Assembly: GCA_039640505.1 (NCBI GenBank)
Contig: CP046865.1
Location: 1,240,001 to 1,304,000, forward strand
DNA from: Rhodobacteraceae bacterium Araon29
GTDB taxonomy: Bacteria > Pseudomonadota > Alphaproteobacteria > Rhodobacterales > Rhodobacteraceae
Length of the DNA stretch: 64,000 nt
Reading direction: 5' to 3'
Below the pieces are notes generated by a model, which worked only from the letters and a program-made list of their open reading frames with translations, searched no databases and was not told the DNA's origin. This document shows, piece after piece, positions 1 to 64,000 of this stretch (position 1 is its first letter; each line of letters opens with the position of its first letter). Position numbers and translations under genes: made by a program.

Positions 1-925
1 CAAGCTCAGAGCCTGCCACATCGCGCAGCCGCGTAAACTCGGTCACCCGGGACTTGGTCAGACAGTCTTGGGCTAAAGCATCGGCAAAAAGATATATTTC
101 ACCGGGCTTGGTCCAGCTTTCTTCTTCGGTGGCATCGACTTGATACAGCCCATAGGAAATCTCGGGGTTATAGGCGATGGCCTTGTTGGACGGAATGGTC
201 CAAGGGGTTGTTGTCCAGATCACAACCCGCGCAGTTTCAAGTCCCTTAGGGGCTGTTTTGAACGCAAATGGCACCCAGATGGTGTGCGACTTGTGATCGT
301 GATATTCGATTTCCGCCTCGGCCAGTGCGGTTTTTTCCACTGGCGACCACATGACGGGTTTTGAGCCCTGATACAGCGTGCCGTTCATCAGGAATTTCAT
401 AAACTCTTCGGCAATCACCCGTTCGGAATGAAAATCCATGGTCAGATAGGGTTTTTCCCATTTGCCGGTGACCCCAAGACGTTTGAACTCTTCACGCTGG
501 ATGGACACCCATTTATCCGCAAAGGCGCGGCATTCCTGACGGAAATCCACCACAGGCACGTCGTCTTTGTTGCGCCCCTTTTGGCGATAGCTCTCTTCAA
601 TTTTCCACTCGATCGGCAAGCCGTGGCAATCCCAACCGGGCACATAAAGCGCGTCATGCCCCATCATCTGGTGGCCGCGCACAACCATGTCCTTTAAGAT
701 TTTATTCAGCGCGTGGCCAATGTGCAGATTGCCGTTGGCATAGGGGGGCCCATCATGCAGGATATAGGGCTTGCGGCCGGTTTTTTCCCTAAGCCGGTCA
801 TAGATGCCCATTTTTTCCCAGCGGACCAGCCAGTCGGGTTCGCGCTTTGGCAGGCCTGCGCGCATTGGAAAGTCGGTTTTTGGCAAATTTAAAGTGTCTT
901 TGTAGTCGGGGGTCTCGGCGCACAT
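1..925 (-). CDS. ileS: isoleucyl-tRNA synthetase, N-terminal part (cut by window edge)
   Basis: Class Ia aminoacyl-tRNA synthetase that charges tRNA-Ile with isoleucine in the cytoplasm. Reading leftward from the ATG at 925, the frame is open to the window edge (about 308 codons of a family usually about 930-1000 residues long). The N-terminus contains the Rossmann-fold ATP-binding signature HIGHALNK within a YANGNLHIGHALNK context, followed by a DCHGLPIE segment typical of IleS. A purine-rich AAGGA lies just upstream of the start. The KMSKS loop, editing domain and C-terminus lie outside the window. Divergent from the nsrR region. Identification is firm; only the 3' end is missing because of the window boundary. 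Confidence 0.96.
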   Translation of the reverse strand, partial: MCAETPDYKDTLNLPKTDFPMRAGLPKREPDWLVRWEKMGIYDRLREKTGRKPYILHDGPPYANGNLHIGHALNKILKDMVVRGHQMMGHDALYVPGWDCHGLPIEWKIEESYRQKGRNKDDVPVVDFRQECRAFADKWVSIQREEFKRLGVTGKWEKPYLTMDFHSERVIAEEFMKFLMNGTLYQGSKPVMWSPVEKTALAEAEIEYHDHKSHTIWVPFAFKTAPKGLETARVVIWTTTPWTIPSNKAIAYNPEISYGLYQVDATEEESWTKPGEIYLFADALAQDCLTKSRVTEFTRLRDVAGSEL

Positions 926-973
926 TTCACGTCGTCCTTGAATAAACTTTAGGGCTGAAGGAGGGGCAGCGCG

Positions 974-1087
974 ATGTCTCAAGCGCCTTATCCCGGCGGC
1001 TCGTCTGGATCAGAGCGCCGGGCATATAATTCGTATAATGATCGCATGCATATAGGTCATTTGATGCCGCTTATAAACTTGTGTTGA
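974..1087 (+). CDS. possible 37-residue small ORF (weak)
   Basis: A 38-codon reading frame starts with ATG 9 bases after a good Shine-Dalgarno sequence (AAGGAGG) and ends at TGA 1085-1087, just before the convergent end of nsrR. The predicted peptide begins MSQAPYPGGSSGSERRAY and has no recognisable domain, signal or membrane segment. It occupies the ileS upstream region, so the ribosome-binding-like sequence may be chance. I do not recognise it; conservation in relatives would be needed to accept it. Confidence 0.22.
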   Translation: MSQAPYPGGSSGSERRAYNSYNDRMHIGHLMPLINLC

Positions 1088-1095
1088 CCTGCGGT

Positions 1096-1554
1096 CTAGG
1101 GGTTAGAGATGTGATTTTGCTCGGCAAGTGATAAAAGCTTGCGTAACCCTGAGTTTTGACCGCTGGCCAGCGCCAGTGATGTTTTGTCCAGTTCTTCGAA
1201 GAACGCATTCTGGGCATTTTTAAGCGGTTGGTAAAGGCCGCATACAGGCAGTATCAAACACGAACACGCGCCAGGGCTTTCGCAGTCAACAAGGGCGGTG
1301 TTTTGGCTCAGCGCGCGCGTTATCTCGCCCAAAGTGGTGTCTTTGGGCGATTTTGAAAGCTTTAACCCTCCGTTTCGTCCGCGCTCAGAGCGGATCAGGC
1401 CGGCTTTGACAAGGGTTGAGCAAACCTTGGCCAGATGATGATCCGATAGATCGAAAGTTTTAGCGATTTTTTGCACGGAAAGCTTTTGTGGATGCACCAC
1501 CGCCAAATGCAGCATCACACGAAGTCCGAAGTCTGTAAATTTACCAAGTTGCAT
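1096..1554 (-). CDS. nsrR: Rrf2-family nitric-oxide-sensing repressor NsrR
   Basis: Iron-sulfur transcription factor of the Rrf2 family; NsrR proteins lose DNA binding when NO attacks their cluster, relieving repression of NO-detoxification genes. The 152-residue protein has the N-terminal winged helix (residues 1-65, with the RGRNGGLKL wing) and cysteines at 91, 97, 99 and 105 in the segment DCESPGACSCLILPVC, matching the three-cysteine cluster ligation region of NsrR (about 91, 96, 102 in the E. coli protein). It is divergent from a small membrane protein and a truncated haemoglobin. A perfect palindrome lies 13 bases upstream of its start, so autoregulation is likely. IscR is less likely because of the context and the cysteine spacing. 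Confidence 0.88.
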   Translation of the reverse strand: MQLGKFTDFGLRVMLHLAVVHPQKLSVQKIAKTFDLSDHHLAKVCSTLVKAGLIRSERGRNGGLKLSKSPKDTTLGEITRALSQNTALVDCESPGACSCLILPVCGLYQPLKNAQNAFFEELDKTSLALASGQNSGLRKLLSLAEQNHISNP

Positions 1555-1567
1555 GAGATTAATAATA

Positions 1568-1580
1568 GCATTTGAAATGC
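1568..1580. promoter_or_regulatory. NsrR operator candidate 1 (nsrR-proximal)
   Basis: Perfect 13-base palindrome GCATTTGAAATGC (six-base arms around a central G). The ATTT-N-AAAT core with flanking GC/GY agrees with the NsrR consensus known from proteobacteria (ATGCATTTNAAATGCAT-like). It sits 13 bases before the nsrR start codon and so suits autorepression. A near-identical copy lies 37 bases away, centre to centre. Confidence 0.78.
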
Positions 1581-1604
1581 GGAATAAAAAGTGCTAATAA
1601 ATAC

Positions 1605-1617
1605 GTATTTGAAATAC
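1605..1617. promoter_or_regulatory. NsrR operator candidate 2 (haemoglobin-operon-proximal)
   Basis: Perfect 13-base palindrome GTATTTGAAATAC, sharing the TATTTGAAATA/CATTTGAAATG core with operator 1. It ends 18 bases before the ATG of the 50-residue membrane protein, between the likely promoter and the ribosome-binding site AGGAG, so it is placed to control the haemoglobin operon. Confidence 0.78.
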
Positions 1618-1635
1618 TAAATATAGGAGATCACC

Positions 1636-1788
1636 ATGACTTTTGTCGATTTAATACTTTTGCCGGGTACATTGGTATGCCGGCGTATGGGAATAGAACC
1701 GGAAAGCGATCAGGGGCTCATCCGGTCTATGTTCAATATGTTGATCTATCTGGTTGTTATTCTATCTGCACTTTGGATATTCATGTGA
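1636..1788 (+). CDS. 50-residue single-span membrane protein of the NsrR/haemoglobin operon
   Basis: A 51-codon gene starting at ATG 1636, preceded by AGGAG at 1625-1629 with good spacing. The product begins MTFVDLILLPGTLVCRRMG, continues with an acidic stretch (EPESDQ) and ends in a hydrophobic segment (about residues 33-50, LIYLVVILSALWIFM) that would span the membrane, leaving almost nothing after it. Its stop overlaps the GTG start of the truncated haemoglobin by four bases (GTGA), which implies translational coupling. It lies directly downstream of an NsrR-type palindrome. I do not recognise a named family. A role in NO defence, such as membrane positioning or electron delivery for the haemoglobin, is inference from context only. 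Confidence 0.72.
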   Translation: MTFVDLILLPGTLVCRRMGIEPESDQGLIRSMFNMLIYLVVILSALWIFM

Positions 1789-2204
1789 GCGCAAGACAGC
1801 CAAGGGTGCCTGTCACCCATGCAGATATACAAAAAGTTGTTGGCAATTTTTATGCGCGGGTGCGCGGCCACCCACTGCTAGGGCCAATTTTCTTTTCGAC
1901 AATTTCTCATGACCCCGACCTGTGGCGGGAGCATGAGGAAAAAATTGCCCGTTTTTGGGCCAATGCTTTGCTGTATGAAAACCAATACTCCGGTAACCCA
2001 ATGATGGTGCATGCGGGGATATCAGCGATCAGGCCGCAGCATTTTGACATCTGGCTTGGTTTGTTTGAGCAAACCCTGTTTGAGGTTTTAGAACAGAGAA
2101 CCGCTCAGCTTTGGTCAGAGCTTGCGCACCGCATCGGGCGGGGATTGAAACTTGGAATTGAGCAGGCGCGGCAAAGAACAGGACAGCCGCCCAACTTACG
2201 TTGA
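1785..2204 (+). CDS. group III truncated haemoglobin
   Basis: Small 2-over-2 globin of the trHb3 class, expected to bind haem and react with O2/NO in the cytoplasm. I start it at GTG 1785, overlapping the upstream stop, giving 139 residues, the usual size; the reading frame extends further upstream, but that sequence is the upstream gene in another frame. Visible features: Phe22-Tyr23 (B9-B10 position), a HEEKIARFWANALL helix with His50 as candidate distal residue, proximal His86 in RPQHFDIWLGLF, and the trHb3-typical Trp90. Expression is probably controlled by NsrR through the palindromes at 1568-1617. Family assignment is firm; NO dioxygenase or O2-sensing activity is inferred from the NsrR context. 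Confidence 0.88.
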   Translation: MSARQPRVPVTHADIQKVVGNFYARVRGHPLLGPIFFSTISHDPDLWREHEEKIARFWANALLYENQYSGNPMMVHAGISAIRPQHFDIWLGLFEQTLFEVLEQRTAQLWSELAHRIGRGLKLGIEQARQRTGQPPNLR

Positions 2205-2301
2205 TTTTTGCGGGACAATTGCAACATTGGTTTACGCCAATTTTACCTACTTTGTTGATACCGCCGTTGGCGGAAAATGATAACCATAGCTACGTTGTAA
2301 T

Positions 2302-3405
2302 TTAGGCGTTTTGCCTGCGATAAACCCAGCGCAGTTTAGACCATCTAAACCATGCCTTTTTATAGCCCATGAACATCCATCCCAGCGGCGTATAACGGAT
2401 GAACACAAGATAGAGCAGGATGGAAATAACAATGCTGGCCACGGTGTTAACAGCAATGGCACCAAAGGCAGGCCAATCGGCCTCTAAGAAAAATGCACCA
2501 AGGGAGAACACTACCATTCCATGAAAAAAGTAGATTGGATAGGAAAGTTCAACCCAAAAGCTAAGCCGTGTAGACGGCACTGCAACCAGCCTTAAGCAGA
2601 GCCCCGTAAGCCCGAGTGTGCTAAGCAATGTCGCGCTACCGCTGAGCCCATTCACCCACAAGAGGGCTGGCAGCGAAGAAAGCTCTTCCTCAAATGCTAC
2701 CCAAATTGTAAGCGCCAAAAGCAAAGCAACCATTGCCAAAATTAAGGCGGTGATCGACCACCTAAAGCTCGTAAGGCTCGACAAGAGACTTTGGTGATAG
2801 AAAAGCCGCCAGCCAAGGCAGAAAAAAGTCAAACTGAAAAAGAAAAATCCAAGCTCAATTTCACCGATATACTCGGGGTGAATATTGAACATACCATTAT
2901 CACGGCCCACAACTGAAAAACAAGTGATTGGAATCGCCCAAAGGAGAAGTGCCCACCGGGATCGCAGGCTTAAATCTATCAGTGCAATCACTTGTTGGGG
3001 TATGAAACGCCGGATAACAACGGCCACAGCATACATGAGCAAAAGGTAATATAAGAACCAAAGATGATCTAACGTCGGTAGGTCTGTGCCATGACGCACG
3101 GCGGACCACAGCGCAATCGGCGCGGCGATCAACCACCACAGAACAATTGGGAAAGCGATCCTATAAAGCCGGTCCCATGAAAACGCTATGGGGCTTTTGC
3201 GATCAAGCGATAAAGCCGCAAAAAATCCGGCTAGCATGAAAAACAAGGGCATACGCCAATTGTGAATCCAAAGAAACAAAATCCCAACCCACGCCAAGGG
3301 TTCCGATCCATCCTCGGTTTCAAGATATAAAACCAAAGCATGCAGCAATACGCCCATTAGCATTGCGGCGGCTCGTAATAAGTCTAAACCGTGAATTCGC
3401 GCCAA
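2302..3405 (-). CDS. acyltransferase-3 family membrane protein (OpgC/MdoC-like)
   Basis: 367-residue integral membrane acyltransferase with about ten hydrophobic segments. It begins MARIHGLDLLRAAAMLMGV, the typical DxLR start of acyltransferase family 3, and contains the NWRMPLFFMLAGFF motif of the OpgC/MdoC group, which adds succinyl or other acyl groups to periplasmic glucans or surface sugars. It starts only three bases after the ptsP stop on the same strand, so co-transcription is likely, though this does not imply a shared pathway. The substrate cannot be told from sequence. The gene ends convergently with the haemoglobin gene; a small CCGCC/GGCGG hairpin lies between them. Confidence 0.82.
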   Translation of the reverse strand: MARIHGLDLLRAAAMLMGVLLHALVLYLETEDGSEPLAWVGILFLWIHNWRMPLFFMLAGFFAALSLDRKSPIAFSWDRLYRIAFPIVLWWLIAAPIALWSAVRHGTDLPTLDHLWFLYYLLLMYAVAVVIRRFIPQQVIALIDLSLRSRWALLLWAIPITCFSVVGRDNGMFNIHPEYIGEIELGFFFFSLTFFCLGWRLFYHQSLLSSLTSFRWSITALILAMVALLLALTIWVAFEEELSSLPALLWVNGLSGSATLLSTLGLTGLCLRLVAVPSTRLSFWVELSYPIYFFHGMVVFSLGAFFLEADWPAFGAIAVNTVASIVISILLYLVFIRYTPLGWMFMGYKKAWFRWSKLRWVYRRQNA

Positions 3406-3408
3406 AGG

Positions 3409-5658
3409 CTACCCCTTATCGCCATTCAAAAGAAAGTCCATTACAGCTTGACGAACCGAACTGTCACCACGATTTCGGGCCTCATCAATGACATGTTTGA
3501 GCGCATCAAGATCCGTGCGCATTAGCATATGTTTTACAGGGCCGATTGATGCCGATCGCATTGACAAAGAATTAATCCCAATGGCCGCCAAACACAGCGC
3601 TTCGACTGGCCGCCCCGCGTCTTCCCCACAAAATGAAAGCCGCACACCAGATGCTGTACAGCGGCCGACGATAAACTCAAGAAAGCTCAAAAAGCTACTG
3701 CTCAAGGTATCATAGCGCTTACGCACCAATTCATTTTCGCGGTCCGCTGCAAAAAAGAATTGCTTTAGGTCATTGCCGCCGATCGAGATAAAATCGACCT
3801 GTTCAAAAAAGTCTTGCGGTGCATAGGCAAGTGACGGTGTTTCAAGCATAGCCCCCACTTCCAGGTGTTTGGGCAGATTGTGGCCCAAAATTCGTTCACG
3901 CTCTAGTGTCTTGTCCATTTCGGCCCGTGCAGCTCGAAATTCGTTTGGATCTGCCACGAAGGGAAACATCACCGAAAGGGGCCGGCCATTGGCGCCTCGC
4001 AAAAGCGCCTGCAATTGCATCCGCATTACACCGGGTTTATCAAGTCCAACGCGTATGGCGCGCCAGCCAAGCGCCGGATTTGGCTCTTGCACATGGTTCA
4101 TATAGGGAAGCACTTTGTCCGATCCTATATCAAGGGTGCGAAACACTACGCGCGCGCCGCCAGCCGCGTCCAAAACCCGACTGTAAAGGGCGCTAAGCTC
4201 GGACCGTTGTGGCATTTTGCTGCGCACAAGAAACTGCAACTCGGTCCGAAATAGCCCGACGCCTTCCGCGCCAGAGTCCTTAAAAGATGGCAAATCAGCG
4301 ATCAAACCGGCGTTCATCTGCAGTTCTATCCGCTTGCCACATTTCGTAACAGCCGGTCTATCTCGGATTGCGCCGTAGCGTTTTTGGGCTTGCGCTTCCA
4401 TCGCCATTTTGTCTTTGAAGGCCGTAATAATGGTTTCATCTGGCCTAAGGTGGACAATGCCTTGCTCTCCGTCCACCAAGATGCGGTCCCCATTTAAGGC
4501 TTCAGTGGTAATGTTGTCTGCATGGATCACCAAGGGAATGGCAAGCGCACGGGCAATAATTGCCGCGTGCGAGCCAACCGAGCCTTCTTCAAGCACTAAG
4601 CCGCGAAGGCTGCGGCCATAATCCAAAAGCTCGGCCGGCCCGATATTCTGCGCCACAAGGATGGGGTCTTTCGGCATCTCGGCGCCTGTTAACCGACCCT
4701 GACCAGTGAGAAGCCGCAACAGCCGATTAGACAGGTCATCAAGATCATGCAGCCTATCACGCATATATTGATCGGCCACTTGTGCCATCCGCGCACGGGC
4801 GGTGGATTGTTCTTTTTCAACCGCAGCTTCGGCTGACAAACCCTGGTCAATATCGATTTCTATACGCCGCATCCAGCCGCGCGAATTAGCAAACATTCGA
4901 AAGGCCTCAAGCACTTCAATCTGCTCGGTTTCGCGGGCGTCGACCCCCACCATCATTGCATCTAGGTTCTGCCGCAATTGCGCCATGGCTTCACTTAGAC
5001 GGGCTTTTTCCGCTACCGGATCTTCGGCCACCGGATTGGTGACAACAACGCGCGGTTCATGCAGCCAGACATTGCCGCGGGCCGTGCCTTCCTGAACTGG
5101 TGTGCCGCGAAAGAGGGCTGGCTGTTGATGGCGTGCCCGCAGGGCGGCTCCTTCCCCAACAAAAGCACCCAATTCAGTCATTTCAGCCAGAACCATAGCC
5201 ACCACTTCGAGCGCATAAATTTCGTCTGCGGTGTATTCGCGGGCAACTTTGGACTGGACAACCAAAACGCCCATGCCTTCGCCAAGGCGCTGAATAGGGA
5301 CGCCTAAGAAAGACGAATAGATTTCTTCGCCGGTTTCCGGCATAAAGCGAAAGCCTTTGGCCGACGGCGCATCGGCGGCATTGATCACTGAATTGCGCTG
5401 CGCCACGCGCCCAACCAGCCCTTCGCCCAGGCGCATCCGGGTTTTATGCACCGCATCCGCCCTTAGGCCTTCAGACGCGCATAATTCAAGCGTTTCTGCA
5501 TCCCGGAACAGATAGATTGAGCACACTTCTGTGCCCATTGAATCGGCGATCAAATGGGTGATTTTATCCAGCCGCGTTTGTCCGGCTGCATCTTCGGCCA
5601 TGGTGTCGCGCAACCGGCCAAGTAATTTACGGCTTTCGCTTTCTGATCTTTCTGACAT
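3409..5658 (-). CDS. ptsP: phosphoenolpyruvate-protein phosphotransferase PtsP (EI-Ntr)
   Basis: First enzyme of the nitrogen phosphotransferase system: it takes phosphate from PEP and passes it to NPr (PtsO) and on to EIIA-Ntr, controlling nitrogen/potassium and carbon regulation rather than sugar uptake. About 750 residues: GAF domain (about 25-165), EI N-terminal helical domain (about 190-320), swivelling phosphohistidine domain with active His at about 364 in GSVGSHAAIIAR, and PEP-binding TIM barrel to the C-terminus (GVGLFRTE, GGNDLKQF). I chose ATG 5658; a TTG two codons upstream has closer spacing to AAGGGG and is also possible. It follows lysC by about 15 bases, an arrangement common in alphaproteobacteria. 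Confidence 0.94.
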   Translation of the reverse strand: MSERSESESRKLLGRLRDTMAEDAAGQTRLDKITHLIADSMGTEVCSIYLFRDAETLELCASEGLRADAVHKTRMRLGEGLVGRVAQRNSVINAADAPSAKGFRFMPETGEEIYSSFLGVPIQRLGEGMGVLVVQSKVAREYTADEIYALEVVAMVLAEMTELGAFVGEGAALRARHQQPALFRGTPVQEGTARGNVWLHEPRVVVTNPVAEDPVAEKARLSEAMAQLRQNLDAMMVGVDARETEQIEVLEAFRMFANSRGWMRRIEIDIDQGLSAEAAVEKEQSTARARMAQVADQYMRDRLHDLDDLSNRLLRLLTGQGRLTGAEMPKDPILVAQNIGPAELLDYGRSLRGLVLEEGSVGSHAAIIARALAIPLVIHADNITTEALNGDRILVDGEQGIVHLRPDETIITAFKDKMAMEAQAQKRYGAIRDRPAVTKCGKRIELQMNAGLIADLPSFKDSGAEGVGLFRTELQFLVRSKMPQRSELSALYSRVLDAAGGARVVFRTLDIGSDKVLPYMNHVQEPNPALGWRAIRVGLDKPGVMRMQLQALLRGANGRPLSVMFPFVADPNEFRAARAEMDKTLERERILGHNLPKHLEVGAMLETPSLAYAPQDFFEQVDFISIGGNDLKQFFFAADRENELVRKRYDTLSSSFLSFLEFIVGRCTASGVRLSFCGEDAGRPVEALCLAAIGINSLSMRSASIGPVKHMLMRTDLDALKHVIDEARNRGDSSVRQAVMDFLLNGDKG

Positions 5659-5673
5659 GGGCAAAGGCGCCCC

Positions 5674-6912
5674 TTATGATACTTTGTCCAATTCAAAGGC
5701 ATCATGCAGGGATTGAACCGCAAGTTCCATATATTTTCTATCAATCAACACAGAAATTTTGATCTCTGAGGTTGCGATCACCTTAATATTTATGCCTTCA
5801 TCTGAAAGTGTTTTAAACATCTTTGCGGCAACGCCTGACTGGCTGCGCATGCCAATACCAACCGCCGAAACTTTGGCCGCCTGCGTATCTGCAATGAGCT
5901 CGCTAAAATTTATTACGCCGGTATCTTTAGCATCTTGCAGCGCTTTTTCAGCGCGAATGACTTGATCCGTTGGGCAAGAAAAGGTCATATCCGTGCGGCC
6001 CGCTTCGGCGATATTTTGGATGATCATGTCAACATTAACGCCGGCCTCCGACAAGGGGCCAAAAATTGCAGCGGCAATTCCGGGCCTGTCCGCCACCGAA
6101 ACCAAAGTCATTTTTGCCTCATCTCTCGAATAGGCAATGCCTGAAACAATGTTGGATTCCATAATATCCTCCTCTGCGCAGACCAATGTCCCGGCGCTGT
6201 CTGCGGGTTCTTCAAAACTGCTCAGAACCCTTAATTTCACTTGGTAGCGCATCGCCAGCTCAACCGAACGCGTTTGCAGAACCTTAGCCCCCAATGAGGC
6301 CAGCTCAAGCATTTCTTCATACGATATCCGGTCTAATTTGCGCGCTGTGCCGGCAATTCTGGGATCCGTGGTATAGACCCCATCAACATCAGTATAAATA
6401 TCGCAGCGCTCTGCCCCAAAGGCTGCGGCAAAGGCTACGGCTGTGGTATCCGACCCGCCGCGTCCTAGCGTGGTAATACGTCCCTCGGGGCTGACCCCTT
6501 GAAAGCCGGCCACCACCGCTACCCGCATCCCTTCGGAAAATTTAGCAGATATATTCTTTGTTGGAATATCTTCAATACGGGCGGTGGAATGGCTTGAGGT
6601 GGTTAAAACCGGCACCTGCCAGCCCTGCCAACTGCGCGCGGGCACATCCATCTCCTGCAGGGTTAGGGCCATAAGCCCAGCGGTGACGTTTTCGCCCGAA
6701 GAGACCACAGCATCGTATTCGCGTGCATCAAACAGCGGAGATGTCTCATTGACCCAGCCAACCAACTCATTGGTTTTGCCGGACATGGCCGACACAATCA
6801 CAATCACATCATAGCCTTTGGCCACTTCCAAACCGATACGCTTTGCCGCACGCTTAATCCGATCAAGCGTCGCCACAGAGGTGCCACCGAATTTCATCAC
6901 AAGAACCGGCAT
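5674..6912 (-). CDS. lysC: aspartate kinase
   Basis: Phosphorylates aspartate to aspartyl-4-phosphate, the first step of lysine, threonine, methionine and diaminopimelate synthesis. 412 residues, the usual length of the lysC-type enzyme. The kinase domain begins with the signature KFGGTSV (residues 7-13); GRGGSDTTAVAFAAA binds ATP; two ACT domains occupy about residues 265-412 and probably mediate feedback inhibition by lysine and/or threonine. The start is preceded by AAAGGA. It is the upstream gene of the lysC-ptsP-acyltransferase string. Confidence 0.96.
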   Translation of the reverse strand: MPVLVMKFGGTSVATLDRIKRAAKRIGLEVAKGYDVIVIVSAMSGKTNELVGWVNETSPLFDAREYDAVVSSGENVTAGLMALTLQEMDVPARSWQGWQVPVLTTSSHSTARIEDIPTKNISAKFSEGMRVAVVAGFQGVSPEGRITTLGRGGSDTTAVAFAAAFGAERCDIYTDVDGVYTTDPRIAGTARKLDRISYEEMLELASLGAKVLQTRSVELAMRYQVKLRVLSSFEEPADSAGTLVCAEEDIMESNIVSGIAYSRDEAKMTLVSVADRPGIAAAIFGPLSEAGVNVDMIIQNIAEAGRTDMTFSCPTDQVIRAEKALQDAKDTGVINFSELIADTQAAKVSAVGIGMRSQSGVAAKMFKTLSDEGINIKVIATSEIKISVLIDRKYMELAVQSLHDAFELDKVS

Positions 6913-7069
6913 TTTATTCCTTTATTCAGTGTTTTTAGGGGGTTTAGGACCTCTGGGTCACCTTGACAAGAAAATTTGAGAAAATAGTGTCGCGCAGGAG
7001 AAGGTAACTTCGAGTTGGAGGTATTGATAGGCTGGATCCGCAGTGCTCTTCACAACGGTTGCACGCCCC

Positions 7070-7687
7070 TCAAAATGGATGATCGCTGCCATCCTGCGCA
7101 TTGAGCCCGGTGATAGTGCGCTTGAGCTGCCGGTAGTCAGTACTGACATCCAGCGGCGCTTGATCAGTTCCCATCATTGTGCGGCACCCATCCCGGTTTA
7201 AAAATGCTTACGCTTATTGCGTCTGGCCTGAGTTCAGCGGCCAAGGTGCGGCCAATGTTTAGCACTGCCGCTTTTGAGGCGCAGTAGGCATAAGTGTGCC
7301 CGCCCGCGCGGGTGCGGCTGGCCATCATACTTGAAATAATCGCGCTCTTTGCAGTTTTTGCCTGACGTAGTTTTGGCAACAGCGCTTGATCAAAAAAGAC
7401 ACAGCCCAAGTGTTGACCGCAAAGCTTCGCTTCCAGATTTCTTTACCATAGCGGTCTTTCATGGATAGATCACGGTCCATTAAACCCCCCGCATTGTAGA
7501 TCAAAAGATCCAAAGCAAGGGTACGAATTTTGTCTGGCAGGCTTTCAACCGAATAGTCATCGGTCATTTCAAGACCAATCCACCCATCATCGGTGCACGC
7601 AGTGCCTCAGATTTCTTCTTCGGCGCGATATAAATCAAACAACCCTTTGCCTAATCCTCGATTGGCTCCTGTAATTAAAACTATCAT
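7070..7687 (-). pseudogene. broken short-chain dehydrogenase/reductase gene
   Basis: Reading leftward from ATG 7687 the N-terminus MIVLITGANRGLGKGL is a clear SDR nucleotide-binding motif, but three lesions break the gene. First, an in-frame TGA at 7607-7609 after 26 codons. Second, a frameshift at the A-run around 7392-7397, after which the frame changes and continues DQALLPKLRQ and SSMMASRTRAGG. Third, a frameshift near 7181-7187, where PGWV should run on to RTMMGTDQAPL. The SDR catalytic stretch is preserved as YAYCASKAA. The natural end is TGA 7070-7072, so the intact gene had about 206 codons, in the range of csgA-like SDR proteins. Three independent lesions make sequencing error unlikely. 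Confidence 0.86.
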
Positions 7688-7836
7688 GCTGCATCCTTTT
7701 GAAATAATTTCTCGCTATAGGATGAGAGAATACTAGAACGCTAAGCTTTTTCTTCGTCAAAATACTCAAATGACCTAACTTTTTCAATGACACCAAAATA
7801 TCTGATAGCCCTGAACTCGCTGGCCTCTTAACTGGA

Positions 7837-8280
7837 TTAATTGGTTTTACGGCCGGGCATGAACGGCAAGGGGGCGACCGGTATGCCCTCTTTTAACAAC
7901 TGTTTCGCTTCGTCCGGCTTTGCTGCGCCGTAAATGGATCGCTCCGGGGCGCTGCCATCGTGGATGGCGCGGGCTTCTGTGGCGAAATTATCCCCCACAT
8001 AATCGGCATTTGTTTCAATATGCTTGCGCAGCTCTTTTAGCGCTTGTTGCGCCGGGTCGGCCGGCGCGCTCAAAGGCTTTTCTTGCGGTTTCTTAGCTTG
8101 CGCGCCGGGTGCATCGGATGTGTTAACCCGAGGCGCCATGATCGCCTTTTGGATAGATGGTGATCCACATATTGCACAGGTGACCATTTTTGCTTTTAGC
8201 AATTTGTCAAAGGCTGCCGCGGATTGAAACCAGCTGTCAAAACTGTGGTCATTTTCACATTTTAGAGCATATTGAATCAT
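7837..8280 (-). CDS. DUF1178 family protein
   Basis: Protein of 147 residues from the preferred start at 8280 (MIQYALKCENDHSFDSWF); an ATG at 8310 would add ten residues that fit the family less well. DUF1178 proteins are small, of unknown function and common in alphaproteobacteria. Visible features are a CENDHSFDSWF start and a TCAICGSP motif; the cysteines (KC and CAIC) suggest a small metal-binding site. The centre is rich in Ala, Pro and Lys and probably flexible. It lies alone between a decayed SDR gene and the phyH-dddQ pair. Confidence 0.85.
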   Translation of the reverse strand: MIQYALKCENDHSFDSWFQSAAAFDKLLKAKMVTCAICGSPSIQKAIMAPRVNTSDAPGAQAKKPQEKPLSAPADPAQQALKELRKHIETNADYVGDNFATEARAIHDGSAPERSIYGAAKPDEAKQLLKEGIPVAPLPFMPGRKTN

Positions 8281-8389
8281 TGCGCGTCCAGGGTAGCTGA
8301 GCTGAGCCATAGATAATCTCTATGAAGTTGAAATCAAGCCAAAAACGATTATCCGCCTCGCCGCTGCTGTGTGGTGCAACCAGCACCAC

Positions 8390-9184
8390 TTATAATTTAA
8401 GCAAATAGGGAAACCAGTCTTCTCGCAATCTGTCGCCATCCTTCATATTATGCCCGGGAAAGGGCGGTGATGTTGGGCCCGGGCGAGTTACATAGCGTGC
8501 ATCATCACCCACCAGGCGCAGCGAAAATGCTCGCCGCCGGTCGGCGGTCTCATTACCCCTTGCACCGTGTAATACTCCAAAATGAAAGGCAACCGCATCA
8601 CCCGGTTGCATGGCATATTCCAGCACCTTTAGGCCATCTTTATCCGGATCAGGCACCGGCATATAGTCTTCAGGATTGGGATAAAAATTTTCCTCTGAAA
8701 GCCAGCGGGTTGGCAAAACCGGCTTGTCCCACCGATGCGATCCGGCAACCAAACGTAGAGAAGCATCTTTTACTGGATCCAAAGGCGACCAAAAGCTCAC
8801 AGTTTGCTGGCCCGAGACAAAATAATAAGGCTCGTCTGAATGCCAAGGTGTGGGTTTTGAGGTTCCCGGTTCTTTGACAAGAACATGATCATGAAATAGT
8901 TGAACCGACTTCGATTGCATCAAATCAGCTGCGACCTCGGCAACCGGAGAGCGGCGAATTGCAGTTTCAAACTCGGCTATTCGGCTCCAATTGCAATAAT
9001 CATCAAAAAACCGTCCTTGCTCTCCCTGTTTGAGGTTTTCCGCAGCATAAGGCCCGGGGCTCGTCATATTTTTATCCACGCCTAGGCGCAAAAGATCGAC
9101 CTGATCCTTAAACAGACCTTCGATAAGCACGATACCGTCGCGCTGGAACTCTTCTACCATTTGCGCGTTCACCAAAGAATGCAT
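8390..9184 (-). CDS. phytanoyl-CoA dioxygenase (PhyH) family oxygenase
   Basis: 264-residue Fe(II)/2-oxoglutarate-dependent oxygenase. The metal-binding triad is visible as His115-x-Asp117 in WHSDEPYY and distal His206 in VLHGARGN, with Arg218 (RRRAFSLRL) placed to bind 2-oxoglutarate. The fold class hydroxylates small metabolites or lipid-linked substrates; the substrate here is unknown and need not be phytanoyl-CoA. It follows dddQ on the same strand after 80 bases, so the two could form an operon. A link to sulfonium or betaine metabolism is inference only. Confidence 0.86.
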   Translation of the reverse strand: MHSLVNAQMVEEFQRDGIVLIEGLFKDQVDLLRLGVDKNMTSPGPYAAENLKQGEQGRFFDDYCNWSRIAEFETAIRRSPVAEVAADLMQSKSVQLFHDHVLVKEPGTSKPTPWHSDEPYYFVSGQQTVSFWSPLDPVKDASLRLVAGSHRWDKPVLPTRWLSEENFYPNPEDYMPVPDPDKDGLKVLEYAMQPGDAVAFHFGVLHGARGNETADRRRAFSLRLVGDDARYVTRPGPTSPPFPGHNMKDGDRLREDWFPYLLKL

Positions 9185-9264
9185 CTATTCGGCCTTTCCT
9201 ATAGCGTTATGCGATAACGCGGGATCTGAAATCTCTGCCAGCTTAAGGCATTTCGAAACTTGGC

Positions 9265-9864
9265 TCATAGCTGCGGGTCCTTTGGCGTAAGAACCGGCCT
9301 TGTTTTTAGATCACCGCGCCACAAAACATAGGCCAGCACCGGCTTGTCTTCCGTGGTCATTGCATGCGGTTGGTTTGAGCCATGAAATACGGTATCGCCC
9401 GGACTCAAACGGCGCGGGGGCCGGCCGGCCGGTTCAAATATGGCCTCTCCGGCAATAATCAAATAAAGCTCTTCGGCCGGGTGGTGGTGCCAAGGGTAAA
9501 ATAAACCTTTTTTCGCATAGAGCACATAGCTGTTAAGTTTGTCTGAGTAAAAATGGCCGTGTGCGCCGATCAACTGGTAAGAGCCAAATTTTTGATTGAA
9601 GCCATCACCGATATCTTCATCTTTATAGGTGGCAAGCCATCCTGCGTATGGGGCCGATGCACAAAAAGCAGCGTAGCAGTCAAGTTCGCGGCCATCCCGC
9701 AAGCCCTCATCCGCAGGCAGGGCCTTTGCCGCCGGGATCGGGTGCGGAGCAAGAGTTTGATATTTCACAGCGTCATCCCACGCAGTAAATTGAGCAACCT
9801 CAGGATGAGATCTATGCAAGTTTTTTGCGGCAGCGAGTGCGTCATCAAAGCTGGAACGTATCAT
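9265..9864 (-). CDS. dddQ: DddQ-type dimethylsulfoniopropionate lyase (cupin)
   Basis: Cupin enzyme that cleaves DMSP to dimethyl sulfide and acrylate. The 199-residue length fits DddQ. The metal and catalytic site is visible: Tyr123, His126-His127-His128, Glu132, Tyr134 in FYPWHHHPAEELY, and His167 in GSNQPHAMTT, the same pattern as Tyr120/His125/Glu129/Tyr131/His163 as I recall from studied DddQ. The N-terminal helical half (YAAFCASAPYAGWLATY) also fits the DddL/Q family. It is divergent from a carboxymuconolactone decarboxylase-like gene and upstream of phyH. DddL, DddW and DddK share the cupin motif; length and the N-terminal part favour DddQ. Confidence 0.82.
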   Translation of the reverse strand: MIRSSFDDALAAAKNLHRSHPEVAQFTAWDDAVKYQTLAPHPIPAAKALPADEGLRDGRELDCYAAFCASAPYAGWLATYKDEDIGDGFNQKFGSYQLIGAHGHFYSDKLNSYVLYAKKGLFYPWHHHPAEELYLIIAGEAIFEPAGRPPRRLSPGDTVFHGSNQPHAMTTEDKPVLAYVLWRGDLKTRPVLTPKDPQL

Positions 9865-9977
9865 CTAGCCTCACTTTTTTGACTGATTTACTAGCGTTAG
9901 TTCTTCTGTGTTTATTTTGCAATTATCATTTTTACAGCAGCCAATTGGCATACCGGTAGCGATGGGCTAAATTAAAA

Positions 9978-9994
9978 GCTGCTAGGTGAGCAGC
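9978..9994 (+). promoter_or_regulatory. small hairpin in leader of the CMD-like gene
   Basis: GCTGCT/AGCAGC inverted repeat with a five-base loop, about 30 bases before the start of the following gene. It could be a leader stem or a binding half-site pair; no function can be assigned. Confidence 0.25.
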
Positions 9995-10024
9995 CTTCAG
10001 TGGGATCAGGCAAAGGAGCAAGAA

Positions 10025-10402
10025 ATGGCAGTATTCGACGAGGATCTTTTTCTAAAAGGTCTTGAGCAGCGCAAGTCAACCCTAGGTGCTGAATATGTGG
10101 AAAACAACCTGGCCGCAGCGGATGAGTTTACCCGTCCGTTCCAAGAGGCAATGACTGCATGGTGTTGGGGGTTTGGCTGGGGCGATGATATCATAGATGC
10201 AAAAACACGCTCGATGATGAACCTTTCGATGATTGGCGCGCTGGGCAAAATGCACGAATGGGAATTGCATTTGCGCGGCGCTCTCAACAATGGCGTGACC
10301 CAAGATGAAGTGCGCGCAATTATCCATGTGATCGGAATTTATTGCGGCGTGCCGCAGGCCATTGAATGCTTTCGAGCGGCAAAAAAGGTGTTTGATGCCT
10401 AA
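10025..10402 (+). CDS. carboxymuconolactone decarboxylase (CMD/AhpD-like) family protein
   Basis: 125-residue all-helical protein of the CMD family. The start at ATG 10025 is supported by AAAGGAGC directly upstream; a frame extension to 9986 lacks such a site. Conserved parts are FTRPFQEAMTAWCWGFGWG, the LDxKTRSMMNLSMIGALGK-like helix and the C-terminal EVRAIIHVIGIYCGVPQAIECF, with one cysteine near the usual active site. Members act as 4-carboxymuconolactone decarboxylases or as peroxidatic/structural proteins. No protocatechuate pathway genes are nearby, so the classical role is not supported by context. It ends convergently with the response-regulator gene. Confidence 0.8.
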   Translation: MAVFDEDLFLKGLEQRKSTLGAEYVENNLAAADEFTRPFQEAMTAWCWGFGWGDDIIDAKTRSMMNLSMIGALGKMHEWELHLRGALNNGVTQDEVRAIIHVIGIYCGVPQAIECFRAAKKVFDA

Positions 10403-10430
10403 AACTGATAAAAACTGGTGGCGAAGCTTT

Positions 10431-11114
10431 TTATAAACCGCCGCCAGTGCCTTGTAGAACCCCATGTTCCAGCGCATAGCGGGTCAGACCAGCGGTCGAG
10501 CTGATGCCCAGCTTGCGTTTGATATTTTTGCGATGTGTTTCAACTGTGCGGATGGAAATTTCCAACCGCACAGCGACATCTTTATTCGATTTTCCCTGTG
10601 CCAATTGCAACAAAATGGTCTGTTCTCGGTTGGTGAGCGGTTCTCGTTCGGTTTCCATCAGTGGGTTTAAAGCCGCACTGGCGCCCGTGCATAAGTAATT
10701 CTTGCCGGTCATGACAGTGACAATCGCTGTATAGACGTCTTCGGTCGGCACATCTTTTAGAATATAACCTTTGGCTCCATGCGACAGAGCCATCGACACG
10801 TATTCTGGGCTGTCATGCATAGATAAAATTAGGATACGCACCCCGGGAAAGCGTTCAAGTATAATTTCCGTTGCCGAAAGACCATTAACCCCTGGCATAT
10901 TTAGATCGAGCAGCATCACATCGGGTCGCAATTTAGCGACCTGATCAATGGCTTCTTGCCCATTGACCAGCGATCCGACCAAATCAAGATCTGGGTAGGT
11001 TTCTAGGATCGACCTCAGCCCATCACGCACCATCGGATGGTCATCGACAATAACCACACGGATTGGGCGCGCTTGCTCTTGAATAATACTGTCACTTTTG
11101 TAAGTCATATTCAC
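10431..11114 (-). CDS. NarL/LuxR-type response regulator
   Basis: 227-residue DNA-binding regulator. Receiver domain about residues 18-135 with acidic pocket DD (24-25), phospho-acceptor Asp70 in VMLLDLNMPG, and switch/Lys residues in GAKGYILKD. A C-terminal LuxR helix-turn-helix runs about 155-220 (LTNREQTILLQLAQGKSNKDVAVRLEISIRTVETH). Its start overlaps the end of the histidine kinase by 23 bases, so the two are translationally coupled. Position divergent from the TRAP operon suggests that operon as target. Confidence 0.92.
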   Translation of the reverse strand: MNMTYKSDSIIQEQARPIRVVIVDDHPMVRDGLRSILETYPDLDLVGSLVNGQEAIDQVAKLRPDVMLLDLNMPGVNGLSATEIILERFPGVRILILSMHDSPEYVSMALSHGAKGYILKDVPTEDVYTAIVTVMTGKNYLCTGASAALNPLMETEREPLTNREQTILLQLAQGKSNKDVAVRLEISIRTVETHRKNIKRKLGISSTAGLTRYALEHGVLQGTGGGL

Positions 11115-12531
11115 TTGCGTCTTTGGCTTTGTTTTCGGGCGATAGCAGATGCGACAATGGTACTATTGCTTCTATCGTGGTGCCTTCTTCGGAGCTGGAA
11201 ATTTGGATTGAGCCATCAAGTTGTTCGATCCTTTCCATCATATTTCGTAGGCCCAAGCCTTCGAAAGAGGCATTGCGTTTTTGGTTTGGTTTTTGTGAAA
11301 AGCCTTTGCCATTGTCAATGATTTTTAGGGTGGCACCCTTTTTGTGTCCGGAAAGTCGTAAAGATACGCGCGTCGCCTCAGAATGGCGCTCAATATTTGT
11401 CAGGGCTTCTTGTGCAATACGATAGAGCGCAATTTTGCTTTCTTGGTCCAAGCGGTTGCGAAATACGACAGTTTCTATGTCTGTTTGAATGCCCGTGCGT
11501 CGATTAAATTCATCAAGCAGGGCTTTCAGCGCAGGGCCAAGCCCTAAATCATCAAGCATTCCGGGTCGTAGATCGCGGCTGATCCGCCGCACTTCTTGGA
11601 TTGCGCCATTGATTGTATCAATGCCCTTTGTAAGATTTTCCATACCCCGACGATCGCCAATATTAAGTCGCCGCCCCGCCAATTCGAGCGAAAACCTAAC
11701 ACCCACCAAAATCTGGCTAATCGAATCGTGCAGTTCGCGGGCAACGCGGCTGCGCTCTTCTTCTTGTGTGTCCAAAATGCGTTGCGTGAGCTGCTTTAGC
11801 TTGGCATCCGCAAGCCGTCGTTCGCGGATATTTATCACCATACCTGACAAAAAGACTAAAAGCAGCGCTGCAAATGTAATGCCGCCAATATAAAAAAATG
11901 TAAGTTTTACCCTGTTTTCAACTTCCGAGCGTGCGGCGGCAACAGTGGCCATTACATCATCAACAAATACTCCGGTTCCTAAAGCCCATTGCCAATTTTG
12001 AAACCCATTAACATAAGAGATCATTAGGGCTTCTTCACCGGTTGACGGTTTGGGCCAAAGATAGGTGTGATAGCCTGCGCCCGAGCGAGCAATGCGAATG
12101 AGCTCATCAACCACCGGCGTGCCTTGGCTATCCGTTAATCCGCTCCAGTTTTTATTAATCATCTCAGTTTGGCGTGGGCTGACAAGGTTAGTTCCATCAT
12201 AATCATAGACGAAAAAGAAACCATCCGTGCCGTAGATCATTGCCGAAAGGATTTGCGTTACTTGTTTTTTGGCGCGCTCATCATCCGGGTCCGCGCGGCC
12301 GTAGATGTAATAGAATCCTAAGGTGGCTTGCTTTAAATAGTTTCGCAGTTCTGCCTTTTTCGCATTGATTAGGGTTTCTTCAAGCGATTGAATTTCCTTT
12401 TCCGCCAATTGTCTAGACTGCAACGTCACCAATGCGGCAATTGCGGCCACGGCCAAAACCAACGGTATCGTCGCTAGAATTGATAACTTTTGGCCATAGC
12501 TGGGCCGGATTTTTTGGCTGAAAAACCCCAT
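11092..12531 (-). CDS. Cache-domain sensor histidine kinase (HisKA_3 type)
   Basis: 479-residue membrane sensor. Transmembrane helix about 18-36, periplasmic single Cache domain about 40-205 (GFFFVYDYDGTNLVSPR, NWQWALGTGVFVDD), second helix about 211-233, short linker, HisKA_3 dimerisation helix with phospho-His268 in EEERSRVARELHDS, and HATPase (NIERHSEA, DNGKGF, GLGLRNMMERI). Cache sensors of this kind commonly bind small carboxylates. Divergent from the TRAP transporter that follows, it probably senses the transported compound and signals through the adjacent LuxR-type regulator. The ligand is unknown. Confidence 0.92.
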   Translation of the reverse strand: MGFFSQKIRPSYGQKLSILATIPLVLAVAAIAALVTLQSRQLAEKEIQSLEETLINAKKAELRNYLKQATLGFYYIYGRADPDDERAKKQVTQILSAMIYGTDGFFFVYDYDGTNLVSPRQTEMINKNWSGLTDSQGTPVVDELIRIARSGAGYHTYLWPKPSTGEEALMISYVNGFQNWQWALGTGVFVDDVMATVAAARSEVENRVKLTFFYIGGITFAALLLVFLSGMVINIRERRLADAKLKQLTQRILDTQEEERSRVARELHDSISQILVGVRFSLELAGRRLNIGDRRGMENLTKGIDTINGAIQEVRRISRDLRPGMLDDLGLGPALKALLDEFNRRTGIQTDIETVVFRNRLDQESKIALYRIAQEALTNIERHSEATRVSLRLSGHKKGATLKIIDNGKGFSQKPNQKRNASFEGLGLRNMMERIEQLDGSIQISSSEEGTTIEAIVPLSHLLSPENKAKDASEYDLQK

Positions 12532-12651
12532 GATTTTTAGGCTATATGGAAAACACAGGCTTGGAAAGTGCTAGACTACAGACAAGTCACGTTCAATCAG
12601 GGGACATAAATTAACGGTATCAATGAAGATTGAGCATAATAACACGAGTTT

Positions 12652-12659
12652 CTACGTAG
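12652..12659. promoter_or_regulatory. CTACGTAG palindrome upstream of TRAP operon
   Basis: Eight-base perfect palindrome CTACGTAG about 100 bases before the dctP-like start, in the 225-base space between the sensor kinase and the transporter. NarL-type regulators bind short inverted repeats, so it is a candidate operator, but eight bases alone is weak evidence. Confidence 0.25.
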
Positions 12660-12756
12660 TTGTCGGTATTGCCTTTCGTTCATATGCGATTAACAACAAA
12701 AGTATGTAATCAACAGTGCGAAAAAATTTGCGCTGAAATTTTGGGAGGAATAACAC

Positions 12757-13842
12757 ATGGATCGTAGATCTTTTCTTAGAACGTCGGCCCTTGGTGGTGG
12801 TGCAGCAGCAGCCTCTACTTTGGCAGCTCCGGCCTATGCAACTGGCAAGCGGACCCTGACAATGGTTCAGTCTTGGCCGCGCGGTTTTGCAGTTTTGGAT
12901 GATGCAGCCAGCTATATGGTTGAGATGGTCGGCGCAATGTCAGACGGTCAGTTGACGATTGACAAAAAAGCACCGGGTGAGCTTGTTGGTGCACTTGAAG
13001 TGTTTGACGCCGTATCATCGGGTCAGGCAGATATGTACCATTCGGCGGATTACTATTTTATCGGTCAACACCCTGGTTATGCGTATTTCACGGCCGTGCC
13101 GTTTGGAGGGACCGCTCAAGAGCTGACCAACTGGTACTACCATGGTGGCGGTGAGCAATTGCATGACGAACTGGGTCAGATTTTTAACCTAAAAGGTCTA
13201 CTCGCTGGTAACTCTGGCTCGCAGTCAGGCGGCTGGTTCCGTAAAGAAATTAAATCAGCAGATGACTTTAACGGTCTGAAATTCCGGATGCCGGGTTTGG
13301 GCGGCAAAGTGCTTGGAAAACTGGGTGCGTCGGTTCAAAACATCCCCGGTGGTGAATTGTATCAGGCCTTGTCTTCTGGCGCGCTGGATGGGCTTGAGTG
13401 GGTTGGCCCACAAGCTGATGAACGCGCCGGCTTCCAAGAGGTTGCCAAAATTTACTATACAGCGGGTTTCCATGAGCCAGGATCAGGTTTGGCTGCTTCC
13501 GTTAACTTGGATGTCTGGAACGAGCTCTCAGCGCAGCATCAAGCCATTATGCGCAATGCTTCTATGGCGGTCACGCATTATCAGCTGTCGGAAACTCTGT
13601 CCAACAATGGGGCCGCCCTTGCGCGTCTGCAATCGCAAGGCGTGAAAACCCTACAATTCTCAGACGATGTTTGGGATGCATTCGGTAAAGCGTCGGCTGA
13701 GGTGATGGATGAGAATATGGATGATGACCTGTTCGCAACCATTCGTGAAAGCTTTGAAACCTCACTTGCAACATCCGCATCATGGATTAACAAATCCGAT
13801 GGCTATTATGTGAGCCAGCGTATGCGCGTGCTGGGTGGCTAA
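12757..13842 (+). CDS. TRAP transporter solute-binding protein, 2-oxoacid/lactate (TakP-like) group
   Basis: Periplasmic receptor of a tripartite ATP-independent transporter. The 361-residue precursor carries a twin-arginine signal (MDRRSFLRTSALGGG, cleavage near AYA at 26-28). The mature part belongs to the FcbT1/TakP group. Likely ligand residues include Gln156 (GSQSGGW), Arg177 (KFRMPG), Trp215 (GLEWVGP) and Glu240 (FHEPGSG), the same places where TakP holds a 2-oxoacid with a cation. GGGAGG-like Shine-Dalgarno before ATG. First gene of dctP-dctQ-dctM; a strong hairpin after it probably raises receptor expression over the permease. Substrate is inferred as a small keto or hydroxy acid, not proved. 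Confidence 0.87.
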   Translation: MDRRSFLRTSALGGGAAAASTLAAPAYATGKRTLTMVQSWPRGFAVLDDAASYMVEMVGAMSDGQLTIDKKAPGELVGALEVFDAVSSGQADMYHSADYYFIGQHPGYAYFTAVPFGGTAQELTNWYYHGGGEQLHDELGQIFNLKGLLAGNSGSQSGGWFRKEIKSADDFNGLKFRMPGLGGKVLGKLGASVQNIPGGELYQALSSGALDGLEWVGPQADERAGFQEVAKIYYTAGFHEPGSGLAASVNLDVWNELSAQHQAIMRNASMAVTHYQLSETLSNNGAALARLQSQGVKTLQFSDDVWDAFGKASAEVMDENMDDDLFATIRESFETSLATSASWINKSDGYYVSQRMRVLGG

Positions 13843-13863
13843 GCTGCTTTAAAAACTAAAAGA

Positions 13864-13892
13864 GTAGGGCCTTTCTTTGTGAGAGGCCCTAC
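13864..13892 (+). terminator. hairpin between dctP-like and dctQ-like genes (attenuator/stabiliser)
   Basis: Perfect nine-base stem GTAGGGCCT/AGGCCCTAC with an 11-base loop, followed by only a poor T-run (AGTTTCTTA). It lies in the 92-base gap between receptor and small permease genes, a usual place for a partial terminator or 3'-stabilising stem that gives more receptor than permease. Confidence 0.72.
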
Positions 13893-13934
13893 AGTTTCTT
13901 AGTTGGGTAAAAAAACCAGCAGAAGCGGGGAGAC

Positions 13935-14870
13935 ATGCAGGAAGAAGCAACTATAGGGCTATCGGACGCTTTATCTGCGCTTGGCAGTGGGCTGATGTGG
14001 GTTTTCCAGAACCTTGTCATGGCGTTTTACAATTTCGGTTATGCCATTACCCATCCCGGGCTTTGGTTAGACTGGAGCGATAAAAAGGCCATTATGCGTT
14101 TTGTTTATTACGGCGCATCTGTTGAGTTTTTCTTTGCTGTTTTTACATTTTTTATAGTGATTTTCGTTATTGGTACGTTCAAACGCGACTTTTTATGGGG
14201 TTGTGTCAGGGTGTTGGAGGGCTTCGCTAACAGTGTGGGCCGCATTTTTGCATGGGCCGGTTTGATCATGGTTCTTCAACAGGTTTTGATTGTAATCATG
14301 CAACGGATTTTCACCCGGCCAGACATCATTCTAAGCGTCGGTGTACCATTGCAATTTGATATCAGCTGGTACGCGGAAGAACTAAAGCTTTATAATGCGA
14401 TCGTTGTCACGCTTTGCGCGATGTACACGTTTGTTCAAGGTGGGCATGTCCGGGTTGATCTTATCTATGCCGGAGTGAAATTTCGTACGAAAAAAGTCAT
14501 CGATATGATCGGTTCGATGCTGTTCATGGTGCCGATGGCCGTGCTGATCTGGATGTATGGCTGGTTTTTCATGTGGCGGCACCTGATCGTTCCCAAGCCT
14601 TCAGCCAGCGACCAGCTTGAGCGGCTGTTGATGAAATCTCGCGCCCTGCGCTGGAATGTTGAAACAATTGGGTTTTCACCAAACGGGTTTACTGGCTATT
14701 TTCTCTTCAAGATTCTCATGGTGGCTTTTGCCGGTATGGTATTTATCCACGCTTGGGCCTTTTTCATGCGTTCCTATTTGGAATGGAAAGAAGGCGCTGC
14801 CAGCGAAAACAAATACCTTGATAAAGATATCCTTGATGATGGCGAAGACGCCGTCGAAGCCACGCATTAA
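13935..14870 (+). CDS. TRAP transporter small permease subunit (long form, DctQ/FcbT2-like)
   Basis: 311-residue membrane protein, about twice the length of a classical DctQ (about 170), as is usual for the FcbT2 long form. It has an N-terminal pair of hydrophobic segments (about 25-80) before the four-helix DctQ core (about 95-290), and the conserved TFVQGGHVRVDLIY segment seen in DctQ proteins. The last 30 residues are charged and cytoplasmic. Start ATG 13935 follows GGGGAG. It forms the permease complex with the next gene. Confidence 0.87.
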   Translation: MQEEATIGLSDALSALGSGLMWVFQNLVMAFYNFGYAITHPGLWLDWSDKKAIMRFVYYGASVEFFFAVFTFFIVIFVIGTFKRDFLWGCVRVLEGFANSVGRIFAWAGLIMVLQQVLIVIMQRIFTRPDIILSVGVPLQFDISWYAEELKLYNAIVVTLCAMYTFVQGGHVRVDLIYAGVKFRTKKVIDMIGSMLFMVPMAVLIWMYGWFFMWRHLIVPKPSASDQLERLLMKSRALRWNVETIGFSPNGFTGYFLFKILMVAFAGMVFIHAWAFFMRSYLEWKEGAASENKYLDKDILDDGEDAVEATH

Positions 14871-14890
14871 CCTAAGGGGCTGTGACGAAT

Positions 14891-17245
14891 ATGTTATTTG
14901 GACTTGATGGCGTCGAAATTGGCCTAATCATCGTTTTTTTCTGCCTATTTGGCGGTATTTTGTCTGGCTTCCCTGTGGCTTTTGCAATTGGTGGCGCCGG
15001 GGTGATTTCCTTTGGCATTATTGCGGTACTTGATAGCGCGGGATTGTTAATTCATCAGGCGATTGACACGTCTTCGCAGATGTATATTGATTTGCTCGCT
15101 TCGGGGATCAATCCAGAGACTGTGTCGGTATTCAGGTATCCGGATTTGCCGCGAATTGCTGAGCCTGTGTTTGAAGGGGGCTGGCAAACAGCGCTTAACC
15201 GCAAAATATCGTTCATTGCCAACCGTATGAACGAACGGGTTTTGGCGGGACAGTCAATTGAAACACTGCTGGCGGTTTTGATGTTCGTCTTAATGGGGAT
15301 CACGCTTGAGCGATCTAAAATTGCAAACGATCTTTTGACCACAATGGCGCGGGTGTTCGGCCCACTTCCCGGCGGCCTTGCGGTATCTGTTGTTGTGGTT
15401 GGCGCGTTTCTAGCAGCCTCGACAGGCATTGTTGGGGCAACAGTTGTCACCATGGGATTGCTGTCACTGCCGACCATGTTGCGCAATGGCTATTCGCCTG
15501 AGCTGTCTACAGGCGTGATCGCGGCGTCGGGCACTTTGGGGCAAATTATTCCGCCTTCGATTGTGATTGTACTTTTGGGGACATTGACTGGCGATCTCTA
15601 TTCTGCCGCTCAAGAAGCCCGCGCGCAAAGTGCCGGCTGTACGGACGCGCTTACCTATCTCGGAAAACCGGCTGTGGTATCTGTTGGGTCTTTATTTCAG
15701 GCAGCACTTTTGCCGGGAATAATGCTTGCATTCCTGTATGCTGCCTATGCCTTTGTCTATGCCCTGTTTAATCCTAAAAAAGCGCCTGCAGTCAGCATGG
15801 GCGCGGCTAATGAAACTGGTACAACTGCACGCCATGCGCTGACCTGGTTCTTATTTGTGCCTGCCGCGCTGATTGCCGGATCGGTCGCGTTTAACTTTGT
15901 CGGTGTGGCCGGAAGCCAATCGGTCATTGTCGATACCTTCTCAGATATCGGGGAAGAAGCAACACTGCGTACCAACGTAAGCCCTGAATGTCAGGCGTCG
16001 ATGATTGAGCTGCATGGCCAAGAGGCGTGGGATGCAGCAATAAAGCAGCAGGTCGATATTGATGCGGCGGGCGGCGTTAAGGAAAGTGTTAAGTTGAGCG
16101 AAGAAGAAATTGAGGTTCTTCTGGATGAAAAAGTGAAATCAGCCCCACCGATCGGATCGGGCGTTCTGATAATCGCACTGCTGGCGGCGATAATTTTAGC
16201 CGCGGCTCGGGGAGCATCCCCACGCGAAAGCACGCGGCCACTGCTTTTGGGCGGTCTTGGTGTCGTACTCATGCTGATGGCAGACATCGTGCTAATTTCG
16301 CCGTTGACGTCCTCAAGCATGGCATGGGCTGCTTTGGCAATACCAGTGATTTTGGTGATTTTTGGGGCAAGGTCCGCTGTCGGCCGGTTGGCCCAAATCG
16401 AACTCATCCGAGTGGTGTTTCCACCTTTGGTTTTGATCGTGGCAGTGCTGGGTTCAATCCTTGGCGGGATCACCAATCCGACACCCGCAGCGGCGCTTGG
16501 GGCGGCTGGGGCGATCATGCTCGCTGCCTATCGCAAGCTTAATGATCAGGGCAGAAGCGGAAAAATTGTGATCCAATCAACCTTTGCGTTGATCATCATG
16601 ATCCTGTTTGGAATTAATTTTGATCTGCGGATCAATACCCAAGAGGTTTCAGCAGAAACATGGATCGCGTTCTTTTTTGCCTATGCAGCTTATCTTTATG
16701 CAATTTTTGGACTTTTGTTTTCATGCTGGGTGCTTTTCAGCTCCGGGGTTATGAGCCCGGTGGTGCGCGAAACCACAAAAGTTACATCGATGGTTTTTGC
16801 GATTTTGATCGGATCTCAGGTTTTGAATCTGGTGGTGATTTCCTTTGGCGGCGAGCATTATATCCAGCAGTTCCTTAGGTCGTTTGATAACGAATTTACT
16901 GTGTTTCTGATTGTTATGCTGGTTCTATTTATTCTTGGCTTTGTCCTTGATTTTCTTGAGATCATATACATTGTAATCCCAATTGTGGGGCCGGTCATTT
17001 ATGGGGGAACATTCGATCCCCTCTGGGTAACGATTATGATCGCGGTGAATTTGCAAACCTCGTTCCTGACGCCGCCGTTTGGATTCGCCCTGTTCTATTT
17101 GCGCGGAGTGGCGCCGAAATCAGTAACAACAGGCCATATCTATCGCGGTGTGATTCCCTTTGTATTCATCCAGATGGTTGGTTTGGGTCTGCTGTGGATG
17201 GCACCCTCCCTAGTCACGATCGTGCCGAATCTTTTGGCGCCTTAA
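14891..17245 (+). CDS. TRAP transporter large permease subunit (long form, DctM/FcbT3-like)
   Basis: Cation-coupled transport subunit, about 784 residues against about 430 for ordinary DctM, as in FcbT3-type systems. The first part carries GGILSGFPVAFAIGG and the loop with TSSQMYIDLL; the signature GTLGQIIPPSIVIVLLG marks one half of the transport site and LQTSFLTPPFGFALFYL the other. Between the halves is a long insertion (about residues 300-560) with an acidic soluble segment and extra membrane helices. GTG 14882 is an alternative start, but AAGGGG is better spaced for ATG 14891. Last gene of the operon. Confidence 0.88.
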   Translation: MLFGLDGVEIGLIIVFFCLFGGILSGFPVAFAIGGAGVISFGIIAVLDSAGLLIHQAIDTSSQMYIDLLASGINPETVSVFRYPDLPRIAEPVFEGGWQTALNRKISFIANRMNERVLAGQSIETLLAVLMFVLMGITLERSKIANDLLTTMARVFGPLPGGLAVSVVVVGAFLAASTGIVGATVVTMGLLSLPTMLRNGYSPELSTGVIAASGTLGQIIPPSIVIVLLGTLTGDLYSAAQEARAQSAGCTDALTYLGKPAVVSVGSLFQAALLPGIMLAFLYAAYAFVYALFNPKKAPAVSMGAANETGTTARHALTWFLFVPAALIAGSVAFNFVGVAGSQSVIVDTFSDIGEEATLRTNVSPECQASMIELHGQEAWDAAIKQQVDIDAAGGVKESVKLSEEEIEVLLDEKVKSAPPIGSGVLIIALLAAIILAAARGASPRESTRPLLLGGLGVVLMLMADIVLISPLTSSSMAWAALAIPVILVIFGARSAVGRLAQIELIRVVFPPLVLIVAVLGSILGGITNPTPAAALGAAGAIMLAAYRKLNDQGRSGKIVIQSTFALIIMILFGINFDLRINTQEVSAETWIAFFFAYAAYLYAIFGLLFSCWVLFSSGVMSPVVRETTKVTSMVFAILIGSQVLNLVVISFGGEHYIQQFLRSFDNEFTVFLIVMLVLFILGFVLDFLEIIYIVIPIVGPVIYGGTFDPLWVTIMIAVNLQTSFLTPPFGFALFYLRGVAPKSVTTGHIYRGVIPFVFIQMVGLGLLWMAPSLVTIVPNLLAP

Positions 17246-17260
17246 CAAACAGGGGTTCAC

Positions 17261-17305
17261 CCTTTCAGTGCATAAGTTAGAGCGCCTACTTGCCTTGCTG
17301 AAAGG
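17261..17305 (+). other. inverted repeat after the TRAP operon
   Basis: CCTTTCAG (17261-17268) and CTGAAAGG (17298-17305) can pair across a 29-base loop. No T-run follows, so it is not a classical terminator; it may be a processed 3' structure in the 155-base gap before the CoA-transferase-like gene. Confidence 0.3.
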
Positions 17306-17400
17306 TTTGTCGGTGGGAAGTGTTTATCTAATGCGCTTTTTGCTTGCTCCTTGCGGTGGTTTATTCAAAACCTATGAGATGAGACTGCACGAGGTGAAAA

Positions 17401-18513
17401 ATGCTTTCGGGACTTCGTATTATTGAATTTGAAGCGCTAGGGCCGGCACCCTTTGCAGCTATGATGCTGGCTGATCTGGGCGCAGAAGTAATTGTCATTC
17501 ACCGCAAATCTGGTGGAGATACCCCCGGCAAACCGTCAGAGAACATCCTTGATCGCGGCAAACGGTCAATTGCCCTGGATCTGAAATCTGCCGAAGACAT
17601 TGCAATAGCGCGAAAGCTATTGTCGACAGCTGACGGTTTAATCGAAGGTTTTCGCCCCGGTGTGATGGAGCGCCTCGGCCTTGGGCCAGATGATATAGGG
17701 GCGCTCAACCCCAGCCTTGTGTATGGGCGCATGACCGGTTGGGGCCAATCGGGACCGCGCGCGCAGCAAGCCGGCCATGACCTGAACTATATTTCACTGA
17801 CCGGGGCTTTATGGTATGCGTCAAACCCTAATGAGCCACCATTTACCCCGCCGACGCTTGTTGGTGATATTGGCGGCGGGGCGCTGTATCTGGTTGTCGG
17901 CATGCTTAGCGCCTTGATCAATGCGCGGCAAACGCATCAGGGCGCTGTGGTGGATGCGGCGATCGTCGACGGAACAGCCCATATGATGGCTTTGCTGCTG
18001 TCTTTGCGCAGCTCAGGCGGATTGAAAACCGAGCGCGGCCAAAGCACGTTGGATGGGCCGCATTGGAGCCGCTGTTATGCGTGCAAGGGCGGTGGATTTA
18101 TATCCGTGCAATGCCTTGAGCCAAAATTCTATGCTGCTTTTTTGAAGCTGCTTGAGTTGGATCAGGATGTAGATTTTCTCAATCAGTTTGATAAATCCCT
18201 CTGGCCTGAATTAGGCGCGCGGCTTGGGGGTATTTTTGTTGGGCAGACCCAAGATTACTGGGCACAGGTGTTTGCGGGTACGGATGCCTGTGTCGCACCG
18301 GTCCTGTCGCCCGATGGCTCCACTAAAGACCCGCATATGGCGGCGCGCGGTATTTGGCAGCACATCCAAGGGCACTTGCAACCAGCCCCGGCACCGCGGT
18401 TTTCAACATGGGCCCCACAAGCCCCGGCGCAAATCCGTCCGAAAGACGCAGATCGCCAAGATATATTAGAAGAGCTAAGAAAGAGAGAAGCAGATGCCCC
18501 AAGATCACTCTGA
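17401..18513 (+). CDS. CaiB/BaiF family protein, alpha-methylacyl-CoA racemase-like
   Basis: 370-residue family III CoA-transferase fold protein. The N-terminus (GPAPFAAMMLADLGAEVIVI) is the AMACR signature, and His126 (GHDLNY) with Asp156 (VGDIGGG) fall at the same positions as the catalytic His126/Asp156 of the mycobacterial alpha-methylacyl-CoA racemase. That argues for racemisation of 2-methylacyl-CoA, needed when branched fatty acids or sterol side chains are beta-oxidised, rather than CoA transfer. It overlaps the next gene by 20 bases. The substrate is not determinable here. Confidence 0.82.
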   Translation: MLSGLRIIEFEALGPAPFAAMMLADLGAEVIVIHRKSGGDTPGKPSENILDRGKRSIALDLKSAEDIAIARKLLSTADGLIEGFRPGVMERLGLGPDDIGALNPSLVYGRMTGWGQSGPRAQQAGHDLNYISLTGALWYASNPNEPPFTPPTLVGDIGGGALYLVVGMLSALINARQTHQGAVVDAAIVDGTAHMMALLLSLRSSGGLKTERGQSTLDGPHWSRCYACKGGGFISVQCLEPKFYAAFLKLLELDQDVDFLNQFDKSLWPELGARLGGIFVGQTQDYWAQVFAGTDACVAPVLSPDGSTKDPHMAARGIWQHIQGHLQPAPAPRFSTWAPQAPAQIRPKDADRQDILEELRKREADAPRSL

Positions 18514-19177
18514 CCATGAGGTTTTAGACGGATTGCTGAAATCCCGGCATTCGTGCCGTGCATTCGAGCCAGGGATTGTCCCCAAAGAGGTGATTGAGCA
18601 AATACTTCGCACTGCGCAGCGGGTGCCGTCTTGGTGCAATTCACAGCCATGGAAAGTCACCGTGTGTCAGGGAAAAACCATGGCTGCACTAGGATCAGCG
18701 CTTTTAGAAGCGGCTCAAAAAGGCGTGCAGTCGCCCGATATTGATTTTCCCCAGCGCTACAGCGGTGAATATAAACACCGCCGTTCGGTCTGCGGTTGGC
18801 AGCTTTATGAAGCGGTTGGGGTCACCAAAGGAGACCGCGCGGCGTCCCTGCAGCAAATGATGGAAAACTATCGCTTTTTCGGTGCCCCGCATGTGGCGAT
18901 TATCACCACACCAAAAGAGCTAGGAGCCTACGGCGCTGTTGATTGCGGTGCCTATGTCACGGCGTTTACGCTTGCCGCTCAGGCGCTCAGCATTGCCACT
19001 ATACCGCAGGCAGCTATTGCAGGGTTGGCGCCAGTGGTGCGCGCGCAGCTCGATCTGCCCGAAGACCGGGATATTTTATGCGCTATATCGTTTGGCTATG
19101 CAGACCTTGATCATTCAGCCAATAAATTTCGCACCCATCGCGCCGGGCTCGATGAGGTGGTTACCTGGTGCGACTAA
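18494..19177 (+). CDS. nitroreductase-family flavoprotein
   Basis: 227-residue FMN-dependent oxidoreductase of the nitroreductase superfamily. FMN-binding motif SRHSCRAFEP near the N-terminus and PSWCNSQPWKV further on; the region GAPHVAIITT and DCGAYVTAFTLAAQALSIATIPQAAIAG fits the dimer/FMN site. Its start lies 20 bases inside the end of the racemase-like gene, so the two are probably co-translated. Physiological substrate unknown. Confidence 0.87.
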   Translation: MPQDHSDHEVLDGLLKSRHSCRAFEPGIVPKEVIEQILRTAQRVPSWCNSQPWKVTVCQGKTMAALGSALLEAAQKGVQSPDIDFPQRYSGEYKHRRSVCGWQLYEAVGVTKGDRAASLQQMMENYRFFGAPHVAIITTPKELGAYGAVDCGAYVTAFTLAAQALSIATIPQAAIAGLAPVVRAQLDLPEDRDILCAISFGYADLDHSANKFRTHRAGLDEVVTWCD

Positions 19178-19197
19178 GCCAAAGCGTTGCTACAGGT

Positions 19198-19548
19198 TTA
19201 GGACTTGGCCGCAATGATCAGAATTTCAACCAAATGCTCTGGCGTGGCGAGCGCCGATTCGCCTGTGGCGCGCGCCGGTGCATGGCCCTCGGGAACCCAG
19301 GCATCCCAAACAGCGTTCATTTCGTCAAAGCTATCCATGGATGCCATCCATATCGTGGCGCTTAGGATTTGAGTTTTGTCGGATCCGGACTGTTCCAGCA
19401 GGCTTTCGATTTTTTCTAGGATCTCTTGGGTTTGGGCAGTCACTGATGTGCCTGGAGTGCCGACCTGACCAGCCAAATAGATAGTTTGGCCATGGATCAC
19501 GGCTTGGCTCATGCGCTGACCTGTTGCAATACGTGTAATGGTTGTCAT
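19198..19548 (-). CDS. RidA/YjgF-family protein
   Basis: 116-residue trimeric RidA-fold protein. Members hydrolyse reactive enamine/imine intermediates. Conserved AVIHGQTIYLAGQVG and the C-terminal HLVEILIIAA are visible; however the usual catalytic Arg-containing segment is PARATGESALATPEHLVEI, closer to the non-archetypal Rid subgroups than to classic RidA. Convergent with nitroreductase (20-base gap) and about 50 bases downstream of the UPF0173 gene on the same strand. Confidence 0.84.
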   Translation of the reverse strand: MTTITRIATGQRMSQAVIHGQTIYLAGQVGTPGTSVTAQTQEILEKIESLLEQSGSDKTQILSATIWMASMDSFDEMNAVWDAWVPEGHAPARATGESALATPEHLVEILIIAAKS

Positions 19549-19596
19549 GTGTTTTCCTTTCTGATTTGAGTGTCGTCCGGCCGTTGAACTGCCGAT

Positions 19597-20289
19597 TTAT
19601 AGCGTGATTGGTTGTAGGATTTCAGGCTCGATGACCTGCGCTAAGGGCACTGCGCGCGCCAGCTCTTCTGCAGATTGTTCAAGTATCGGAAAAGTCCGGT
19701 AGTGGCAGGGAATGATGGTTTTAAAATTAAAAAACTTTGCCGCCGCATACCCCGCCCGCTTCATATCCATCGTAAAATGACCCCCGGATGCCAAGATGCC
19801 TATATCGGGTTCGTGAAGATCATTAAAAATGGCCATATCTGCCATCACGTCGGTGTCGCCTGAGACATAGATTGTATGATCTTCGGCTGATATCATAAAC
19901 CCACATTCGCTGCCGATGCATTTTGGACCCTCAGCTGTGCCCATGGTGGAACTGTGCACTGCGTGCACCATGGTGACCGCCACATTGCCCAACATGACTG
20001 TTCCGCCTTTATTAAACCCGATGCCCTCTATCCCTTCTGTTTCCATCCAATGGCCAATAAGATCATATTGGCCGACAACGGGAATGTTGTTTTCTTTCGC
20101 CAGTGGCAGCGTGTCAGAAATATGATCAAAATGCCCGTGGGTTAAAAGAATATGCGTTGCGCCTTTTATAGCCTCTTCGTGCCGGTCAGCAGGCAACATG
20201 GGGTTGCCGGTGAGCCATGGATCAATCAATAATACCTGGTCTGCAATTTCGATGCGAAAAGAGGCATGTCCAAGCCAAAGTATTTTCAT
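19597..20289 (-). CDS. UPF0173-family metal-dependent hydrolase (beta-lactamase fold)
   Basis: 230-residue metallo-beta-lactamase-fold protein beginning MKILWLGHASFRIE, the typical start of UPF0173. The dinuclear metal motif HxHxDH is seen in LLTHGHFDHISD, with further ligands in VHAVHSS, YVSGDTDV and CHYRTFPIL. Function of the family is not firmly known. Preceded by GGAG on its strand; possibly co-transcribed with the RidA-type gene. Confidence 0.88.
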   Translation of the reverse strand: MKILWLGHASFRIEIADQVLLIDPWLTGNPMLPADRHEEAIKGATHILLTHGHFDHISDTLPLAKENNIPVVGQYDLIGHWMETEGIEGIGFNKGGTVMLGNVAVTMVHAVHSSTMGTAEGPKCIGSECGFMISAEDHTIYVSGDTDVMADMAIFNDLHEPDIGILASGGHFTMDMKRAGYAAAKFFNFKTIIPCHYRTFPILEQSAEELARAVPLAQVIEPEILQPITL

Positions 20290-20449
20290 AGTGCTCTCCT
20301 GTTGGCGCAGAAAGGTTGTTCAAAGCTTGGGGGGCCTGCGGCCGATTTGCAAGTAACTTTAGCCTGAGATGCTGCGAACAACCAGTGCTCTCAGCGGTCT
20401 AAATTTGCCTCTGGCAGGAGTATTTGAACAAAGAAAAAGGATTAAGCCT

Positions 20450-21106
20450 ATGGGCTGGTTTGTCTTTGTCGATGGCTATTGTGAGCGTTTGGATGCGGAG
20501 CTATTTGCTGAACCGGTTAATTTACTTAGCAACGGTGGGTTTTTGGTGGTGGCCTATTGGCTATGGCCGCGTGCACAGCGGGGTTCGGGCGCACGGACGC
20601 TGGTTATTTTGCTTGCAGCGATCGGTCTTGGCTAGGCACTTTTTCACAGCGTTGCGCAACGCTGGGCGGCGCTTGTGGATGTAACGCTCATTTTTCTGTT
20701 TGTGCTTTATTATTTTTATCTAGCCAACTGGCAGTTTTGGTAATTTTCACGTTTATTGTCCCTAGTGGGTGTGGCTTTGTTTTTTCCATACGCTGCCGCA
20801 GTGCTTTGGGTCTTTAAGGATATTGAGGGCTTGGGAAGCAGTCTTGGATATATGCCAGTGCCAATTTTGATTGCGGTTTATGCAATCGCTTTGCGGCGCA
20901 GGCGGCCGCAGGTAGCGCGCGGCCTATGGTTTGTGGCGGTACTTTTATATGTGCCTTTGGGATTTCGAACCGTAAACTTGCAGCTCTGCACAACTTGGCC
21001 GCAGGGCACGCATTTTTTATGGCATTTGATCAATGCTGCAATGTTGGGGTGGATGATTGAGGTTTATCCGCGCCATATGCTTGCAGGTGGCGGGCAGCAA
21101 GGGTAA
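20450..21106 (+). pseudogene. ceramidase-like polytopic membrane protein gene with two nonsense codons
   Basis: From ATG 20450 (AAGGA upstream) the frame reads MGWFVFVDGYCERLDAELFAEP and continues as a seven-helix-like membrane protein of the ceramidase-related (PAQR/YdcF-like membrane hydrolase) kind, with LFHSVAQRWAALVDV and FLWHLINAAMLGW supplying the histidine motifs expected for a metal site. Two stop codons interrupt the same frame: TAG at 20633-20635 after GLG and TAA at 20741-20743 after NWQFW. No frameshift is needed; 219 codons otherwise remain open to the end at 21106. Different stop types make recoding unlikely. Gene identity is moderate; interruption is certain. Confidence 0.78.
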
Positions 21107-21137
21107 AGGATTTAAACAGGTTTTTTGGGAGTTCCGG

Positions 21138-21425
21138 ATGTCGATTGATACGGCTACAGCAGCCAAGGTTGCAAAACTTGCGCGGATCAGAGTAGAGGCG
21201 GATGCGCTTCCTGCTCTTGCGGATGAATTTAATATGATCCTTGGGTTTATCAATGAGCTTAATGAGGTCGATGTCAGCGATGTTGAACCGATGACATCAG
21301 TGACCCCGCAGCGTCTAAAGCGCCGCGAGGATGTAATTACTGAGGGCGATCAGCAAGCGGATGTGCTGTCCAATGCACCCGATACGCGAGAGGGATTTTT
21401 TGCGGTTCCAAAGGTGGTCGAATAA
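21138..21425 (+). CDS. gatC: aspartyl/glutamyl-tRNA amidotransferase subunit C
   Basis: 95-residue linker subunit of the GatCAB amidotransferase, which converts Glu-tRNA-Gln (and Asp-tRNA-Asn) to the amidated form. The family pattern is clear: [42 protein letters not shown] and C-terminal [12 protein letters not shown]. The start at 21138 follows GGGAG; a longer frame upstream belongs to the decayed membrane gene region. The stop overlaps the gatA start (TAATG). gatB is not adjacent. Confidence 0.95.
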
Positions 21426-22915
21426 TGGAAAACCTCAACAGTTTGACCCTTGCAAAGGGCCGCGATCTTTTGCGGAGCAAAGATATTACATCTGTAGAGT
21501 TAACCGAGGCCTGTTTGCGGGCCGCCGAGGGCAGCGGGGCGCTGAATGCGGTGGTTCACCATACTCCAGAGCTGGCGCTTGATCAGGCAGCTGCCGCCGA
21601 TACACGTTTGGCACAGAGCGATGCTCCGTCCATGTGCGGCCTGCCGATTGGGATCAAAGATTTGTTTTGTACCAAAGGCGTGCCCAGTCAGGCCGCCAGC
21701 CGTATTCTAGACGGGTTCCGTCCCAAGTATGAAAGCACGGTGAGCCAAAACCTGTTTGACGCAGGCGCGGTCATGATCGGCAAGTTGAACATGGATGAGT
21801 TTGCCATGGGCTCTTCCAATGAAACCTCTATTTATGGCGATGCGGTCAATCCCTGGAAAGTGGATGACAAACAGCGTACCCCGGGCGGATCATCCGGGGG
21901 CTCTGCTGCCGCAGTGGCAGCAGATCTATGTTTGGCTGCCACCGGCACGGATACGGGCGGCTCAATCCGCCAACCCGCAGCCTTTGCTGGTATCGTCGGT
22001 ATCAAACCAACCTATGGGCGCTGCTCACGGTGGGGAATTGTGGCGTTCGCCAGTTCGCTTGATCAGGCTGGCCCGATGACAAAATCGGTGCGCGATGCCG
22101 CGATTATGCTTGAGGCCATGTGCAGCCATGATCCCAAAGACAGCACCAGCGCCGAGTTAGAGGTGCCAAATTTTGAAGCGCTTCTCAGCGGTGATATCCG
22201 CGGTCAAAAGATCGGTATCCCCAAAGAGTATCGTTTAGATGGGATGCCGGATGAGATTGAAAAGCTATGGACAGACGGGGCTGCAATGCTGCGAGATGCC
22301 GGCGCTGAAGTGGTCGATGTCAGCCTGCCCCATACGAAATATGCGCTGCCTGCCTATTACGTGATTGCGCCTGCCGAAGCCTCATCGAATTTGGCGCGCT
22401 ACGATGGCGTTCGCTTTGGACGCCGCGCGCAGCTGGATGCAGGTGATGGCATCACCGAAATGTATGAAAAGTCGCGCGCCGAAGGTTTTGGCGCTGAGGT
22501 TCAGCGGCGCATTATGATCGGGACATATGTTTTGTCAGCCGGGTTTTATGATGCTTACTATAATCGTGCGCGGCGTGTGCGGGCCTTGATCAAGAAAGAC
22601 TTTGAGGATGTGTTTGCATCTGGTGTTGATGCGATTTTAACGCCAACAACGCCCTCGGCTGCGTTTGGACTTGGGGATATGGCTGAGGTTGATCCGGTTC
22701 AGATGTATCTTAACGATGTGTTTACGGTTACGGTTAATTTAGCCGGATTGCCCGGGATATCAGTACCTGCAGGGCTGGATGCACAAGGCTTGCCTTTGGG
22801 TTTGCAGCTTATCGGCAAGCCCTGGGAAGAAGGGGATTTGTTGAACACCGCTTATGCACTGGAAAGCGCTGCTGGCTTTACCGCAAAACCGAACAATTGG
22901 TGGTCATCTCTATAA
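21425..22915 (+). CDS. gatA: aspartyl/glutamyl-tRNA amidotransferase subunit A
   Basis: 496-residue amidase subunit that releases ammonia from glutamine for GatB. The Ser-cisSer-Lys catalytic triad is seen as Lys in [14 protein letters not shown] and the serines in [15 protein letters not shown] and [25 protein letters not shown] follows. Length is standard. It is coupled to gatC by a one-base stop/start overlap. Confidence 0.96.
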
Positions 22916-22937
22916 CGTGAGCAAAGGAAAGATTTGC

Positions 22938-23555
22938 ATGCGAAAGGTTGTTTTATTCTGCGTTGCTTTGGGCTTTGCCGGCTGCGAGCCGACGATACCT
23001 GATAGTGGGCTTGAGGCTTTGCCGCCAAAATTGGCTGATACAACGGCCGCGGGGATTGCTGTGGTTGCCGATACAATTAATGTTTTGGAAGACACTGTGG
23101 CGCTTGTGGATGGAAATCCGGCTGAGGTCGAAGAAACAAGCTTGCCAAATGCCGCAAGTATCGCGCTTTCGGATGAAAATGACTTTGAGGCGGTCTCAAA
23201 CCGGCAAACCATTGAAAGCGATGCCGAAAGATTGGCGATTAACCGTATGCAATATGTTCTCATTGAACCTACCGAATTGCCAGTGCGCCCGGGCACCGAT
23301 ATCCCAAATGTTGTAGAATATGCTCTGCTGACATCTAATCCAGTTGGCGCGCCTTTGTATCCACGCTCGGGATTGGTAAGCGAAAATAGCCACCTTTACA
23401 GATGTGGGCAATATACCTCTTCCACTGAGGCGCAAGAGGTATTTTTGAAGCGTGGCGGCCCAAAACGGGACTGGCTAGGGCTTGATCCGGATGGGGATGG
23501 CTTTGCTTGCACATGGGATCCTTTGCCCTTCCGTTTGGCGCTGCCAGAGGGTTGA
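22938..23555 (+). CDS. lipoprotein with Excalibur calcium-binding motif
   Basis: 205-residue precursor starting at ATG 22938 (AAAGGAAAG upstream). The lipobox LGFAGC gives an N-terminal lipidated cysteine at about residue 17, placing it on the membrane facing the periplasm. Residues about 20-130 are low-complexity, acidic and rich in Ala/Val. The C-terminal 45 residues have RCGQYTSSTEAQEVFLKRGG and LDPDGDGFACTWDP, an Excalibur motif (DxDGDGxxC) that resembles an EF-hand calcium site with two cysteines. Function unknown; common in Rhodobacteraceae next to gatA or rnpB only by impression. A seven-base inverted repeat spans its stop codon (23553-23559 with 23578-23584). Confidence 0.78.
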   Translation: MRKVVLFCVALGFAGCEPTIPDSGLEALPPKLADTTAAGIAVVADTINVLEDTVALVDGNPAEVEETSLPNAASIALSDENDFEAVSNRQTIESDAERLAINRMQYVLIEPTELPVRPGTDIPNVVEYALLTSNPVGAPLYPRSGLVSENSHLYRCGQYTSSTEAQEVFLKRGGPKRDWLGLDPDGDGFACTWDPLPFRLALPEG

Positions 23556-23605
23556 TCGCGCTGTGGTTTCTGCCAAAGCGATCAGTACAAAATAACGTTT
23601 AAGCG

Positions 23606-23634
23606 TTGACGAACATACCTAAGCAAATTACCCC
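23606..23634 (+). promoter_or_regulatory. possible promoter of rnpB
   Basis: TTGACG at 23606-23611 is a good -35 element; TACCCC at 23629-23634 is a poor -10 at 17-base spacing, ending about six bases before the RNA begins. Position fits, but the -10 match is weak. Confidence 0.38.
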
Positions 23635-23639
23635 CTAAG

Positions 23640-24032
23640 GCGCGCGGAGGGCTGGATGGCTGCGGGCCGTAAGGCTCGAGGAAAGTCCGGACTCCACAAA
23701 GTGACGGTGCCGGGTAACGCCCGGGCGGGGAAACCCGACGGAAAGCGCCACAGAAAGCAAACCGCCCGTGCTTGCACGGGTAAGGGTGAAAGGGTGGGGT
23801 AAGAGCCCACCGGGGGACTGGTAACAGTGTCCGCATGGCAAGCCCCACTGGGAGCAATGCCGAATAGGAACCTTGTGCGGGTTGATCGGTTCGCCGATAT
23901 CACCGCAGGGCCGCTTTGGCCCAAGGGTTCGGGTTGGCAGCTAGAGGCGCAGGAGCAATCCTGCGTTTAGAGGAATAGTCATCCAAGGGGGTAACCCTGG
24001 GACAGAATCCGGCTTATAGGCCCTCCGCGCAT
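23640..24032 (+). ncRNA. rnpB: RNase P RNA (bacterial class A)
   Basis: Catalytic RNA of RNase P, which matures tRNA 5' ends. P1 pairing is visible between GCGCGGAGGG (23642-23651) and CCCTCCGCGC (24021-24030). The universal core is present near the 5' end (GAGGAAAGTCCGGACTCCAC), followed by the alphaproteobacterial P3/P4 region with CGGAAAGCGCCACAGAAA, and the 3' core ACAGAATCCGGCTTATAGGCC (near 24000-24022). A T-run follows at 24034. About 393 nucleotides, usual for this group. Confidence 0.96.
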
Positions 24033-24167
24033 CTTTTTTGAGGGTTTCAGACTAAGAGCTTCGAATTCTGTCCTATCATGGTTGACAGTGGCGTCAGCAT
24101 CGCTAAAAGGCAGGCTTCAGGATAGAATTTCACCGGCCGTAGAACTGGCCGACGCAGGAGACGAAAA

Positions 24168-24335
24168 ATGGCGAAGCCGACCACAATTAAAATCCGCCTA
24201 AACTCGACCGCGGACACTGGACACTTTTATGTGACCAAGAAAAACGCGCGCACCATGACCGAAAAAATGGTGGTCCGGAAATATGATCCGGTTGTGCGTA
24301 AGCATGTCGAATATAAAGAGGGTAAAATTAAATAA
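24168..24335 (+). CDS. rpmG: 50S ribosomal protein L33 (zinc-independent form)
   Basis: 55-residue ribosomal protein, [20 protein letters not shown] at the start and [18 protein letters not shown] at the end. No cysteines, so it is the C-minus, zinc-free form. AGGAG lies at suitable distance upstream. It ends 23 bases before a strong terminator. Too short to be noticed by simple length filters, but unambiguous. Confidence 0.96.
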
Positions 24336-24357
24336 CCTTTACGACATCGTTTTTATG

Positions 24358-24392
24358 AAAAGCCGCGCAGACATCTGGGCGGCTTTTGTTAT
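24358..24392 (+). terminator. rho-independent terminator after rpmG
   Basis: AAAAGCCGC (24358-24366) pairs with GCGGCTTTT (24379-24387), nine pairs with a 12-base loop, T-rich at the end (TTTTGTTATTTTA). Confidence 0.85.
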
Positions 24393-24408
24393 TTTAGGAC
24401 TTCTTAAA

Positions 24409-24843
24409 ATGAAAGATTGCATATTTTGCCGTATTGCAAATGGGGTGGAACATGCCGCTGTCATATGCGAAACCTCTGAGCTTATGGTCTTTGCCGACCA
24501 TAACCCCATTCGCGAATCGCATGTTCAAATCATCCCAAAGGATCATATTGTCTGTTTTGAGGATTTGCCAAAATCACTGGCCGGCCAGATTATGTTTATC
24601 GGGCAAAAAATTGCAAAGGCCCAAAAGCAGATTTATGGTATTGAGCGCGTTGGGTTTATTTTTTCTGGACATGATGTTGCCCATTGCCATGCTCATGTCG
24701 TCCCATTGCATGATAAAGATGACATTACATCGCGGCGGTATTTTGCATCGGGGGATGTAAGATATGCAAAGCGGAAATTTTTAGCGCCATTTGAGCTTGC
24801 CCAAGCCTGTGAAAAACTTCGTCATGCACTTTTGCACTCTTAA
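24409..24843 (+). CDS. HIT-family nucleotide hydrolase
   Basis: 144-residue histidine-triad protein from ATG 24409 (MKDCIFCRIANG). The triad motif is HCHAHVVPL at residues 92-100, and CIFC (4-7) may bind zinc. HIT enzymes of this kind hydrolyse nucleoside phosphoramidates or dinucleotides. A longer in-frame start upstream would run through the rpmG terminator and is rejected. A bidirectional terminator follows immediately. Confidence 0.92.
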   Translation: MKDCIFCRIANGVEHAAVICETSELMVFADHNPIRESHVQIIPKDHIVCFEDLPKSLAGQIMFIGQKIAKAQKQIYGIERVGFIFSGHDVAHCHAHVVPLHDKDDITSRRYFASGDVRYAKRKFLAPFELAQACEKLRHALLHS

Positions 24844-24847
24844 ACGA

Positions 24848-24876
24848 AAAAGGCCGGACACTATACCCGGCCTTTT
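24848..24876. terminator. bidirectional terminator between HIT and BI-1 genes
   Basis: AAAAGGCCGG (24848-24857) and CCGGCCTTTT (24867-24876): ten perfect pairs, nine-base loop, A-run on one side and T-run on the other. It lies between convergent genes and can stop transcription from both. Confidence 0.9.
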
Positions 24877-24897
24877 GGAATAATGAGGTAAGCGCCT

Positions 24898-25677
24898 CTA
24901 TTCTTGGTTGCCCATAAGCGACAGTAGAAATTGGAACATGAGAATGAAGTCCATATAAAGGCTCAGCGCGCCATGGATTGCTGACTTGTCCAGCCATTCC
25001 TGATCACCATGATGTGCATGCGCAAGATATGTATTCTTGATATTCTGTGTATCATAAGCGGTTAGGCCGGCGAACACTAGCACACCAATAATGGAAATCG
25101 CAAATTGTACGGCACCTGAATCAAGGAAAATGTTGATAATTGATGCAACTAAAATACCGATCACGCCCATCATCAGGAAAGAACCCCATCCAGAGATGTC
25201 TTTCTTTGTCGTGTAACCCCAAAGCGACAGACCAGCAAATGCAATGGCTGTTACAAGAAATATTTGTACAATTGAGTAGCTCGTATAGACGATAAATATC
25301 GAGCTAAGCGAAACTCCCATTAAAGTAGCAAACACAAAGAAATACAACTGCGCTGCGCTGGCTGAGGCCCGCTTCATTACCGCGCCAAGACCAAAGATCA
25401 TCGCCAGTGGTGCAAACATAATCACCCACTTCAAGGCAGAGATATAAATCGCTGCACCAAAGGATGTCAGCATGGTGCCGTTTTGAGCAACTTGAGCAAC
25501 GGCGTTCGCCGGATCAGTCGTGGTTGCCAAACCTGCGATGGCCCATGCGGCCAAAGCCGTGATCAACATACCAATGGACATGGTGCTGTAGACTTTATTC
25601 ATATGGGCGCGCAGGCCCTCGTCAATCTCAGCGGCGCGGGCGCCGACTGCGGGTTGTACGGTTTTATATTCTGCCAT
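24898..25677 (-). CDS. Bax inhibitor-1/YccA family membrane protein
   Basis: 259-residue protein with seven hydrophobic segments of the TMBIM/BI-1 fold, whose members leak Ca2+ or modulate membrane proteases (YccA with FtsH). Start at 25677 (MAEYKTVQPAVGARAAEIDEG) is supported by GGAGG; an upstream extension lacks it. Family traits: AYDTQNIKNTYLA and the C-terminal SLYMDFILMFQFLLSLMGN, containing the conserved acidic residues. Convergent with the HIT gene across a shared terminator. Confidence 0.92.
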   Translation of the reverse strand: MAEYKTVQPAVGARAAEIDEGLRAHMNKVYSTMSIGMLITALAAWAIAGLATTTDPANAVAQVAQNGTMLTSFGAAIYISALKWVIMFAPLAMIFGLGAVMKRASASAAQLYFFVFATLMGVSLSSIFIVYTSYSIVQIFLVTAIAFAGLSLWGYTTKKDISGWGSFLMMGVIGILVASIINIFLDSGAVQFAISIIGVLVFAGLTAYDTQNIKNTYLAHAHHGDQEWLDKSAIHGALSLYMDFILMFQFLLSLMGNQE

Positions 25678-25814
25678 TTTAGCCTCCGGTTCGTCACAAT
25701 ATAGGGGGCCCCGCGCGATGCGAGATCCGTTATAATAGATATTGGCAAACCTATAGCGGGTTTCAAGATGAGAAAATAGCTGTTTTGTCAATTTTTCTCA
25801 ATGCGCGAACATTT

Positions 25815-26774
25815 TTAAAGAGTAATGACCACTTTTCCGGTAGATTTGCGCGTGCGCAGCAGGTCCAAACCCTCCGCTGCCTGTTCAAAGGGCAATATAT
25901 GGCTGATATGCGGCTTCAGCCGCCCGGCCTGATACCAGTCTATTAGGATTTTGAGGCTCTCGGTCAGGACCTTTGGTTTAAAGCGCATATATCCGCCCCA
26001 ATTGACACCTTGAACAGTGATGTTTTTTACCATCATGTGATTGGCGGCGATGGGCGGCACTGTACCACTGGCAAAGCCGATGACAATCATGCGCCCATCA
26101 GGATTACAGGCGCGAAAAGCTGCGGCGAATTGATCGCCGCCAACGGGGTCATACACTACATCCGCGCCGCCAAGTGCTTTGACTGCTTTGCGCAAATCTG
26201 TGGTTTCTGGGTCGATCAAATGATCAGCCCCGGCGGCCGCAGCGATATCTAGCCGTTTTTGGCCACGGGCCGCGGCAATAACTGTGGCGCCCATCAATTT
26301 ACCCAGTTCAACCGCCGTAAGCCCGACGCCGCCAGCCGCCCCAAGCACAAGCAAGGTTTCGCCTGGCTGCAAGCGGGCCTTGTAGTCCAAGGCCACGTGA
26401 CTTGTCCCATAAGCAATTTGAAATCCTGCGGCTTCTATGGTCGGAACGGCCTCTGGCAAAGGCAGGCACCGGGTGGCATCAAAGCAGCCATATTGCGCCA
26501 ATCCGCCCTGACCGCTATAGACTGCAACCCGCGTTCCAATTGCTGGCCCTGTTGTTTTTGGTCCCAAGGCGTCGACAATACCCACCAATTCTAATCCGAG
26601 GGTGAAAGGCACTGGCGGGGTGTCCTGATACGTTCCTTTGATCATCAAAAGGTCAGCAAAGTTCAAGCCGCAGGCAAGTATTTTTAATCGAACTTGGCCT
26701 GAAGCCGGATTTGGAGTTTCAAGGTTGCTAACCTGTGGGTTTTGCCCCAGCTGTGTGACTTGAATTGCCTGCAT
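25815..26774 (-). CDS. zinc-free MDR/quinone oxidoreductase family protein
   Basis: 319-residue NADPH-dependent medium-chain reductase of the QOR group. From MQAIQVTQLG at 26774 it has the GroES-like domain, then the Rossmann domain with VLGAAGGVGLTAVELGKLMG, and the PVGGDQFAAAFRA segment. No zinc-binding cysteine pattern is seen, fitting QOR rather than alcohol dehydrogenase. An upstream frame extension of 29 codons looks non-coding. Substrate unknown, probably quinones or enoyl compounds. Confidence 0.88.
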   Translation of the reverse strand: MQAIQVTQLGQNPQVSNLETPNPASGQVRLKILACGLNFADLLMIKGTYQDTPPVPFTLGLELVGIVDALGPKTTGPAIGTRVAVYSGQGGLAQYGCFDATRCLPLPEAVPTIEAAGFQIAYGTSHVALDYKARLQPGETLLVLGAAGGVGLTAVELGKLMGATVIAAARGQKRLDIAAAAGADHLIDPETTDLRKAVKALGGADVVYDPVGGDQFAAAFRACNPDGRMIVIGFASGTVPPIAANHMMVKNITVQGVNWGGYMRFKPKVLTESLKILIDWYQAGRLKPHISHILPFEQAAEGLDLLRTRKSTGKVVITL

Positions 26775-27050
26775 TTCATACTCACTTTTTGCTGCTGCAT
26801 TTACTGCAATATCAGCAAGATTGAAATCAAATAGCCAAATATTTTGCAACCCCAAGCACATACCCGCAAAAATTGAGCAAAATATTTTTGCGATTCGCTT
26901 AGGTTTCTTTAAGCTCTTGCGTGATTAGATGGTTCTGATATGATCGAATTGCGTTGACGGGATGCGCGACGCAATAATTTTCAAAATCGGGCGATGATCG
27001 CGCGATGACACACCTCTTAATTAAAAGAGGGGAGCAAAAAGGAATATTAT

Positions 27051-27422
27051 ATGGCGCACCCAGTTGATCTACATGTGGGTAAACGAATTCGTCAACGCCG
27101 TTGGTTGGTTGGCATGACTCAGCAGCAATTGGCTGAGCAAGTTGGTATAAAATTCCAACAAATCCAAAAATATGAAACAGGTGCGAACAGGGTCAGTGCG
27201 TCACGGCTTTGGGATATTTCGGAAGCTATGGAAGTTCCGGTAAACTTCTTTTTCGAAGGCATTGAGCACGAAGTGGCAGCTACTGGTTCTAATGAATCTG
27301 TTCCAGCGGATTTAATGGGTGACAAAGAGGCCTTGGATTTGGTTCGGTCTTATTACTCAATTCCAGAGAATCAACGCCGTCGTTTGTTTGACCTTGCACG
27401 GGTTCTGAGTGACGTTGCTTAA
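27051..27422 (+). CDS. XRE-family regulator, PraR-like
   Basis: 123-residue regulator with an N-terminal Cro/CI helix-turn-helix: VGKRIRQRRWLVGMTQQQLAEQVGIKFQQIQKYETGANRVSASRLWDIS. This exact style is conserved in many alphaproteobacteria and includes PraR of rhizobia, which controls quorum-sensing and biofilm genes. The C-terminal half (DLVRSYYSIPENQRRRLFDLARVL) is also shared. GGA precedes the start, and a CCTCTT/AAGAGG inverted repeat lies about 25 bases upstream. The regulon here is unknown. Confidence 0.83.
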   Translation: MAHPVDLHVGKRIRQRRWLVGMTQQQLAEQVGIKFQQIQKYETGANRVSASRLWDISEAMEVPVNFFFEGIEHEVAATGSNESVPADLMGDKEALDLVRSYYSIPENQRRRLFDLARVLSDVA

Positions 27423-27470
27423 ACCAGCCTGCATATGGGGCGGGCGTCTTTAAAAGGGCAATAAGCGTCT

Positions 27471-28310
27471 ATGAGCATGTCAGATAGCTTGCGCAATCCC
27501 ATTTCTGAGGATGAACAAACAAACTTAATCGCCGTGGCCCACGAAATGGCAGAGGCTGCAAAAGTGGCCATATTACCCTATTTTAGGGGCTCTGATCTAA
27601 CATTGGAAAACAAGGATGCCGCAGGTTTTGATCCTGTTACTGCTGCCGATAAGGCGGCAGAACAGGCGATGCGAGACGTTCTTGCGACAAAGCGCCCTCA
27701 AGATGGAATTTGGGGTGAAGAGTTCGGCCGATCGCCCGGGGTGTCGGGGTTAAGCTGGGTTCTTGATCCCATTGATGGCACACGTGGGTTTATCAGCGGC
27801 ACCCCCACATGGGGGGTCCTAATCGCTCTTTCCGATCAGTCCGGCCCGCTTTTGGGCATTATAGATCAGCCTTACATTGGCGAGCGGTTTATTGGCGGGT
27901 TTGGCCAAGCTTACTATACTGGCCCTTTGGGGCAGCGTACTCTGGCGGCGCGGTCAGCGAATAGGGTGGATCAAGCAACGCTGTTTTCAACATACCCTGA
28001 GATCGGCACCAAAAAGGATTACCAAGGGTTTCGCGCTGTGGCCGATCACGCCAATTTAGTGCGCTATGGCGTTGATTGCTACGCCTATGCCTTGCTGGCC
28101 GCTGGGCAGATTGATTTGGTGATTGAAGCGGGTCTAAACGCCTATGATATTCAGGCACCGATCGCGGTCGTTGAGGCGGCAGGTGGATTGGTGACGAATT
28201 GGCAAGGCGGCCCTGCGCATCTTGGCGGTCAGGTGGTGGCTTGCGCCAGTCAAGATTTGCTCAACGAAGTTCTGCCGTTACTTGCGCCCTATGCGGTTGC
28301 GGCCAAATAA
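27471..28310 (+). CDS. hisN: histidinol-phosphatase, inositol-monophosphatase type
   Basis: 279-residue Mg2+-dependent phosphatase that likely removes phosphate from histidinol phosphate in histidine synthesis. Metal site motifs are GEEFGR (residues about 83-88), WVLDPIDGTRGFISG (about 100-114) and YDIQAPIAVVEAAGG near the C-terminus. The sequence pattern is that of HisN rather than SuhB. It ends one base before the next gene; the two are probably co-transcribed, though functionally distinct. Confidence 0.85.
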   Translation: MSMSDSLRNPISEDEQTNLIAVAHEMAEAAKVAILPYFRGSDLTLENKDAAGFDPVTAADKAAEQAMRDVLATKRPQDGIWGEEFGRSPGVSGLSWVLDPIDGTRGFISGTPTWGVLIALSDQSGPLLGIIDQPYIGERFIGGFGQAYYTGPLGQRTLAARSANRVDQATLFSTYPEIGTKKDYQGFRAVADHANLVRYGVDCYAYALLAAGQIDLVIEAGLNAYDIQAPIAVVEAAGGLVTNWQGGPAHLGGQVVACASQDLLNEVLPLLAPYAVAAK

Positions 28311-28311
28311 A

Positions 28312-29649
28312 ATGCAAGATCTCATCGTTCAAAATGCTGATCACATCCTAACGATGGATGACCAGCGCCTAGAATTGCGCGGCGCTGACATCCGTATTCG
28401 GGGCGGCCAAATCATCGAATTGGGTCAGAATCTTGCGGTGAAAAACGGCGATGAGCTTGTTGATGCGCGCGGCTGTGTGATTACACCGGGGTTGGTCAAC
28501 ACGCACCATCATCTGTATCAAACCCTGACCCGCGCTGTACCCAAGGCGCAGAATGCTTTGCTTTTTGGATGGCTGCAAACGCTCTATCCGATCTGGGCGC
28601 GTTTTGGTCCGGATGAAATGCGCGTATCCGCTATGGTGGGCTTAGCTGAATTGGCCCTATCTGGCTGTACGCTTAGCTCGGATCATCTTTATCTTTATCC
28701 AAACGGCGCGCGGCTTGATGATACCATCGAGGCCGCGCATGAGGTTGGTATCCGGCTTTTTGCCACCCGTGGTTCCATGAGCATCGGCGAAAGCGATGGT
28801 GGTTTGCCGCCTGATGATCTGGTTGAGAAAGAAGACGACATCCTAAAAGACTGTATCCGTGTGATTGATCGCTTTCATGACCGTGATCCGTCCGCGCTTA
28901 TTCGGGTTGGTATCGCACCGTGTTCGCCCTTTTCGGTCAGCCGCGATTTGATGCGCGAGGCGGCGCTGTTGGCGCGTGATAAGTCGGTTCATCTGCATAC
29001 GCATCTGGCCGAAAACCAAGAGGATATTGATTACTCATTAGAAAAATTCGGCTGTCGCCCGGGGCAATATGCACAGGATTTAGGCTGGGTTGGCCCAGAT
29101 GTCTGGCACGCGCATTGTGTCAAACTTGACGCCTCAGAGCAGGCGCTTTTTGCAGAAACCAAAACGGGCGTGGCCCATTGTCCTTGCTCAAATTGCCGAT
29201 TGGGATCAGGCATCGCGCCGATTAGGCAGATGCGAGATCGCGGGGTGCCCGTTGGTTTGGGCGTTGATGGATCTGCCAGCAATGACAGCAGCAATTTAAT
29301 TCTTGAAGCGCGCCAAGCGATGTTGCTGCAGCGTGTGGCGTTTGGTGCCGATGCGATGTCGGCCCGCGAAGCATTGGAACTGGCCACCCGTGGAGGCGCC
29401 GATATTTTGGGCCGGCCGGAATGCGGTAGGCTTGCACCGGGCAAACGCGCCGATCTGGCCATATGGGATGTCTCAGGCTTAGAGACTGCCGGAAGCTGGG
29501 ACCCGGCAGCGCTTTTGCTCGCCGGCCCTATGACAGTGAAACATCTCTTTGTGGAAGGACAGCAGATTATCCGCGATCATGCCTTTACAAAGCTTGACTT
29601 GCCAGCCGTTATTGCCGAGCAAAACCGGTTGGCACGAAACCTGATGTGA
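28312..29649 (+). CDS. 8-oxoguanine deaminase (amidohydrolase)
   Basis: 445-residue TIM-barrel amidohydrolase. I start it at ATG 28312; an upstream frame overlaps hisN. Metal and catalytic motifs: NTHHHLYQTLTRAV, SDHLYLYPNGARLDD, LHTHLAEN, HCVKLD, and GLGVDGSASNDSSN. The sequence follows the 8-oxoguanine deaminase group (LFGWLQTLYPIW, TRGSMSIGESDGGLPPD), which turns oxidised guanine into urate; AtzB-like hydrolases are relatives. Guanine deaminase lies 1 kb away, so the region has a purine-salvage or clean-up character. Confidence 0.85.
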   Translation: MQDLIVQNADHILTMDDQRLELRGADIRIRGGQIIELGQNLAVKNGDELVDARGCVITPGLVNTHHHLYQTLTRAVPKAQNALLFGWLQTLYPIWARFGPDEMRVSAMVGLAELALSGCTLSSDHLYLYPNGARLDDTIEAAHEVGIRLFATRGSMSIGESDGGLPPDDLVEKEDDILKDCIRVIDRFHDRDPSALIRVGIAPCSPFSVSRDLMREAALLARDKSVHLHTHLAENQEDIDYSLEKFGCRPGQYAQDLGWVGPDVWHAHCVKLDASEQALFAETKTGVAHCPCSNCRLGSGIAPIRQMRDRGVPVGLGVDGSASNDSSNLILEARQAMLLQRVAFGADAMSAREALELATRGGADILGRPECGRLAPGKRADLAIWDVSGLETAGSWDPAALLLAGPMTVKHLFVEGQQIIRDHAFTKLDLPAVIAEQNRLARNLM

Positions 29650-29671
29650 TCAAAACTATTTTAGGTTTGGA

Positions 29672-30444
29672 TCACAAAGCTGCCGCAATAATTTTTGTCT
29701 CATACTCTACAGTGATCTGACCATCGGCATCACCGGATGCGGAAAGCAGCGCATTGAGCGCAGCCTCTGTCGCCTCTGGGTTGGCTTTACGAGCAGCTTG
29801 ATAGCGGGTTGAAGATTGGGCTATTTGTTTAAAACCCTTGGGCGATATTTTACGCACCCAAGGATAGCGCTCGGTGCTCACTTGGCTAAATCCGGCCTCT
29901 TTGGCCTCACCCGCGCTGTCAAAGCCGCGATAATGCCGCGAGTAATTTGGCGACAGCCGTTCAAGTAAATCTTCATAGCCAGCAAGAAACGCACTTCGTT
30001 TCCAATTGCGATTGTTTTCGATCAGGAAAAGCACGCCGCTTGGGGATAAAGCCCGCAAGGCTTCCCTAAAAAAGGCGGCCCTTCAAACCAATGTACCGCT
30101 TGCGCGACAGTTATGATATCTGCGCTCTGCTCAGCAAGAGGAAGGTCTTCGGCAGGGCAAACTGCATAGCATATTCCAGCGTTACCTGCATTTTTAGCGG
30201 CGGAAACCATGTCTGCGTTGATATCAAACCCCAAAATTTTGGTATTTGGAAACAATGCGCCAAGTTGCCGCGTCAATTTTCCCGTGCCGCAACCGATATC
30301 GCAAATCAGGTGTGGTATCGGGCAATGCTGTTTTATAAGCTCTAACGCGGCTAGGGGATACTGTGGCCGCGCAGCTTCATAGTCCTTCTGCAATCCGGAA
30401 AAGGCGCTTTTTCTGTGGTTGCCGTCTTGGTGATACGTTTTCAT
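29672..30444 (-). pseudogene. SAM-dependent methyltransferase gene with one frameshift
   Basis: Reading leftward from ATG 30444 the product begins MKTYHQDGNHRKSAFSG and has motif I DIGCGTGKLTRQLG, so it is a class I methyltransferase of the UbiE/TAM type. After QAVHWFEG the frame shifts at a C-run, + strand 30079-30081; in the other frame the protein continues AAFFREALRALSPSGVLFL and runs to 29672. Loss of a single G in a GGGG-like run on the coding strand explains it. The remainder is intact, so this may be recent decay, phase variation or sequencing error. Confidence 0.8.
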
Positions 30445-30613
30445 AAGAAAGTGTCAAATATTTGGTTATGAAATTATAAAATTCTCTAGCGGAAAATAAC
30501 AAAGCAAATGTGTAACCGTGCGCTGACCTTAGCACGAGAAATCTGTCATTCATAGAATGCATACAATGGAAGCGGTCAACTTCGGGCCGAGAAAATGATG
30601 GATAAGGTCAGTG

Positions 30614-31924
30614 CTATGTGGGCGTCTTTACCAAATTTCCCTGCACCCAAACCGCGTGAATGGCGCGGTCGTCGCCCATCATAATGGTTGGGAACAATGC
30701 GCTCCATAGGTCATCGGCTCGAACTGCTCGTTGAGAAATTGCCGGAGTTGATTGCAGATCCAACACCACGATATCTGCAAACTTACCCGGATCAAGTGTG
30801 CCGATTTGCGGATCAAGGTGCAGGGCTTTGGCCGATCCCGCAGTGGCTAGCCACATCAGTTCGGCAGGATGCAGCACGGTGCCGTTTAACTGGCCAATCT
30901 CATAGGCGCTAGCCATGGTGCGCAGCATCGAAAAACTGGACCCGCCGCCAGTGTCGGTGGCCAGTCCAATGCGCTGACCTGCCGCCATAAGCCCACCCAT
31001 GTCAAAGAGGCCTGAGCCAATGAAAGCATTCGATGTCGGGCAATGCACCAGCGCCGCGCCAACTTCTTTTAGGCGATCTTTTTCGCGTGGCTCAAGATGG
31101 ATCGCATGGCCATAAACGCCGCGCTCACCCAGAAGGCCGTAACGTTCATAAGTGTCCAGATAATCGCGGGCCTTTGGAAACAATGCCCGCACCCATTCGA
31201 TCTCATCGACTTGCTCGCTCAGGTGGGTTTGCATAAGGCATTCGGGGTGCTCTGCCCAAAGCGCACCCAAAGCGGCAAGCTGTTCGGGTGAAGAGGTGGG
31301 GGAAAACCGTGGCGTGATGGCATAGTTCAACCGGTCTTTGCCATGATATTTCTGCAGTAATGCTTTGCTGTCATCATAAGCTGCTTGCGGCGTGTCACAC
31401 AGGCCTTCGGGGGCATTTCGGTCCATGCAGGTTTTACCCGCAACCACACACAAACCGCGTTTGGCGGCAGCCTCGAAGAGCGCGCTGACGCTGACCGGGC
31501 TGATGGTGCAGTAGCTGGAAAGGGCGGTGGTGCCATGGGACAGTGCTAAATCCAGATAACGTTCGGCAATTGTGGCGGCATAGTGCGGATCATCAAAGCG
31601 CATTTCTTCCGGAAATGTATAGGTATTCAGCCAGTCAATCAGCCGCTTGCCCCAACTGGCGATGATGGCTGTTTGCGGATAATGCACATGGGCATCGACA
31701 AATCCCGCAACCAGCAGTTTGTCGCCGTAATCGATGACCTCGGCCCGGGGGTGAGCCGCGCGTAATTCATCGCCAGCGCCGATGGCTTTAATTTTTCCCG
31801 CACGGATTAAAATACCGCCCTTACTGTCGGTTTGCGTGGCAGCCTCTCCGCCTTGTTCAAACGGGTTATCCACGAAGCGCAGGGTTTGCCCGAGCAAAAG
31901 TATGTCGCAGGTGCTTGCAGCCAT
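30614..31924 (-). CDS. guaD: guanine deaminase
   Basis: Zinc amidohydrolase converting guanine to xanthine. 436 residues, normal length. Motifs: FVDAHVHYPQT (HxH metal ligands), LMQTHLSEQVDEI, YGHAIHLE and GLATDTGGGSSFSMLRTM, matching GuaD. It stands 170 bases upstream of the broken methyltransferase gene on the same strand and near 8-oxoguanine deaminase. Confidence 0.94.
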   Translation of the reverse strand: MAASTCDILLLGQTLRFVDNPFEQGGEAATQTDSKGGILIRAGKIKAIGAGDELRAAHPRAEVIDYGDKLLVAGFVDAHVHYPQTAIIASWGKRLIDWLNTYTFPEEMRFDDPHYAATIAERYLDLALSHGTTALSSYCTISPVSVSALFEAAAKRGLCVVAGKTCMDRNAPEGLCDTPQAAYDDSKALLQKYHGKDRLNYAITPRFSPTSSPEQLAALGALWAEHPECLMQTHLSEQVDEIEWVRALFPKARDYLDTYERYGLLGERGVYGHAIHLEPREKDRLKEVGAALVHCPTSNAFIGSGLFDMGGLMAAGQRIGLATDTGGGSSFSMLRTMASAYEIGQLNGTVLHPAELMWLATAGSAKALHLDPQIGTLDPGKFADIVVLDLQSTPAISQRAVRADDLWSALFPTIMMGDDRAIHAVWVQGNLVKTPT

Positions 31925-32060
31925 GGTTTAATTACGCTTTCTTGTGAATGTTAGCGAATTTACCATAAAGATCATCTCAGGCCCCGTAAACTAGGGGATT
32001 GTCATTGTTTTTTTGTAACTGTTGTTAGTATCAAGGTCGCAACGTGCGAAAGGTCCTACC

Positions 32061-33452
32061 ATGCAAAACCAAGACAGCTTAATGGCGCCAGATCATGATG
32101 CAAATGGGGCTGCCTATGTGCTTGACCGCCGCGCTGTTTCAGCCATCCTTTATGCGGTTGAAGTGCAGGACCGAGAGCAACTGATCACATTGATTGAACC
32201 GTTGCACGCCGCTGATGTGGCCGATCTTTTAGAACAAATCACAGCTTATGACCGCCGCCGGCTTATTGCGCTTTATGACCGCGAATTTGATGGTGACATT
32301 CTGGCCGAGCTTGACGAAGGGCTACGCGAAGAGGTTGTCACGCTTCTGTCACCCGAAGTGCTAGCAGGTGCGGTGCGAGAGCTGGAAAGCGATGAGGTTG
32401 TCGATCTTTTAGAAGATTTGGAAACACCTCAGCAAGAGGCAATCCTCAAGGCTCTAGATGACAGTGACCGTATCGCTGTTGAGCAATCTCTCACCTATCC
32501 GGAATTTTCTGCCGCCCGTTTGATGCAGCGCGAAGTGGTATTCGCACCGGAGCATTGGACCGTTGGTGAAGCCATTGACCACCTTCGAAACGCAGAGGAA
32601 CTGCCCGAGCAATTCTATCATGTAATCCTTGTGGATCCCAAAATACATCCAATCGGCAATGTCACACTTGGCCGGTTGATGTCGTCGCAGCGCGACATGC
32701 CGCTTATGTCCATTAAAGAAGAAACCTTTCGCACCATACCGGCCGCGCAAGATGAAGAAGATGTGGCCTATGCGTTTAATCAATACCATTTAATTTCTGC
32801 ACCCGTGGTAAATTCCGATGGGCGGCTCATCGGTGTTATAACCATTGATGACGCGATGGCCGTGCTTGATGAAGAACACGAAGAAGATATCCTTAGGCTT
32901 GCTGGGGTCGGTGATAACAGGCTGAGCGACACGGTGCTTGAAACCACGCGCCAGCGGTTTCCATGGCTGGCGGTAAATTTGATCACGGCAGTGGGTGCTT
33001 CGTTGGTCATTGCCCAGTTCGAAGCAACGATAGCGCAGTTTGTTGCGCTGGCGGTCCTGATGCCAATCATTGCCTCGATGGGCGGCAATGCTGGCACTCA
33101 GAGTCTGACCATTGCAGTGCGCGCTATTGCCACCAAAGACCTTACGGGGTCCAATTTTTTACGTATTATTCGACGCGAAGCCTTGGTTGGTTTGATCAAC
33201 GGGGCAGTGTTTGCCGTGGTGATGGGGGTCATCGGTGTGATCTGGTTCGGATCCCCGCAATTGGGGTATGTGATCGCCTTGGCCATGGTGATCAATTTGC
33301 TCATCGCCGGGCTTGCCGGAACCGGTGTGCCAATATTGCTTGATAAGCTGGGGATTGATCCAGCGCTGGCATCGGGTGCATTTGTGACCACGGTGACAGA
33401 TGTGGTCGGCTTTTTTGCCTTTCTCGGGCTTGCAGCCTTGGTGCTGTTTTGA
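32061..33452 (+). CDS. mgtE: MgtE-type magnesium transporter
   Basis: 463-residue Mg2+ channel. Start at 32061 follows AAAGG. N-terminal superhelical Mg-sensing domain (LHAADVADLLEQI), two CBS domains (about 145-265), plug helix, then five-helix membrane domain about 285-463 with AVLMPIIASMGGNAGTQSLT, the pore segment of MgtE. Probably gated by cytoplasmic Mg2+. Its stop overlaps the fthC start (TTGA) by three bases, so it heads a packed forward run. Confidence 0.94.
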   Translation: MQNQDSLMAPDHDANGAAYVLDRRAVSAILYAVEVQDREQLITLIEPLHAADVADLLEQITAYDRRRLIALYDREFDGDILAELDEGLREEVVTLLSPEVLAGAVRELESDEVVDLLEDLETPQQEAILKALDDSDRIAVEQSLTYPEFSAARLMQREVVFAPEHWTVGEAIDHLRNAEELPEQFYHVILVDPKIHPIGNVTLGRLMSSQRDMPLMSIKEETFRTIPAAQDEEDVAYAFNQYHLISAPVVNSDGRLIGVITIDDAMAVLDEEHEEDILRLAGVGDNRLSDTVLETTRQRFPWLAVNLITAVGASLVIAQFEATIAQFVALAVLMPIIASMGGNAGTQSLTIAVRAIATKDLTGSNFLRIIRREALVGLINGAVFAVVMGVIGVIWFGSPQLGYVIALAMVINLLIAGLAGTGVPILLDKLGIDPALASGAFVTTVTDVVGFFAFLGLAALVLF

Positions 33453-34021
33453 GCGCGCTTGATGCGGCGAAAGCAGCGGCGCGTAAGGCGGCGTTTTCAC
33501 GCCGGAAATTGGCGCACGCAGCCGATAGCGGAACCGGCGCAGGGCTGTTATCATCGGTTCTTGCGGGGTATCGCGGGGTGCCTTTGGCCGGCTATATGCC
33601 AATTCGCAGTGAAATTGACCCACGCCCGGCGATGGAAGAGTCCAGTGCGCATGGCGTCGTTGGGGTGCCGGTGATCGAGGCGGCGGGCGCACCGCTGAAA
33701 TTTTCCAACTGGGAACCCGGCTGCCAGATGAAAGAGGGTCCCTTTGGTGCAAAAGTACCTGCAATGGATGCGTTTTTCGAACCTGAAGTGGTGATCGTGC
33801 CCTTGGTTGCATTTGATCGGCGCGGTGGCCGTTTAGGTTATGGCGGCGGCTTTTATGACCGAACGCTTGAGCTGTTGCGCAGCAGGCGCGCGACACTGGC
33901 AATCGGCTTTGCCTACGCGGCTCAAGTGGCTGAGGTATTGCCGTTAGAGCCCACTGATCAGCCTTTGGATATGATCGTAACTGAAACGGAGATTATTGAA
34001 CTCTCGGGAAGGAAATCATGA
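33449..34021 (+). CDS. fthC: 5-formyltetrahydrofolate cyclo-ligase
   Basis: 190-residue ATP-dependent enzyme returning 5-formyl-THF to 5,10-methenyl-THF. The start is TTG 33449, inside the mgtE stop region. Conserved parts: LAGYMPIRSEIDPRP, VVIVPLVAFDRRGGRLGYGGGFYDRTL. 6S RNA often precedes this gene in proteobacteria, but there is no room here. Its stop overlaps the next gene (ATGA). Confidence 0.93.
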   Translation: MSALDAAKAAARKAAFSRRKLAHAADSGTGAGLLSSVLAGYRGVPLAGYMPIRSEIDPRPAMEESSAHGVVGVPVIEAAGAPLKFSNWEPGCQMKEGPFGAKVPAMDAFFEPEVVIVPLVAFDRRGGRLGYGGGFYDRTLELLRSRRATLAIGFAYAAQVAEVLPLEPTDQPLDMIVTETEIIELSGRKS

Positions 34022-34488
34022 GCGTTTTGCATGACTATAGTGCCACCATTACGTGGACCGGAAACCGTGGTGTGGGAACATCGCGCTATAACGCCTATGA
34101 CCGCAGTTGGGATTTGGCCAGCCCCGGAAAGCCAGTGCTCCAATGCTCAAACGATCCGTTATTGGGTGGAAATGCATCTCTCTATAATCCCGAAGATATG
34201 CTGATTGCGGCGCTTAGTGCTTGTCATATGCTCTGGTATCTGCATTTGGCCTCGGATGCGGACATCATTATTGAAAGCTATAAAGACTCCCCATCAGCTC
34301 AAGGCGAAACCTTGAAAAATGGGGCCAGCCGGTTTGTTTCTGCAACCCTAAAGCCCGAAATTAGCCTGCGCGCTGGCGCAGATTTTGAACGAGCAGACCA
34401 ACTGCATCATCAGGTACATCATTTTTGCTTCATTTCGCGGTCGGTTAATTTTCCAGTAAATTATGCAGCAAAATATTCGCTTGTTTAA
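34018..34488 (+). CDS. OsmC-family protein
   Basis: 156-residue OsmC/Ohr-type peroxidase candidate. Two conserved cysteines are visible, in AALSACHMLWYLHLA and HHFCFISRS, giving the pair needed for organic hydroperoxide reduction. ATG overlaps the fthC stop (ATGA), implying coupling. Forms dimers in known members. Substrate not determined. Confidence 0.87.
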   Translation: MSVLHDYSATITWTGNRGVGTSRYNAYDRSWDLASPGKPVLQCSNDPLLGGNASLYNPEDMLIAALSACHMLWYLHLASDADIIIESYKDSPSAQGETLKNGASRFVSATLKPEISLRAGADFERADQLHHQVHHFCFISRSVNFPVNYAAKYSLV

Positions 34489-34537
34489 TACCAGTTTTTC
34501 TTGCGCTTTGCCGCGTTGACCCCTAGGGCTGATAGCT

Positions 34538-35350
34538 ATGAGAATATTGTTTTTGGGTGATGTGATGGGCCGTGCGGGACGCACGGCAGTCAGCGAGCAT
34601 CTCGGCCGTCTACGCGCCGAGCTCAAGCTTGATATTGTCATAGTGAACGGTGAAAATGCCACCAGTGGATCGGGGCTCAGCCCAGATCATGCCAAAGTGC
34701 TTTTGCAAGCGGGCGCTGATTGTATCACCCTTGGTGATCATGCCTTTGATCAAAAGGATATGCTGAGCTTTATTGAACAAGAGCCACGGATTATAAGGCC
34801 GCTCAATTTTGCCAAATCGGCGCCTGGGCGGGGTGTCTACATCGCCTCTGATGCCCGCGGCCGCCGGGTTTTGGTCACGCAGGTCTTGGGGCAGGTCTTT
34901 ATGAAACGCCCGTTTGATGACCCCTTCAGTGCGCTGGATGAGGTGTTGCGCCGCCATCCGCTTGGCGGGCAAATTCAAGCCAGCATTGTTGATATTCATT
35001 GTGAGGCAACTTCGGAAAAAATGGCCGTCGGGCATTTTTGCGATGGCAAGGTGAGTGCCGTGGTGGGAACGCATACTCATGTGCCAACAGCTGACGCAAT
35101 GATTTTGCCCTCTGGTAGCGCATATCAAAGTGATGCTGGCATGTGTGGTGACTACAATAGTGTCATCGGCATGGACAAAGCCGAGCCGCTGCGCCGGTTT
35201 ATCACGGGAATGTCCAAGGCCCGCTTCACACCAGCGGCAGGCGAAGCAACACTTTGTGGGCTTTATGTGGAAACGGATGACGCCACGGGTCTGGCGCAGA
35301 ACGTCAATATGATCCGCGTTGGTGGCCGATTGGCCCAAAGCACCCCGTGA
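34538..35350 (+). CDS. YmdB-family metallophosphoesterase
   Basis: 270-residue calcineurin-like phosphoesterase of the TIGR00282 group; the Bacillus member hydrolyses cyclic nucleotides. Motifs: FLGDVMGRAGR, NGENATSGSG, LGDHAFDQ, VDIHCEATSEK, GTHTHVPTAD, supplying the dinuclear metal site. Next gene begins at an overlapping GTGA. Confidence 0.9.
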   Translation: MRILFLGDVMGRAGRTAVSEHLGRLRAELKLDIVIVNGENATSGSGLSPDHAKVLLQAGADCITLGDHAFDQKDMLSFIEQEPRIIRPLNFAKSAPGRGVYIASDARGRRVLVTQVLGQVFMKRPFDDPFSALDEVLRRHPLGGQIQASIVDIHCEATSEKMAVGHFCDGKVSAVVGTHTHVPTADAMILPSGSAYQSDAGMCGDYNSVIGMDKAEPLRRFITGMSKARFTPAAGEATLCGLYVETDDATGLAQNVNMIRVGGRLAQSTP

Positions 35351-36246
35351 CTCTCGCCCGAGTATGGCCGTTCTTAGTATTGCTGGCTATGGGTGCCGGC
35401 TGGGGCATGACCATTCCTTTAACGAAGATTGCTGTCTCAACCGGTTATCAACATTTTGGTTTGATATTTTGGCAATTGGCAATCTGTTCTGTCCTCTTGG
35501 GCGTTGTACAAACGCTGCGAGGTAGATGGCCTAAAGTCACTCCGGCAAACCTAAGGCTTTTTCTGATAATTGCCCTCGTAGGAACAATTCTGCCGAATTC
35601 TGCGTCTTATACCGCCGCAATCTATTTGCCCGGTGGCGTATTGAGTATTTTGATTTCAACAGTACCAATGTTTGCTTTTCCCATTGCCCTGATGATGGGG
35701 AACGATCGTTTTCAACTCCGGCGGTTAGGGGGGTTGGTCTTAGGGTTTATCGGCGTTTTGATTCTCATCGGACCTGAGGCGCGGCTATCGGAAAGCGCCA
35801 CTATCGGCTTTATCCTTTTGGGATTGGTGGCACCACTTTTTTACGGCTTTGAGGGAAATTATGTGGCGAAATATGGCACCCAAGGGCTTGATCCTGTGGA
35901 GACCTTGCTCGGCGCCTGTATTTTAGGGATAATTTTAATCTTCCCTACAACCCTTGCTAGCGGACAATGGATAGACCTCAGGCTGCCTTGGTCGGCGCCT
36001 GATTATGCGCTCTTTGTATCCTCACTGCTGCATGTATTTGTCTATACCACCTATGTTTGGCTGGTTGGCCGCGTAGGATCGGTTTTTGCGTCGCAAGTGA
36101 GCTATGCTGTTACGTTATTTGCGGTTTTCTGGTCCATCATCCTTTTGGGTGAGCGCCCGGGCCTTTGGTTCTGGGGCGCTTTGCTAATCATGCTTTTAGG
36201 TATGTTTTTGGTTGCGCCCCGGCGGCAAACTGCGAGTATAGACTAA
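35347..36246 (+). CDS. EamA/DMT-family transporter
   Basis: 299-residue drug/metabolite transporter with ten hydrophobic segments in two EamA repeats. GTG start 35347 overlaps the YmdB stop. The first half shows GWGMTIPLTKIAV, the second GLVAPLFYGFEGNYVAKY and SVFASQVSYAVTLFAVFWSIILLGERP. Direction and substrate unknown. Confidence 0.87.
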   Translation: MTLARVWPFLVLLAMGAGWGMTIPLTKIAVSTGYQHFGLIFWQLAICSVLLGVVQTLRGRWPKVTPANLRLFLIIALVGTILPNSASYTAAIYLPGGVLSILISTVPMFAFPIALMMGNDRFQLRRLGGLVLGFIGVLILIGPEARLSESATIGFILLGLVAPLFYGFEGNYVAKYGTQGLDPVETLLGACILGIILIFPTTLASGQWIDLRLPWSAPDYALFVSSLLHVFVYTTYVWLVGRVGSVFASQVSYAVTLFAVFWSIILLGERPGLWFWGALLIMLLGMFLVAPRRQTASID

Positions 36247-36259
36247 AGAGGGCTGCGCA

Positions 36260-38032
36260 GTGTTGGAAACAGTGAATATTTTACCCGCGTTGACGGCGTT
36301 AGCTGTTGTTGCGGTGATGTTTGTTCTGTTTTTCCGTGAAACTTATCCAACCGAAGTGGTGGCAATCGCAGGCGTTTCCGTATTGCTGATCAGCGGTGTG
36401 TTGCCATATGATCGTGCCCTCGAAGTGCTGTCTAACCCGGCGCCTTGGACAATCGCTGCAATGTTTATCGTGATGGGGGCTTTGGTGCGCACCGGTGCGC
36501 TGGATGCGCTCACTTCGCTGGCTGAAGCACAGGCCAAGCACCACCCCCGGCGCGCCATAGGGCTTATGATTGGGTTCGTTGCTTTGGCCTCGGCTGTTGT
36601 GTCAAATACGCCCGTGGTTGTTGTGATGATCCCAGTTTTTGTTCAATTGGCGCGCAGCTTGGATATTTCGGCAAGCAAACTGCTGATCCCTTTATCTTAT
36701 GCAGCCATTCTTGGTGGTACGCTGACATTAATTGGCACCTCTACAAACCTATTGGTGGACGGGGTGGCGCGGGCAGAGGGATTGGCCGGTTTTACCATAT
36801 TCGAGGTGACCCCCTTGGGAGTGATCTTGGTGATTTGGGGAATGATCTATTTGCGGTTTATCGCGCCTTTATTGCTTCCTCATCGGGATAGTATGGCCAA
36901 TTTGCTTTCTGATAAAACCCAAATGAAGTTTTTCACTGAGGTCGTGATTCCCCCTGATTCAACCCTGATAGACCGCGACGTGATGGGGGTTGAGCTTTTC
37001 AAACGGGATGGCGTGCGGTTGGTTGACGTTATCCGGGGGGACGCCTCTTTGCGCCGTAATTTACAAGGGGTAAGTCTTAAGGTGGGTGATCGGGTGGTGC
37101 TGCGCACCCAAATTGCTGAATTACTCAGCCTGCAGCGAGATAAAAACCTCAAACGTGTGGATCAGGTGTCGGCGGTTGAAACAACGACCGTTGAGGCGCT
37201 GATCACGCCGGGTTGCAAAATGGTTGGACGGTCGCTGGGCCAAATGCGGCTAAGGCGCCGCTTTGGTGTCTATCCGCTTGCAGTGCACCGGCGCAACCAA
37301 AGCATTGGCAGACAGCTTGATGATTTGGTGGTGCAGGTTGGGGATACTTTACTGCTGGAAGGTGCCAGCGAAGATATCCAAAGACTGGCCCAAGAGATGG
37401 GGCTCGTTGATGTATCCCGGCCTGCCGCCCGGGCCTACCGGCGCAGTCACGCGCCGGTGGCGGTCGGGGCACTTTTGGGTGTTGTTGGATTGGCCGCACT
37501 AGGAGTGGCGCCAATATTCTTGCTAACTGTTTTGGCCGTGGCCGCGGTATTGCTTTTGCGTGCAATTGATGCAGATGAGGCTTTCTCATTTGTCGATGGC
37601 CGGCTACTTACACTGATTTTTGCGATGTTAGCAGTCGGTGCGGCCTTACAAGCCTCTGGCGCGGTCGAATTAATCGTTAATATGCTCGTGCCAATGCTGT
37701 CGCAAATGCCCCCAATTCTAATGATCTGGATGTTGTACTTAATCACCTCGGTGCTAACCGAATTGGTGTCCAACAATGCTGTGGCAGTGGTCGTAACCCC
37801 CATAGCGATTGCGCTGGCTCAGGCCTTGGGGGTTGATCCTAGGCCGTTCGTCGTGGCTGTTATGGTCGCGGCCTCGGCATCTTTTGCCACTCCGATCGGA
37901 TATCAGACCAATATGATGGTCTATGGGCCTGGGGGCTATCGGTTCACAGACTTTATGCGTGTTGGCATTCCCTTAAACCTTAGCATCGGCTTGATTTCTT
38001 CAGTGATGATCCCGCTGATCTGGCCGCTCTGA
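36260..38032 (+). CDS. SLC13-family permease with RCK_C domains
   Basis: 590-residue sodium/anion symporter-like membrane protein. The first membrane block (about 1-215) carries SNTPVVVVMIPVF and GTSTNLLVDG, a substrate-loop motif of DASS transporters. Two cytoplasmic TrkA-C domains (about 220-380) follow, then the second membrane block with LTELVSNNAVAVVVTPIAIAL and SFATPIGYQTNMMVYGPGGY. GTG start with AGAGGG upstream. Likely imports sulfate, or a dicarboxylate; not decidable. Fourteen bases after the DMT gene. Confidence 0.88.
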   Translation: MLETVNILPALTALAVVAVMFVLFFRETYPTEVVAIAGVSVLLISGVLPYDRALEVLSNPAPWTIAAMFIVMGALVRTGALDALTSLAEAQAKHHPRRAIGLMIGFVALASAVVSNTPVVVVMIPVFVQLARSLDISASKLLIPLSYAAILGGTLTLIGTSTNLLVDGVARAEGLAGFTIFEVTPLGVILVIWGMIYLRFIAPLLLPHRDSMANLLSDKTQMKFFTEVVIPPDSTLIDRDVMGVELFKRDGVRLVDVIRGDASLRRNLQGVSLKVGDRVVLRTQIAELLSLQRDKNLKRVDQVSAVETTTVEALITPGCKMVGRSLGQMRLRRRFGVYPLAVHRRNQSIGRQLDDLVVQVGDTLLLEGASEDIQRLAQEMGLVDVSRPAARAYRRSHAPVAVGALLGVVGLAALGVAPIFLLTVLAVAAVLLLRAIDADEAFSFVDGRLLTLIFAMLAVGAALQASGAVELIVNMLVPMLSQMPPILMIWMLYLITSVLTELVSNNAVAVVVTPIAIALAQALGVDPRPFVVAVMVAASASFATPIGYQTNMMVYGPGGYRFTDFMRVGIPLNLSIGLISSVMIPLIWPL

Positions 38033-38119
38033 CTGCAGAAGCGGTTTGGATAGCGACTTGCCCCCGGGCGGTTGCCTGTTTTATAGAGAGCGCAAACCAA
38101 GGATGAAGTGGAGGACACC

Positions 38120-38860
38120 ATGGCCGGTCATTCAAAATGGGCGAATATCCAGCACCGAAAAGGCCGTCAGGATGCGGCGCGCTCTAAGCTATTTTCAAAG
38201 CTTTCAAAAGAAATCACCGTAGCGGCCAAAATGGGAGATCCCGATCCGGAAAAAAACCCCCGTCTTAGATTGGCGGTGAAAGAAGCTAAATCAAGTTCGG
38301 TGCCCAAAGACGTGATAGAGCGGGCCATCAAAAAATCCACAGCCGGCGATGGCGATGATTATGAAGAAATCCGTTATGAAGGTTATGGCCCGAATGGCGT
38401 CGCTGTGATTGTTGAGGCAATGACGGATAACCGTAACCGCACGGCCTCCAACGTGCGGTCTACGTTTTCCAAAAACGGCGGTAATCTGGGCGAAACTGGG
38501 TCTGTCGGTTTTATGTTCGAACGCAAAGGTGAAGTCAGCTATGGCGCTGACGTCGGCAACGGGGATACGGTTATGATGGCCGCGATTGAAGCCGGCGCTG
38601 AAGATGTTGAAAGCTCTGACGATGGGCATATCATCTGGTGTCTTGATACGGACCTTAATGAAGTGTCGAGCGCGCTTGAAGCTGAGTTGGGCGAGAGCCA
38701 GTCAACCAAGCTGATCTGGAAGCCGACCACCACCACCGAACTTGATCTGGAAGGCATGCAAAAGCTTATGAAGCTTATCGATGCCCTGGAAGATGATGAT
38801 GACGTGCAAAGGGTGACATCTAATTTTGAAGCCACCGACGAGGTCATGGAGCAGCTTTAA
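38120..38860 (+). CDS. YebC/PmpR-family regulator/translation factor
   Basis: 246-residue protein starting at 38120 with [18 protein letters not shown], the invariant beginning of the family; GGAGGAC precedes it, and the four upstream codons are not needed. Family members act as transcription regulators and, more recently, as factors easing ribosome stalling at proline runs. Also visible: [31 protein letters not shown] and [11 protein letters not shown]. Confidence 0.95.
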
Positions 38861-38973
38861 GCGGCCCAAAAAAGAGTTAAATTCATTGATCCTAGCTTGG
38901 ATTAGTGGATTTTGCGTATGACCCGACGAAATTTTAAGAATATTTCAGCAAAAAATATTGCAATAAGTTTTAA

Positions 38974-38979
38974 TATAAT
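38974..38979 (+). promoter_or_regulatory. TATAAT -10-like element in an A+T-rich tract
   Basis: A perfect TATAAT lies 44 bases before the small HTH gene, in an unusually A+T-rich stretch (about 38930-39005). No good -35 at standard spacing was found, so only the -10 is proposed. Confidence 0.35.
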
Positions 38980-39022
38980 ATACAAAAGGATATAAATTAA
39001 ATACTAAAGGGTGTTTATAATC

Positions 39023-39358
39023 ATGGGACTGCCAACCCAAAGATACTTAAATGTTGCACAATTACGCGCGCTGCTGCTCGGCATGGAGCGTGATCTCGGA
39101 CTTGGAGATTTATCTCAAAATGAAAAAGATGTTTTTTATGCAGTTCAAAGCGTGATTGCGAATAGTGAGGGAATCGCGCGCTCGGATGATATAAAGGGTC
39201 ATTCCTTAGTTTTTGAGATGACTCAACCGACCTTTCACCGCAGTTTAAAAAACCTTTTAGCGCGAGGTCTTTTGTCTCATGCCCCAAGCACTAAGGCGGG
39301 GTCTTATATTGCCGCTGAACCAGAAATCCGCCAATTAAAGGCTGTTGCATCGGTTTGA
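39023..39358 (+). CDS. small winged-helix DNA-binding protein, MarR-like
   Basis: 111-residue protein starting MGLPTQRYLNVAQLRALLLG. A helix-turn-helix-like segment lies about residues 40-85 (SEGIARSDDIKGHSLVFEMTQPTFHRSLKNLLARGLL), where TFHRSLKNLLARGLL resembles a recognition helix and wing, so it may be a MarR-like or replication-initiator-like winged helix. GTG 39011 is an alternative start but lacks room for the AAAGGG site. The upstream 150 bases are much more A+T-rich than the surroundings. Not assigned to a known regulator. Confidence 0.65.
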   Translation: MGLPTQRYLNVAQLRALLLGMERDLGLGDLSQNEKDVFYAVQSVIANSEGIARSDDIKGHSLVFEMTQPTFHRSLKNLLARGLLSHAPSTKAGSYIAAEPEIRQLKAVASV

Positions 39359-39406
39359 TCTAGACTAACTTGCGCCTGAGTATTCCGAAAAGGCGCAGGG
39401 AAATTT

Positions 39407-40003
39407 ATGCAGGCTTTGTTTTCAGGTTTCGGTCTGGGCTTATCATTAATTTTAGCGATTGGGGCGCAAAACGCCTTTGTCCTGCGCGCCGGGCTTTTGA
39501 AACGGTATGTTTTCATTGTTTGCCTGACCTGTTCTCTTTCTGATGCTTTGCTGATTTATATTGGGGTCAACGGGTTGGGTCGGTTTGTCCAATCTATGCC
39601 CGTTATAATCGACGTGATGCGGTATGGTGGGGCTATATTTTTGGTCTTGTATGGTGCAAAAAGCCTCTATTCCGCTTGGCGCGGCGGAACGGGCCTAAAG
39701 GCCGCCGGTGAGTTTAGCACCCTAAGGGCTGCGGCGCTGACCTGTTTGGCACTGACTTGGCTGAACCCGCATGTCTATCTTGATACGGTTATTTTACTGG
39801 GCTCTATTGCAGTGCAATCACCGCAACCAGGGGTCTTTGGCATCGGCGCTATCCTGGCAAGTTTTGTTTTTTTCTTTACGCTGGGCTACGGCGCGCAGCT
39901 GCTCGCACCTTTTTTTGCAAGGCCGCGCGCCTGGCAGGTTTTGGATATTGGGATTGCAGCTGTGATGTTTAGCATCGCATTTGGTTTAATTTTGTCGCAA
40001 TAA
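39407..40003 (+). CDS. LysE/ArgO-family amino acid exporter
   Basis: 198-residue six-helix exporter. Typical features: GLGLSLILAIGAQNAFVLRAGL at the start, and AALTCLALTWLNPHVYLDTVILLGSIA, the LysE signature. This subgroup (ArgO/LysE) exports basic amino acids. AGGGAAA lies before the start. It stands alone with a forward neighbour at 40042. Confidence 0.9.
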   Translation: MQALFSGFGLGLSLILAIGAQNAFVLRAGLLKRYVFIVCLTCSLSDALLIYIGVNGLGRFVQSMPVIIDVMRYGGAIFLVLYGAKSLYSAWRGGTGLKAAGEFSTLRAAALTCLALTWLNPHVYLDTVILLGSIAVQSPQPGVFGIGAILASFVFFFTLGYGAQLLAPFFARPRAWQVLDIGIAAVMFSIAFGLILSQ

Positions 40004-40041
40004 GACTTGCACAACCTCCTAAATTCACGCCTTTTTGGGGG

Positions 40042-40971
40042 ATGGGCACCCCAAGTGATTATCAACCCTTTCGAGCAATTCTGTGGATGACTTTCAGTGG
40101 ACTACTGTTTGTCGGTGTTACCGCTTTGGTAAAATATCTTGGCACAGGGGTTCCCGCTGCTGAAGCGGCCTTTTTACGCTATGCGCTCGGCTTGGTGCTC
40201 TTGTTGCCGATGATTCCTGAATTTCGACGCAGCTGGCAGCGCGGCGCCATAACCAAACCATTGATGTGGGTATTTGTTGGGCGCGGGGCTGCGCATTCTA
40301 TTGGTGTGACATTGTGGTTTTTCGCCATGGCGCGAATACCGATCGCAGATGTCACCGCCATGAGCTATTTGACACCAGTCTGTGTGATGTTTGGCGCAGC
40401 GGTGTTTTTGCGCGAAAAACTGGCCCTTGATCGCATGGTGGCCGTGATGGTGGCTTTGGTTGGGGTGGTTATTATTCTTAGACCGGGATTTCGCGAGGTC
40501 GGCGCAGGTCACTTGACCATGCTGGCCAATGCGTTTTTCTTTTCGTGCTCTTATCTGCTTGCAAAGCGGGCCAGTGACCAAGTCTCGGCCTCGGTGGTGG
40601 TGGTGATGCTGTCGCTTGTCACAACATTGGGATTGGCGCCCTTGGCTTGGTCGGTTTGGGTGCCGCCAAGTATTTTTGATGTTTCGATCCTGTTTGTGGT
40701 CGCAGGCTTAGCCACTTTGGGCCATTATGCAATGACGCGTGCCTTGGCTGCCGCTCCTGTGAATGTCACCCAGCCGATTAATTTTTTGCAACTGATATGG
40801 TCTGTGCTTTTGGGCGCATTGGTTTTTGCAGAGGGCGTAGATATTTGGGTAATTGCAGGCGGAACTATTATTTTGACGTCGATTAGCATTCTCAGTTGGC
40901 GTGAAACGGCTGGTCAGCGCCGACGACTTACCCCAGCCCCTCCTTCAACCACCTCAGAAGGCCCAAAATGA
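40042..40971 (+). CDS. EamA/DMT-family permease coupled to choline sulfatase
   Basis: 309-residue permease with ten hydrophobic segments, two EamA repeats (FSGLLFVGVTALVKYLGTGVPAAEAAFLRY and NAFFFSCSYLLAKRASDQV). Its stop overlaps the betC start as ATGA, so it is translationally joined to choline sulfatase; a role in moving choline sulfate or a product of its hydrolysis is plausible but is inference from position only. The start codon sits right behind a GGGGG run, which is an odd spacing; another ATG at 40087 is possible. Confidence 0.82.
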   Translation: MGTPSDYQPFRAILWMTFSGLLFVGVTALVKYLGTGVPAAEAAFLRYALGLVLLLPMIPEFRRSWQRGAITKPLMWVFVGRGAAHSIGVTLWFFAMARIPIADVTAMSYLTPVCVMFGAAVFLREKLALDRMVAVMVALVGVVIILRPGFREVGAGHLTMLANAFFFSCSYLLAKRASDQVSASVVVVMLSLVTTLGLAPLAWSVWVPPSIFDVSILFVVAGLATLGHYAMTRALAAAPVNVTQPINFLQLIWSVLLGALVFAEGVDIWVIAGGTIILTSISILSWRETAGQRRRLTPAPPSTTSEGPK

Positions 40972-42479
40972 CCCGCAAACCAAACATACTTATTCTCATG
41001 GTCGATCAATTGAACGGTACGCTGTTTCCCGACGGGCCGGCAGAGTGGCTTCACACCCCGAACCTCAAACGACTGGCCGAGCGATCAACGCGGTTTGCAA
41101 ATGCCTATACAGCCAGCCCACTGTGCGCACCGGGGCGGGCAGCGTTTATGTCCGGTCAATTGCCGTCAAAAAACCAAGTCTATGATAATGCGGCAGAATT
41201 TTCCTCTGCTATCCCAACGTATGCCCACCATCTTCGCCGCGCCGGGTATCATACCTGCCTGTCAGGAAAAATGCATTTTGTCGGACCAGATCAATTGCAC
41301 GGGTTTGAAGAAAGGCTGACAACTGATATTTATCCGGCTGATTTCGGGTGGACCCCAGATTATAGAAAACCTGGCGAGCGTATTGATTGGTGGTACCATA
41401 ATATGGGCTCGGTGACCGGCGCTGGTGTTGCGGAAATTACCAATCAGCTGGAATATGATGACGAGGTTGCTCATCATGCCACACGTAAGCTTTATGATCT
41501 GGCGCGCGGCACTGATGAGCGGCCATGGTGCCTGACCGTGAGCTTTACCCACCCCCATGATCCCTATGTTGCCCGAAAAAAATACTGGGATCTTTATGCC
41601 GATTGCACGCATTTGCAGCCGCAAGTGGCTGCCATGCCCTATCAAGACCAAGATGCCCATTCACAGCGTATTTTTGATGCCAATGACTGGCGATCTTACG
41701 AGATAACCGAGACCATGGTTGAACGGTCACGGCGGGCCTATTTTGCCAATATAAGCTATCTAGACGATAAAATTGGTGAAATTCTTAGGGTTCTTGATGA
41801 CACCGGCCAAAGCGCAAACATCCTCTTTGTCTCCGATCACGGAGATATGCTGGGGGAGCGGGGGCTTTGGTTCAAAATGTCATTTTTCGAAGGCTCGGCG
41901 CGCGTACCTTTGATGATAAGCAGTTCCGAGATGACCCCAGGTGTGGTTGATGCGCCGGTTTCAACCATCGATGTCTGCCCGACGCTATGCGATCTTGCAG
42001 GGGTCCACATGGATGAAGTGGCCCCTTGGACCACTGGCGAAAGTCTTGTTTCGCTGGGCCAAGGCGTTGAACGCCACACCCCGGTGATGATGGAATATGC
42101 CGCCGAGGCTTCATACGCGCCAATGGTTTCACTGCGTATGGGAGATTGGAAATTCAATCGCTGTGCGATTGATCCTGACCAATTGTTCAATCTTGAGACA
42201 GATCCGAACGAGCTTAATAATCTGGCTACCACGCCAGAGCATCAGGCGGTTGTTGCGCAACTTAGCGCCGAAGTGGATTCGCGCTGGGATCTGGATGCAT
42301 TCGATGCCGCAGTGCGCCAAAGTCAGGCGTGCTGCTGGGTGGTTTATGAAGCCTTGAGACAAGGTGGGTATTACCCGTGGGATTACCAACCGCTACAACA
42401 GGCCTCTGAGCGCTTTATGCGCAATCATATGGATCTCAATCAATTGGAAGAGGCAAAGCGTTATCCGCGCGGCGATTGA
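40968..42479 (+). CDS. betC: choline sulfatase
   Basis: 503-residue sulfatase that splits choline O-sulfate into choline and sulfate. The formylglycine precursor is Cys53 in SPLCAPGRAAFMSG (CxPxR), very close to the position in rhizobial BetC. Other metal/active-site parts: ILILMVDQL at the N-terminus, SGKMHFVGPDQLHGFEERL and LFVSDHGDMLGERGLWFKMSFFEGSARVPL. The C-terminal WVVYEALRQGGYYPWDYQP is typical of choline sulfatases. Its 3' end overlaps the convergent betI by 19 bases. Confidence 0.94.
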   Translation: MTRKPNILILMVDQLNGTLFPDGPAEWLHTPNLKRLAERSTRFANAYTASPLCAPGRAAFMSGQLPSKNQVYDNAAEFSSAIPTYAHHLRRAGYHTCLSGKMHFVGPDQLHGFEERLTTDIYPADFGWTPDYRKPGERIDWWYHNMGSVTGAGVAEITNQLEYDDEVAHHATRKLYDLARGTDERPWCLTVSFTHPHDPYVARKKYWDLYADCTHLQPQVAAMPYQDQDAHSQRIFDANDWRSYEITETMVERSRRAYFANISYLDDKIGEILRVLDDTGQSANILFVSDHGDMLGERGLWFKMSFFEGSARVPLMISSSEMTPGVVDAPVSTIDVCPTLCDLAGVHMDEVAPWTTGESLVSLGQGVERHTPVMMEYAAEASYAPMVSLRMGDWKFNRCAIDPDQLFNLETDPNELNNLATTPEHQAVVAQLSAEVDSRWDLDAFDAAVRQSQACCWVVYEALRQGGYYPWDYQPLQQASERFMRNHMDLNQLEEAKRYPRGD

Positions 42480-43057
42480 TCCGATGCGAGCAACAAATCA
42501 AGCACGGCGCGAGCATCACGGCGGGCCAACGCCGGATTTGCCGCCAGAGCATTTTGGGCGGTATTGAGCCAGACACCGTCCATATAAGATTGCAATGTCT
42601 GCCGGATCGTCGCGGCCTGATCCCTATCCATTAATGGCCTAAGATCATGCCGCAAATGGCTGGCCACGCGCGCCCGGTTGAGCCGCTGTAACCTTGCCAA
42701 TGCTGGCGCATAGGGCGCAGCAGCCCAAAATTGCACCCAAACGCTGCATTTTTCTGCCGTAAACAACTGATCATCAAAGTTCGCGTCCAAAGTGGCATAG
42801 AGCCGGTCCAATGGGCTGCTTGCAGCGTTTAAATTTCGCACCACTGCTGCACGCAAAAGCCCCAGAAGATGTCGCATGGTGGCTTCCATCAATCGCTCCT
42901 TAGAGCCAAAATAATAATTGATGCTGGCCGCAGTCGCGCCGGTTTCCTGAGCAATTTCACTCATTGTGACCGCACCAAGCCCGTGTTTATGCACCGCTTG
43001 CAAAGTGGCTTCGATAAACTCGGCATTGCGGATATCTCTTATTTTGACGCGTTGCAT
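42461..43057 (-). CDS. betI: TetR-family repressor BetI
   Basis: 198-residue choline-responsive repressor. N-terminal helix-turn-helix: RNAEFIEATLQAVHKHGLGAVTMSEIAQETGATAASINYYFGSKERLMEATMRHLL. The ligand domain includes DRLYATLDANFDDQLFTAEKCSVWVQFWAAA, as in BetI. Divergent from betA with a palindromic operator candidate between; convergent overlap with betC. Confidence 0.92.
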   Translation of the reverse strand: MQRVKIRDIRNAEFIEATLQAVHKHGLGAVTMSEIAQETGATAASINYYFGSKERLMEATMRHLLGLLRAAVVRNLNAASSPLDRLYATLDANFDDQLFTAEKCSVWVQFWAAAPYAPALARLQRLNRARVASHLRHDLRPLMDRDQAATIRQTLQSYMDGVWLNTAQNALAANPALARRDARAVLDLLLASDQSPRG

Positions 43058-43117
43058 GGGGTGGGTGTGCCGCGTTGCGCTATGTTTTGCAATAAAATTC
43101 GAGAGCAGGATAAAAAT

Positions 43118-43133
43118 TTAAATGACCATTTAA
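43118..43133. promoter_or_regulatory. candidate BetI operator
   Basis: Inverted repeat TTAAATG-AC-CATTTAA (seven-base arms), 60 bases upstream of betI and 61 bases upstream of betA, in the divergent space. Placement suits a TetR-type operator controlling both genes. The exact consensus of BetI in this group was not checked. Confidence 0.55.
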
Positions 43134-43194
43134 GTTTTTATTTACCTGATCAAATGCGCATGCTATCGACGAGCGAAATTTAGCGGAGACACCC

Positions 43195-44853
43195 ATGCAG
43201 GCGGATTTTGTAATTGTTGGGGCGGGAAGTGCCGGCTGCGCAATGGCGGACCGTCTTAGCGCCGCAGGTGCATCTGTGATTGTGATTGAGTTTGGTGGCT
43301 CAGATGCCGGTCCATTGATTCAGATGCCCGGCGCCTTAAGCTATCCGATGAATATGCCGCGTTATGATTGGGGCTATTGGTCAGAGCCCGAGCCGCATCT
43401 GGGGGGGCGTCAACTGGCCTGTCCGCGCGGAAAAGTGATTGGTGGCTCTTCTAGCATCAATGGAATGGTCTATGTGCGCGGTCACGCGCGCGATTATGAT
43501 ACATGGGCTGAGATGGGCGCAGATGGCTGGAGTTATGCGGACGTCTTGCCGTATTTCAAGCGCATGGAGCATTGGGATGATGCAGGTCATGGCGGTGATC
43601 CGGACTGGCGGGGCAAAAACGGCCCGCTGCATGTCACCCGCGGCAAACGTAGCAACCCATTGGTCACCGCCTTTGTCGAAGCGGGGCGGCAAGCTGGTTA
43701 TCCGGTCACTGAGGATTATAACGGGCATCAGCAAGAGGGCTTTGGCGCGATGGAGCACACCATCTTCAAAGGCCAGCGGTGGTCGGCGGCCAATGCCTAT
43801 CTTAAGCCTGCTCTGAAACGCCAAAACTGTACACTTGTTCGTGGGCTCGCGCGAAAAATTGTGCTTGTTGAGGGACGCGCGACAGGGGTTGAGATTGCCC
43901 GCTCAGGCCGCACTGAAACAATCTCGGCGCGCCGTGAGGTGATTATCGCGGCGTCTTCGATCAATTCTCCAAAGCTTTTGATGCTGTCCGGAATTGGCCC
44001 GGCTGCACATTTGGCAGAGCATGGCATTCATGTGTCTGCAGACCGTCCCGGCGTCGGCCAGAATCTGCAAGATCACTTAGAGCTCTATATTCAAATGGCT
44101 GCGAGCCAACCTATCAGCCTTTATAAATACTGGAACCTTCTTGGAAAAGCTTGGGTCGGGGCGCAGTGGCTCTTTGCGCGCCGCGGGCCAGGTGCATCAA
44201 ACCAATTTGAAAGCGCCGCGTTCATCCGATCGGCTCCTGGGGTTGAATACCCCGATCTGCAATATCACTTTTTGCCCATGGCCGTGCGCTATGATGGTCA
44301 AGCTGCGGCTGACGGGCATGGGTTTCAGGCCCATGTTGGCCCCATGCGTAGCCCATCGCGTGGGTCTGTGACTTTGCGGTCTGGCGATCCGGCTGAGGCG
44401 CCCAAAATTCTGTTTAATTATATGTCGAGCGAAAAAGACTGGTCTGATTTTCGCACAGCAATAAGATTGACCCGTGAGATTTTTGCGCAAGAAGCTTTTC
44501 AGCCTTATGTCAAACATGAAATCCAGCCGGGGCCTCAGGTTCAGACAGAAGAAGCGCTGGATGCGTTTATAACAGAGCATGTGGAAAGTGCCTATCATCC
44601 TTGCGGAACCTGCAAAATGGGCCGCCGGGATGATCCAATGGCCGTGGTTGATCCAGAAAACCGTGTGATCGGCGTAGATGCGCTGCGCGTGGCCGACAGC
44701 AGCATTTTCCCACAAATTACGAATGGCAATCTAAATGGTCCATCAATTATGGTGGGTGAAAAAGCCAGTGATCATATCCTCGGCCGTGAGCCGCTTGCCA
44801 AAGCCAATGCAGCCCCGTGGATTGCTAAAAACTGGAAGCAACACCAGCGTTAG
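43195..44853 (+). CDS. betA: choline dehydrogenase
   Basis: 552-residue FAD-dependent GMC oxidoreductase that oxidises choline to betaine aldehyde (and further). FAD motif [14 protein letters not shown] at residues about 7-20; [20 protein letters not shown] is the GMC/choline dehydrogenase signature; catalytic His468 in [12 protein letters not shown] and the Asn-rich [18 protein letters not shown] near the C-terminus. betB is not in the window. Membrane-associated in E. coli. Confidence 0.95.
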
Positions 44854-45109
44854 CCTATATGCAGTCACAGTAGTGAGCTAATGAAACCGGAGTTTAAATG
44901 CAATCACCTGCTTTCCATTGATCAGTTTTAGCACGCTTTAGGTGTTGAGATGGGGGCAGTTCTTTATGGCCAAGGGCTGTCAAAAACTCGGCCTGCGCTA
45001 TCTCAAGCGCTAAAATTGCAATCTCTACTTTGCACAACTGTCTAAAGATGTCGCTAAAAATTCAGGCTATGGTGATATTATCTTTTAAGACCTTGTGAGG
45101 CAATTAATT
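44854..45109. other. intergenic stretch with no recognised feature
   Basis: Between betA and a small hypothetical gene. I see no open frame with a good start, no strong hairpin with T-run and no known motif. Confidence 0.5.
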
Positions 45110-45355
45110 ATGACGTTCTCTTATGTTTTGAACTTTGACCAACTTTTTAGGCAGCGCATTAAATCCGTTGAATTAATGCCGGCTGTGAACGACCGTTACT
45201 ATGACCGTCTGGTAAAGGCGTATGACGGGTTGTTAGATCGCAAAACCCAGCTTGAAAAAGCTGGCTCAGACGATTATTTGGCGCTGGATCACTTGGCATT
45301 GCTCTGCCATATTCTGCGGGCACAAATTGATAGTGATCAACAGCTTAGCGTATGA
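45110..45355 (+). CDS. 81-residue hypothetical protein
   Basis: Starts MTFSYVLNFDQLFRQRIKSV at ATG 45110 with TGAGG upstream. It is a charged, mostly helical small protein (YYDRLVKAYDGLLDRKTQLEKAG, LALDHLALLCHILRAQIDSD) with no signal or membrane segment. Its 3' end overlaps the 3' end of the convergent pccR by 11 bases. I do not recognise a family. Confidence 0.6.
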   Translation: MTFSYVLNFDQLFRQRIKSVELMPAVNDRYYDRLVKAYDGLLDRKTQLEKAGSDDYLALDHLALLCHILRAQIDSDQQLSV

Positions 45356-46745
45356 AATATGGAAGGATGTCACGTTGGTTGGGATCTACCGAAAGATTGC
45401 GTTCGAGCGGCGGAACAGACCGTTGGTGACAAGTCTTTCGCTCGCACAGACGGCAGGAAATGCCGATCGGTTCAAACGCATCAGGATTATTCAGATCAAG
45501 CGTATCTGAATAAACCAGAGCGCCAGCATGTTTGATCTCGCAGCCGAGCGCGATTGCAAAACGTTGCACTGGTGCGCCAAAAGATCCACCCGCTTTCGAG
45601 ACATCGCGGGCCAGTGATATATATCTTACCCCGTCTGGTGTTTCCGCCAATTGACGTAAAAAACGGCCCGGTGTTTCAAAGGCGCGGTGCACATTCCAAA
45701 GTGGGCAAGCCCCACCAAAACGGGCAAACTGCAACCGGGTTGCAGAGTGTCTTTTGGTGATAGTACCTGCCTGATCCACGCGGACAAAAAAGAACGGGAT
45801 ACCCTTGGCCCCGGGGCGCTGCAATGTTGACAGCCGATGCGCAACTTGTTCAATAGATACCCCAAATTTGGTGGCAAGGCGCTCTAGATCATGACGCTCA
45901 GATTGCGCAGCTTCAAGAAATAGCCGGTAGGGCATCAGGGCTGCCCCGGCATAATAGTTCGCTAGCCCTATTTTTGCGATGGCGCGGGCTTCGTCGGTTT
46001 GAAAACGTGCCAAATCCAGAGTTGCTTCAATCAAAGGGTTTTGGGTGATCAAAGCCAGTTGCAAGATCATTTGGAAGGCTTGGGTTTGCGGGCTGCTGTG
46101 CACTGAAAGGCTCAGCGTCCCGCTGTTTGTATCAAAATGGCGAAGCGCCGGATGATCGCCGTAGCGCAGCTTCACCCCGTTTTTTTCAAGTTGTTGTTCA
46201 GCGGCGTTTCTGACCCAGTCAGGACCATCGCACGCTTTGGCAAAAAGTTCCGCGCTTCGGTCGACAGCATCTATATAATTATCACAATAATGAAAGAAAT
46301 CACGCACCTCTTCCCATGGGCTCGGCTGCAGCCTAGCATCGTCGCGCCCCAAGGCTTCGTCGAGCGACATTAGACGTTCTTGGGTTTGGCGGTAGGCGCG
46401 ATGAAGCTCTAAAAATGCGCGTGTTAAAGCTGGCGCATTTGAGGCAGCAAGTCGCACATCGGCCAAGGCTGGCTGGGTTTCTGCAAAAATAGGATCGGCC
46501 AATGCTTCCCGCATATCGCTCACAAGCCGCTCGCTATCACCTGTTGAAAGCTCAGTTACATCAAAGCCGAACTCTTGTGCGAGCGCCAGAAGTACTGCAC
46601 TTGATACCGGCCGGTTGTTGTTTTCCATCTGGTTGAGGTAGGGCAAAGACACCCCAAGCTTTGATGCAAAAGATTTTTGGGTCAGCGAAAGCCGTTGCCG
46701 CAGATCGCGCAGCTTTGCCCCAGCATAGATTTTTCGTCCCCTCAT
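45345..46745 (-). CDS. pccR: short-chain fatty acyl regulator PccR (ScfR family)
   Basis: 466-residue regulator with an N-terminal XRE helix-turn-helix (LRDLRQRLSLTQKSFASKLGVSLPYLNQMENNNRPVS), a middle ImmA/IrrE-like domain and a DUF2083 C-terminal part ending with a cysteine cluster (CRLCERKTCHQR). This layout defines the ScfR family, including PccR of Rhodobacter, which controls propionyl-CoA carboxylase, and RamB of corynebacteria. Proximity to pccB/pccA/mcm supports PccR. Start 46745 was chosen because the upstream extension overlaps the MFS gene region and AAAGG is well placed. TTTGCAAA octamers precede the gene. Confidence 0.9.
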   Translation of the reverse strand: MRGRKIYAGAKLRDLRQRLSLTQKSFASKLGVSLPYLNQMENNNRPVSSAVLLALAQEFGFDVTELSTGDSERLVSDMREALADPIFAETQPALADVRLAASNAPALTRAFLELHRAYRQTQERLMSLDEALGRDDARLQPSPWEEVRDFFHYCDNYIDAVDRSAELFAKACDGPDWVRNAAEQQLEKNGVKLRYGDHPALRHFDTNSGTLSLSVHSSPQTQAFQMILQLALITQNPLIEATLDLARFQTDEARAIAKIGLANYYAGAALMPYRLFLEAAQSERHDLERLATKFGVSIEQVAHRLSTLQRPGAKGIPFFFVRVDQAGTITKRHSATRLQFARFGGACPLWNVHRAFETPGRFLRQLAETPDGVRYISLARDVSKAGGSFGAPVQRFAIALGCEIKHAGALVYSDTLDLNNPDAFEPIGISCRLCERKTCHQRSVPPLERNLSVDPNQRDILPYFIR

Positions 46746-46755
46746 GGTGTGGGCC

Positions 46756-46793
46756 TTTGCAAAAATAGCATATAAATTTTCTAACTTTGCAAA
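46756..46793. promoter_or_regulatory. paired TTTGCAAA octamers upstream of pccR
   Basis: Two perfect palindromic octamers TTTGCAAA at 46756-46763 and 46786-46793, 30 bases apart from start to start. From memory, PccR in Rhodobacter and RamB recognise TTTGCAAA-containing sites, so these are candidate autoregulatory sites. The spacing differs from the published X4 arrangement as I recall it. Confidence 0.62.
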
Positions 46794-46809
46794 GTAAATG
46801 GGGCAAGGT

Positions 46810-48027
46810 TTATTTATCACCTAGCCTAGCGTTGCGCCGGCGAACATATAAGATGCAGAGTACGCCGCCAGCTGCGGAGAGCCACATCAGGCAGACCAAA
46901 GGCATTTCGCTGCTGCCAGGTTTTAAGATTAAACCACTGGCGGCTGACAAGGCTGCCCCGCCACCGATCATGATTGCGCTTCCAAGCCCAGATGCGGCAC
47001 CTGCAAGGTGCGGCCGGACGGACAGCATGCCAGCTGTTGCATTAGGCATGGTGATCCCGTTGCCCAAGCCAACAAAAGTCATCAAACCAAAAAAGCTTGT
47101 TGCACTACCGTAGCCAGCGTAGCTCACCAATAAAGATAGCGACATCCCGACCATAGTGACCAACAAACCCCATAGCACCATTCTATCGATACCAATCTGC
47201 TTTGAAAAACGGCCGGAAAGAAAGTTGCCAAGAATATATCCAATTGCCGGCACGCCAATGTAAATACCAAGGGCTTCTGGTGTTAAATTAAATACCACCG
47301 ACCCAACGAAAGGGCCGCCGCCTAGAAAGGCAAAGAATGCGCCTGCACCAAGCGCCGAGGAAATACAGTAGCCCCAAAAACGACGCGCTTTAAGCAGTTC
47401 GGAATATTCGGCAAATTGGCTACTAATTTTATGGGTCGATGGCGCTGCTGTTTCACCCTGATCAAGATAGCAAATTAGCCAAATTACCACTCCTACAGCA
47501 GCCAAAAACCAAAAATTGGATTGCCAGCCAAGCCAGCCGTCTAAAAATCCGCCCAAAACAGGGCTCAGCATAGGCACAATCGCCATGCCCATGGTGACAT
47601 AGCCAATTTTGGACCCGGATTCAGAGGTTTCGGTTGTATCGCGTACGATGGCGCGTGAAATAACAACACAACAGGCAGACACTGCCTGAACCGCCCGAAG
47701 GGCAAGAAAGACATGAATATTTGGTGCATAGATTATGACTATGCTTGTGACAGCAAAAATGCCTAGCGCCCAAAGAGCAACAGGTCTTCGGCCAAATAGA
47801 TCAGAAAGCGGCCCAGCGGCCAGTTGTAGCATAGCGCTCGCTCCAAGATAGATTCCAACCGAAAGTCCGACAATTGCCGGCGTGCTGTTAAAATGCGTTG
47901 CCATGCGTGGTAAACTTGGCAAAAACATATTCATTGCCAAAGCCGAAATGCTTGAGAGCAAGATCAACGTTGCCATATGTGGTTGTGTGCTATGGTTTAA
48001 AAACCGAGCTGCTGGAAAATTGCTCAT
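46810..48027 (-). CDS. Bcr/CflA-type MFS multidrug efflux transporter
   Basis: 405-residue major facilitator with 12 hydrophobic segments. MFS signature LAAGPLSDLFGRRPVAL between helices 2 and 3, and RAVQAVSACCVVISRAIVRD, as in Bcr/CflA. The gene is divergent from pccB and lies 64 bases upstream of pccR on the same strand. PccR octamers lie on both sides of it, so it may belong to the same regulon, perhaps as an acyl-acid exporter, but that is inference. Confidence 0.88.
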   Translation of the reverse strand: MSNFPAARFLNHSTQPHMATLILLSSISALAMNMFLPSLPRMATHFNSTPAIVGLSVGIYLGASAMLQLAAGPLSDLFGRRPVALWALGIFAVTSIVIIYAPNIHVFLALRAVQAVSACCVVISRAIVRDTTETSESGSKIGYVTMGMAIVPMLSPVLGGFLDGWLGWQSNFWFLAAVGVVIWLICYLDQGETAAPSTHKISSQFAEYSELLKARRFWGYCISSALGAGAFFAFLGGGPFVGSVVFNLTPEALGIYIGVPAIGYILGNFLSGRFSKQIGIDRMVLWGLLVTMVGMSLSLLVSYAGYGSATSFFGLMTFVGLGNGITMPNATAGMLSVRPHLAGAASGLGSAIMIGGGAALSAASGLILKPGSSEMPLVCLMWLSAAGGVLCILYVRRRNARLGDK

Positions 48028-48106
48028 TAATGTGTCGTATTCAGTTTCTTGGGTGGTGTCCAGAATTTTTGATCAAATGGGCAAATTAAGCACTGGCCTG
48101 ATTGGA

Positions 48107-48177
48107 TTAGCAAATTAGCAAGTTTGCAAAAATCAATTTACAATTATTTGCAAATTTGCTGAAAAGTACTTTGCGAT
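48107..48177. promoter_or_regulatory. cluster of TTTGCAAA-type octamers upstream of pccB (PccR site array)
   Basis: Three head-to-tail octamers TTAGCAAA, TTAGCAAG, TTTGCAAA fill 48107-48130 with no gap; TTTGCAAA recurs at 48147-48154, followed directly by TTTGCTGA and, at 48170, TTTGCGAT. The array lies in the divergent space between the MFS gene and pccB, 50-120 bases before the pccB start. It matches the TTTGCAAA core linked to PccR/RamB proteins. Confidence 0.72.
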
Positions 48178-48226
48178 AAAATTTATACGCGCTATCAGGG
48201 CGTTTAAAGACGCAAGGGGCTTGGTG

Positions 48227-49759
48227 ATGAAAGATATTTTGCAAGAACTTGAGGAACGGCGCGAAGCAGCACGCCAAGGCGGCGGGCAAAAGCGGATTGA
48301 TGCACAGCACTCCAAAGGCAAGCTAACCGCACGTGAACGGATTGATCTTTTGCTTGATGAGGATAGCTTTGAAGAGTTTGATATGTTCGTTGCACATCGC
48401 TGTACTGATTTTGGGATGGAAAAGCAACGCCCTTCAGGGGATGGTGTGGTTACGGGGTGGGGCACAATTAATGGCCGGATGGTTTATGTGTTTTCACAGG
48501 ACTTCACCGTCTTTGGTGGGTCGCTATCGGAAACCCACGCCCAAAAAATCTGCAAAATAATGGATATGGCCATGCAAAATGGCGCTCCGGTTATTGGTTT
48601 GAATGACTCAGGCGGCGCGCGCATTCAAGAGGGTGTTGCCTCATTGGCTGGTTACGCCGAAGTGTTTCAACGCAATGTTCTGGCATCGGGTGTAGTGCCG
48701 CAGATTAGTGTGATCATGGGGCCTTGTGCCGGTGGAGCGGTATATTCGCCTGCCATGACGGATTTCATCTTTATGGTCAAAGACAGTTCCTACATGTTTG
48801 TCACTGGTCCGGATGTTGTGAAAACGGTGACAAATGAGGTGGTAACCGCCGAAGAACTGGGTGGCGCAGACACCCATACCAAAAAATCATCGGTTGCAGA
48901 TGGGGCTTTTGAGAATGATGTCGAGGCGCTTGCCGAAGTGCGCCGTTTGGTGGATTATCTGCCGCTGAACAACCGTCAAAAGCCGCCAGTACGGCCCTTC
49001 TTTGATCAGCCTGGCCGGGTTGAGCCTTCGCTCGATACATTGGTGCCGGATAACGCCAACACTCCCTATGATATGAAAGAGCTTATTCTAAAAGTAGCTG
49101 ATGAGGGCGATTTTTACGAATTACAGCAAGAGTTTGCGAAAAATATCATCACTGGCTTTATGCGGCTGGAAGGCCAAAGCGTCGGGGTGGTGGCGAACCA
49201 ACCGATGATGCTTGCAGGCTGTTTGGACATTGACAGCTCACGCAAAGCCGCGCGGTTTGTGCGCTTTTGTGATGCGTTTGAAATCCCAATCCTGACCTTG
49301 GTGGATGTACCTGGGTTTTTACCCGGGACCGGGCAAGAGTACGGTGGAGTGATCAAACACGGTGCAAAATTGCTGTTTGCTTATGGCGAAGCGACCGTCC
49401 CGAAAGTAACCGTGATCACCCGCAAAGCCTATGGTGGGGCCTATGATGTGATGGCCTCAAAGCATTTGCGCGGTGATTTTAATTATGCTTGGCCAACCGC
49501 CGAAATCGCCGTGATGGGCGCCAAAGGCGCAACCGAAATTATCCACCGCGCTGATCTGGGGGATACAGCAAAGATCGCGCAGCACACGCAGGATTACGAA
49601 AACCGCTTTGCCAATCCATTTGTCGCTGCCGAGCGCGGCTTCATAGACGAGGTTATCCAACCTCGTTCCACCCGCCGCCGCGTCAGCCGAGCTTTCGCAT
49701 CGCTGCGCGGCAAGCAGCAAAAAAACCCTTGGAAAAAACACGACAATATTCCGCTTTGA
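48227..49759 (+). CDS. pccB: propionyl-CoA carboxylase beta subunit
   Basis: 510-residue carboxyltransferase subunit; transfers CO2 from biotin to propionyl-CoA, giving methylmalonyl-CoA. ATG 48227 has AAGGGG seven bases upstream; TTG 48221 and GTG 48224 are in frame but less likely. Crotonase-like halves: [62 protein letters not shown] and [18 protein letters not shown]. Pairs with PccA downstream. Confidence 0.95.
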
Positions 49760-49855
49760 TGCAGCAGTGTTTTGCTCAATAGTGGTGCAGAGGCATCAGA
49801 TGAAAAAAGTTAAAAGCACAGCTTTCGGAACGACCTTTAGCCATCGAGGTGCGGA

Positions 49856-50206
49856 ATGTTAAAACACCGCAGCTTTCCGGGTCGGTTGCCCGGAACGGAC
49901 TTTCAATTCACTATCCGGCGCCCCAATCCAAAGGGGATAACGCCGATTGTACGGCGTGATCGCTTTAAAGACCGAAAACCGGCCGATAGGCGGGCAGATA
50001 CAGCGTTTGTGAGAGCCTTGATGGAGCAATTCTGGGATCAGCCCTTTGAGCGCGGGAACCTAGATGCTGGCCGTCTAAGTTGGCTTTTCGAGCGCGAAGT
50101 AAAGCCCCATGATGATCCGTTTGATCCAACCAGTTATGAGGCACAATTGATCCTTGATCTGCCGCTTATTCAATCCACTTTTCCTGACGCTTTTGACCGC
50201 GAGTAA
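49856..50206 (+). CDS. 116-residue hypothetical protein between pccB and pccA
   Basis: Starts MLKHRSFPGRLPGTDFQFTI with GAGGTG upstream. Highly basic N-terminal half (RRPNPKGITPIVRRDRFKDRKPADRRAD) and acidic C-terminal half (PHDDPFDPTSYEAQLILDLPLIQSTFPDAFDRE); no membrane segment or signal. It sits 97 bases after pccB and 13 bases before pccA. I do not recognise a named family; a role linked to carboxylase assembly is only a guess from position. Confidence 0.68.
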   Translation: MLKHRSFPGRLPGTDFQFTIRRPNPKGITPIVRRDRFKDRKPADRRADTAFVRALMEQFWDQPFERGNLDAGRLSWLFEREVKPHDDPFDPTSYEAQLILDLPLIQSTFPDAFDRE

Positions 50207-50219
50207 GAAGGACCTGCCC

Positions 50220-52220
50220 ATGTTCGACAAAATTTTAATTGCAAACCGTGGTGAAATAGCATGCCGAGTGATAAAAACTGCGCGCAGGATGGGAATAAAG
50301 ACCGTTGCTGTGTATTCAGATGCCGATCGTAATGCTTTACATGTTCAAATGGCCGATGAAGCCGTACATATCGGTCCACCGCCAGCGAACCAATCCTACA
50401 TCGTCATCGAAAATATCCTAAAGGCGATACGCGAAACAGGCGCCCAAGCGGTTCACCCTGGATATGGATTTTTGTCAGAAAACCCGAAGTTTGCCGCCGC
50501 TTTGGCCGCCGAAGGTGTTGCATTTATCGGCCCGCCACAGGGCGCGATCGAAAGCATGGGCGACAAAATAACCAGTAAAAAAATTGCTCAGGACGCTGGT
50601 GTAAGCACAGTGCCGGGCTACATGGGTTTGATTGAAGATGCCGAAGAAGCTGTGCGCATCAGCCAAGAGATTGGTTATCCCGTGATGATAAAAGCCTCTG
50701 CCGGCGGTGGCGGAAAAGGGATGCGGATTGCGTGGTCTGATGATGAGGCGCGCGAGGGCTTTCAATCGTCAAAAAACGAAGCCGCAAGCAGTTTCGGCGA
50801 TGATCGCATCTTTATCGAAAAGTTTGTCACGCAGCCGCGGCATATCGAAATTCAGGTGCTTGCTGACACGCATGGAAATTGCATTTATTTGGGCGAGCGC
50901 GAATGCTCGATTCAAAGGCGCAACCAGAAAGTGGTCGAAGAGGCGCCCTCTCCATTTTTGGATGAAGCAACTCGAAAAGCGATGGGTGCTCAGGCTTGTG
51001 CACTGGCCAGCGCAGTAGATTATGCCAGCGCCGGAACAGTGGAATTCATCGTGGACAGCGAAAAGAAATTTTACTTTTTGGAAATGAATACCCGTTTGCA
51101 GGTTGAACATCCGGTGACCGAATTGATTACCGGCGTTGATCTGGTGGAACAAATGATCCGTGTTGCAAATGGCGAAGCACTTGAGTTGTCCCAAAAAGAT
51201 GTCACTATAAATGGGTGGGCAATTGAAAATCGGCTGTATGCCGAAGATCCTTATCGGAATTTTCTGCCCTCTATTGGTCGTTTGACCCGATATCGCCCAC
51301 CTGCTGAAATCGCCACTGACGCTTTTGTTATACGCAATGATACCGGGGTTTATGAGGGTGGCGAAATTAGCATGTATTACGATCCGATGATTGCCAAGCT
51401 TTGCACTTGGGCGCCAAGCCGCACCGAGGCGATTGAACACATGCGCTTGGCACTTGATCAGTTTGAGGTCGAAGGCATTGGTCATAACCTGCCGTTTTTA
51501 AGCGCGGTGATGGATCATCCGAAGTTTGTCAGTGGCGCGATCACGACAGCGTTTATCGGCGAAGAATATCCTGATGGATTTACCGGCGCGCAATTGGCCG
51601 AGCCTATGTTACGCAAGATCGCTGCAAGCTGTGCGGCGATGCACCGTGTGGCTGAAATCCGCCGTGCAAAAATATCGGGCCGGCTCGACAATCATGAACG
51701 AAAAGTTGGCGATGACTGGGTGGTCACACTAGGCGGGCAGCGTTATGAGATTGTGATCAACGCGGACCCGCAGGGCTCTACTGTGCGCTTTGCCGATAAG
51801 CCAGAGTTGCGGGTGTCCTCTGATTGGACCCCAGGGACGGCTCTAGCGGAAATGATGGTGGACGGCGCGCCTTTGGTAATGAAGACCACCAAGATTCCCG
51901 GCGGCTTTCATGTACGCAGCCGGGGCGCAGATTTAAAAGTGCATGTTCGCACCCCACGTCAAGCCGAACTTGCCGATAAAATGCCGGAAAAACAACCGCC
52001 CGATACCTCAAAACTGCTGCTGTGCCCAATGCCCGGATTGGTGGTGAAAATTGATGTGAAGCCCGGTCAGCAGGTTGAAGAAGGTCAGGCTTTGTGCACC
52101 GTCGAAGCAATGAAAATGGAAAATATCCTACGTGCCGAGCGCAAAGGGATTGTGGGGTGCGTCAATGCCGTTTCTGGTGACAGTTTGGCAGTGGATGATA
52201 TTATTATGGAGTTCGAGTAA
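50220..52220 (+). CDS. pccA: propionyl-CoA carboxylase alpha subunit (biotin-containing)
   Basis: 666-residue biotin carboxylase/BCCP subunit. Starts MFDKILIANRGEIACRVIKTA at ATG 50220, with AGAAGGAC upstream; the 22-codon upstream extension overlaps the previous gene. Domain order: biotin carboxylase about 1-450 (ATP grasp KASAGGGGKGMRIAW, EMNTRLQVEHPVTE), BT linker about 460-600, and biotinyl domain with biotinylated Lys632 in VEAMKMEN, 34 residues from the C-terminus as usual. Forms the dodecamer with PccB. Confidence 0.96.
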   Translation: MFDKILIANRGEIACRVIKTARRMGIKTVAVYSDADRNALHVQMADEAVHIGPPPANQSYIVIENILKAIRETGAQAVHPGYGFLSENPKFAAALAAEGVAFIGPPQGAIESMGDKITSKKIAQDAGVSTVPGYMGLIEDAEEAVRISQEIGYPVMIKASAGGGGKGMRIAWSDDEAREGFQSSKNEAASSFGDDRIFIEKFVTQPRHIEIQVLADTHGNCIYLGERECSIQRRNQKVVEEAPSPFLDEATRKAMGAQACALASAVDYASAGTVEFIVDSEKKFYFLEMNTRLQVEHPVTELITGVDLVEQMIRVANGEALELSQKDVTINGWAIENRLYAEDPYRNFLPSIGRLTRYRPPAEIATDAFVIRNDTGVYEGGEISMYYDPMIAKLCTWAPSRTEAIEHMRLALDQFEVEGIGHNLPFLSAVMDHPKFVSGAITTAFIGEEYPDGFTGAQLAEPMLRKIAASCAAMHRVAEIRRAKISGRLDNHERKVGDDWVVTLGGQRYEIVINADPQGSTVRFADKPELRVSSDWTPGTALAEMMVDGAPLVMKTTKIPGGFHVRSRGADLKVHVRTPRQAELADKMPEKQPPDTSKLLLCPMPGLVVKIDVKPGQQVEEGQALCTVEAMKMENILRAERKGIVGCVNAVSGDSLAVDDIIMEFE

Positions 52221-52281
52221 GGATGGCCCACGCCTTGATAAATCGAATTTTCACGCGCGGGTTACTTCGCTCAAGACCGCA

Positions 52282-52707
52282 TTATTTCTTGGCTTTAATT
52301 TCCTGTCGGCGCATGGGCATTTTATCAATTGCTCGGCTCAGTGCGCGCAAATCCCATGGAAATGGTTTGCGCAGTTTAACCTGCCCGTCTTTTCCAATGA
52401 GCAAAATCGTAAACCCACGGGGGCGGAATTTTTGCCGCAGCGGACTGTCCATTGCTGGGTCAGAGTCTGTTAAAACCACGATTTCTCGCTCTGCTAAAGC
52501 GGCAGGATCAATTTGTAGAAATTCGATCTGGGTTTGGAAACGGACATCCTGTTTTGAATTGGAAAAGATGATAATCAAACGATTTTGCCAGGCGAATGTC
52601 TCCAGGTCTGTTTCTGATGTTACAGTTTGGAATAGATCGGCATGCTCATCGGCAAATCCGATTGCGGCGGTTACCGACAGTATTGCTGCCAAAATCAATT
52701 GTTTCAT
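52282..52707 (-). CDS. secreted DUF4174-domain protein
   Basis: 141-residue protein on the strand opposite to pccA and mcm, nested between them. Signal peptide about residues 1-19 (MKQLILAAILSVTAAIGFA); mature domain has FAWQNRLIIIFSNS and RPRGFTILLIGKDGQVKLRKPFPWDLRALSRAIDKMPMRRQE, as in DUF4174, which resembles a thioredoxin-like fold without a cysteine pair. Function unknown. The opposite-strand frame at 52223 overlaps it but does not look like a protein. Confidence 0.83.
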   Translation of the reverse strand: MKQLILAAILSVTAAIGFADEHADLFQTVTSETDLETFAWQNRLIIIFSNSKQDVRFQTQIEFLQIDPAALAEREIVVLTDSDPAMDSPLRQKFRPRGFTILLIGKDGQVKLRKPFPWDLRALSRAIDKMPMRRQEIKAKK

Positions 52708-52835
52708 ACGAACTCCCTTTGTCTTGCATATAGTTCAGCCAAAGGCATTTGCGAAGGGCTGGGCGCCGAAACAAAAGAAAAATTTTACAAACTGGGCCGC
52801 TGCGTTCAGATTGCAGACCCGCTAAGGAGAGAGAA

Positions 52836-54965
52836 ATGGCGAATAGCAAACAGTCATGGCGCACGGCCGCCGAAAAAGAACTGCGCGGCAAAAGCCTAGA
52901 GGATCTGACATGGAAAACGCTTGAAGGTATTGATATCAATACGCTTTATACATCCGAAGATGTCTCTGGGCTGGACCATATGGACAGCTTGCCGGGCCAA
53001 GAGCCATTTGTCCGCGGGGTTCGGTCAACGATGTATGCCGGTCGGCCGTGGACCATTCGCCAATACGCAGGTTTTTCCACGGCTGAGGCATCAAATGCGT
53101 TTTACAGAAAAGCATTGGCAGCTGGTCAGCAAGGGGTTTCGGTGGCCTTTGATTTGGCCACACACCGGGGATATGACAGTGATCATCCGAGGGTGATTGG
53201 GGATGTTGGCAAGGCCGGCGTTGCCATTGATAGCGTCGAAGACATGAAAATTCTTTTCGACAGCATCCCTTTGGATCAAGTGTCTGTCTCAATGACCATG
53301 AACGGCGCGGTGATCCCAGTTCTGGCGAATTTTATTGTCGCAGGCGAAGAGCAAGGCCACGATAAAGCAAAGCTATCTGGCACCATTCAAAATGATATTC
53401 TAAAAGAGTTCATGGTGCGTAATACCTATATTTATCCGCCCGAACCTTCTATGCGCATTGTGGCGGATATTATAGAATATACCTCAAACGAAATCCCCAA
53501 GTTCAATTCTATTTCGATCTCTGGATACCACATGCAGGAAGCCGGGGCGAATTTAGTGCAGGAACTGGCGTTTACACTGGCTGATGGCAAAGAATACGTC
53601 AAAACAGCCATTGCACGCGGGATGGATGTGGATCACTTCGCTGGGCGGCTGTCGTTCTTTTTCGCGATCGGAATGAACTTTTTCATGGAGGCAGCAAAGC
53701 TGCGTGCAGCGCGGCTTTTGTGGCATCGCATCATGACCGATCTTGGGGCGAAAAACCCGCGCTCAAAAATGCTGCGGACCCATTGCCAGACCTCAGGTGT
53801 CAGCTTGCAAGAACAAGATCCTTATAACAACGTGGTGCGGACAGCTTATGAAGCGATGAGCGCTGTTCTGGGTGGCACCCAGTCGCTGCACACCAATGCT
53901 TTGGATGAAGCGATTGCATTGCCAACTGAATTTGCCGCCCGTATCGCACGCAACACTCAGCTTATATTGCAAGAAGAAACCGGCGTGACCAATGTAGTCG
54001 ATCCACTTGCAGGATCCTATTATGTAGAAAAGCTGACCGCGGATTTGGCCGATGCGGCATGGCAGATCATCGAAGAGGTCGACACCATGGGGGGCATGAC
54101 CAAAGCTGTGGCCAGCGGAATGCCGAAACTGCGTATCGAAGAAGCCGCAGCCCAGCGGCAAGCCAATATAGATCGCGGCGAGCAGGTGATTGTGGGGGTA
54201 AACAAATATCGCCTTGATCAAGAGGATGACATTGAAATTCGCGATATAGACAACGCTGCCGTACGCGAAACGCAGATCGCGCGGTTAGATTCAATCCGCG
54301 AAGATCGCGATGCTGCGCGCTGTGAAGCGGCGCTGGGCGAAATATCGCGGCGTGCGGCCGAAGGTGGTAATTTGCTAGAAGCAGCTGTCGAAGCTGCCCG
54401 CGCGCGCGCTACCGTTGGAGAGATTAGCATGGCTATGGAGAAAGTGTTTGGGCGCCACCGCGCTGAAGTGAAAACATTAGCGGGGGTTTATGGCAAAGCT
54501 TATGAAGGCGATACAGAGTTTGAGAAAATCCAAAAGTCGGTTGAGCAATTTGCCAAAGAGGAAGGCCGCCGGCCGCGCATGCTGGTGGTAAAAATGGGAC
54601 AGGATGGGCATGACCGAGGCGCGAAAGTCATCGCCACCGCCTTTGCTGATATCGGTTTTGATGTTGATGTTGGTCCGCTTTTTCAAACTCCTGATGAAGC
54701 CGCGCAGGATGCCATTGACAATGATGTTCATGTGATTGGTATTTCCAGTCAGGCAGCAGGTCACAAGACACTTGCGCCCAAACTTATCGAGGTGCTTGAA
54801 GCGCGTGATGCTGGCGATATTTTGGTGATTTGCGGCGGTGTGATCCCGCAACAGGATTATGACTTTTTAAAGTCCGCAGGCGTCAAGGCAATCTTTGGAC
54901 CGGGAACCAATATTCCCGCCGCTGCACAAGAAATTTTGGAATTGATCCGCGCAACACGTGACTAA
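52836..54965 (+). CDS. mcm: methylmalonyl-CoA mutase (large, homodimeric type)
   Basis: 709-residue B12-dependent mutase converting methylmalonyl-CoA to succinyl-CoA, the last step of the propionate path. Start ATG 52836 follows AAGGAGAG. The barrel domain shows [14 protein letters not shown] and [16 protein letters not shown]; cobalamin domain at the C-terminus has [23 protein letters not shown] with cobalt-ligating His592 (DxHxxG). The N-terminal and C-terminal domains are fused in one chain, as usual for alphaproteobacteria. A terminator follows. Confidence 0.95.
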
Positions 54966-54981
54966 AGAACCAATAGCGTAA

Positions 54982-55009
54982 CCTACCCCTCTAATTTTAG
55001 TGGGGTAGG
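54982..55009 (+). terminator. terminator after mcm
   Basis: CCTACCCC (54982-54989) pairs with GGGGTAGG (55002-55009), eight pairs, 12-base loop, with a T-containing tail (GCTTTCGTCTT). It lies between the convergent mcm and pntB genes. Confidence 0.75.
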
Positions 55010-55034
55010 GCTTTCGTCTTAAAATTGGTTCAAT

Positions 55035-56477
55035 TCACTCGATCATTGTGAGAAGTTTATTCAACGACTCTTTGGCATCCCCATAGAACATCCGCGTGTT
55101 TTCTTTGAAGAAAAGTGGGTTTTCGATGCCCGAATATCCCGTTCCCTGTCCGCGTTTTGACACAAAAACCTGTTTTGCCTTCCAGCATTCCAGCACCGGC
55201 ATACCTGCGATTGGGCTGTTTGGGTCATCTTGTGCAGCCGGGTTCACAATGTCGTTTGAGCCGATGACAATCGCCACGTCAGTCTTTGGAAAATCATCGT
55301 TTATCTCATCCATTTCGAGCACGATATCATAGGGAACTTTGGCTTCTGCCAAAAGCACATTCATATGGCCGGGCAAACGGCCAGCCACCGGATGGATTGC
55401 AAAGCGGACGGATTTTCCTTTGGCCCGCAGCCGCTTTGTCAGCTCGCTGACTGCCTGCTGCGCTTGCGCCACGGCCATGCCGTAGCCGGGGATGATAATC
55501 ACACTGTCGGCATCATTCAAAGCTGCCGCAACGCCATCAGCTTCAATCGCGACCTGCTCGCCTTCTACGGCCATTTGCGGCCCGGTTGTGCCGCCAAAGC
55601 CGCCAAGGATCACCGACACAAAAGATCGGTTCATCGCTTTGCACATGATGTAGCTTAAGATTGCACCAGATGATCCGACCAAGGCACCAACCACGATTAA
55701 AAGATCGTTGCCAAGCGAAAAGCCAATTGCTGCAGCGGCCCAACCCGAATAGGAATTGAGCATCGAAACAACAACAGGCATATCGGCTCCGCCGATGCCC
55801 ATAATAAGATGCCAGCCGATAAAGAGGGCTGCAATTGTCATAATGACCAGCGGCAAGAAATCACCTGAATTGAAATACCAGATTAATGAGAAGACTGAGA
55901 TAAAAGCGGCCGCAGCGTTCAAAGCATGACCGCCGGGAAGTTTTACTGCTTTTGAGTCTACGCGGCCGGCAAGTTTGCCGTAAGCCACCACAGAACCGGT
56001 GAATGTAATGGCGCCGATAAAGATCCCTAAAAATAGCTCAACCCGAAGAATATTTATCTCAACGGCGGTCTTTTTGGCCACCACAGCTGCAAATCCTGTA
56101 AGAGCTGAAACGCCGTCGCCACCTTCTTCAAGTGCAAAACGGACATTTTCGATTTCAAAGTCTGCATTGAAGCCCACGAAAACTGCCGCAAGGCCAACTA
56201 GTGAGTGCATGGCGGCCACAAGTTCGGGCATTTGCGTCATCTGCACCCGCTGGGCCAATTGCATACCGATATAGCCGCCAATGGCGATTAGGACTATAGA
56301 CAAAGGCCATAGGCCAGAACCCGGGCCGATCAGTGTGGCTGATACGGCAAGGGCCATGCCCACAATGCCGTACCATACTGCACGTTTCGCACTTTCCTGT
56401 CCGGAGAGGCCTCCGAGCGAGAGGATGAAGAGAACAGCTGCAACTACATAAGCTGCTGTTGTAAATCCGATGTCCAT
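55035..56477 (-). CDS. pntB: proton-translocating NAD(P) transhydrogenase subunit beta
   Basis: 480-residue membrane subunit. Nine or so hydrophobic segments (1-270) then the NADP-binding domain III with [37 protein letters not shown] and [25 protein letters not shown]. Works with PntA to make NADPH from NADH using the proton gradient. Fifteen bases downstream of pntA. Confidence 0.95.
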
Positions 56478-56492
56478 GTTCTTCGTCCTCTC

Positions 56493-58064
56493 TTAAGATT
56501 TCTGGAACATGGCGAGCATTCGCCGTGTCACAAGGAAACCGCCAAAAATGTTTATGCCGGCCATAAAGACCGACAGGGCTGCCAGCAGAAGCACGAGGAA
56601 CGAGCCAGAGCCAATTTGCATCAAAGCACCCAGAATGATGATTGATGATATCGCATTGGTGATCGCCATAAGAGGCGTATGCAGGGAATGGCTAACATTC
56701 CAGATCACTTGGAAGCCAACAAATACTGCCAAAACAAAAACAATAAAGTGCTGCATGAAACTGGCAGGTGCATAGGCTCCGATCACAAGCATTAGAACTG
56801 CCCCTATGGTCAGCATGCCCACTTGCTGTTTCGTAGCCTCTTTAAACGCGGCGGCCTCGGCGGCTTGCTTTTCTTCTGCCGTTGGCTCTTTGACCGGCTC
56901 TTTCTTTTGGGCCGCTATGGCCTGAATTTTTGGCGGGGGCGGTGGGAAGGTAACAGCGCCCGCATGCGTAACGGTGGCCCCGCGGATGACATCATCTTCC
57001 ATGTCATGGACCACCTGTCCGTCTTTTTCAGGCGTTAAATCCGTCATCATATGGCGGATATTTGTTGCATAGAGCGTCGAAGATTGCGCTGCCATGCGGC
57101 TTGGGAAATCTGTGTATCCAATAACGGTCACGCCGTTTTTGCTGACGATCTTTTCGTCAGCAACAGTTAGATCACAATTGCCGCCCCGCTCAGCTGCAAG
57201 GTCAATGACCACAGATCCGGGTTTCATAGCAGCCACCATATCGGCCAGCCACAGCTTGGGCGCATCACGTCCGGGGATCAGCGCGGTGGTAATCACTATA
57301 TCCATTTCCGGGGCCAGTTCGCGGAACTTTTCCAATTGCTTTTCGCGAAACTCAGGGCTGGATGGCGCAGCATAGCCACCTGATTCAGCGCCATCTGCCT
57401 GAGACTCTTCAAAGTCTAGGAAAACAAACTCGGCGCCCATCGATTCAATTTGTTCGGCCACTTCCGGACGCACATCAAAAGCATAGGTGATAGCGCCAAG
57501 CGATGTGGCCGTGCCGATCGCAGCCAAGCCGGCCACGCCAGCCCCGACAATCAACACCTTTGCGGGAGGGACCTTGCCGGCGGCCGTGACCTGACCGGTA
57601 AAGAACCGGCCAAAATTATTTCCAGCCTCAATCACGGCCCGGTAGCCGGCAATATTTGCCATTGAACTCAGCGCGTCCATTTTTTGAGCCCGCGAAATTC
57701 GGGGCACCATATCCATCGCAATCACACTGGCACCTTTTGCCGCAATCTGCGCCATCTGCTCTTCACTTTGTGCTGGGAAAAAGAATGAAATTAGAGTTTT
57801 GCCATCGCTCAACCGCTTTGCCTCAGTATCATTTGGCGGGCGGACTTTTGCAATTGTATCAGCTGCTTTCCAAAGGGCGGCGGCTGTTTTAACAACCTTT
57901 ACACCGGCATCTTTGTAAACATCGTCAGAAAAACCGGCGGCCTGTCCAGCGCCCGTTTCGATCAAGCATTCGTGGCCAAGTTTCTGCAGTTGCAGCGCGC
58001 TTTCTGGGGTCATTGCCACTCGTGCTTCGCCAACAAAAGTTTCTTTGGGGGTTCCGATTTTCAT
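56493..58064 (-). CDS. pntA: NAD(P) transhydrogenase subunit alpha
   Basis: 523-residue subunit in the fused E. coli-type form. NAD-binding domain I (about 1-375): [62 protein letters not shown], and RDAPKLW. A linker of prolines/charges (about 375-415) leads to four membrane segments (about 420-523). Start at 58064 (MKIGTPKE) rather than the upstream MESVP. The fused form contrasts with the split pntAA/pntAB found in some alphaproteobacteria. Confidence 0.95.
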
Positions 58065-58353
58065 TGGCACGCTCTCCACGAATAATTTTTATCTTTGATC
58101 TTCTGTGCCGTGTTAGTTACAGCCAACACGCGCAAATGTGAATGCCGTAATTGGATATTTACGTGCCGGAATTCTCCATTGGTTTGTTTTTTGATCTTTT
58201 TGTAAGAGTTGTTTTATGTGAAACGGTCTCGCACCTTTGAATGGTCCAAGCCAGAAGAGGCTTGATGGGCACATTATCGGTGCGCAAAGCAGCCTAGATG
58301 CTTGCGCTTTGCTAAAGGATTGATATGAGTTTCGTGATCGGGAGGAATTTGCG
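58065..58353. other. divergent promoter region, pntA / SDR-kynU
   Basis: 289 bases between divergent genes. A weak GTGTT/AACAC inverted repeat occurs near 58112-58131. No tRNA, riboswitch or convincing leader peptide was seen; a 12-codon frame at 58325 is too short to count. Confidence 0.4.
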
Positions 58354-59103
58354 ATGTCATTAAATGGTGCACATGCTTTGGTGACCGGGGGCGGGACTGG
58401 AATAGGGTTGGCAATTGCGCGCGCTTTGGCCTCCGAGGGGGCTCATGTAACCATCACTGGTCGCAGGCTTTCGGTGCTGCAAGAGGTGGGCATTGAGCGG
58501 ATTTATCCACTGGCAATGGATGTCACGGATGAGCAGGCACAGCGCGACACCATTGCAAAGGCAGTGGAAGCGAGAGGGCCCATTCAAATTTGTATTGCCA
58601 ACGCAGGGATTGCGGAAGGTCGGGCGCTGCAAAAAACTGAAATGGATCTTTGGCGCAAAATCATGGCCACCAACCTTGATGGTGCCTTCATCACAATTCG
58701 CGAAGCCATGCGCTCGATGGTGCAGGCGGATTGGGGCAGGGTGATTGGCGTCTCGTCAATCGCAGGGATCAGAGGGCTTAAGGGCGGTGGCGCCTATGCC
58801 GCCAGCAAGCATGGGCTCATCGGTTTGATCCGCTCTTATTCAGAAGAATATCTTGGTGGCCCAATCACTTTTAATGCCCTTTGCCCCGGATATGTTGATA
58901 CACCTATTATAGACGCAAATCTTGATGCCATCCAAAAACGTGGCTTCACTCAGGATCAAGCTATGGAAATGATGGTGGGCTCAAATCTGCATAAAAGATT
59001 AATTGATGCCGATGAGATCGCGCAGGCTGCCCTCTGGCTTTGCGCGCCGGCCGCCGCAAGCGTAAACGGACAAACGATCAATATTGCAGGAGGTCAGGTA
59101 TGA
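58354..59103 (+). CDS. SDR-family NAD(P)-dependent oxidoreductase coupled to kynureninase
   Basis: 249-residue classical SDR. Cofactor motif TGGGTGIG (11-18), NNAG-like IANAG (81-85), catalytic Ser135, Tyr148 and Lys152 (YAASK). Thus intact and probably active. Start ATG 58354 follows GGGAGG. Its stop overlaps the kynU start (ATGA), so it is translated together with kynureninase; a shared pathway in aromatic amino acid or anthranilate-like metabolism is inferred. Sequence resembles 3-hydroxyacyl-CoA dehydrogenase-like SDRs, not an arylformamidase. Confidence 0.88.
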   Translation: MSLNGAHALVTGGGTGIGLAIARALASEGAHVTITGRRLSVLQEVGIERIYPLAMDVTDEQAQRDTIAKAVEARGPIQICIANAGIAEGRALQKTEMDLWRKIMATNLDGAFITIREAMRSMVQADWGRVIGVSSIAGIRGLKGGGAYAASKHGLIGLIRSYSEEYLGGPITFNALCPGYVDTPIIDANLDAIQKRGFTQDQAMEMMVGSNLHKRLIDADEIAQAALWLCAPAAASVNGQTINIAGGQV

Positions 59104-60296
59104 AAACAAATTTTTCTGATACAAAAACACTTTTTAATCTTCCTCATGGAGTGATTTATCTGGACGGCAACTCGCTTGGCCCGTTGCCAAAAGCTGCTGT
59201 CCAAAAGGTTAGCCGGATGATGGAAAGTGAATGGGGCCAGATGTTGATTACCGGTTGGAACAATGCCGGATGGATGCAGCAGCCGGTGTCGGTTGGGGAT
59301 CGGATTGCGCGGTTGATTGGTGCAGAGCGCGGACATGTGGTGGTTGGTGATACCCTATCGATCAAGGTCTACCAAGCGCTTGCCTCGGCGCTTGAGATGC
59401 GTCCTGATCGGCGTATTATTCTTTCTGATAGTGGGAATTTTCCATCAGATCTTTACATGGCTGAAGGTTTGATAAAATCGCTTAATGCTGGCCATGATTT
59501 GCGCGTTGTTGCCCCAGAAGATATTGCCAAGAATATTACTGATGAGGTCGCAGTCACGCTGATCACCGAAGTTGATTACCGCACAGGGCGGCGCCATGAT
59601 ATGCGCGGTCTTACGGCCAAGGCGCATGCGGTCGGGGCGCTTACGGTTTGGGATCTAGCGCATTCCACAGGGGCCTTTGAGGTTGATCTAATGGGGTGCG
59701 GGGCAGATTTTGCTGTTGGCTGCACCTATAAATACCTCAATGGTGGCCCAGGATCACCGGGGTTTATATATGTGGCCCCCCGCCATATAGACCGCGCCCG
59801 TCCGGCCTTGTCTGGATGGTTGGGACATGCAGCCCCGTTTGCGTTTGAGCCAAGCTATGCAGCAGGTGAAGGTATTGAGCGAATGCGTGTGGGCACACCT
59901 TCGGTGATTGCCATGGCAAGCCTTGCGGCAGCACTTGATATTTGGGATCAGGTTGACATGGCTGACCTGCGCGAGCGGTCGATAGAATTAAGCACGCTTT
60001 TTATTGAGACAGTCGAGAAAAACTGCCCAATGCTCACACTGGCCTCACCGCGTGATCCAGCTGCGCGTGGCTCTCAGGTCTCATTTCATTTTGGCCATGG
60101 CTATGCGGTTATGCAGGCGCTTATTGAGCGCAGCGTCATTGGTGATTTTCGAGCGCCGGATATTATGCGGTTTGGGTTTACACCGCTATATTTAGATCGG
60201 GATGATGTTTTGGCGGGGTGTGAAATTTTAACCGAAATCATGCAGGACAACTTGTGGGATAAATCAGAATTTAAGATAAAGGCGCGCGTCACTTAG
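59100..60296 (+). CDS. kynU: kynureninase
   Basis: 398-residue PLP enzyme splitting kynurenine to anthranilate and alanine. Start at 59100 (MKTNFSDTKTLFNLPHGVIYLDGNSLGPLP) follows GCAGGAGG. PLP-binding Lys211 in GCTYKYLNGGPGSPGF; the phosphate-binding and active-site parts include LSDSGNFPSDLYMAEG, VWDLAHSTGAFEVDL and HFGHGYAV. No kynA/kynB is visible, so the kynurenine source is elsewhere or imported. Confidence 0.92.
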   Translation: MKTNFSDTKTLFNLPHGVIYLDGNSLGPLPKAAVQKVSRMMESEWGQMLITGWNNAGWMQQPVSVGDRIARLIGAERGHVVVGDTLSIKVYQALASALEMRPDRRIILSDSGNFPSDLYMAEGLIKSLNAGHDLRVVAPEDIAKNITDEVAVTLITEVDYRTGRRHDMRGLTAKAHAVGALTVWDLAHSTGAFEVDLMGCGADFAVGCTYKYLNGGPGSPGFIYVAPRHIDRARPALSGWLGHAAPFAFEPSYAAGEGIERMRVGTPSVIAMASLAAALDIWDQVDMADLRERSIELSTLFIETVEKNCPMLTLASPRDPAARGSQVSFHFGHGYAVMQALIERSVIGDFRAPDIMRFGFTPLYLDRDDVLAGCEILTEIMQDNLWDKSEFKIKARVT

Positions 60297-60378
60297 GGTG
60301 CATAGGTTTGCGATCTTTCTCTGCTGCATTGGGCGATTTTAATTGCGGTGGGGTCGGGATTTGTGAATAAAATCAATT

Positions 60379-60993
60379 ATGTTGACGCTTGACCATATCG
60401 TCATAGCTGCGGAAACCCTTGAACAAGGCGTGGACTATGTTGAAACGGCGCTTAGCGTTCCCATGGCAGGGGGCGGCAAGCATCGGCTTTTTGGAACCCA
60501 CAATAGATTACTTGGTTTGGGTGATATTTATCTTGAAGTGATTGCTGTTGACCCTTTGGCCAGTGCAGTGCCCCATTGCAGGTGGTTCGATCTTGATCGG
60601 TTTTGCGGCCCGCCCCGCCTGACAAATTGGATTTGCAAAACCAACGAGGTAGCCACTGATTTACCATGCGCCTTGGCCGGAACAGGGCCGATGGTTGAGG
60701 TGAGCCGAGGCGATCTTAAATGGCATATAACGGTTCCGGAAAATGGTTGCTTGCCGCTTGATGGCTGTGCTCCGGCACTCATAGACTGGGGGGATGTGCC
60801 CTCTCCTGCAAACAGCTTGCCCAACCAAGGTTGCCGGCTGCGAAAATTAAAAATCACCCATCCCAACCCTTACGAGCTCACGCAATTTCTAATGGTTTCT
60901 CTAAAAGATACCCGCGTGATTGTGGAACATTCAGAGCAGCCATCTTTTGAAGTTGAAATTGATACCCCTTGGGGCTTGAAATGTCTGCGATAA
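60379..60993 (+). CDS. VOC-superfamily glyoxalase-like protein
   Basis: 204-residue protein of the Glyoxalase_3 group (PF13468-like). N-terminal MLTLDHIVIAAETLEQGVDYVETAL carries a metal-ligand His-like LDHIVIA; FGTHNRLLGLGDIYLEVIAVDP carries the second. Substrate unknown. It overlaps the GNAT gene by 13 bases, suggesting co-translation. Confidence 0.83.
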   Translation: MLTLDHIVIAAETLEQGVDYVETALSVPMAGGGKHRLFGTHNRLLGLGDIYLEVIAVDPLASAVPHCRWFDLDRFCGPPRLTNWICKTNEVATDLPCALAGTGPMVEVSRGDLKWHITVPENGCLPLDGCAPALIDWGDVPSPANSLPNQGCRLRKLKITHPNPYELTQFLMVSLKDTRVIVEHSEQPSFEVEIDTPWGLKCLR

Positions 60994-61478
60994 CCATACG
61001 CTCGGTCATACCCGAGGATGCCAAGGCAATTGCCGCACTGTGGAACCCGATGATCCGCGATAGCGCTGTCACCTTTACCTCTAGGCAAAAAACAATATCC
61101 GGGCTCGCGCAGCAGATCAAGGATTGCAACCGCGAAGGGAAAGGATTTTTTTTGGCCGAGGACAGTCAAGGCGTAATGGGGTTCTGCACCTATTTTCAAT
61201 TTCGCGGTGGCCCAGGATATTTGCGCACCATGGAGCATTCGATTATTTTGGGTGAGCGGGCGCGGGGCCGCGGTCTTGGGCGGCAACTGATGCAAACTCT
61301 TATGAGTCATGCCCGCGCAGCCGGGGTGCACACGCTTTGGGCCGGGGTGAGTGGGGAAAATCCCTCGGGTATCGCATTCCATAAATCGCTTGGCTTTTCA
61401 CAGGTGGCGGTTCTGCCTCAGGTGGGATATAAATTTGATCGCTGGATGGATTTAGTTCTTTTGCAGAAATTTCTCTGA
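60981..61478 (+). CDS. GNAT-family N-acetyltransferase (phosphinothricin-acetyltransferase-like)
   Basis: 165-residue acetyltransferase. Acetyl-CoA loop RGRGLGRQLMQTLM, with MEHSIILGERARGRGLGRQ before it; VSGENPSGIAFHKSLGF is the C-terminal GNAT element. Resembles the phosphinothricin/methionine-sulfone acetyltransferase group, acceptor unknown. ATG 60981 lies inside the VOC gene end; an upstream TTG start is less likely. Confidence 0.86.
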   Translation: MSAITIRSVIPEDAKAIAALWNPMIRDSAVTFTSRQKTISGLAQQIKDCNREGKGFFLAEDSQGVMGFCTYFQFRGGPGYLRTMEHSIILGERARGRGLGRQLMQTLMSHARAAGVHTLWAGVSGENPSGIAFHKSLGFSQVAVLPQVGYKFDRWMDLVLLQKFL

Positions 61479-61520
61479 TTGCACGCTGACAATCGCATGA
61501 GATCAGTTTAAACTCATCAA

Positions 61521-62201
61521 ATGTCAATTTGGACACGCATATCACAAGCCATTGAAGCACTTACAAAAGGCGAAGCTCTTTCAGCAGTGTTTGACCGCTT
61601 GCGCACCCCGCCCGAACATTCTGTTGGTTTCACTATTGCGGTCATTGCCTTAGGCGCAAAAATGGCCAAAGCCGATGGGTTGGTGACCAGAGATGAAGTC
61701 ACGGCATTTCGACAGGTTTTTTACATTCCAAAGTCACAAATGACCCAAGCTGCCCGAGTGTTTGATTTAGCGCGTCAGGATGTTTCTGGCTATGAATTTT
61801 ACGCTCGAAGGATCAGTGTAATGTTTGGCCGTGGTAATCAGATCTTGAAAGATTTGCTGGATGGACTTTTCCATATTGCAACCGTTGACGGGCATTATCA
61901 TCCCAGTGAAAATGCATTTTTGGAAACTGTTGCGGAAATATTTGGCCTTACCAACCGCGAATTTCGAATGCTGCGTGCACGGTATGTGACGGATGAAGTT
62001 CCCGATCCATATATAGTTTTAGGGGTCAGCCCGGACGATAGTTTTGAAACAATTAAATCGGTTTGGCGGAACTTGGCGCGCGAAAGCCATCCAGATCAAA
62101 TGATTGCCCGCGGCGTCCCGGAAGAGGCGGTGAAACTTGCTGAGCGACGTATGAGCCAGATCAATCACGCCTTTGATGAAATTGTTGCGGAGCGGGGTTA
62201 A
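61521..62201 (+). CDS. TerB-DnaJ domain protein (DjlA-like co-chaperone)
   Basis: 226 residues. TerB-like helical domain about 30-150 (VGFTIAVIALGAKMAKADGLVTRDEVTAFRQVF, DGHYHPSENAFLETVAEIFGL with DG metal-like motifs); J domain about 155-226 with the HPD motif in ARESHPDQMI. This is the DjlA domain order, but no membrane anchor is seen at the N-terminus, so it is probably soluble. J domains recruit DnaK. Confidence 0.9.
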   Translation: MSIWTRISQAIEALTKGEALSAVFDRLRTPPEHSVGFTIAVIALGAKMAKADGLVTRDEVTAFRQVFYIPKSQMTQAARVFDLARQDVSGYEFYARRISVMFGRGNQILKDLLDGLFHIATVDGHYHPSENAFLETVAEIFGLTNREFRMLRARYVTDEVPDPYIVLGVSPDDSFETIKSVWRNLARESHPDQMIARGVPEEAVKLAERRMSQINHAFDEIVAERG

Positions 62202-62411
62202 CTCGACTGATGATTTTATAAGACCGTCACATAGTGGGTGCGATTCGCCCCTTCATTCGCTCAAGACACTTTTAAATTGATTGCTCTAATCGCGCGACAG
62301 GGAAGGGTTGATGTAATTTAATCACAGAAACAGCAAGATAGTGGATCAATAGCCGAATTTGAAATGGATTGTTTCGCTACTGTTATGGGTCAACGCCATC
62401 CACTTGATTTG

Positions 62412-62431
62412 ATATACCTATAAGGGTATAT
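62412..62431. promoter_or_regulatory. ATATACC/GGTATAT inverted repeat upstream of RTX gene
   Basis: Seven-base arms 62412-62418 and 62425-62431, six-base loop, followed by TTTAG. It lies 44 bases before the RTX gene start in a stretch richer in A+T than its surroundings. Could be a weak terminator of the DnaJ gene or an operator; not decidable. Confidence 0.35.
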
Positions 62432-62474
62432 TTTAGTCCTTAAGTATATTTTATTTATAGTATTGAGAGAAATC

Positions 62475-63896
62475 ATGCTTGGCTTACTGATGTTTCTTCC
62501 CATCGCCATTGGCTGGGCCGTGGTCGAAAATTCTGGTCTTTTTGAGGCAGGCGAAGAAGAATCTGCAAGCGAAACGGGCGATACAGCGGAACCAGGAACC
62601 AATGGCGATGACAGTATCACCGGTTTTGAAGGTCGGGATATCATCACTGGTTTAGAGGGTAATGATACCATTAATGCGAATGCTGGAAACGATCAAATTG
62701 ATGGCGGCAGTGGCAACGACTTGATTGATGGTGGAGATGGGAATGATGGGATCATTGGTGCAGATGGCAGCGACACACTGCGGGGTGGAAGTTTAAACGA
62801 TACCATCAGTGGTGGGTTGGATGATGACCAGATTTGGGGCGATGATGGAGAGGATATTCTAAACGGAAATGAAGGAGCCGATAAAATTTTCGGCGGTGCA
62901 GGGCACGACAGTATCACCGGAGGCGGTGATGATGATATCATCGAAGGTGGGATAGGGCAGGACACGATTAACGGAGATCATGGTGAAGACGTACTCCGCG
63001 GCGGCCTGTCGAATGATGTTATATCAGGTGGCTTGGATAATGATACGCTCTGGGGCGACGATGGCAGTGACAAATTATTCGGAGGTGATGGCAATGACAG
63101 CCTCTCAGGTGGTTTGAAACATGATAACCTGTTTGGTGGCGATGGAAATGACACTCTAAAAGGCGGCACCGAAGGTGACTATCTTTCGGGTGGAAAAGGC
63201 ATTGATATTTTGTCTGGCGACGAGGGCAATGACAAATTATACGGCGACGAAGGTGCGGACACGATTGAGGGCGGTGATGGCAATGATGACATTTACGGCG
63301 GCGCAGACAATGATAGTATTACGGGTGGCAAAGGCAGCGATATGATCAAAGGTGGATCTGGCGCGGATACCATCAACGGCGGGACTTTAGAGGATAATAT
63401 TTTTGGAGATGACGGAGACGACATTCTGCAAGGCGATGGCGGCAATGATAAGCTGACTGGCGGGGCAGGGGTAGACCAACTTTTCGGCGGCGCGGGGTCA
63501 GACAACCTTGTGGTTGATAGCGAAGATACAGCGACGGGTGGAAAAGGAAATGATGTGTTTGAGGTGATCTTGGATAAATCCGACGGTGAGGATGAAGCCG
63601 ACGGTGAGGATAAAGCCGATCCTGTGGCGCAAATCCTCGATTTTACCAAAGGCGAAGACCAGATTGAAATTCAATACCCTCAAAGCGGTTTGGCTTCTGT
63701 CCCAACTTTGGAAGTGGCCCCAAAAGACGGAGCGCCATCCGATCTTTCAATCAAGCTTACAATCACGTTTGAAGCAAGCGAGGCCAATGGGAACGCGGTC
63801 ACAGTCATTACAAAAGAGGTCGCTGTCATCAAAGACGGTGTTAAAGACGGTGTTGAGCAAATTGCGGCCGAAGACGTATTTTTGCGTGCAGTCTAA
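62475..63896 (+). CDS. RTX-type calcium-binding repeat protein with N-terminal membrane anchor
   Basis: 473 residues from ATG 62475. Residues about 1-19 (MLGLLMFLPIAIGWAVVEN) form one hydrophobic helix without a typical cleavage site; an acidic linker (GEEESASETGDTAEPGTNGDD) leads to about 30 nonapeptide RTX units of GGxGxDxhx form (about 45-345), predicted to fold as a calcium-bound beta-roll. The C-terminal part has two short in-frame duplications (DGEDEADGEDKAD and KDGVKDGVEQ). Most RTX proteins are secreted by type I systems with a C-terminal signal; an N-terminal anchor is unusual and suggests a membrane-tethered protein. No enzyme domain seen. Confidence 0.87.
   Translation: MLGLLMFLPIAIGWAVVENSGLFEAGEEESASETGDTAEPGTNGDDSITGFEGRDIITGLEGNDTINANAGNDQIDGGSGNDLIDGGDGNDGIIGADGSDTLRGGSLNDTISGGLDDDQIWGDDGEDILNGNEGADKIFGGAGHDSITGGGDDDIIEGGIGQDTINGDHGEDVLRGGLSNDVISGGLDNDTLWGDDGSDKLFGGDGNDSLSGGLKHDNLFGGDGNDTLKGGTEGDYLSGGKGIDILSGDEGNDKLYGDEGADTIEGGDGNDDIYGGADNDSITGGKGSDMIKGGSGADTINGGTLEDNIFGDDGDDILQGDGGNDKLTGGAGVDQLFGGAGSDNLVVDSEDTATGGKGNDVFEVILDKSDGEDEADGEDKADPVAQILDFTKGEDQIEIQYPQSGLASVPTLEVAPKDGAPSDLSIKLTITFEASEANGNAVTVITKEVAVIKDGVKDGVEQIAAEDVFLRAV
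63582..63617 (+). repeat. 18-base tandem duplication inside RTX gene
   Basis: GACGGTGAGGATGAAGCC (63582-63599) is followed directly by GACGGTGAGGATAAAGCC (63600-63617), one base different. It adds the repeat DGEDEA/DGEDKA to the protein without a frame change. Confidence 0.9.
63831..63854 (+). repeat. 12-base perfect tandem duplication inside RTX gene
   Basis: AAAGACGGTGTT occurs twice in a row, 63831-63842 and 63843-63854, giving KDGVKDGV near the C-terminus. Confidence 0.92.
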
Positions 63897-64000
63897 TATC
63901 CTTGTTTTACTTGGGATATAGAAAGCATTAAGCGCTTGTTTTAATCAATTTGACTTAAAGTGGATCACTGGTGAAAAATACGAATTAAGCCATTAGTGAT
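63897..64000. other. A+T-rich tail at window end
   Basis: Non-coding bases after the RTX gene, with no terminator-like hairpin recognised. The next gene lies outside the window. Confidence 0.4.

Follow-up and report, generated by a model that had tools for sequence, protein, structure and literature searches.

The octamer array upstream of pccB is very probably the operator at which PccR, an ScfR-family regulator encoded two genes away, would activate pccB in the presence of propionyl-CoA while limiting expression of its own gene, as studied relatives of this protein lead us to expect for its binding, ligand, activation, oligomeric state and autoregulation. The array has a conserved geometry, occurs together with PccR across the family and is unique in this genome.

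Octamers in the gap upstream of pccB

All coordinates given here refer to the window, that is, the whole 64-kb stretch of DNA that was analysed, and its relevant features are collected in Table 1. Downstream of the array lie pccB, pccA and a methylmalonyl-CoA mutase gene, as suits a PccR neighbourhood. A 141-aa ORF (52282-52707, minus strand) is found between pccA and the mutase gene. The regulator is a full-length ScfR protein whose matches to PF01381, PF06114 and PF09856 were all above the curated cut-offs, and at E 1e-3 it was the only ScfR regulator found in this genome. Against the RamB equivalog NF038139 it scored 428.6 bits and, because this is below the curated cut-off of 700, we did not file it as RamB. 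Its best solved relative was Mycobacterium tuberculosis PrpR (MtPrpR; 6CYY, phmmer E 2.8e-82). The segment SCRLCERKTC of the regulator aligned with GCKICNRTSC of 6CYY, a CX2CX4C motif which together with one upstream Cys forms the set of [4Fe4S] ligands in MtPrpR; C347 aligned with the Cys of GGSCPLW, and the columns of the cluster-ligand cysteines were invariant in 11 orthologs. By motif alignment, W144 in PWEEVRDFF was placed at the Phe of PFEEVRDFF (taken to be Phe155 of MtPrpR). According to the available part of PMC6765138, Rhodobacter sphaeroides PccR has a Trp at this residue 155 position, where MtPrpR has Phe. Because of its family, its neighbourhood and this Trp residue we call the regulator PccR, an assignment made from sequence.

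Table 1. Features of the pccR-pccB region in the window
Feature	Position	Strand	Basis or remark
pccR, ScfR-family regulator (HTH, IrrE-like region, ScfR C-terminal domain)	45345..46745	-	PF09856 1.3e-69, PF06114 7.1e-21, PF01381 7.8e-12
pccR-proximal octamer TTTGCAAA	46756..46763	-	starts 18 bp before pccR ATG
pccR-distal octamer TTTGCAAA	46786..46793	-	30 bp from the other octamer; starts 48 bp before pccR ATG
Bcr/CflA-type MFS efflux transporter, between pccR and pccB	46810..48027	-	TIGR00710 239.3 bits, cut-off 200.9
Putative MFS promoter TGGACA-N17-TACGAC	48034..48062	-	6 bp before ATG; function predicted
Distal operator (predicted), three abutting octamers TTAGCAAA-TTAGCAAG-TTTGCAAA	48107..48130	+	sequence; offsets -40, -32, -24 from the proximal octamer
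Degenerate middle box TTTACAAT	48137..48144	+	offset -10, two mismatches, weak
Proximal operator (predicted), TTTGCAAA then directly TTTGCTGA	48147..48162	+	half-site TTTGC at +8
-35 box of pccB, CTTTGC	48169..48174	+	fixed offset +22; consensus CTTTGg in aligned promoters
Putative -10 box of pccB, TATCAG	48193..48198	+	18 bp after -35; conserved TAtg at offset +46; role predicted
pccB, propionyl-CoA carboxylase beta subunit	48230..49759	+	PF01039 3.6e-200; name proposed from family and neighbours
pccA, propionyl-CoA carboxylase alpha subunit with PCC_BT domain	50220..52220	+	PF18140 4.8e-34; query began one codon before ATG
Methylmalonyl-CoA mutase	52836..54965	+	NF006944 1255 bits, cut-off 876; query began one codon after ATG

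The six words named in the initial annotation were all read at their positions, with TTAGCAAA at 48107, TTAGCAAG at 48115, TTTGCAAA at both 48123 and 48147, TTTGCTGA at 48155 and TTTGCGAT at 48170; the last two each differ from TTTGCAAA by two mismatches. Missed at that stage were the two octamers upstream of pccR (46756 and 46786) and the degenerate middle box. Single octamer matches carry no weight, because octamers with at most one mismatch occurred at chance level over the whole window (75 found against 74.6 expected). We therefore give the spacing separately. In 5000 dinucleotide-preserving shuffles of the AT-rich MFS-pccB gap (48028-48229, 202 bp, GC 37%), the three TTNGC half-site pairs observed 8 bp apart were never equalled, and the two pairs observed 40 bp apart were equalled once. 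The presence of two exact octamers was less extreme than this spacing, being equalled in 14 shuffles, and three octamers with at most one mismatch were equalled in 178. The regular spacing of the pccB octamers is thus not a product of chance.

At the level of the whole 3.66-Mb genome, two exact octamers separated by a gap of 10-30 bp were present only at two loci, the upstream regions of pccB and pccR. The exact word TTTGCAAATTTGC occurred a single time, at 48147. Allowing one mismatch gave 33 matches, and the 30 loci inspected were mostly inside open reading frames: seven were outside ORFs of at least 150 aa, one of these seven being part of the pccB array (L065), and the pccB site itself was scored as inside an ORF owing to an upstream in-frame start. 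Since the other one-mismatch copies lay mostly within ORFs (30 of 33 inspected), we rejected the idea of further strong targets in this genome.

Conservation of the array among relatives

PccR orthologs, with E up to 1e-140, were present in 248 of the 296 genomes of the family. We used 193 loci, 26 of which had no usable pccB start, and the remaining 167 yielded 158 distinct 200-bp upstream regions. Aligning the pccB upstream regions of relatives, which had been named as a check in the initial annotation, revealed octamers conserved in place: in a profile alignment 153 of the 158 distinct regions had the same composite element at fixed distances from a sigma-70-like promoter, although these and the following counts are not independent events because the sequences are related by descent. 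The possibility that the array is peculiar to this genome was rejected on the same figure. In the composite layout, a proximal TTTGCAAA-TTTGC stands just upstream of the -35 box, and a distal row of TTNGC half-sites follows 40, 32 and 25 bp further upstream, the third of them at 24 bp instead of 25 in this genus.

Among the 153 aligned promoters, the octamer at offset 0 was exact in 140 and had at most one mismatch in 152. TTNGC half-sites were found at -40 in 124, at -32 in 121, at -25 in 71, at -24 in 16 and at +8 in 119, compared with a mean of 0.8 and a maximum of 14 at 101 control offsets, from which the known positions and two offsets overlapping the -35 box were left out. The distal half-sites varied, with those at -40 and -32 both intact in 94 promoters and at least one of them in 151. 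A middle box, defined as an octamer with at most two mismatches between -14 and -7, was present in 78 promoters, mostly at -11, -10 or -9. The boxes were conserved and most bases between them varied. Because the profile alignment used the distal columns, the unbiased support comes from a separate alignment, for which the proximal 13-mer was the sole anchor. Here, 150 of the 158 regions aligned and the same peaks at -40, -32, -25 and +8 appeared, with octamers of at most two mismatches numbering 90, 102, 35 and 112, respectively; in up to 20 sequences the anchor landed on the distal copy, which was visible as a peak at +40.

Five of the 158 promoters did not fit the profile. One of these (L024) was without octamers, and the other four (L027, L028, L085 and L089) had some, arranged otherwise. 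L085 is on Sinorhizobium meliloti pSymB, where octamer-like words lie in a different layout between a PccR relative and an annotated acyl-CoA carboxylase beta gene. The genome scan retained 80 loci, none of them named Rhodobacter sphaeroides.

The alignment also located the pccB promoter, since the conserved CTTTGg at +22 and TAtg at +46 have the spacing of -35 and -10 boxes. In the window CTTTGC falls at this conserved +22 position, so that the word at 48170, which had been taken for a sixth octamer copy, is the -35 box of pccB; its reading as an operator copy was ruled out by this alignment. Nine bases separate the proximal 13-mer (48147-48159) from the -35 box, or six if the full 16 bases of the proximal operator are counted, and pccB transcription would start near 48205.

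Octamers were a regular feature upstream of pccR as well. In a survey of 139 relatives with the MFS gene between pccR and pccB, counting octamers with at most one mismatch within 90 bp, at least one was present in 136 and two or more in 84, with 30 bp as the most frequent spacing (39 of the 84). Because these octamers are so close to the start of pccR, they suggest that PccR limits its own synthesis, which it probably does at this promoter by analogy with its relatives.

The array, PccR and the divergent MFS gene

A close PccR was lacking in 48 genomes of the family; we sampled 20 of these, and 19 had pccB; as 20 of 48 were sampled and an E-value cut-off was used, a divergent ScfR may be present in some of these genomes. 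Leaving out L260, in which the pccB match starts at residue 21, 18 pccB promoters could be assessed. An in-place octamer with one mismatch was seen in one of them (L251), another (L268) had one octamer out of place, and 16 had none within 200 bp of pccB. The in-place box of L251 has the degraded form TTTGCATA and may be what is left of a site whose regulator was lost recently. The operator boxes were thus conserved together with the regulator, in 152 of 153 aligned promoters against one of 18 without a close PccR, with the five further misfits among the 158.

A second search for pccB covered 13 genomes, selected for the most part on the grounds that pccB had not been seen near pccR or failed to match the profile, and 12 of them had the gene. 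Boxes were carried by eight of these (L298-L305) and were not found in L306; L307 and L308 are divergent layouts already counted among the misfits, and L309 was truncated. Where pccB was on a different contig from pccR, the boxes were kept in all five assessable cases (G293, G112, G028, G143 and G067). Considered with the PccR-less genomes and the MFS-pccB pairs described below, these five loci therefore indicate that it is pccB and the presence of PccR that the boxes follow, and not the MFS gene. The proposed link between array and PccR was borne out in this respect: the words hold their positions, accompany pccB and all but vanish where a close PccR is lacking. In three plasmid records (L084, Paracoccus denitrificans; L086, Pseudorhodobacter turbinis; L088, Paracoccus pantotrophus) pccR stood beside an MFS gene, and no pccB was found in the 5 kb covered on each side.

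The MFS gene has a putative promoter of its own. Its TGGACA was exact in 76 of the 139 relatives, with the MFS ATG starting 35-36 bp after the first base of this motif in 61 of the 76, and the form TGGACA-N17-TANNNN (48027-48062, minus strand), ending about 6 bp before the ATG, seems conserved. Because of this short distance, the MFS mRNA may be leaderless in many Rhodobacterales.

It is improbable that the array is an element of the divergent MFS gene, or is shared by both genes on an equal footing, with some regulator controlling efflux through it. The array does stand between MFS and pccB, its upstream edge 44 bp from the putative MFS -35 box in the window, and the MFS gene is between pccR and pccB in 139 of 158 relatives and near pccB in three of the five loci with pccB on another contig. 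However, its distance to the MFS -35 box (exact TGGACA) ranged from 14 to 119 bp in relatives, whereas that to the pccB -35 box was fixed. Moreover, where a close PccR was lacking, ten of the 19 loci kept the divergent MFS-pccB pair, and in those ten no octamer with at most one mismatch was found within 200 bp of pccB; conversely, L016 and L023 kept the array with no MFS gene beside pccB. On the variable spacing and the pairs without boxes we rejected the array as serving the MFS gene, and the suggestion in the initial annotation that it is placed to regulate this gene found weak backing at best. Direct control of the MFS gene by PccR, for which its position speaks, is unlikely.

Binding of these words by a regulator other than PccR appears very improbable. 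It would be compatible with TTTGCAAA being a short AT-rich palindrome and with the similar words used by RamB and PrpR (available parts of PMC4448153, PMC6765138 and PMC3420887), but the only ScfR protein found in this genome has, at its own promoter, the one other place where two exact octamers stand close together, and the array largely disappears along with close PccR orthologs. The same disappearance, together with boxes conserved amid varying bases and half-site spacings that beat 5000 of 5000 (8 bp) and 4999 of 5000 (40 bp) shuffles, makes it extremely unlikely that we are dealing with chance repeats in an AT-rich intergenic region or with passive inheritance without function, even though single octamers in the window were at chance level.

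Proposed working and relation to known regulators

With the array as the PccR operator of pccB, PccR would recognise TTTGCAAA and its TTTGC half-site, and would meet two tandem half-site pairs exactly 40 bp apart, the distal pair carrying a third repeat. Because the two pairs stand at this distance, PccR would probably touch both of them, in the form of one or two tetramers located upstream of RNA polymerase; the proximal pair would be the one adjacent to the polymerase. PccR that has bound propionyl-CoA, or a related acyl-CoA, would then lead to transcription of pccB and possibly of genes downstream, and the two octamers near the pccR start codon, usually 30 bp apart, would probably allow PccR to hold down its own production. 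Binding as a multimer agrees with the layout of the array and with the tetramers reported for relatives in the available parts of PMC6765138 and PMC10370305. A more specific version, which we regard as tentative and rather doubtful, is that the pccB operator acts as a molecular ruler, in which the two tandem pairs, the third distal repeat and the weak middle box would hold one extended PccR assembly (e.g. two tetramers) over ~56 bp that would change from a closed to an activating form on propionyl-CoA.

For R. sphaeroides PccR, Carter and Alber reportedly described in 2015 an octamer core TTTGCAAA with the spacing TTTGCAAA-X4-TTTGCAAA. This X4 spacing is not used in the window, and an octamer placed accordingly, 12 bp ahead of the proximal copy, was present in 2 of 153 relatives, so that it is an unlikely layout for the array. 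In the accessible text of PMC12632250, R. sphaeroides PccR controls pccB, and judging from the same source and PMC10370305 the Rhodobacter (Cereibacter) sphaeroides PccR-pccB system shares its regulator family, target gene and pathway with the one described here, one difference being the MFS gene that intervenes between pccR and pccB in this genome.

More distant ScfR systems share parts of this picture. M. tuberculosis PrpR, in the available parts of PMC6765138 and PMC3420887, uses a perfect and an imperfect TTTGCAAA in tandem, as one 17-bp pair with a 1-bp gap; it is a tetramer in the crystal, has CoA and [4Fe4S] ligands and controls the methylcitrate cycle. As far as these excerpts go, both are ScfR-type regulators with tandem TTTGCAAA words, and the aligned cluster cysteines are conserved here; unlike the MtPrpR pair with its 1-bp gap, the pairs of the array are directly contiguous and are repeated 40 bp further upstream. 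Paracoccus denitrificans RamB, according to the available part of PMC10370305, is an ScfR activator of a glyoxylate cycle operon that needs both of two boxes upstream of its target, and its tetramer shifts towards a dimer with CoA esters; its boxes are separated by an 18-bp spacer, in contrast to the abutting octamers and 40-bp register here. The Corynebacterium glutamicum RamB site, AA/GAACTTTGCAAA, contains the TTTGCAAA that is also found in the array (PMC4448153, in the part available). This RamB is described there as mostly a repressor, unlike the activation proposed for PccR, and the pstS promoter of C. glutamicum as having two widely spaced RamB sites.

Neither the octamer core nor the ScfR family is new, and the array is most likely a refinement of a known propionate-use switch rather than a new system, because its spacing is constant in far more than a hundred relatives. 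A double-tandem layout with a 40-bp register was not found in the available portions of the literature on PrpR, RamB, Rhodobacterales regulons and the pccB promoter; the founding PccR paper lies outside this comparison, so that the novelty is that of a variant at most and may be smaller.

The persistent pairing of the two divergent genes (46810-49759) suggests a functional link between an efflux-type MFS transporter and propionyl-CoA carboxylase. If the ruler reading is true, the multi-box layout would be unlike the RamB and PrpR operators compared here, as represented in the excerpts cited. Registers fixed at 8 and 40 bp limit the ways in which a tetramer of the ScfR family, for which the cited literature, in the parts available, contains no solved DNA complex, can be placed on DNA, and they offer a specific signature for finding PccR targets. 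Altogether, what had been a loosely defined motif can now be described as an exact promoter arrangement for the assimilation of propionyl-CoA, shared by a large and mainly marine bacterial group.
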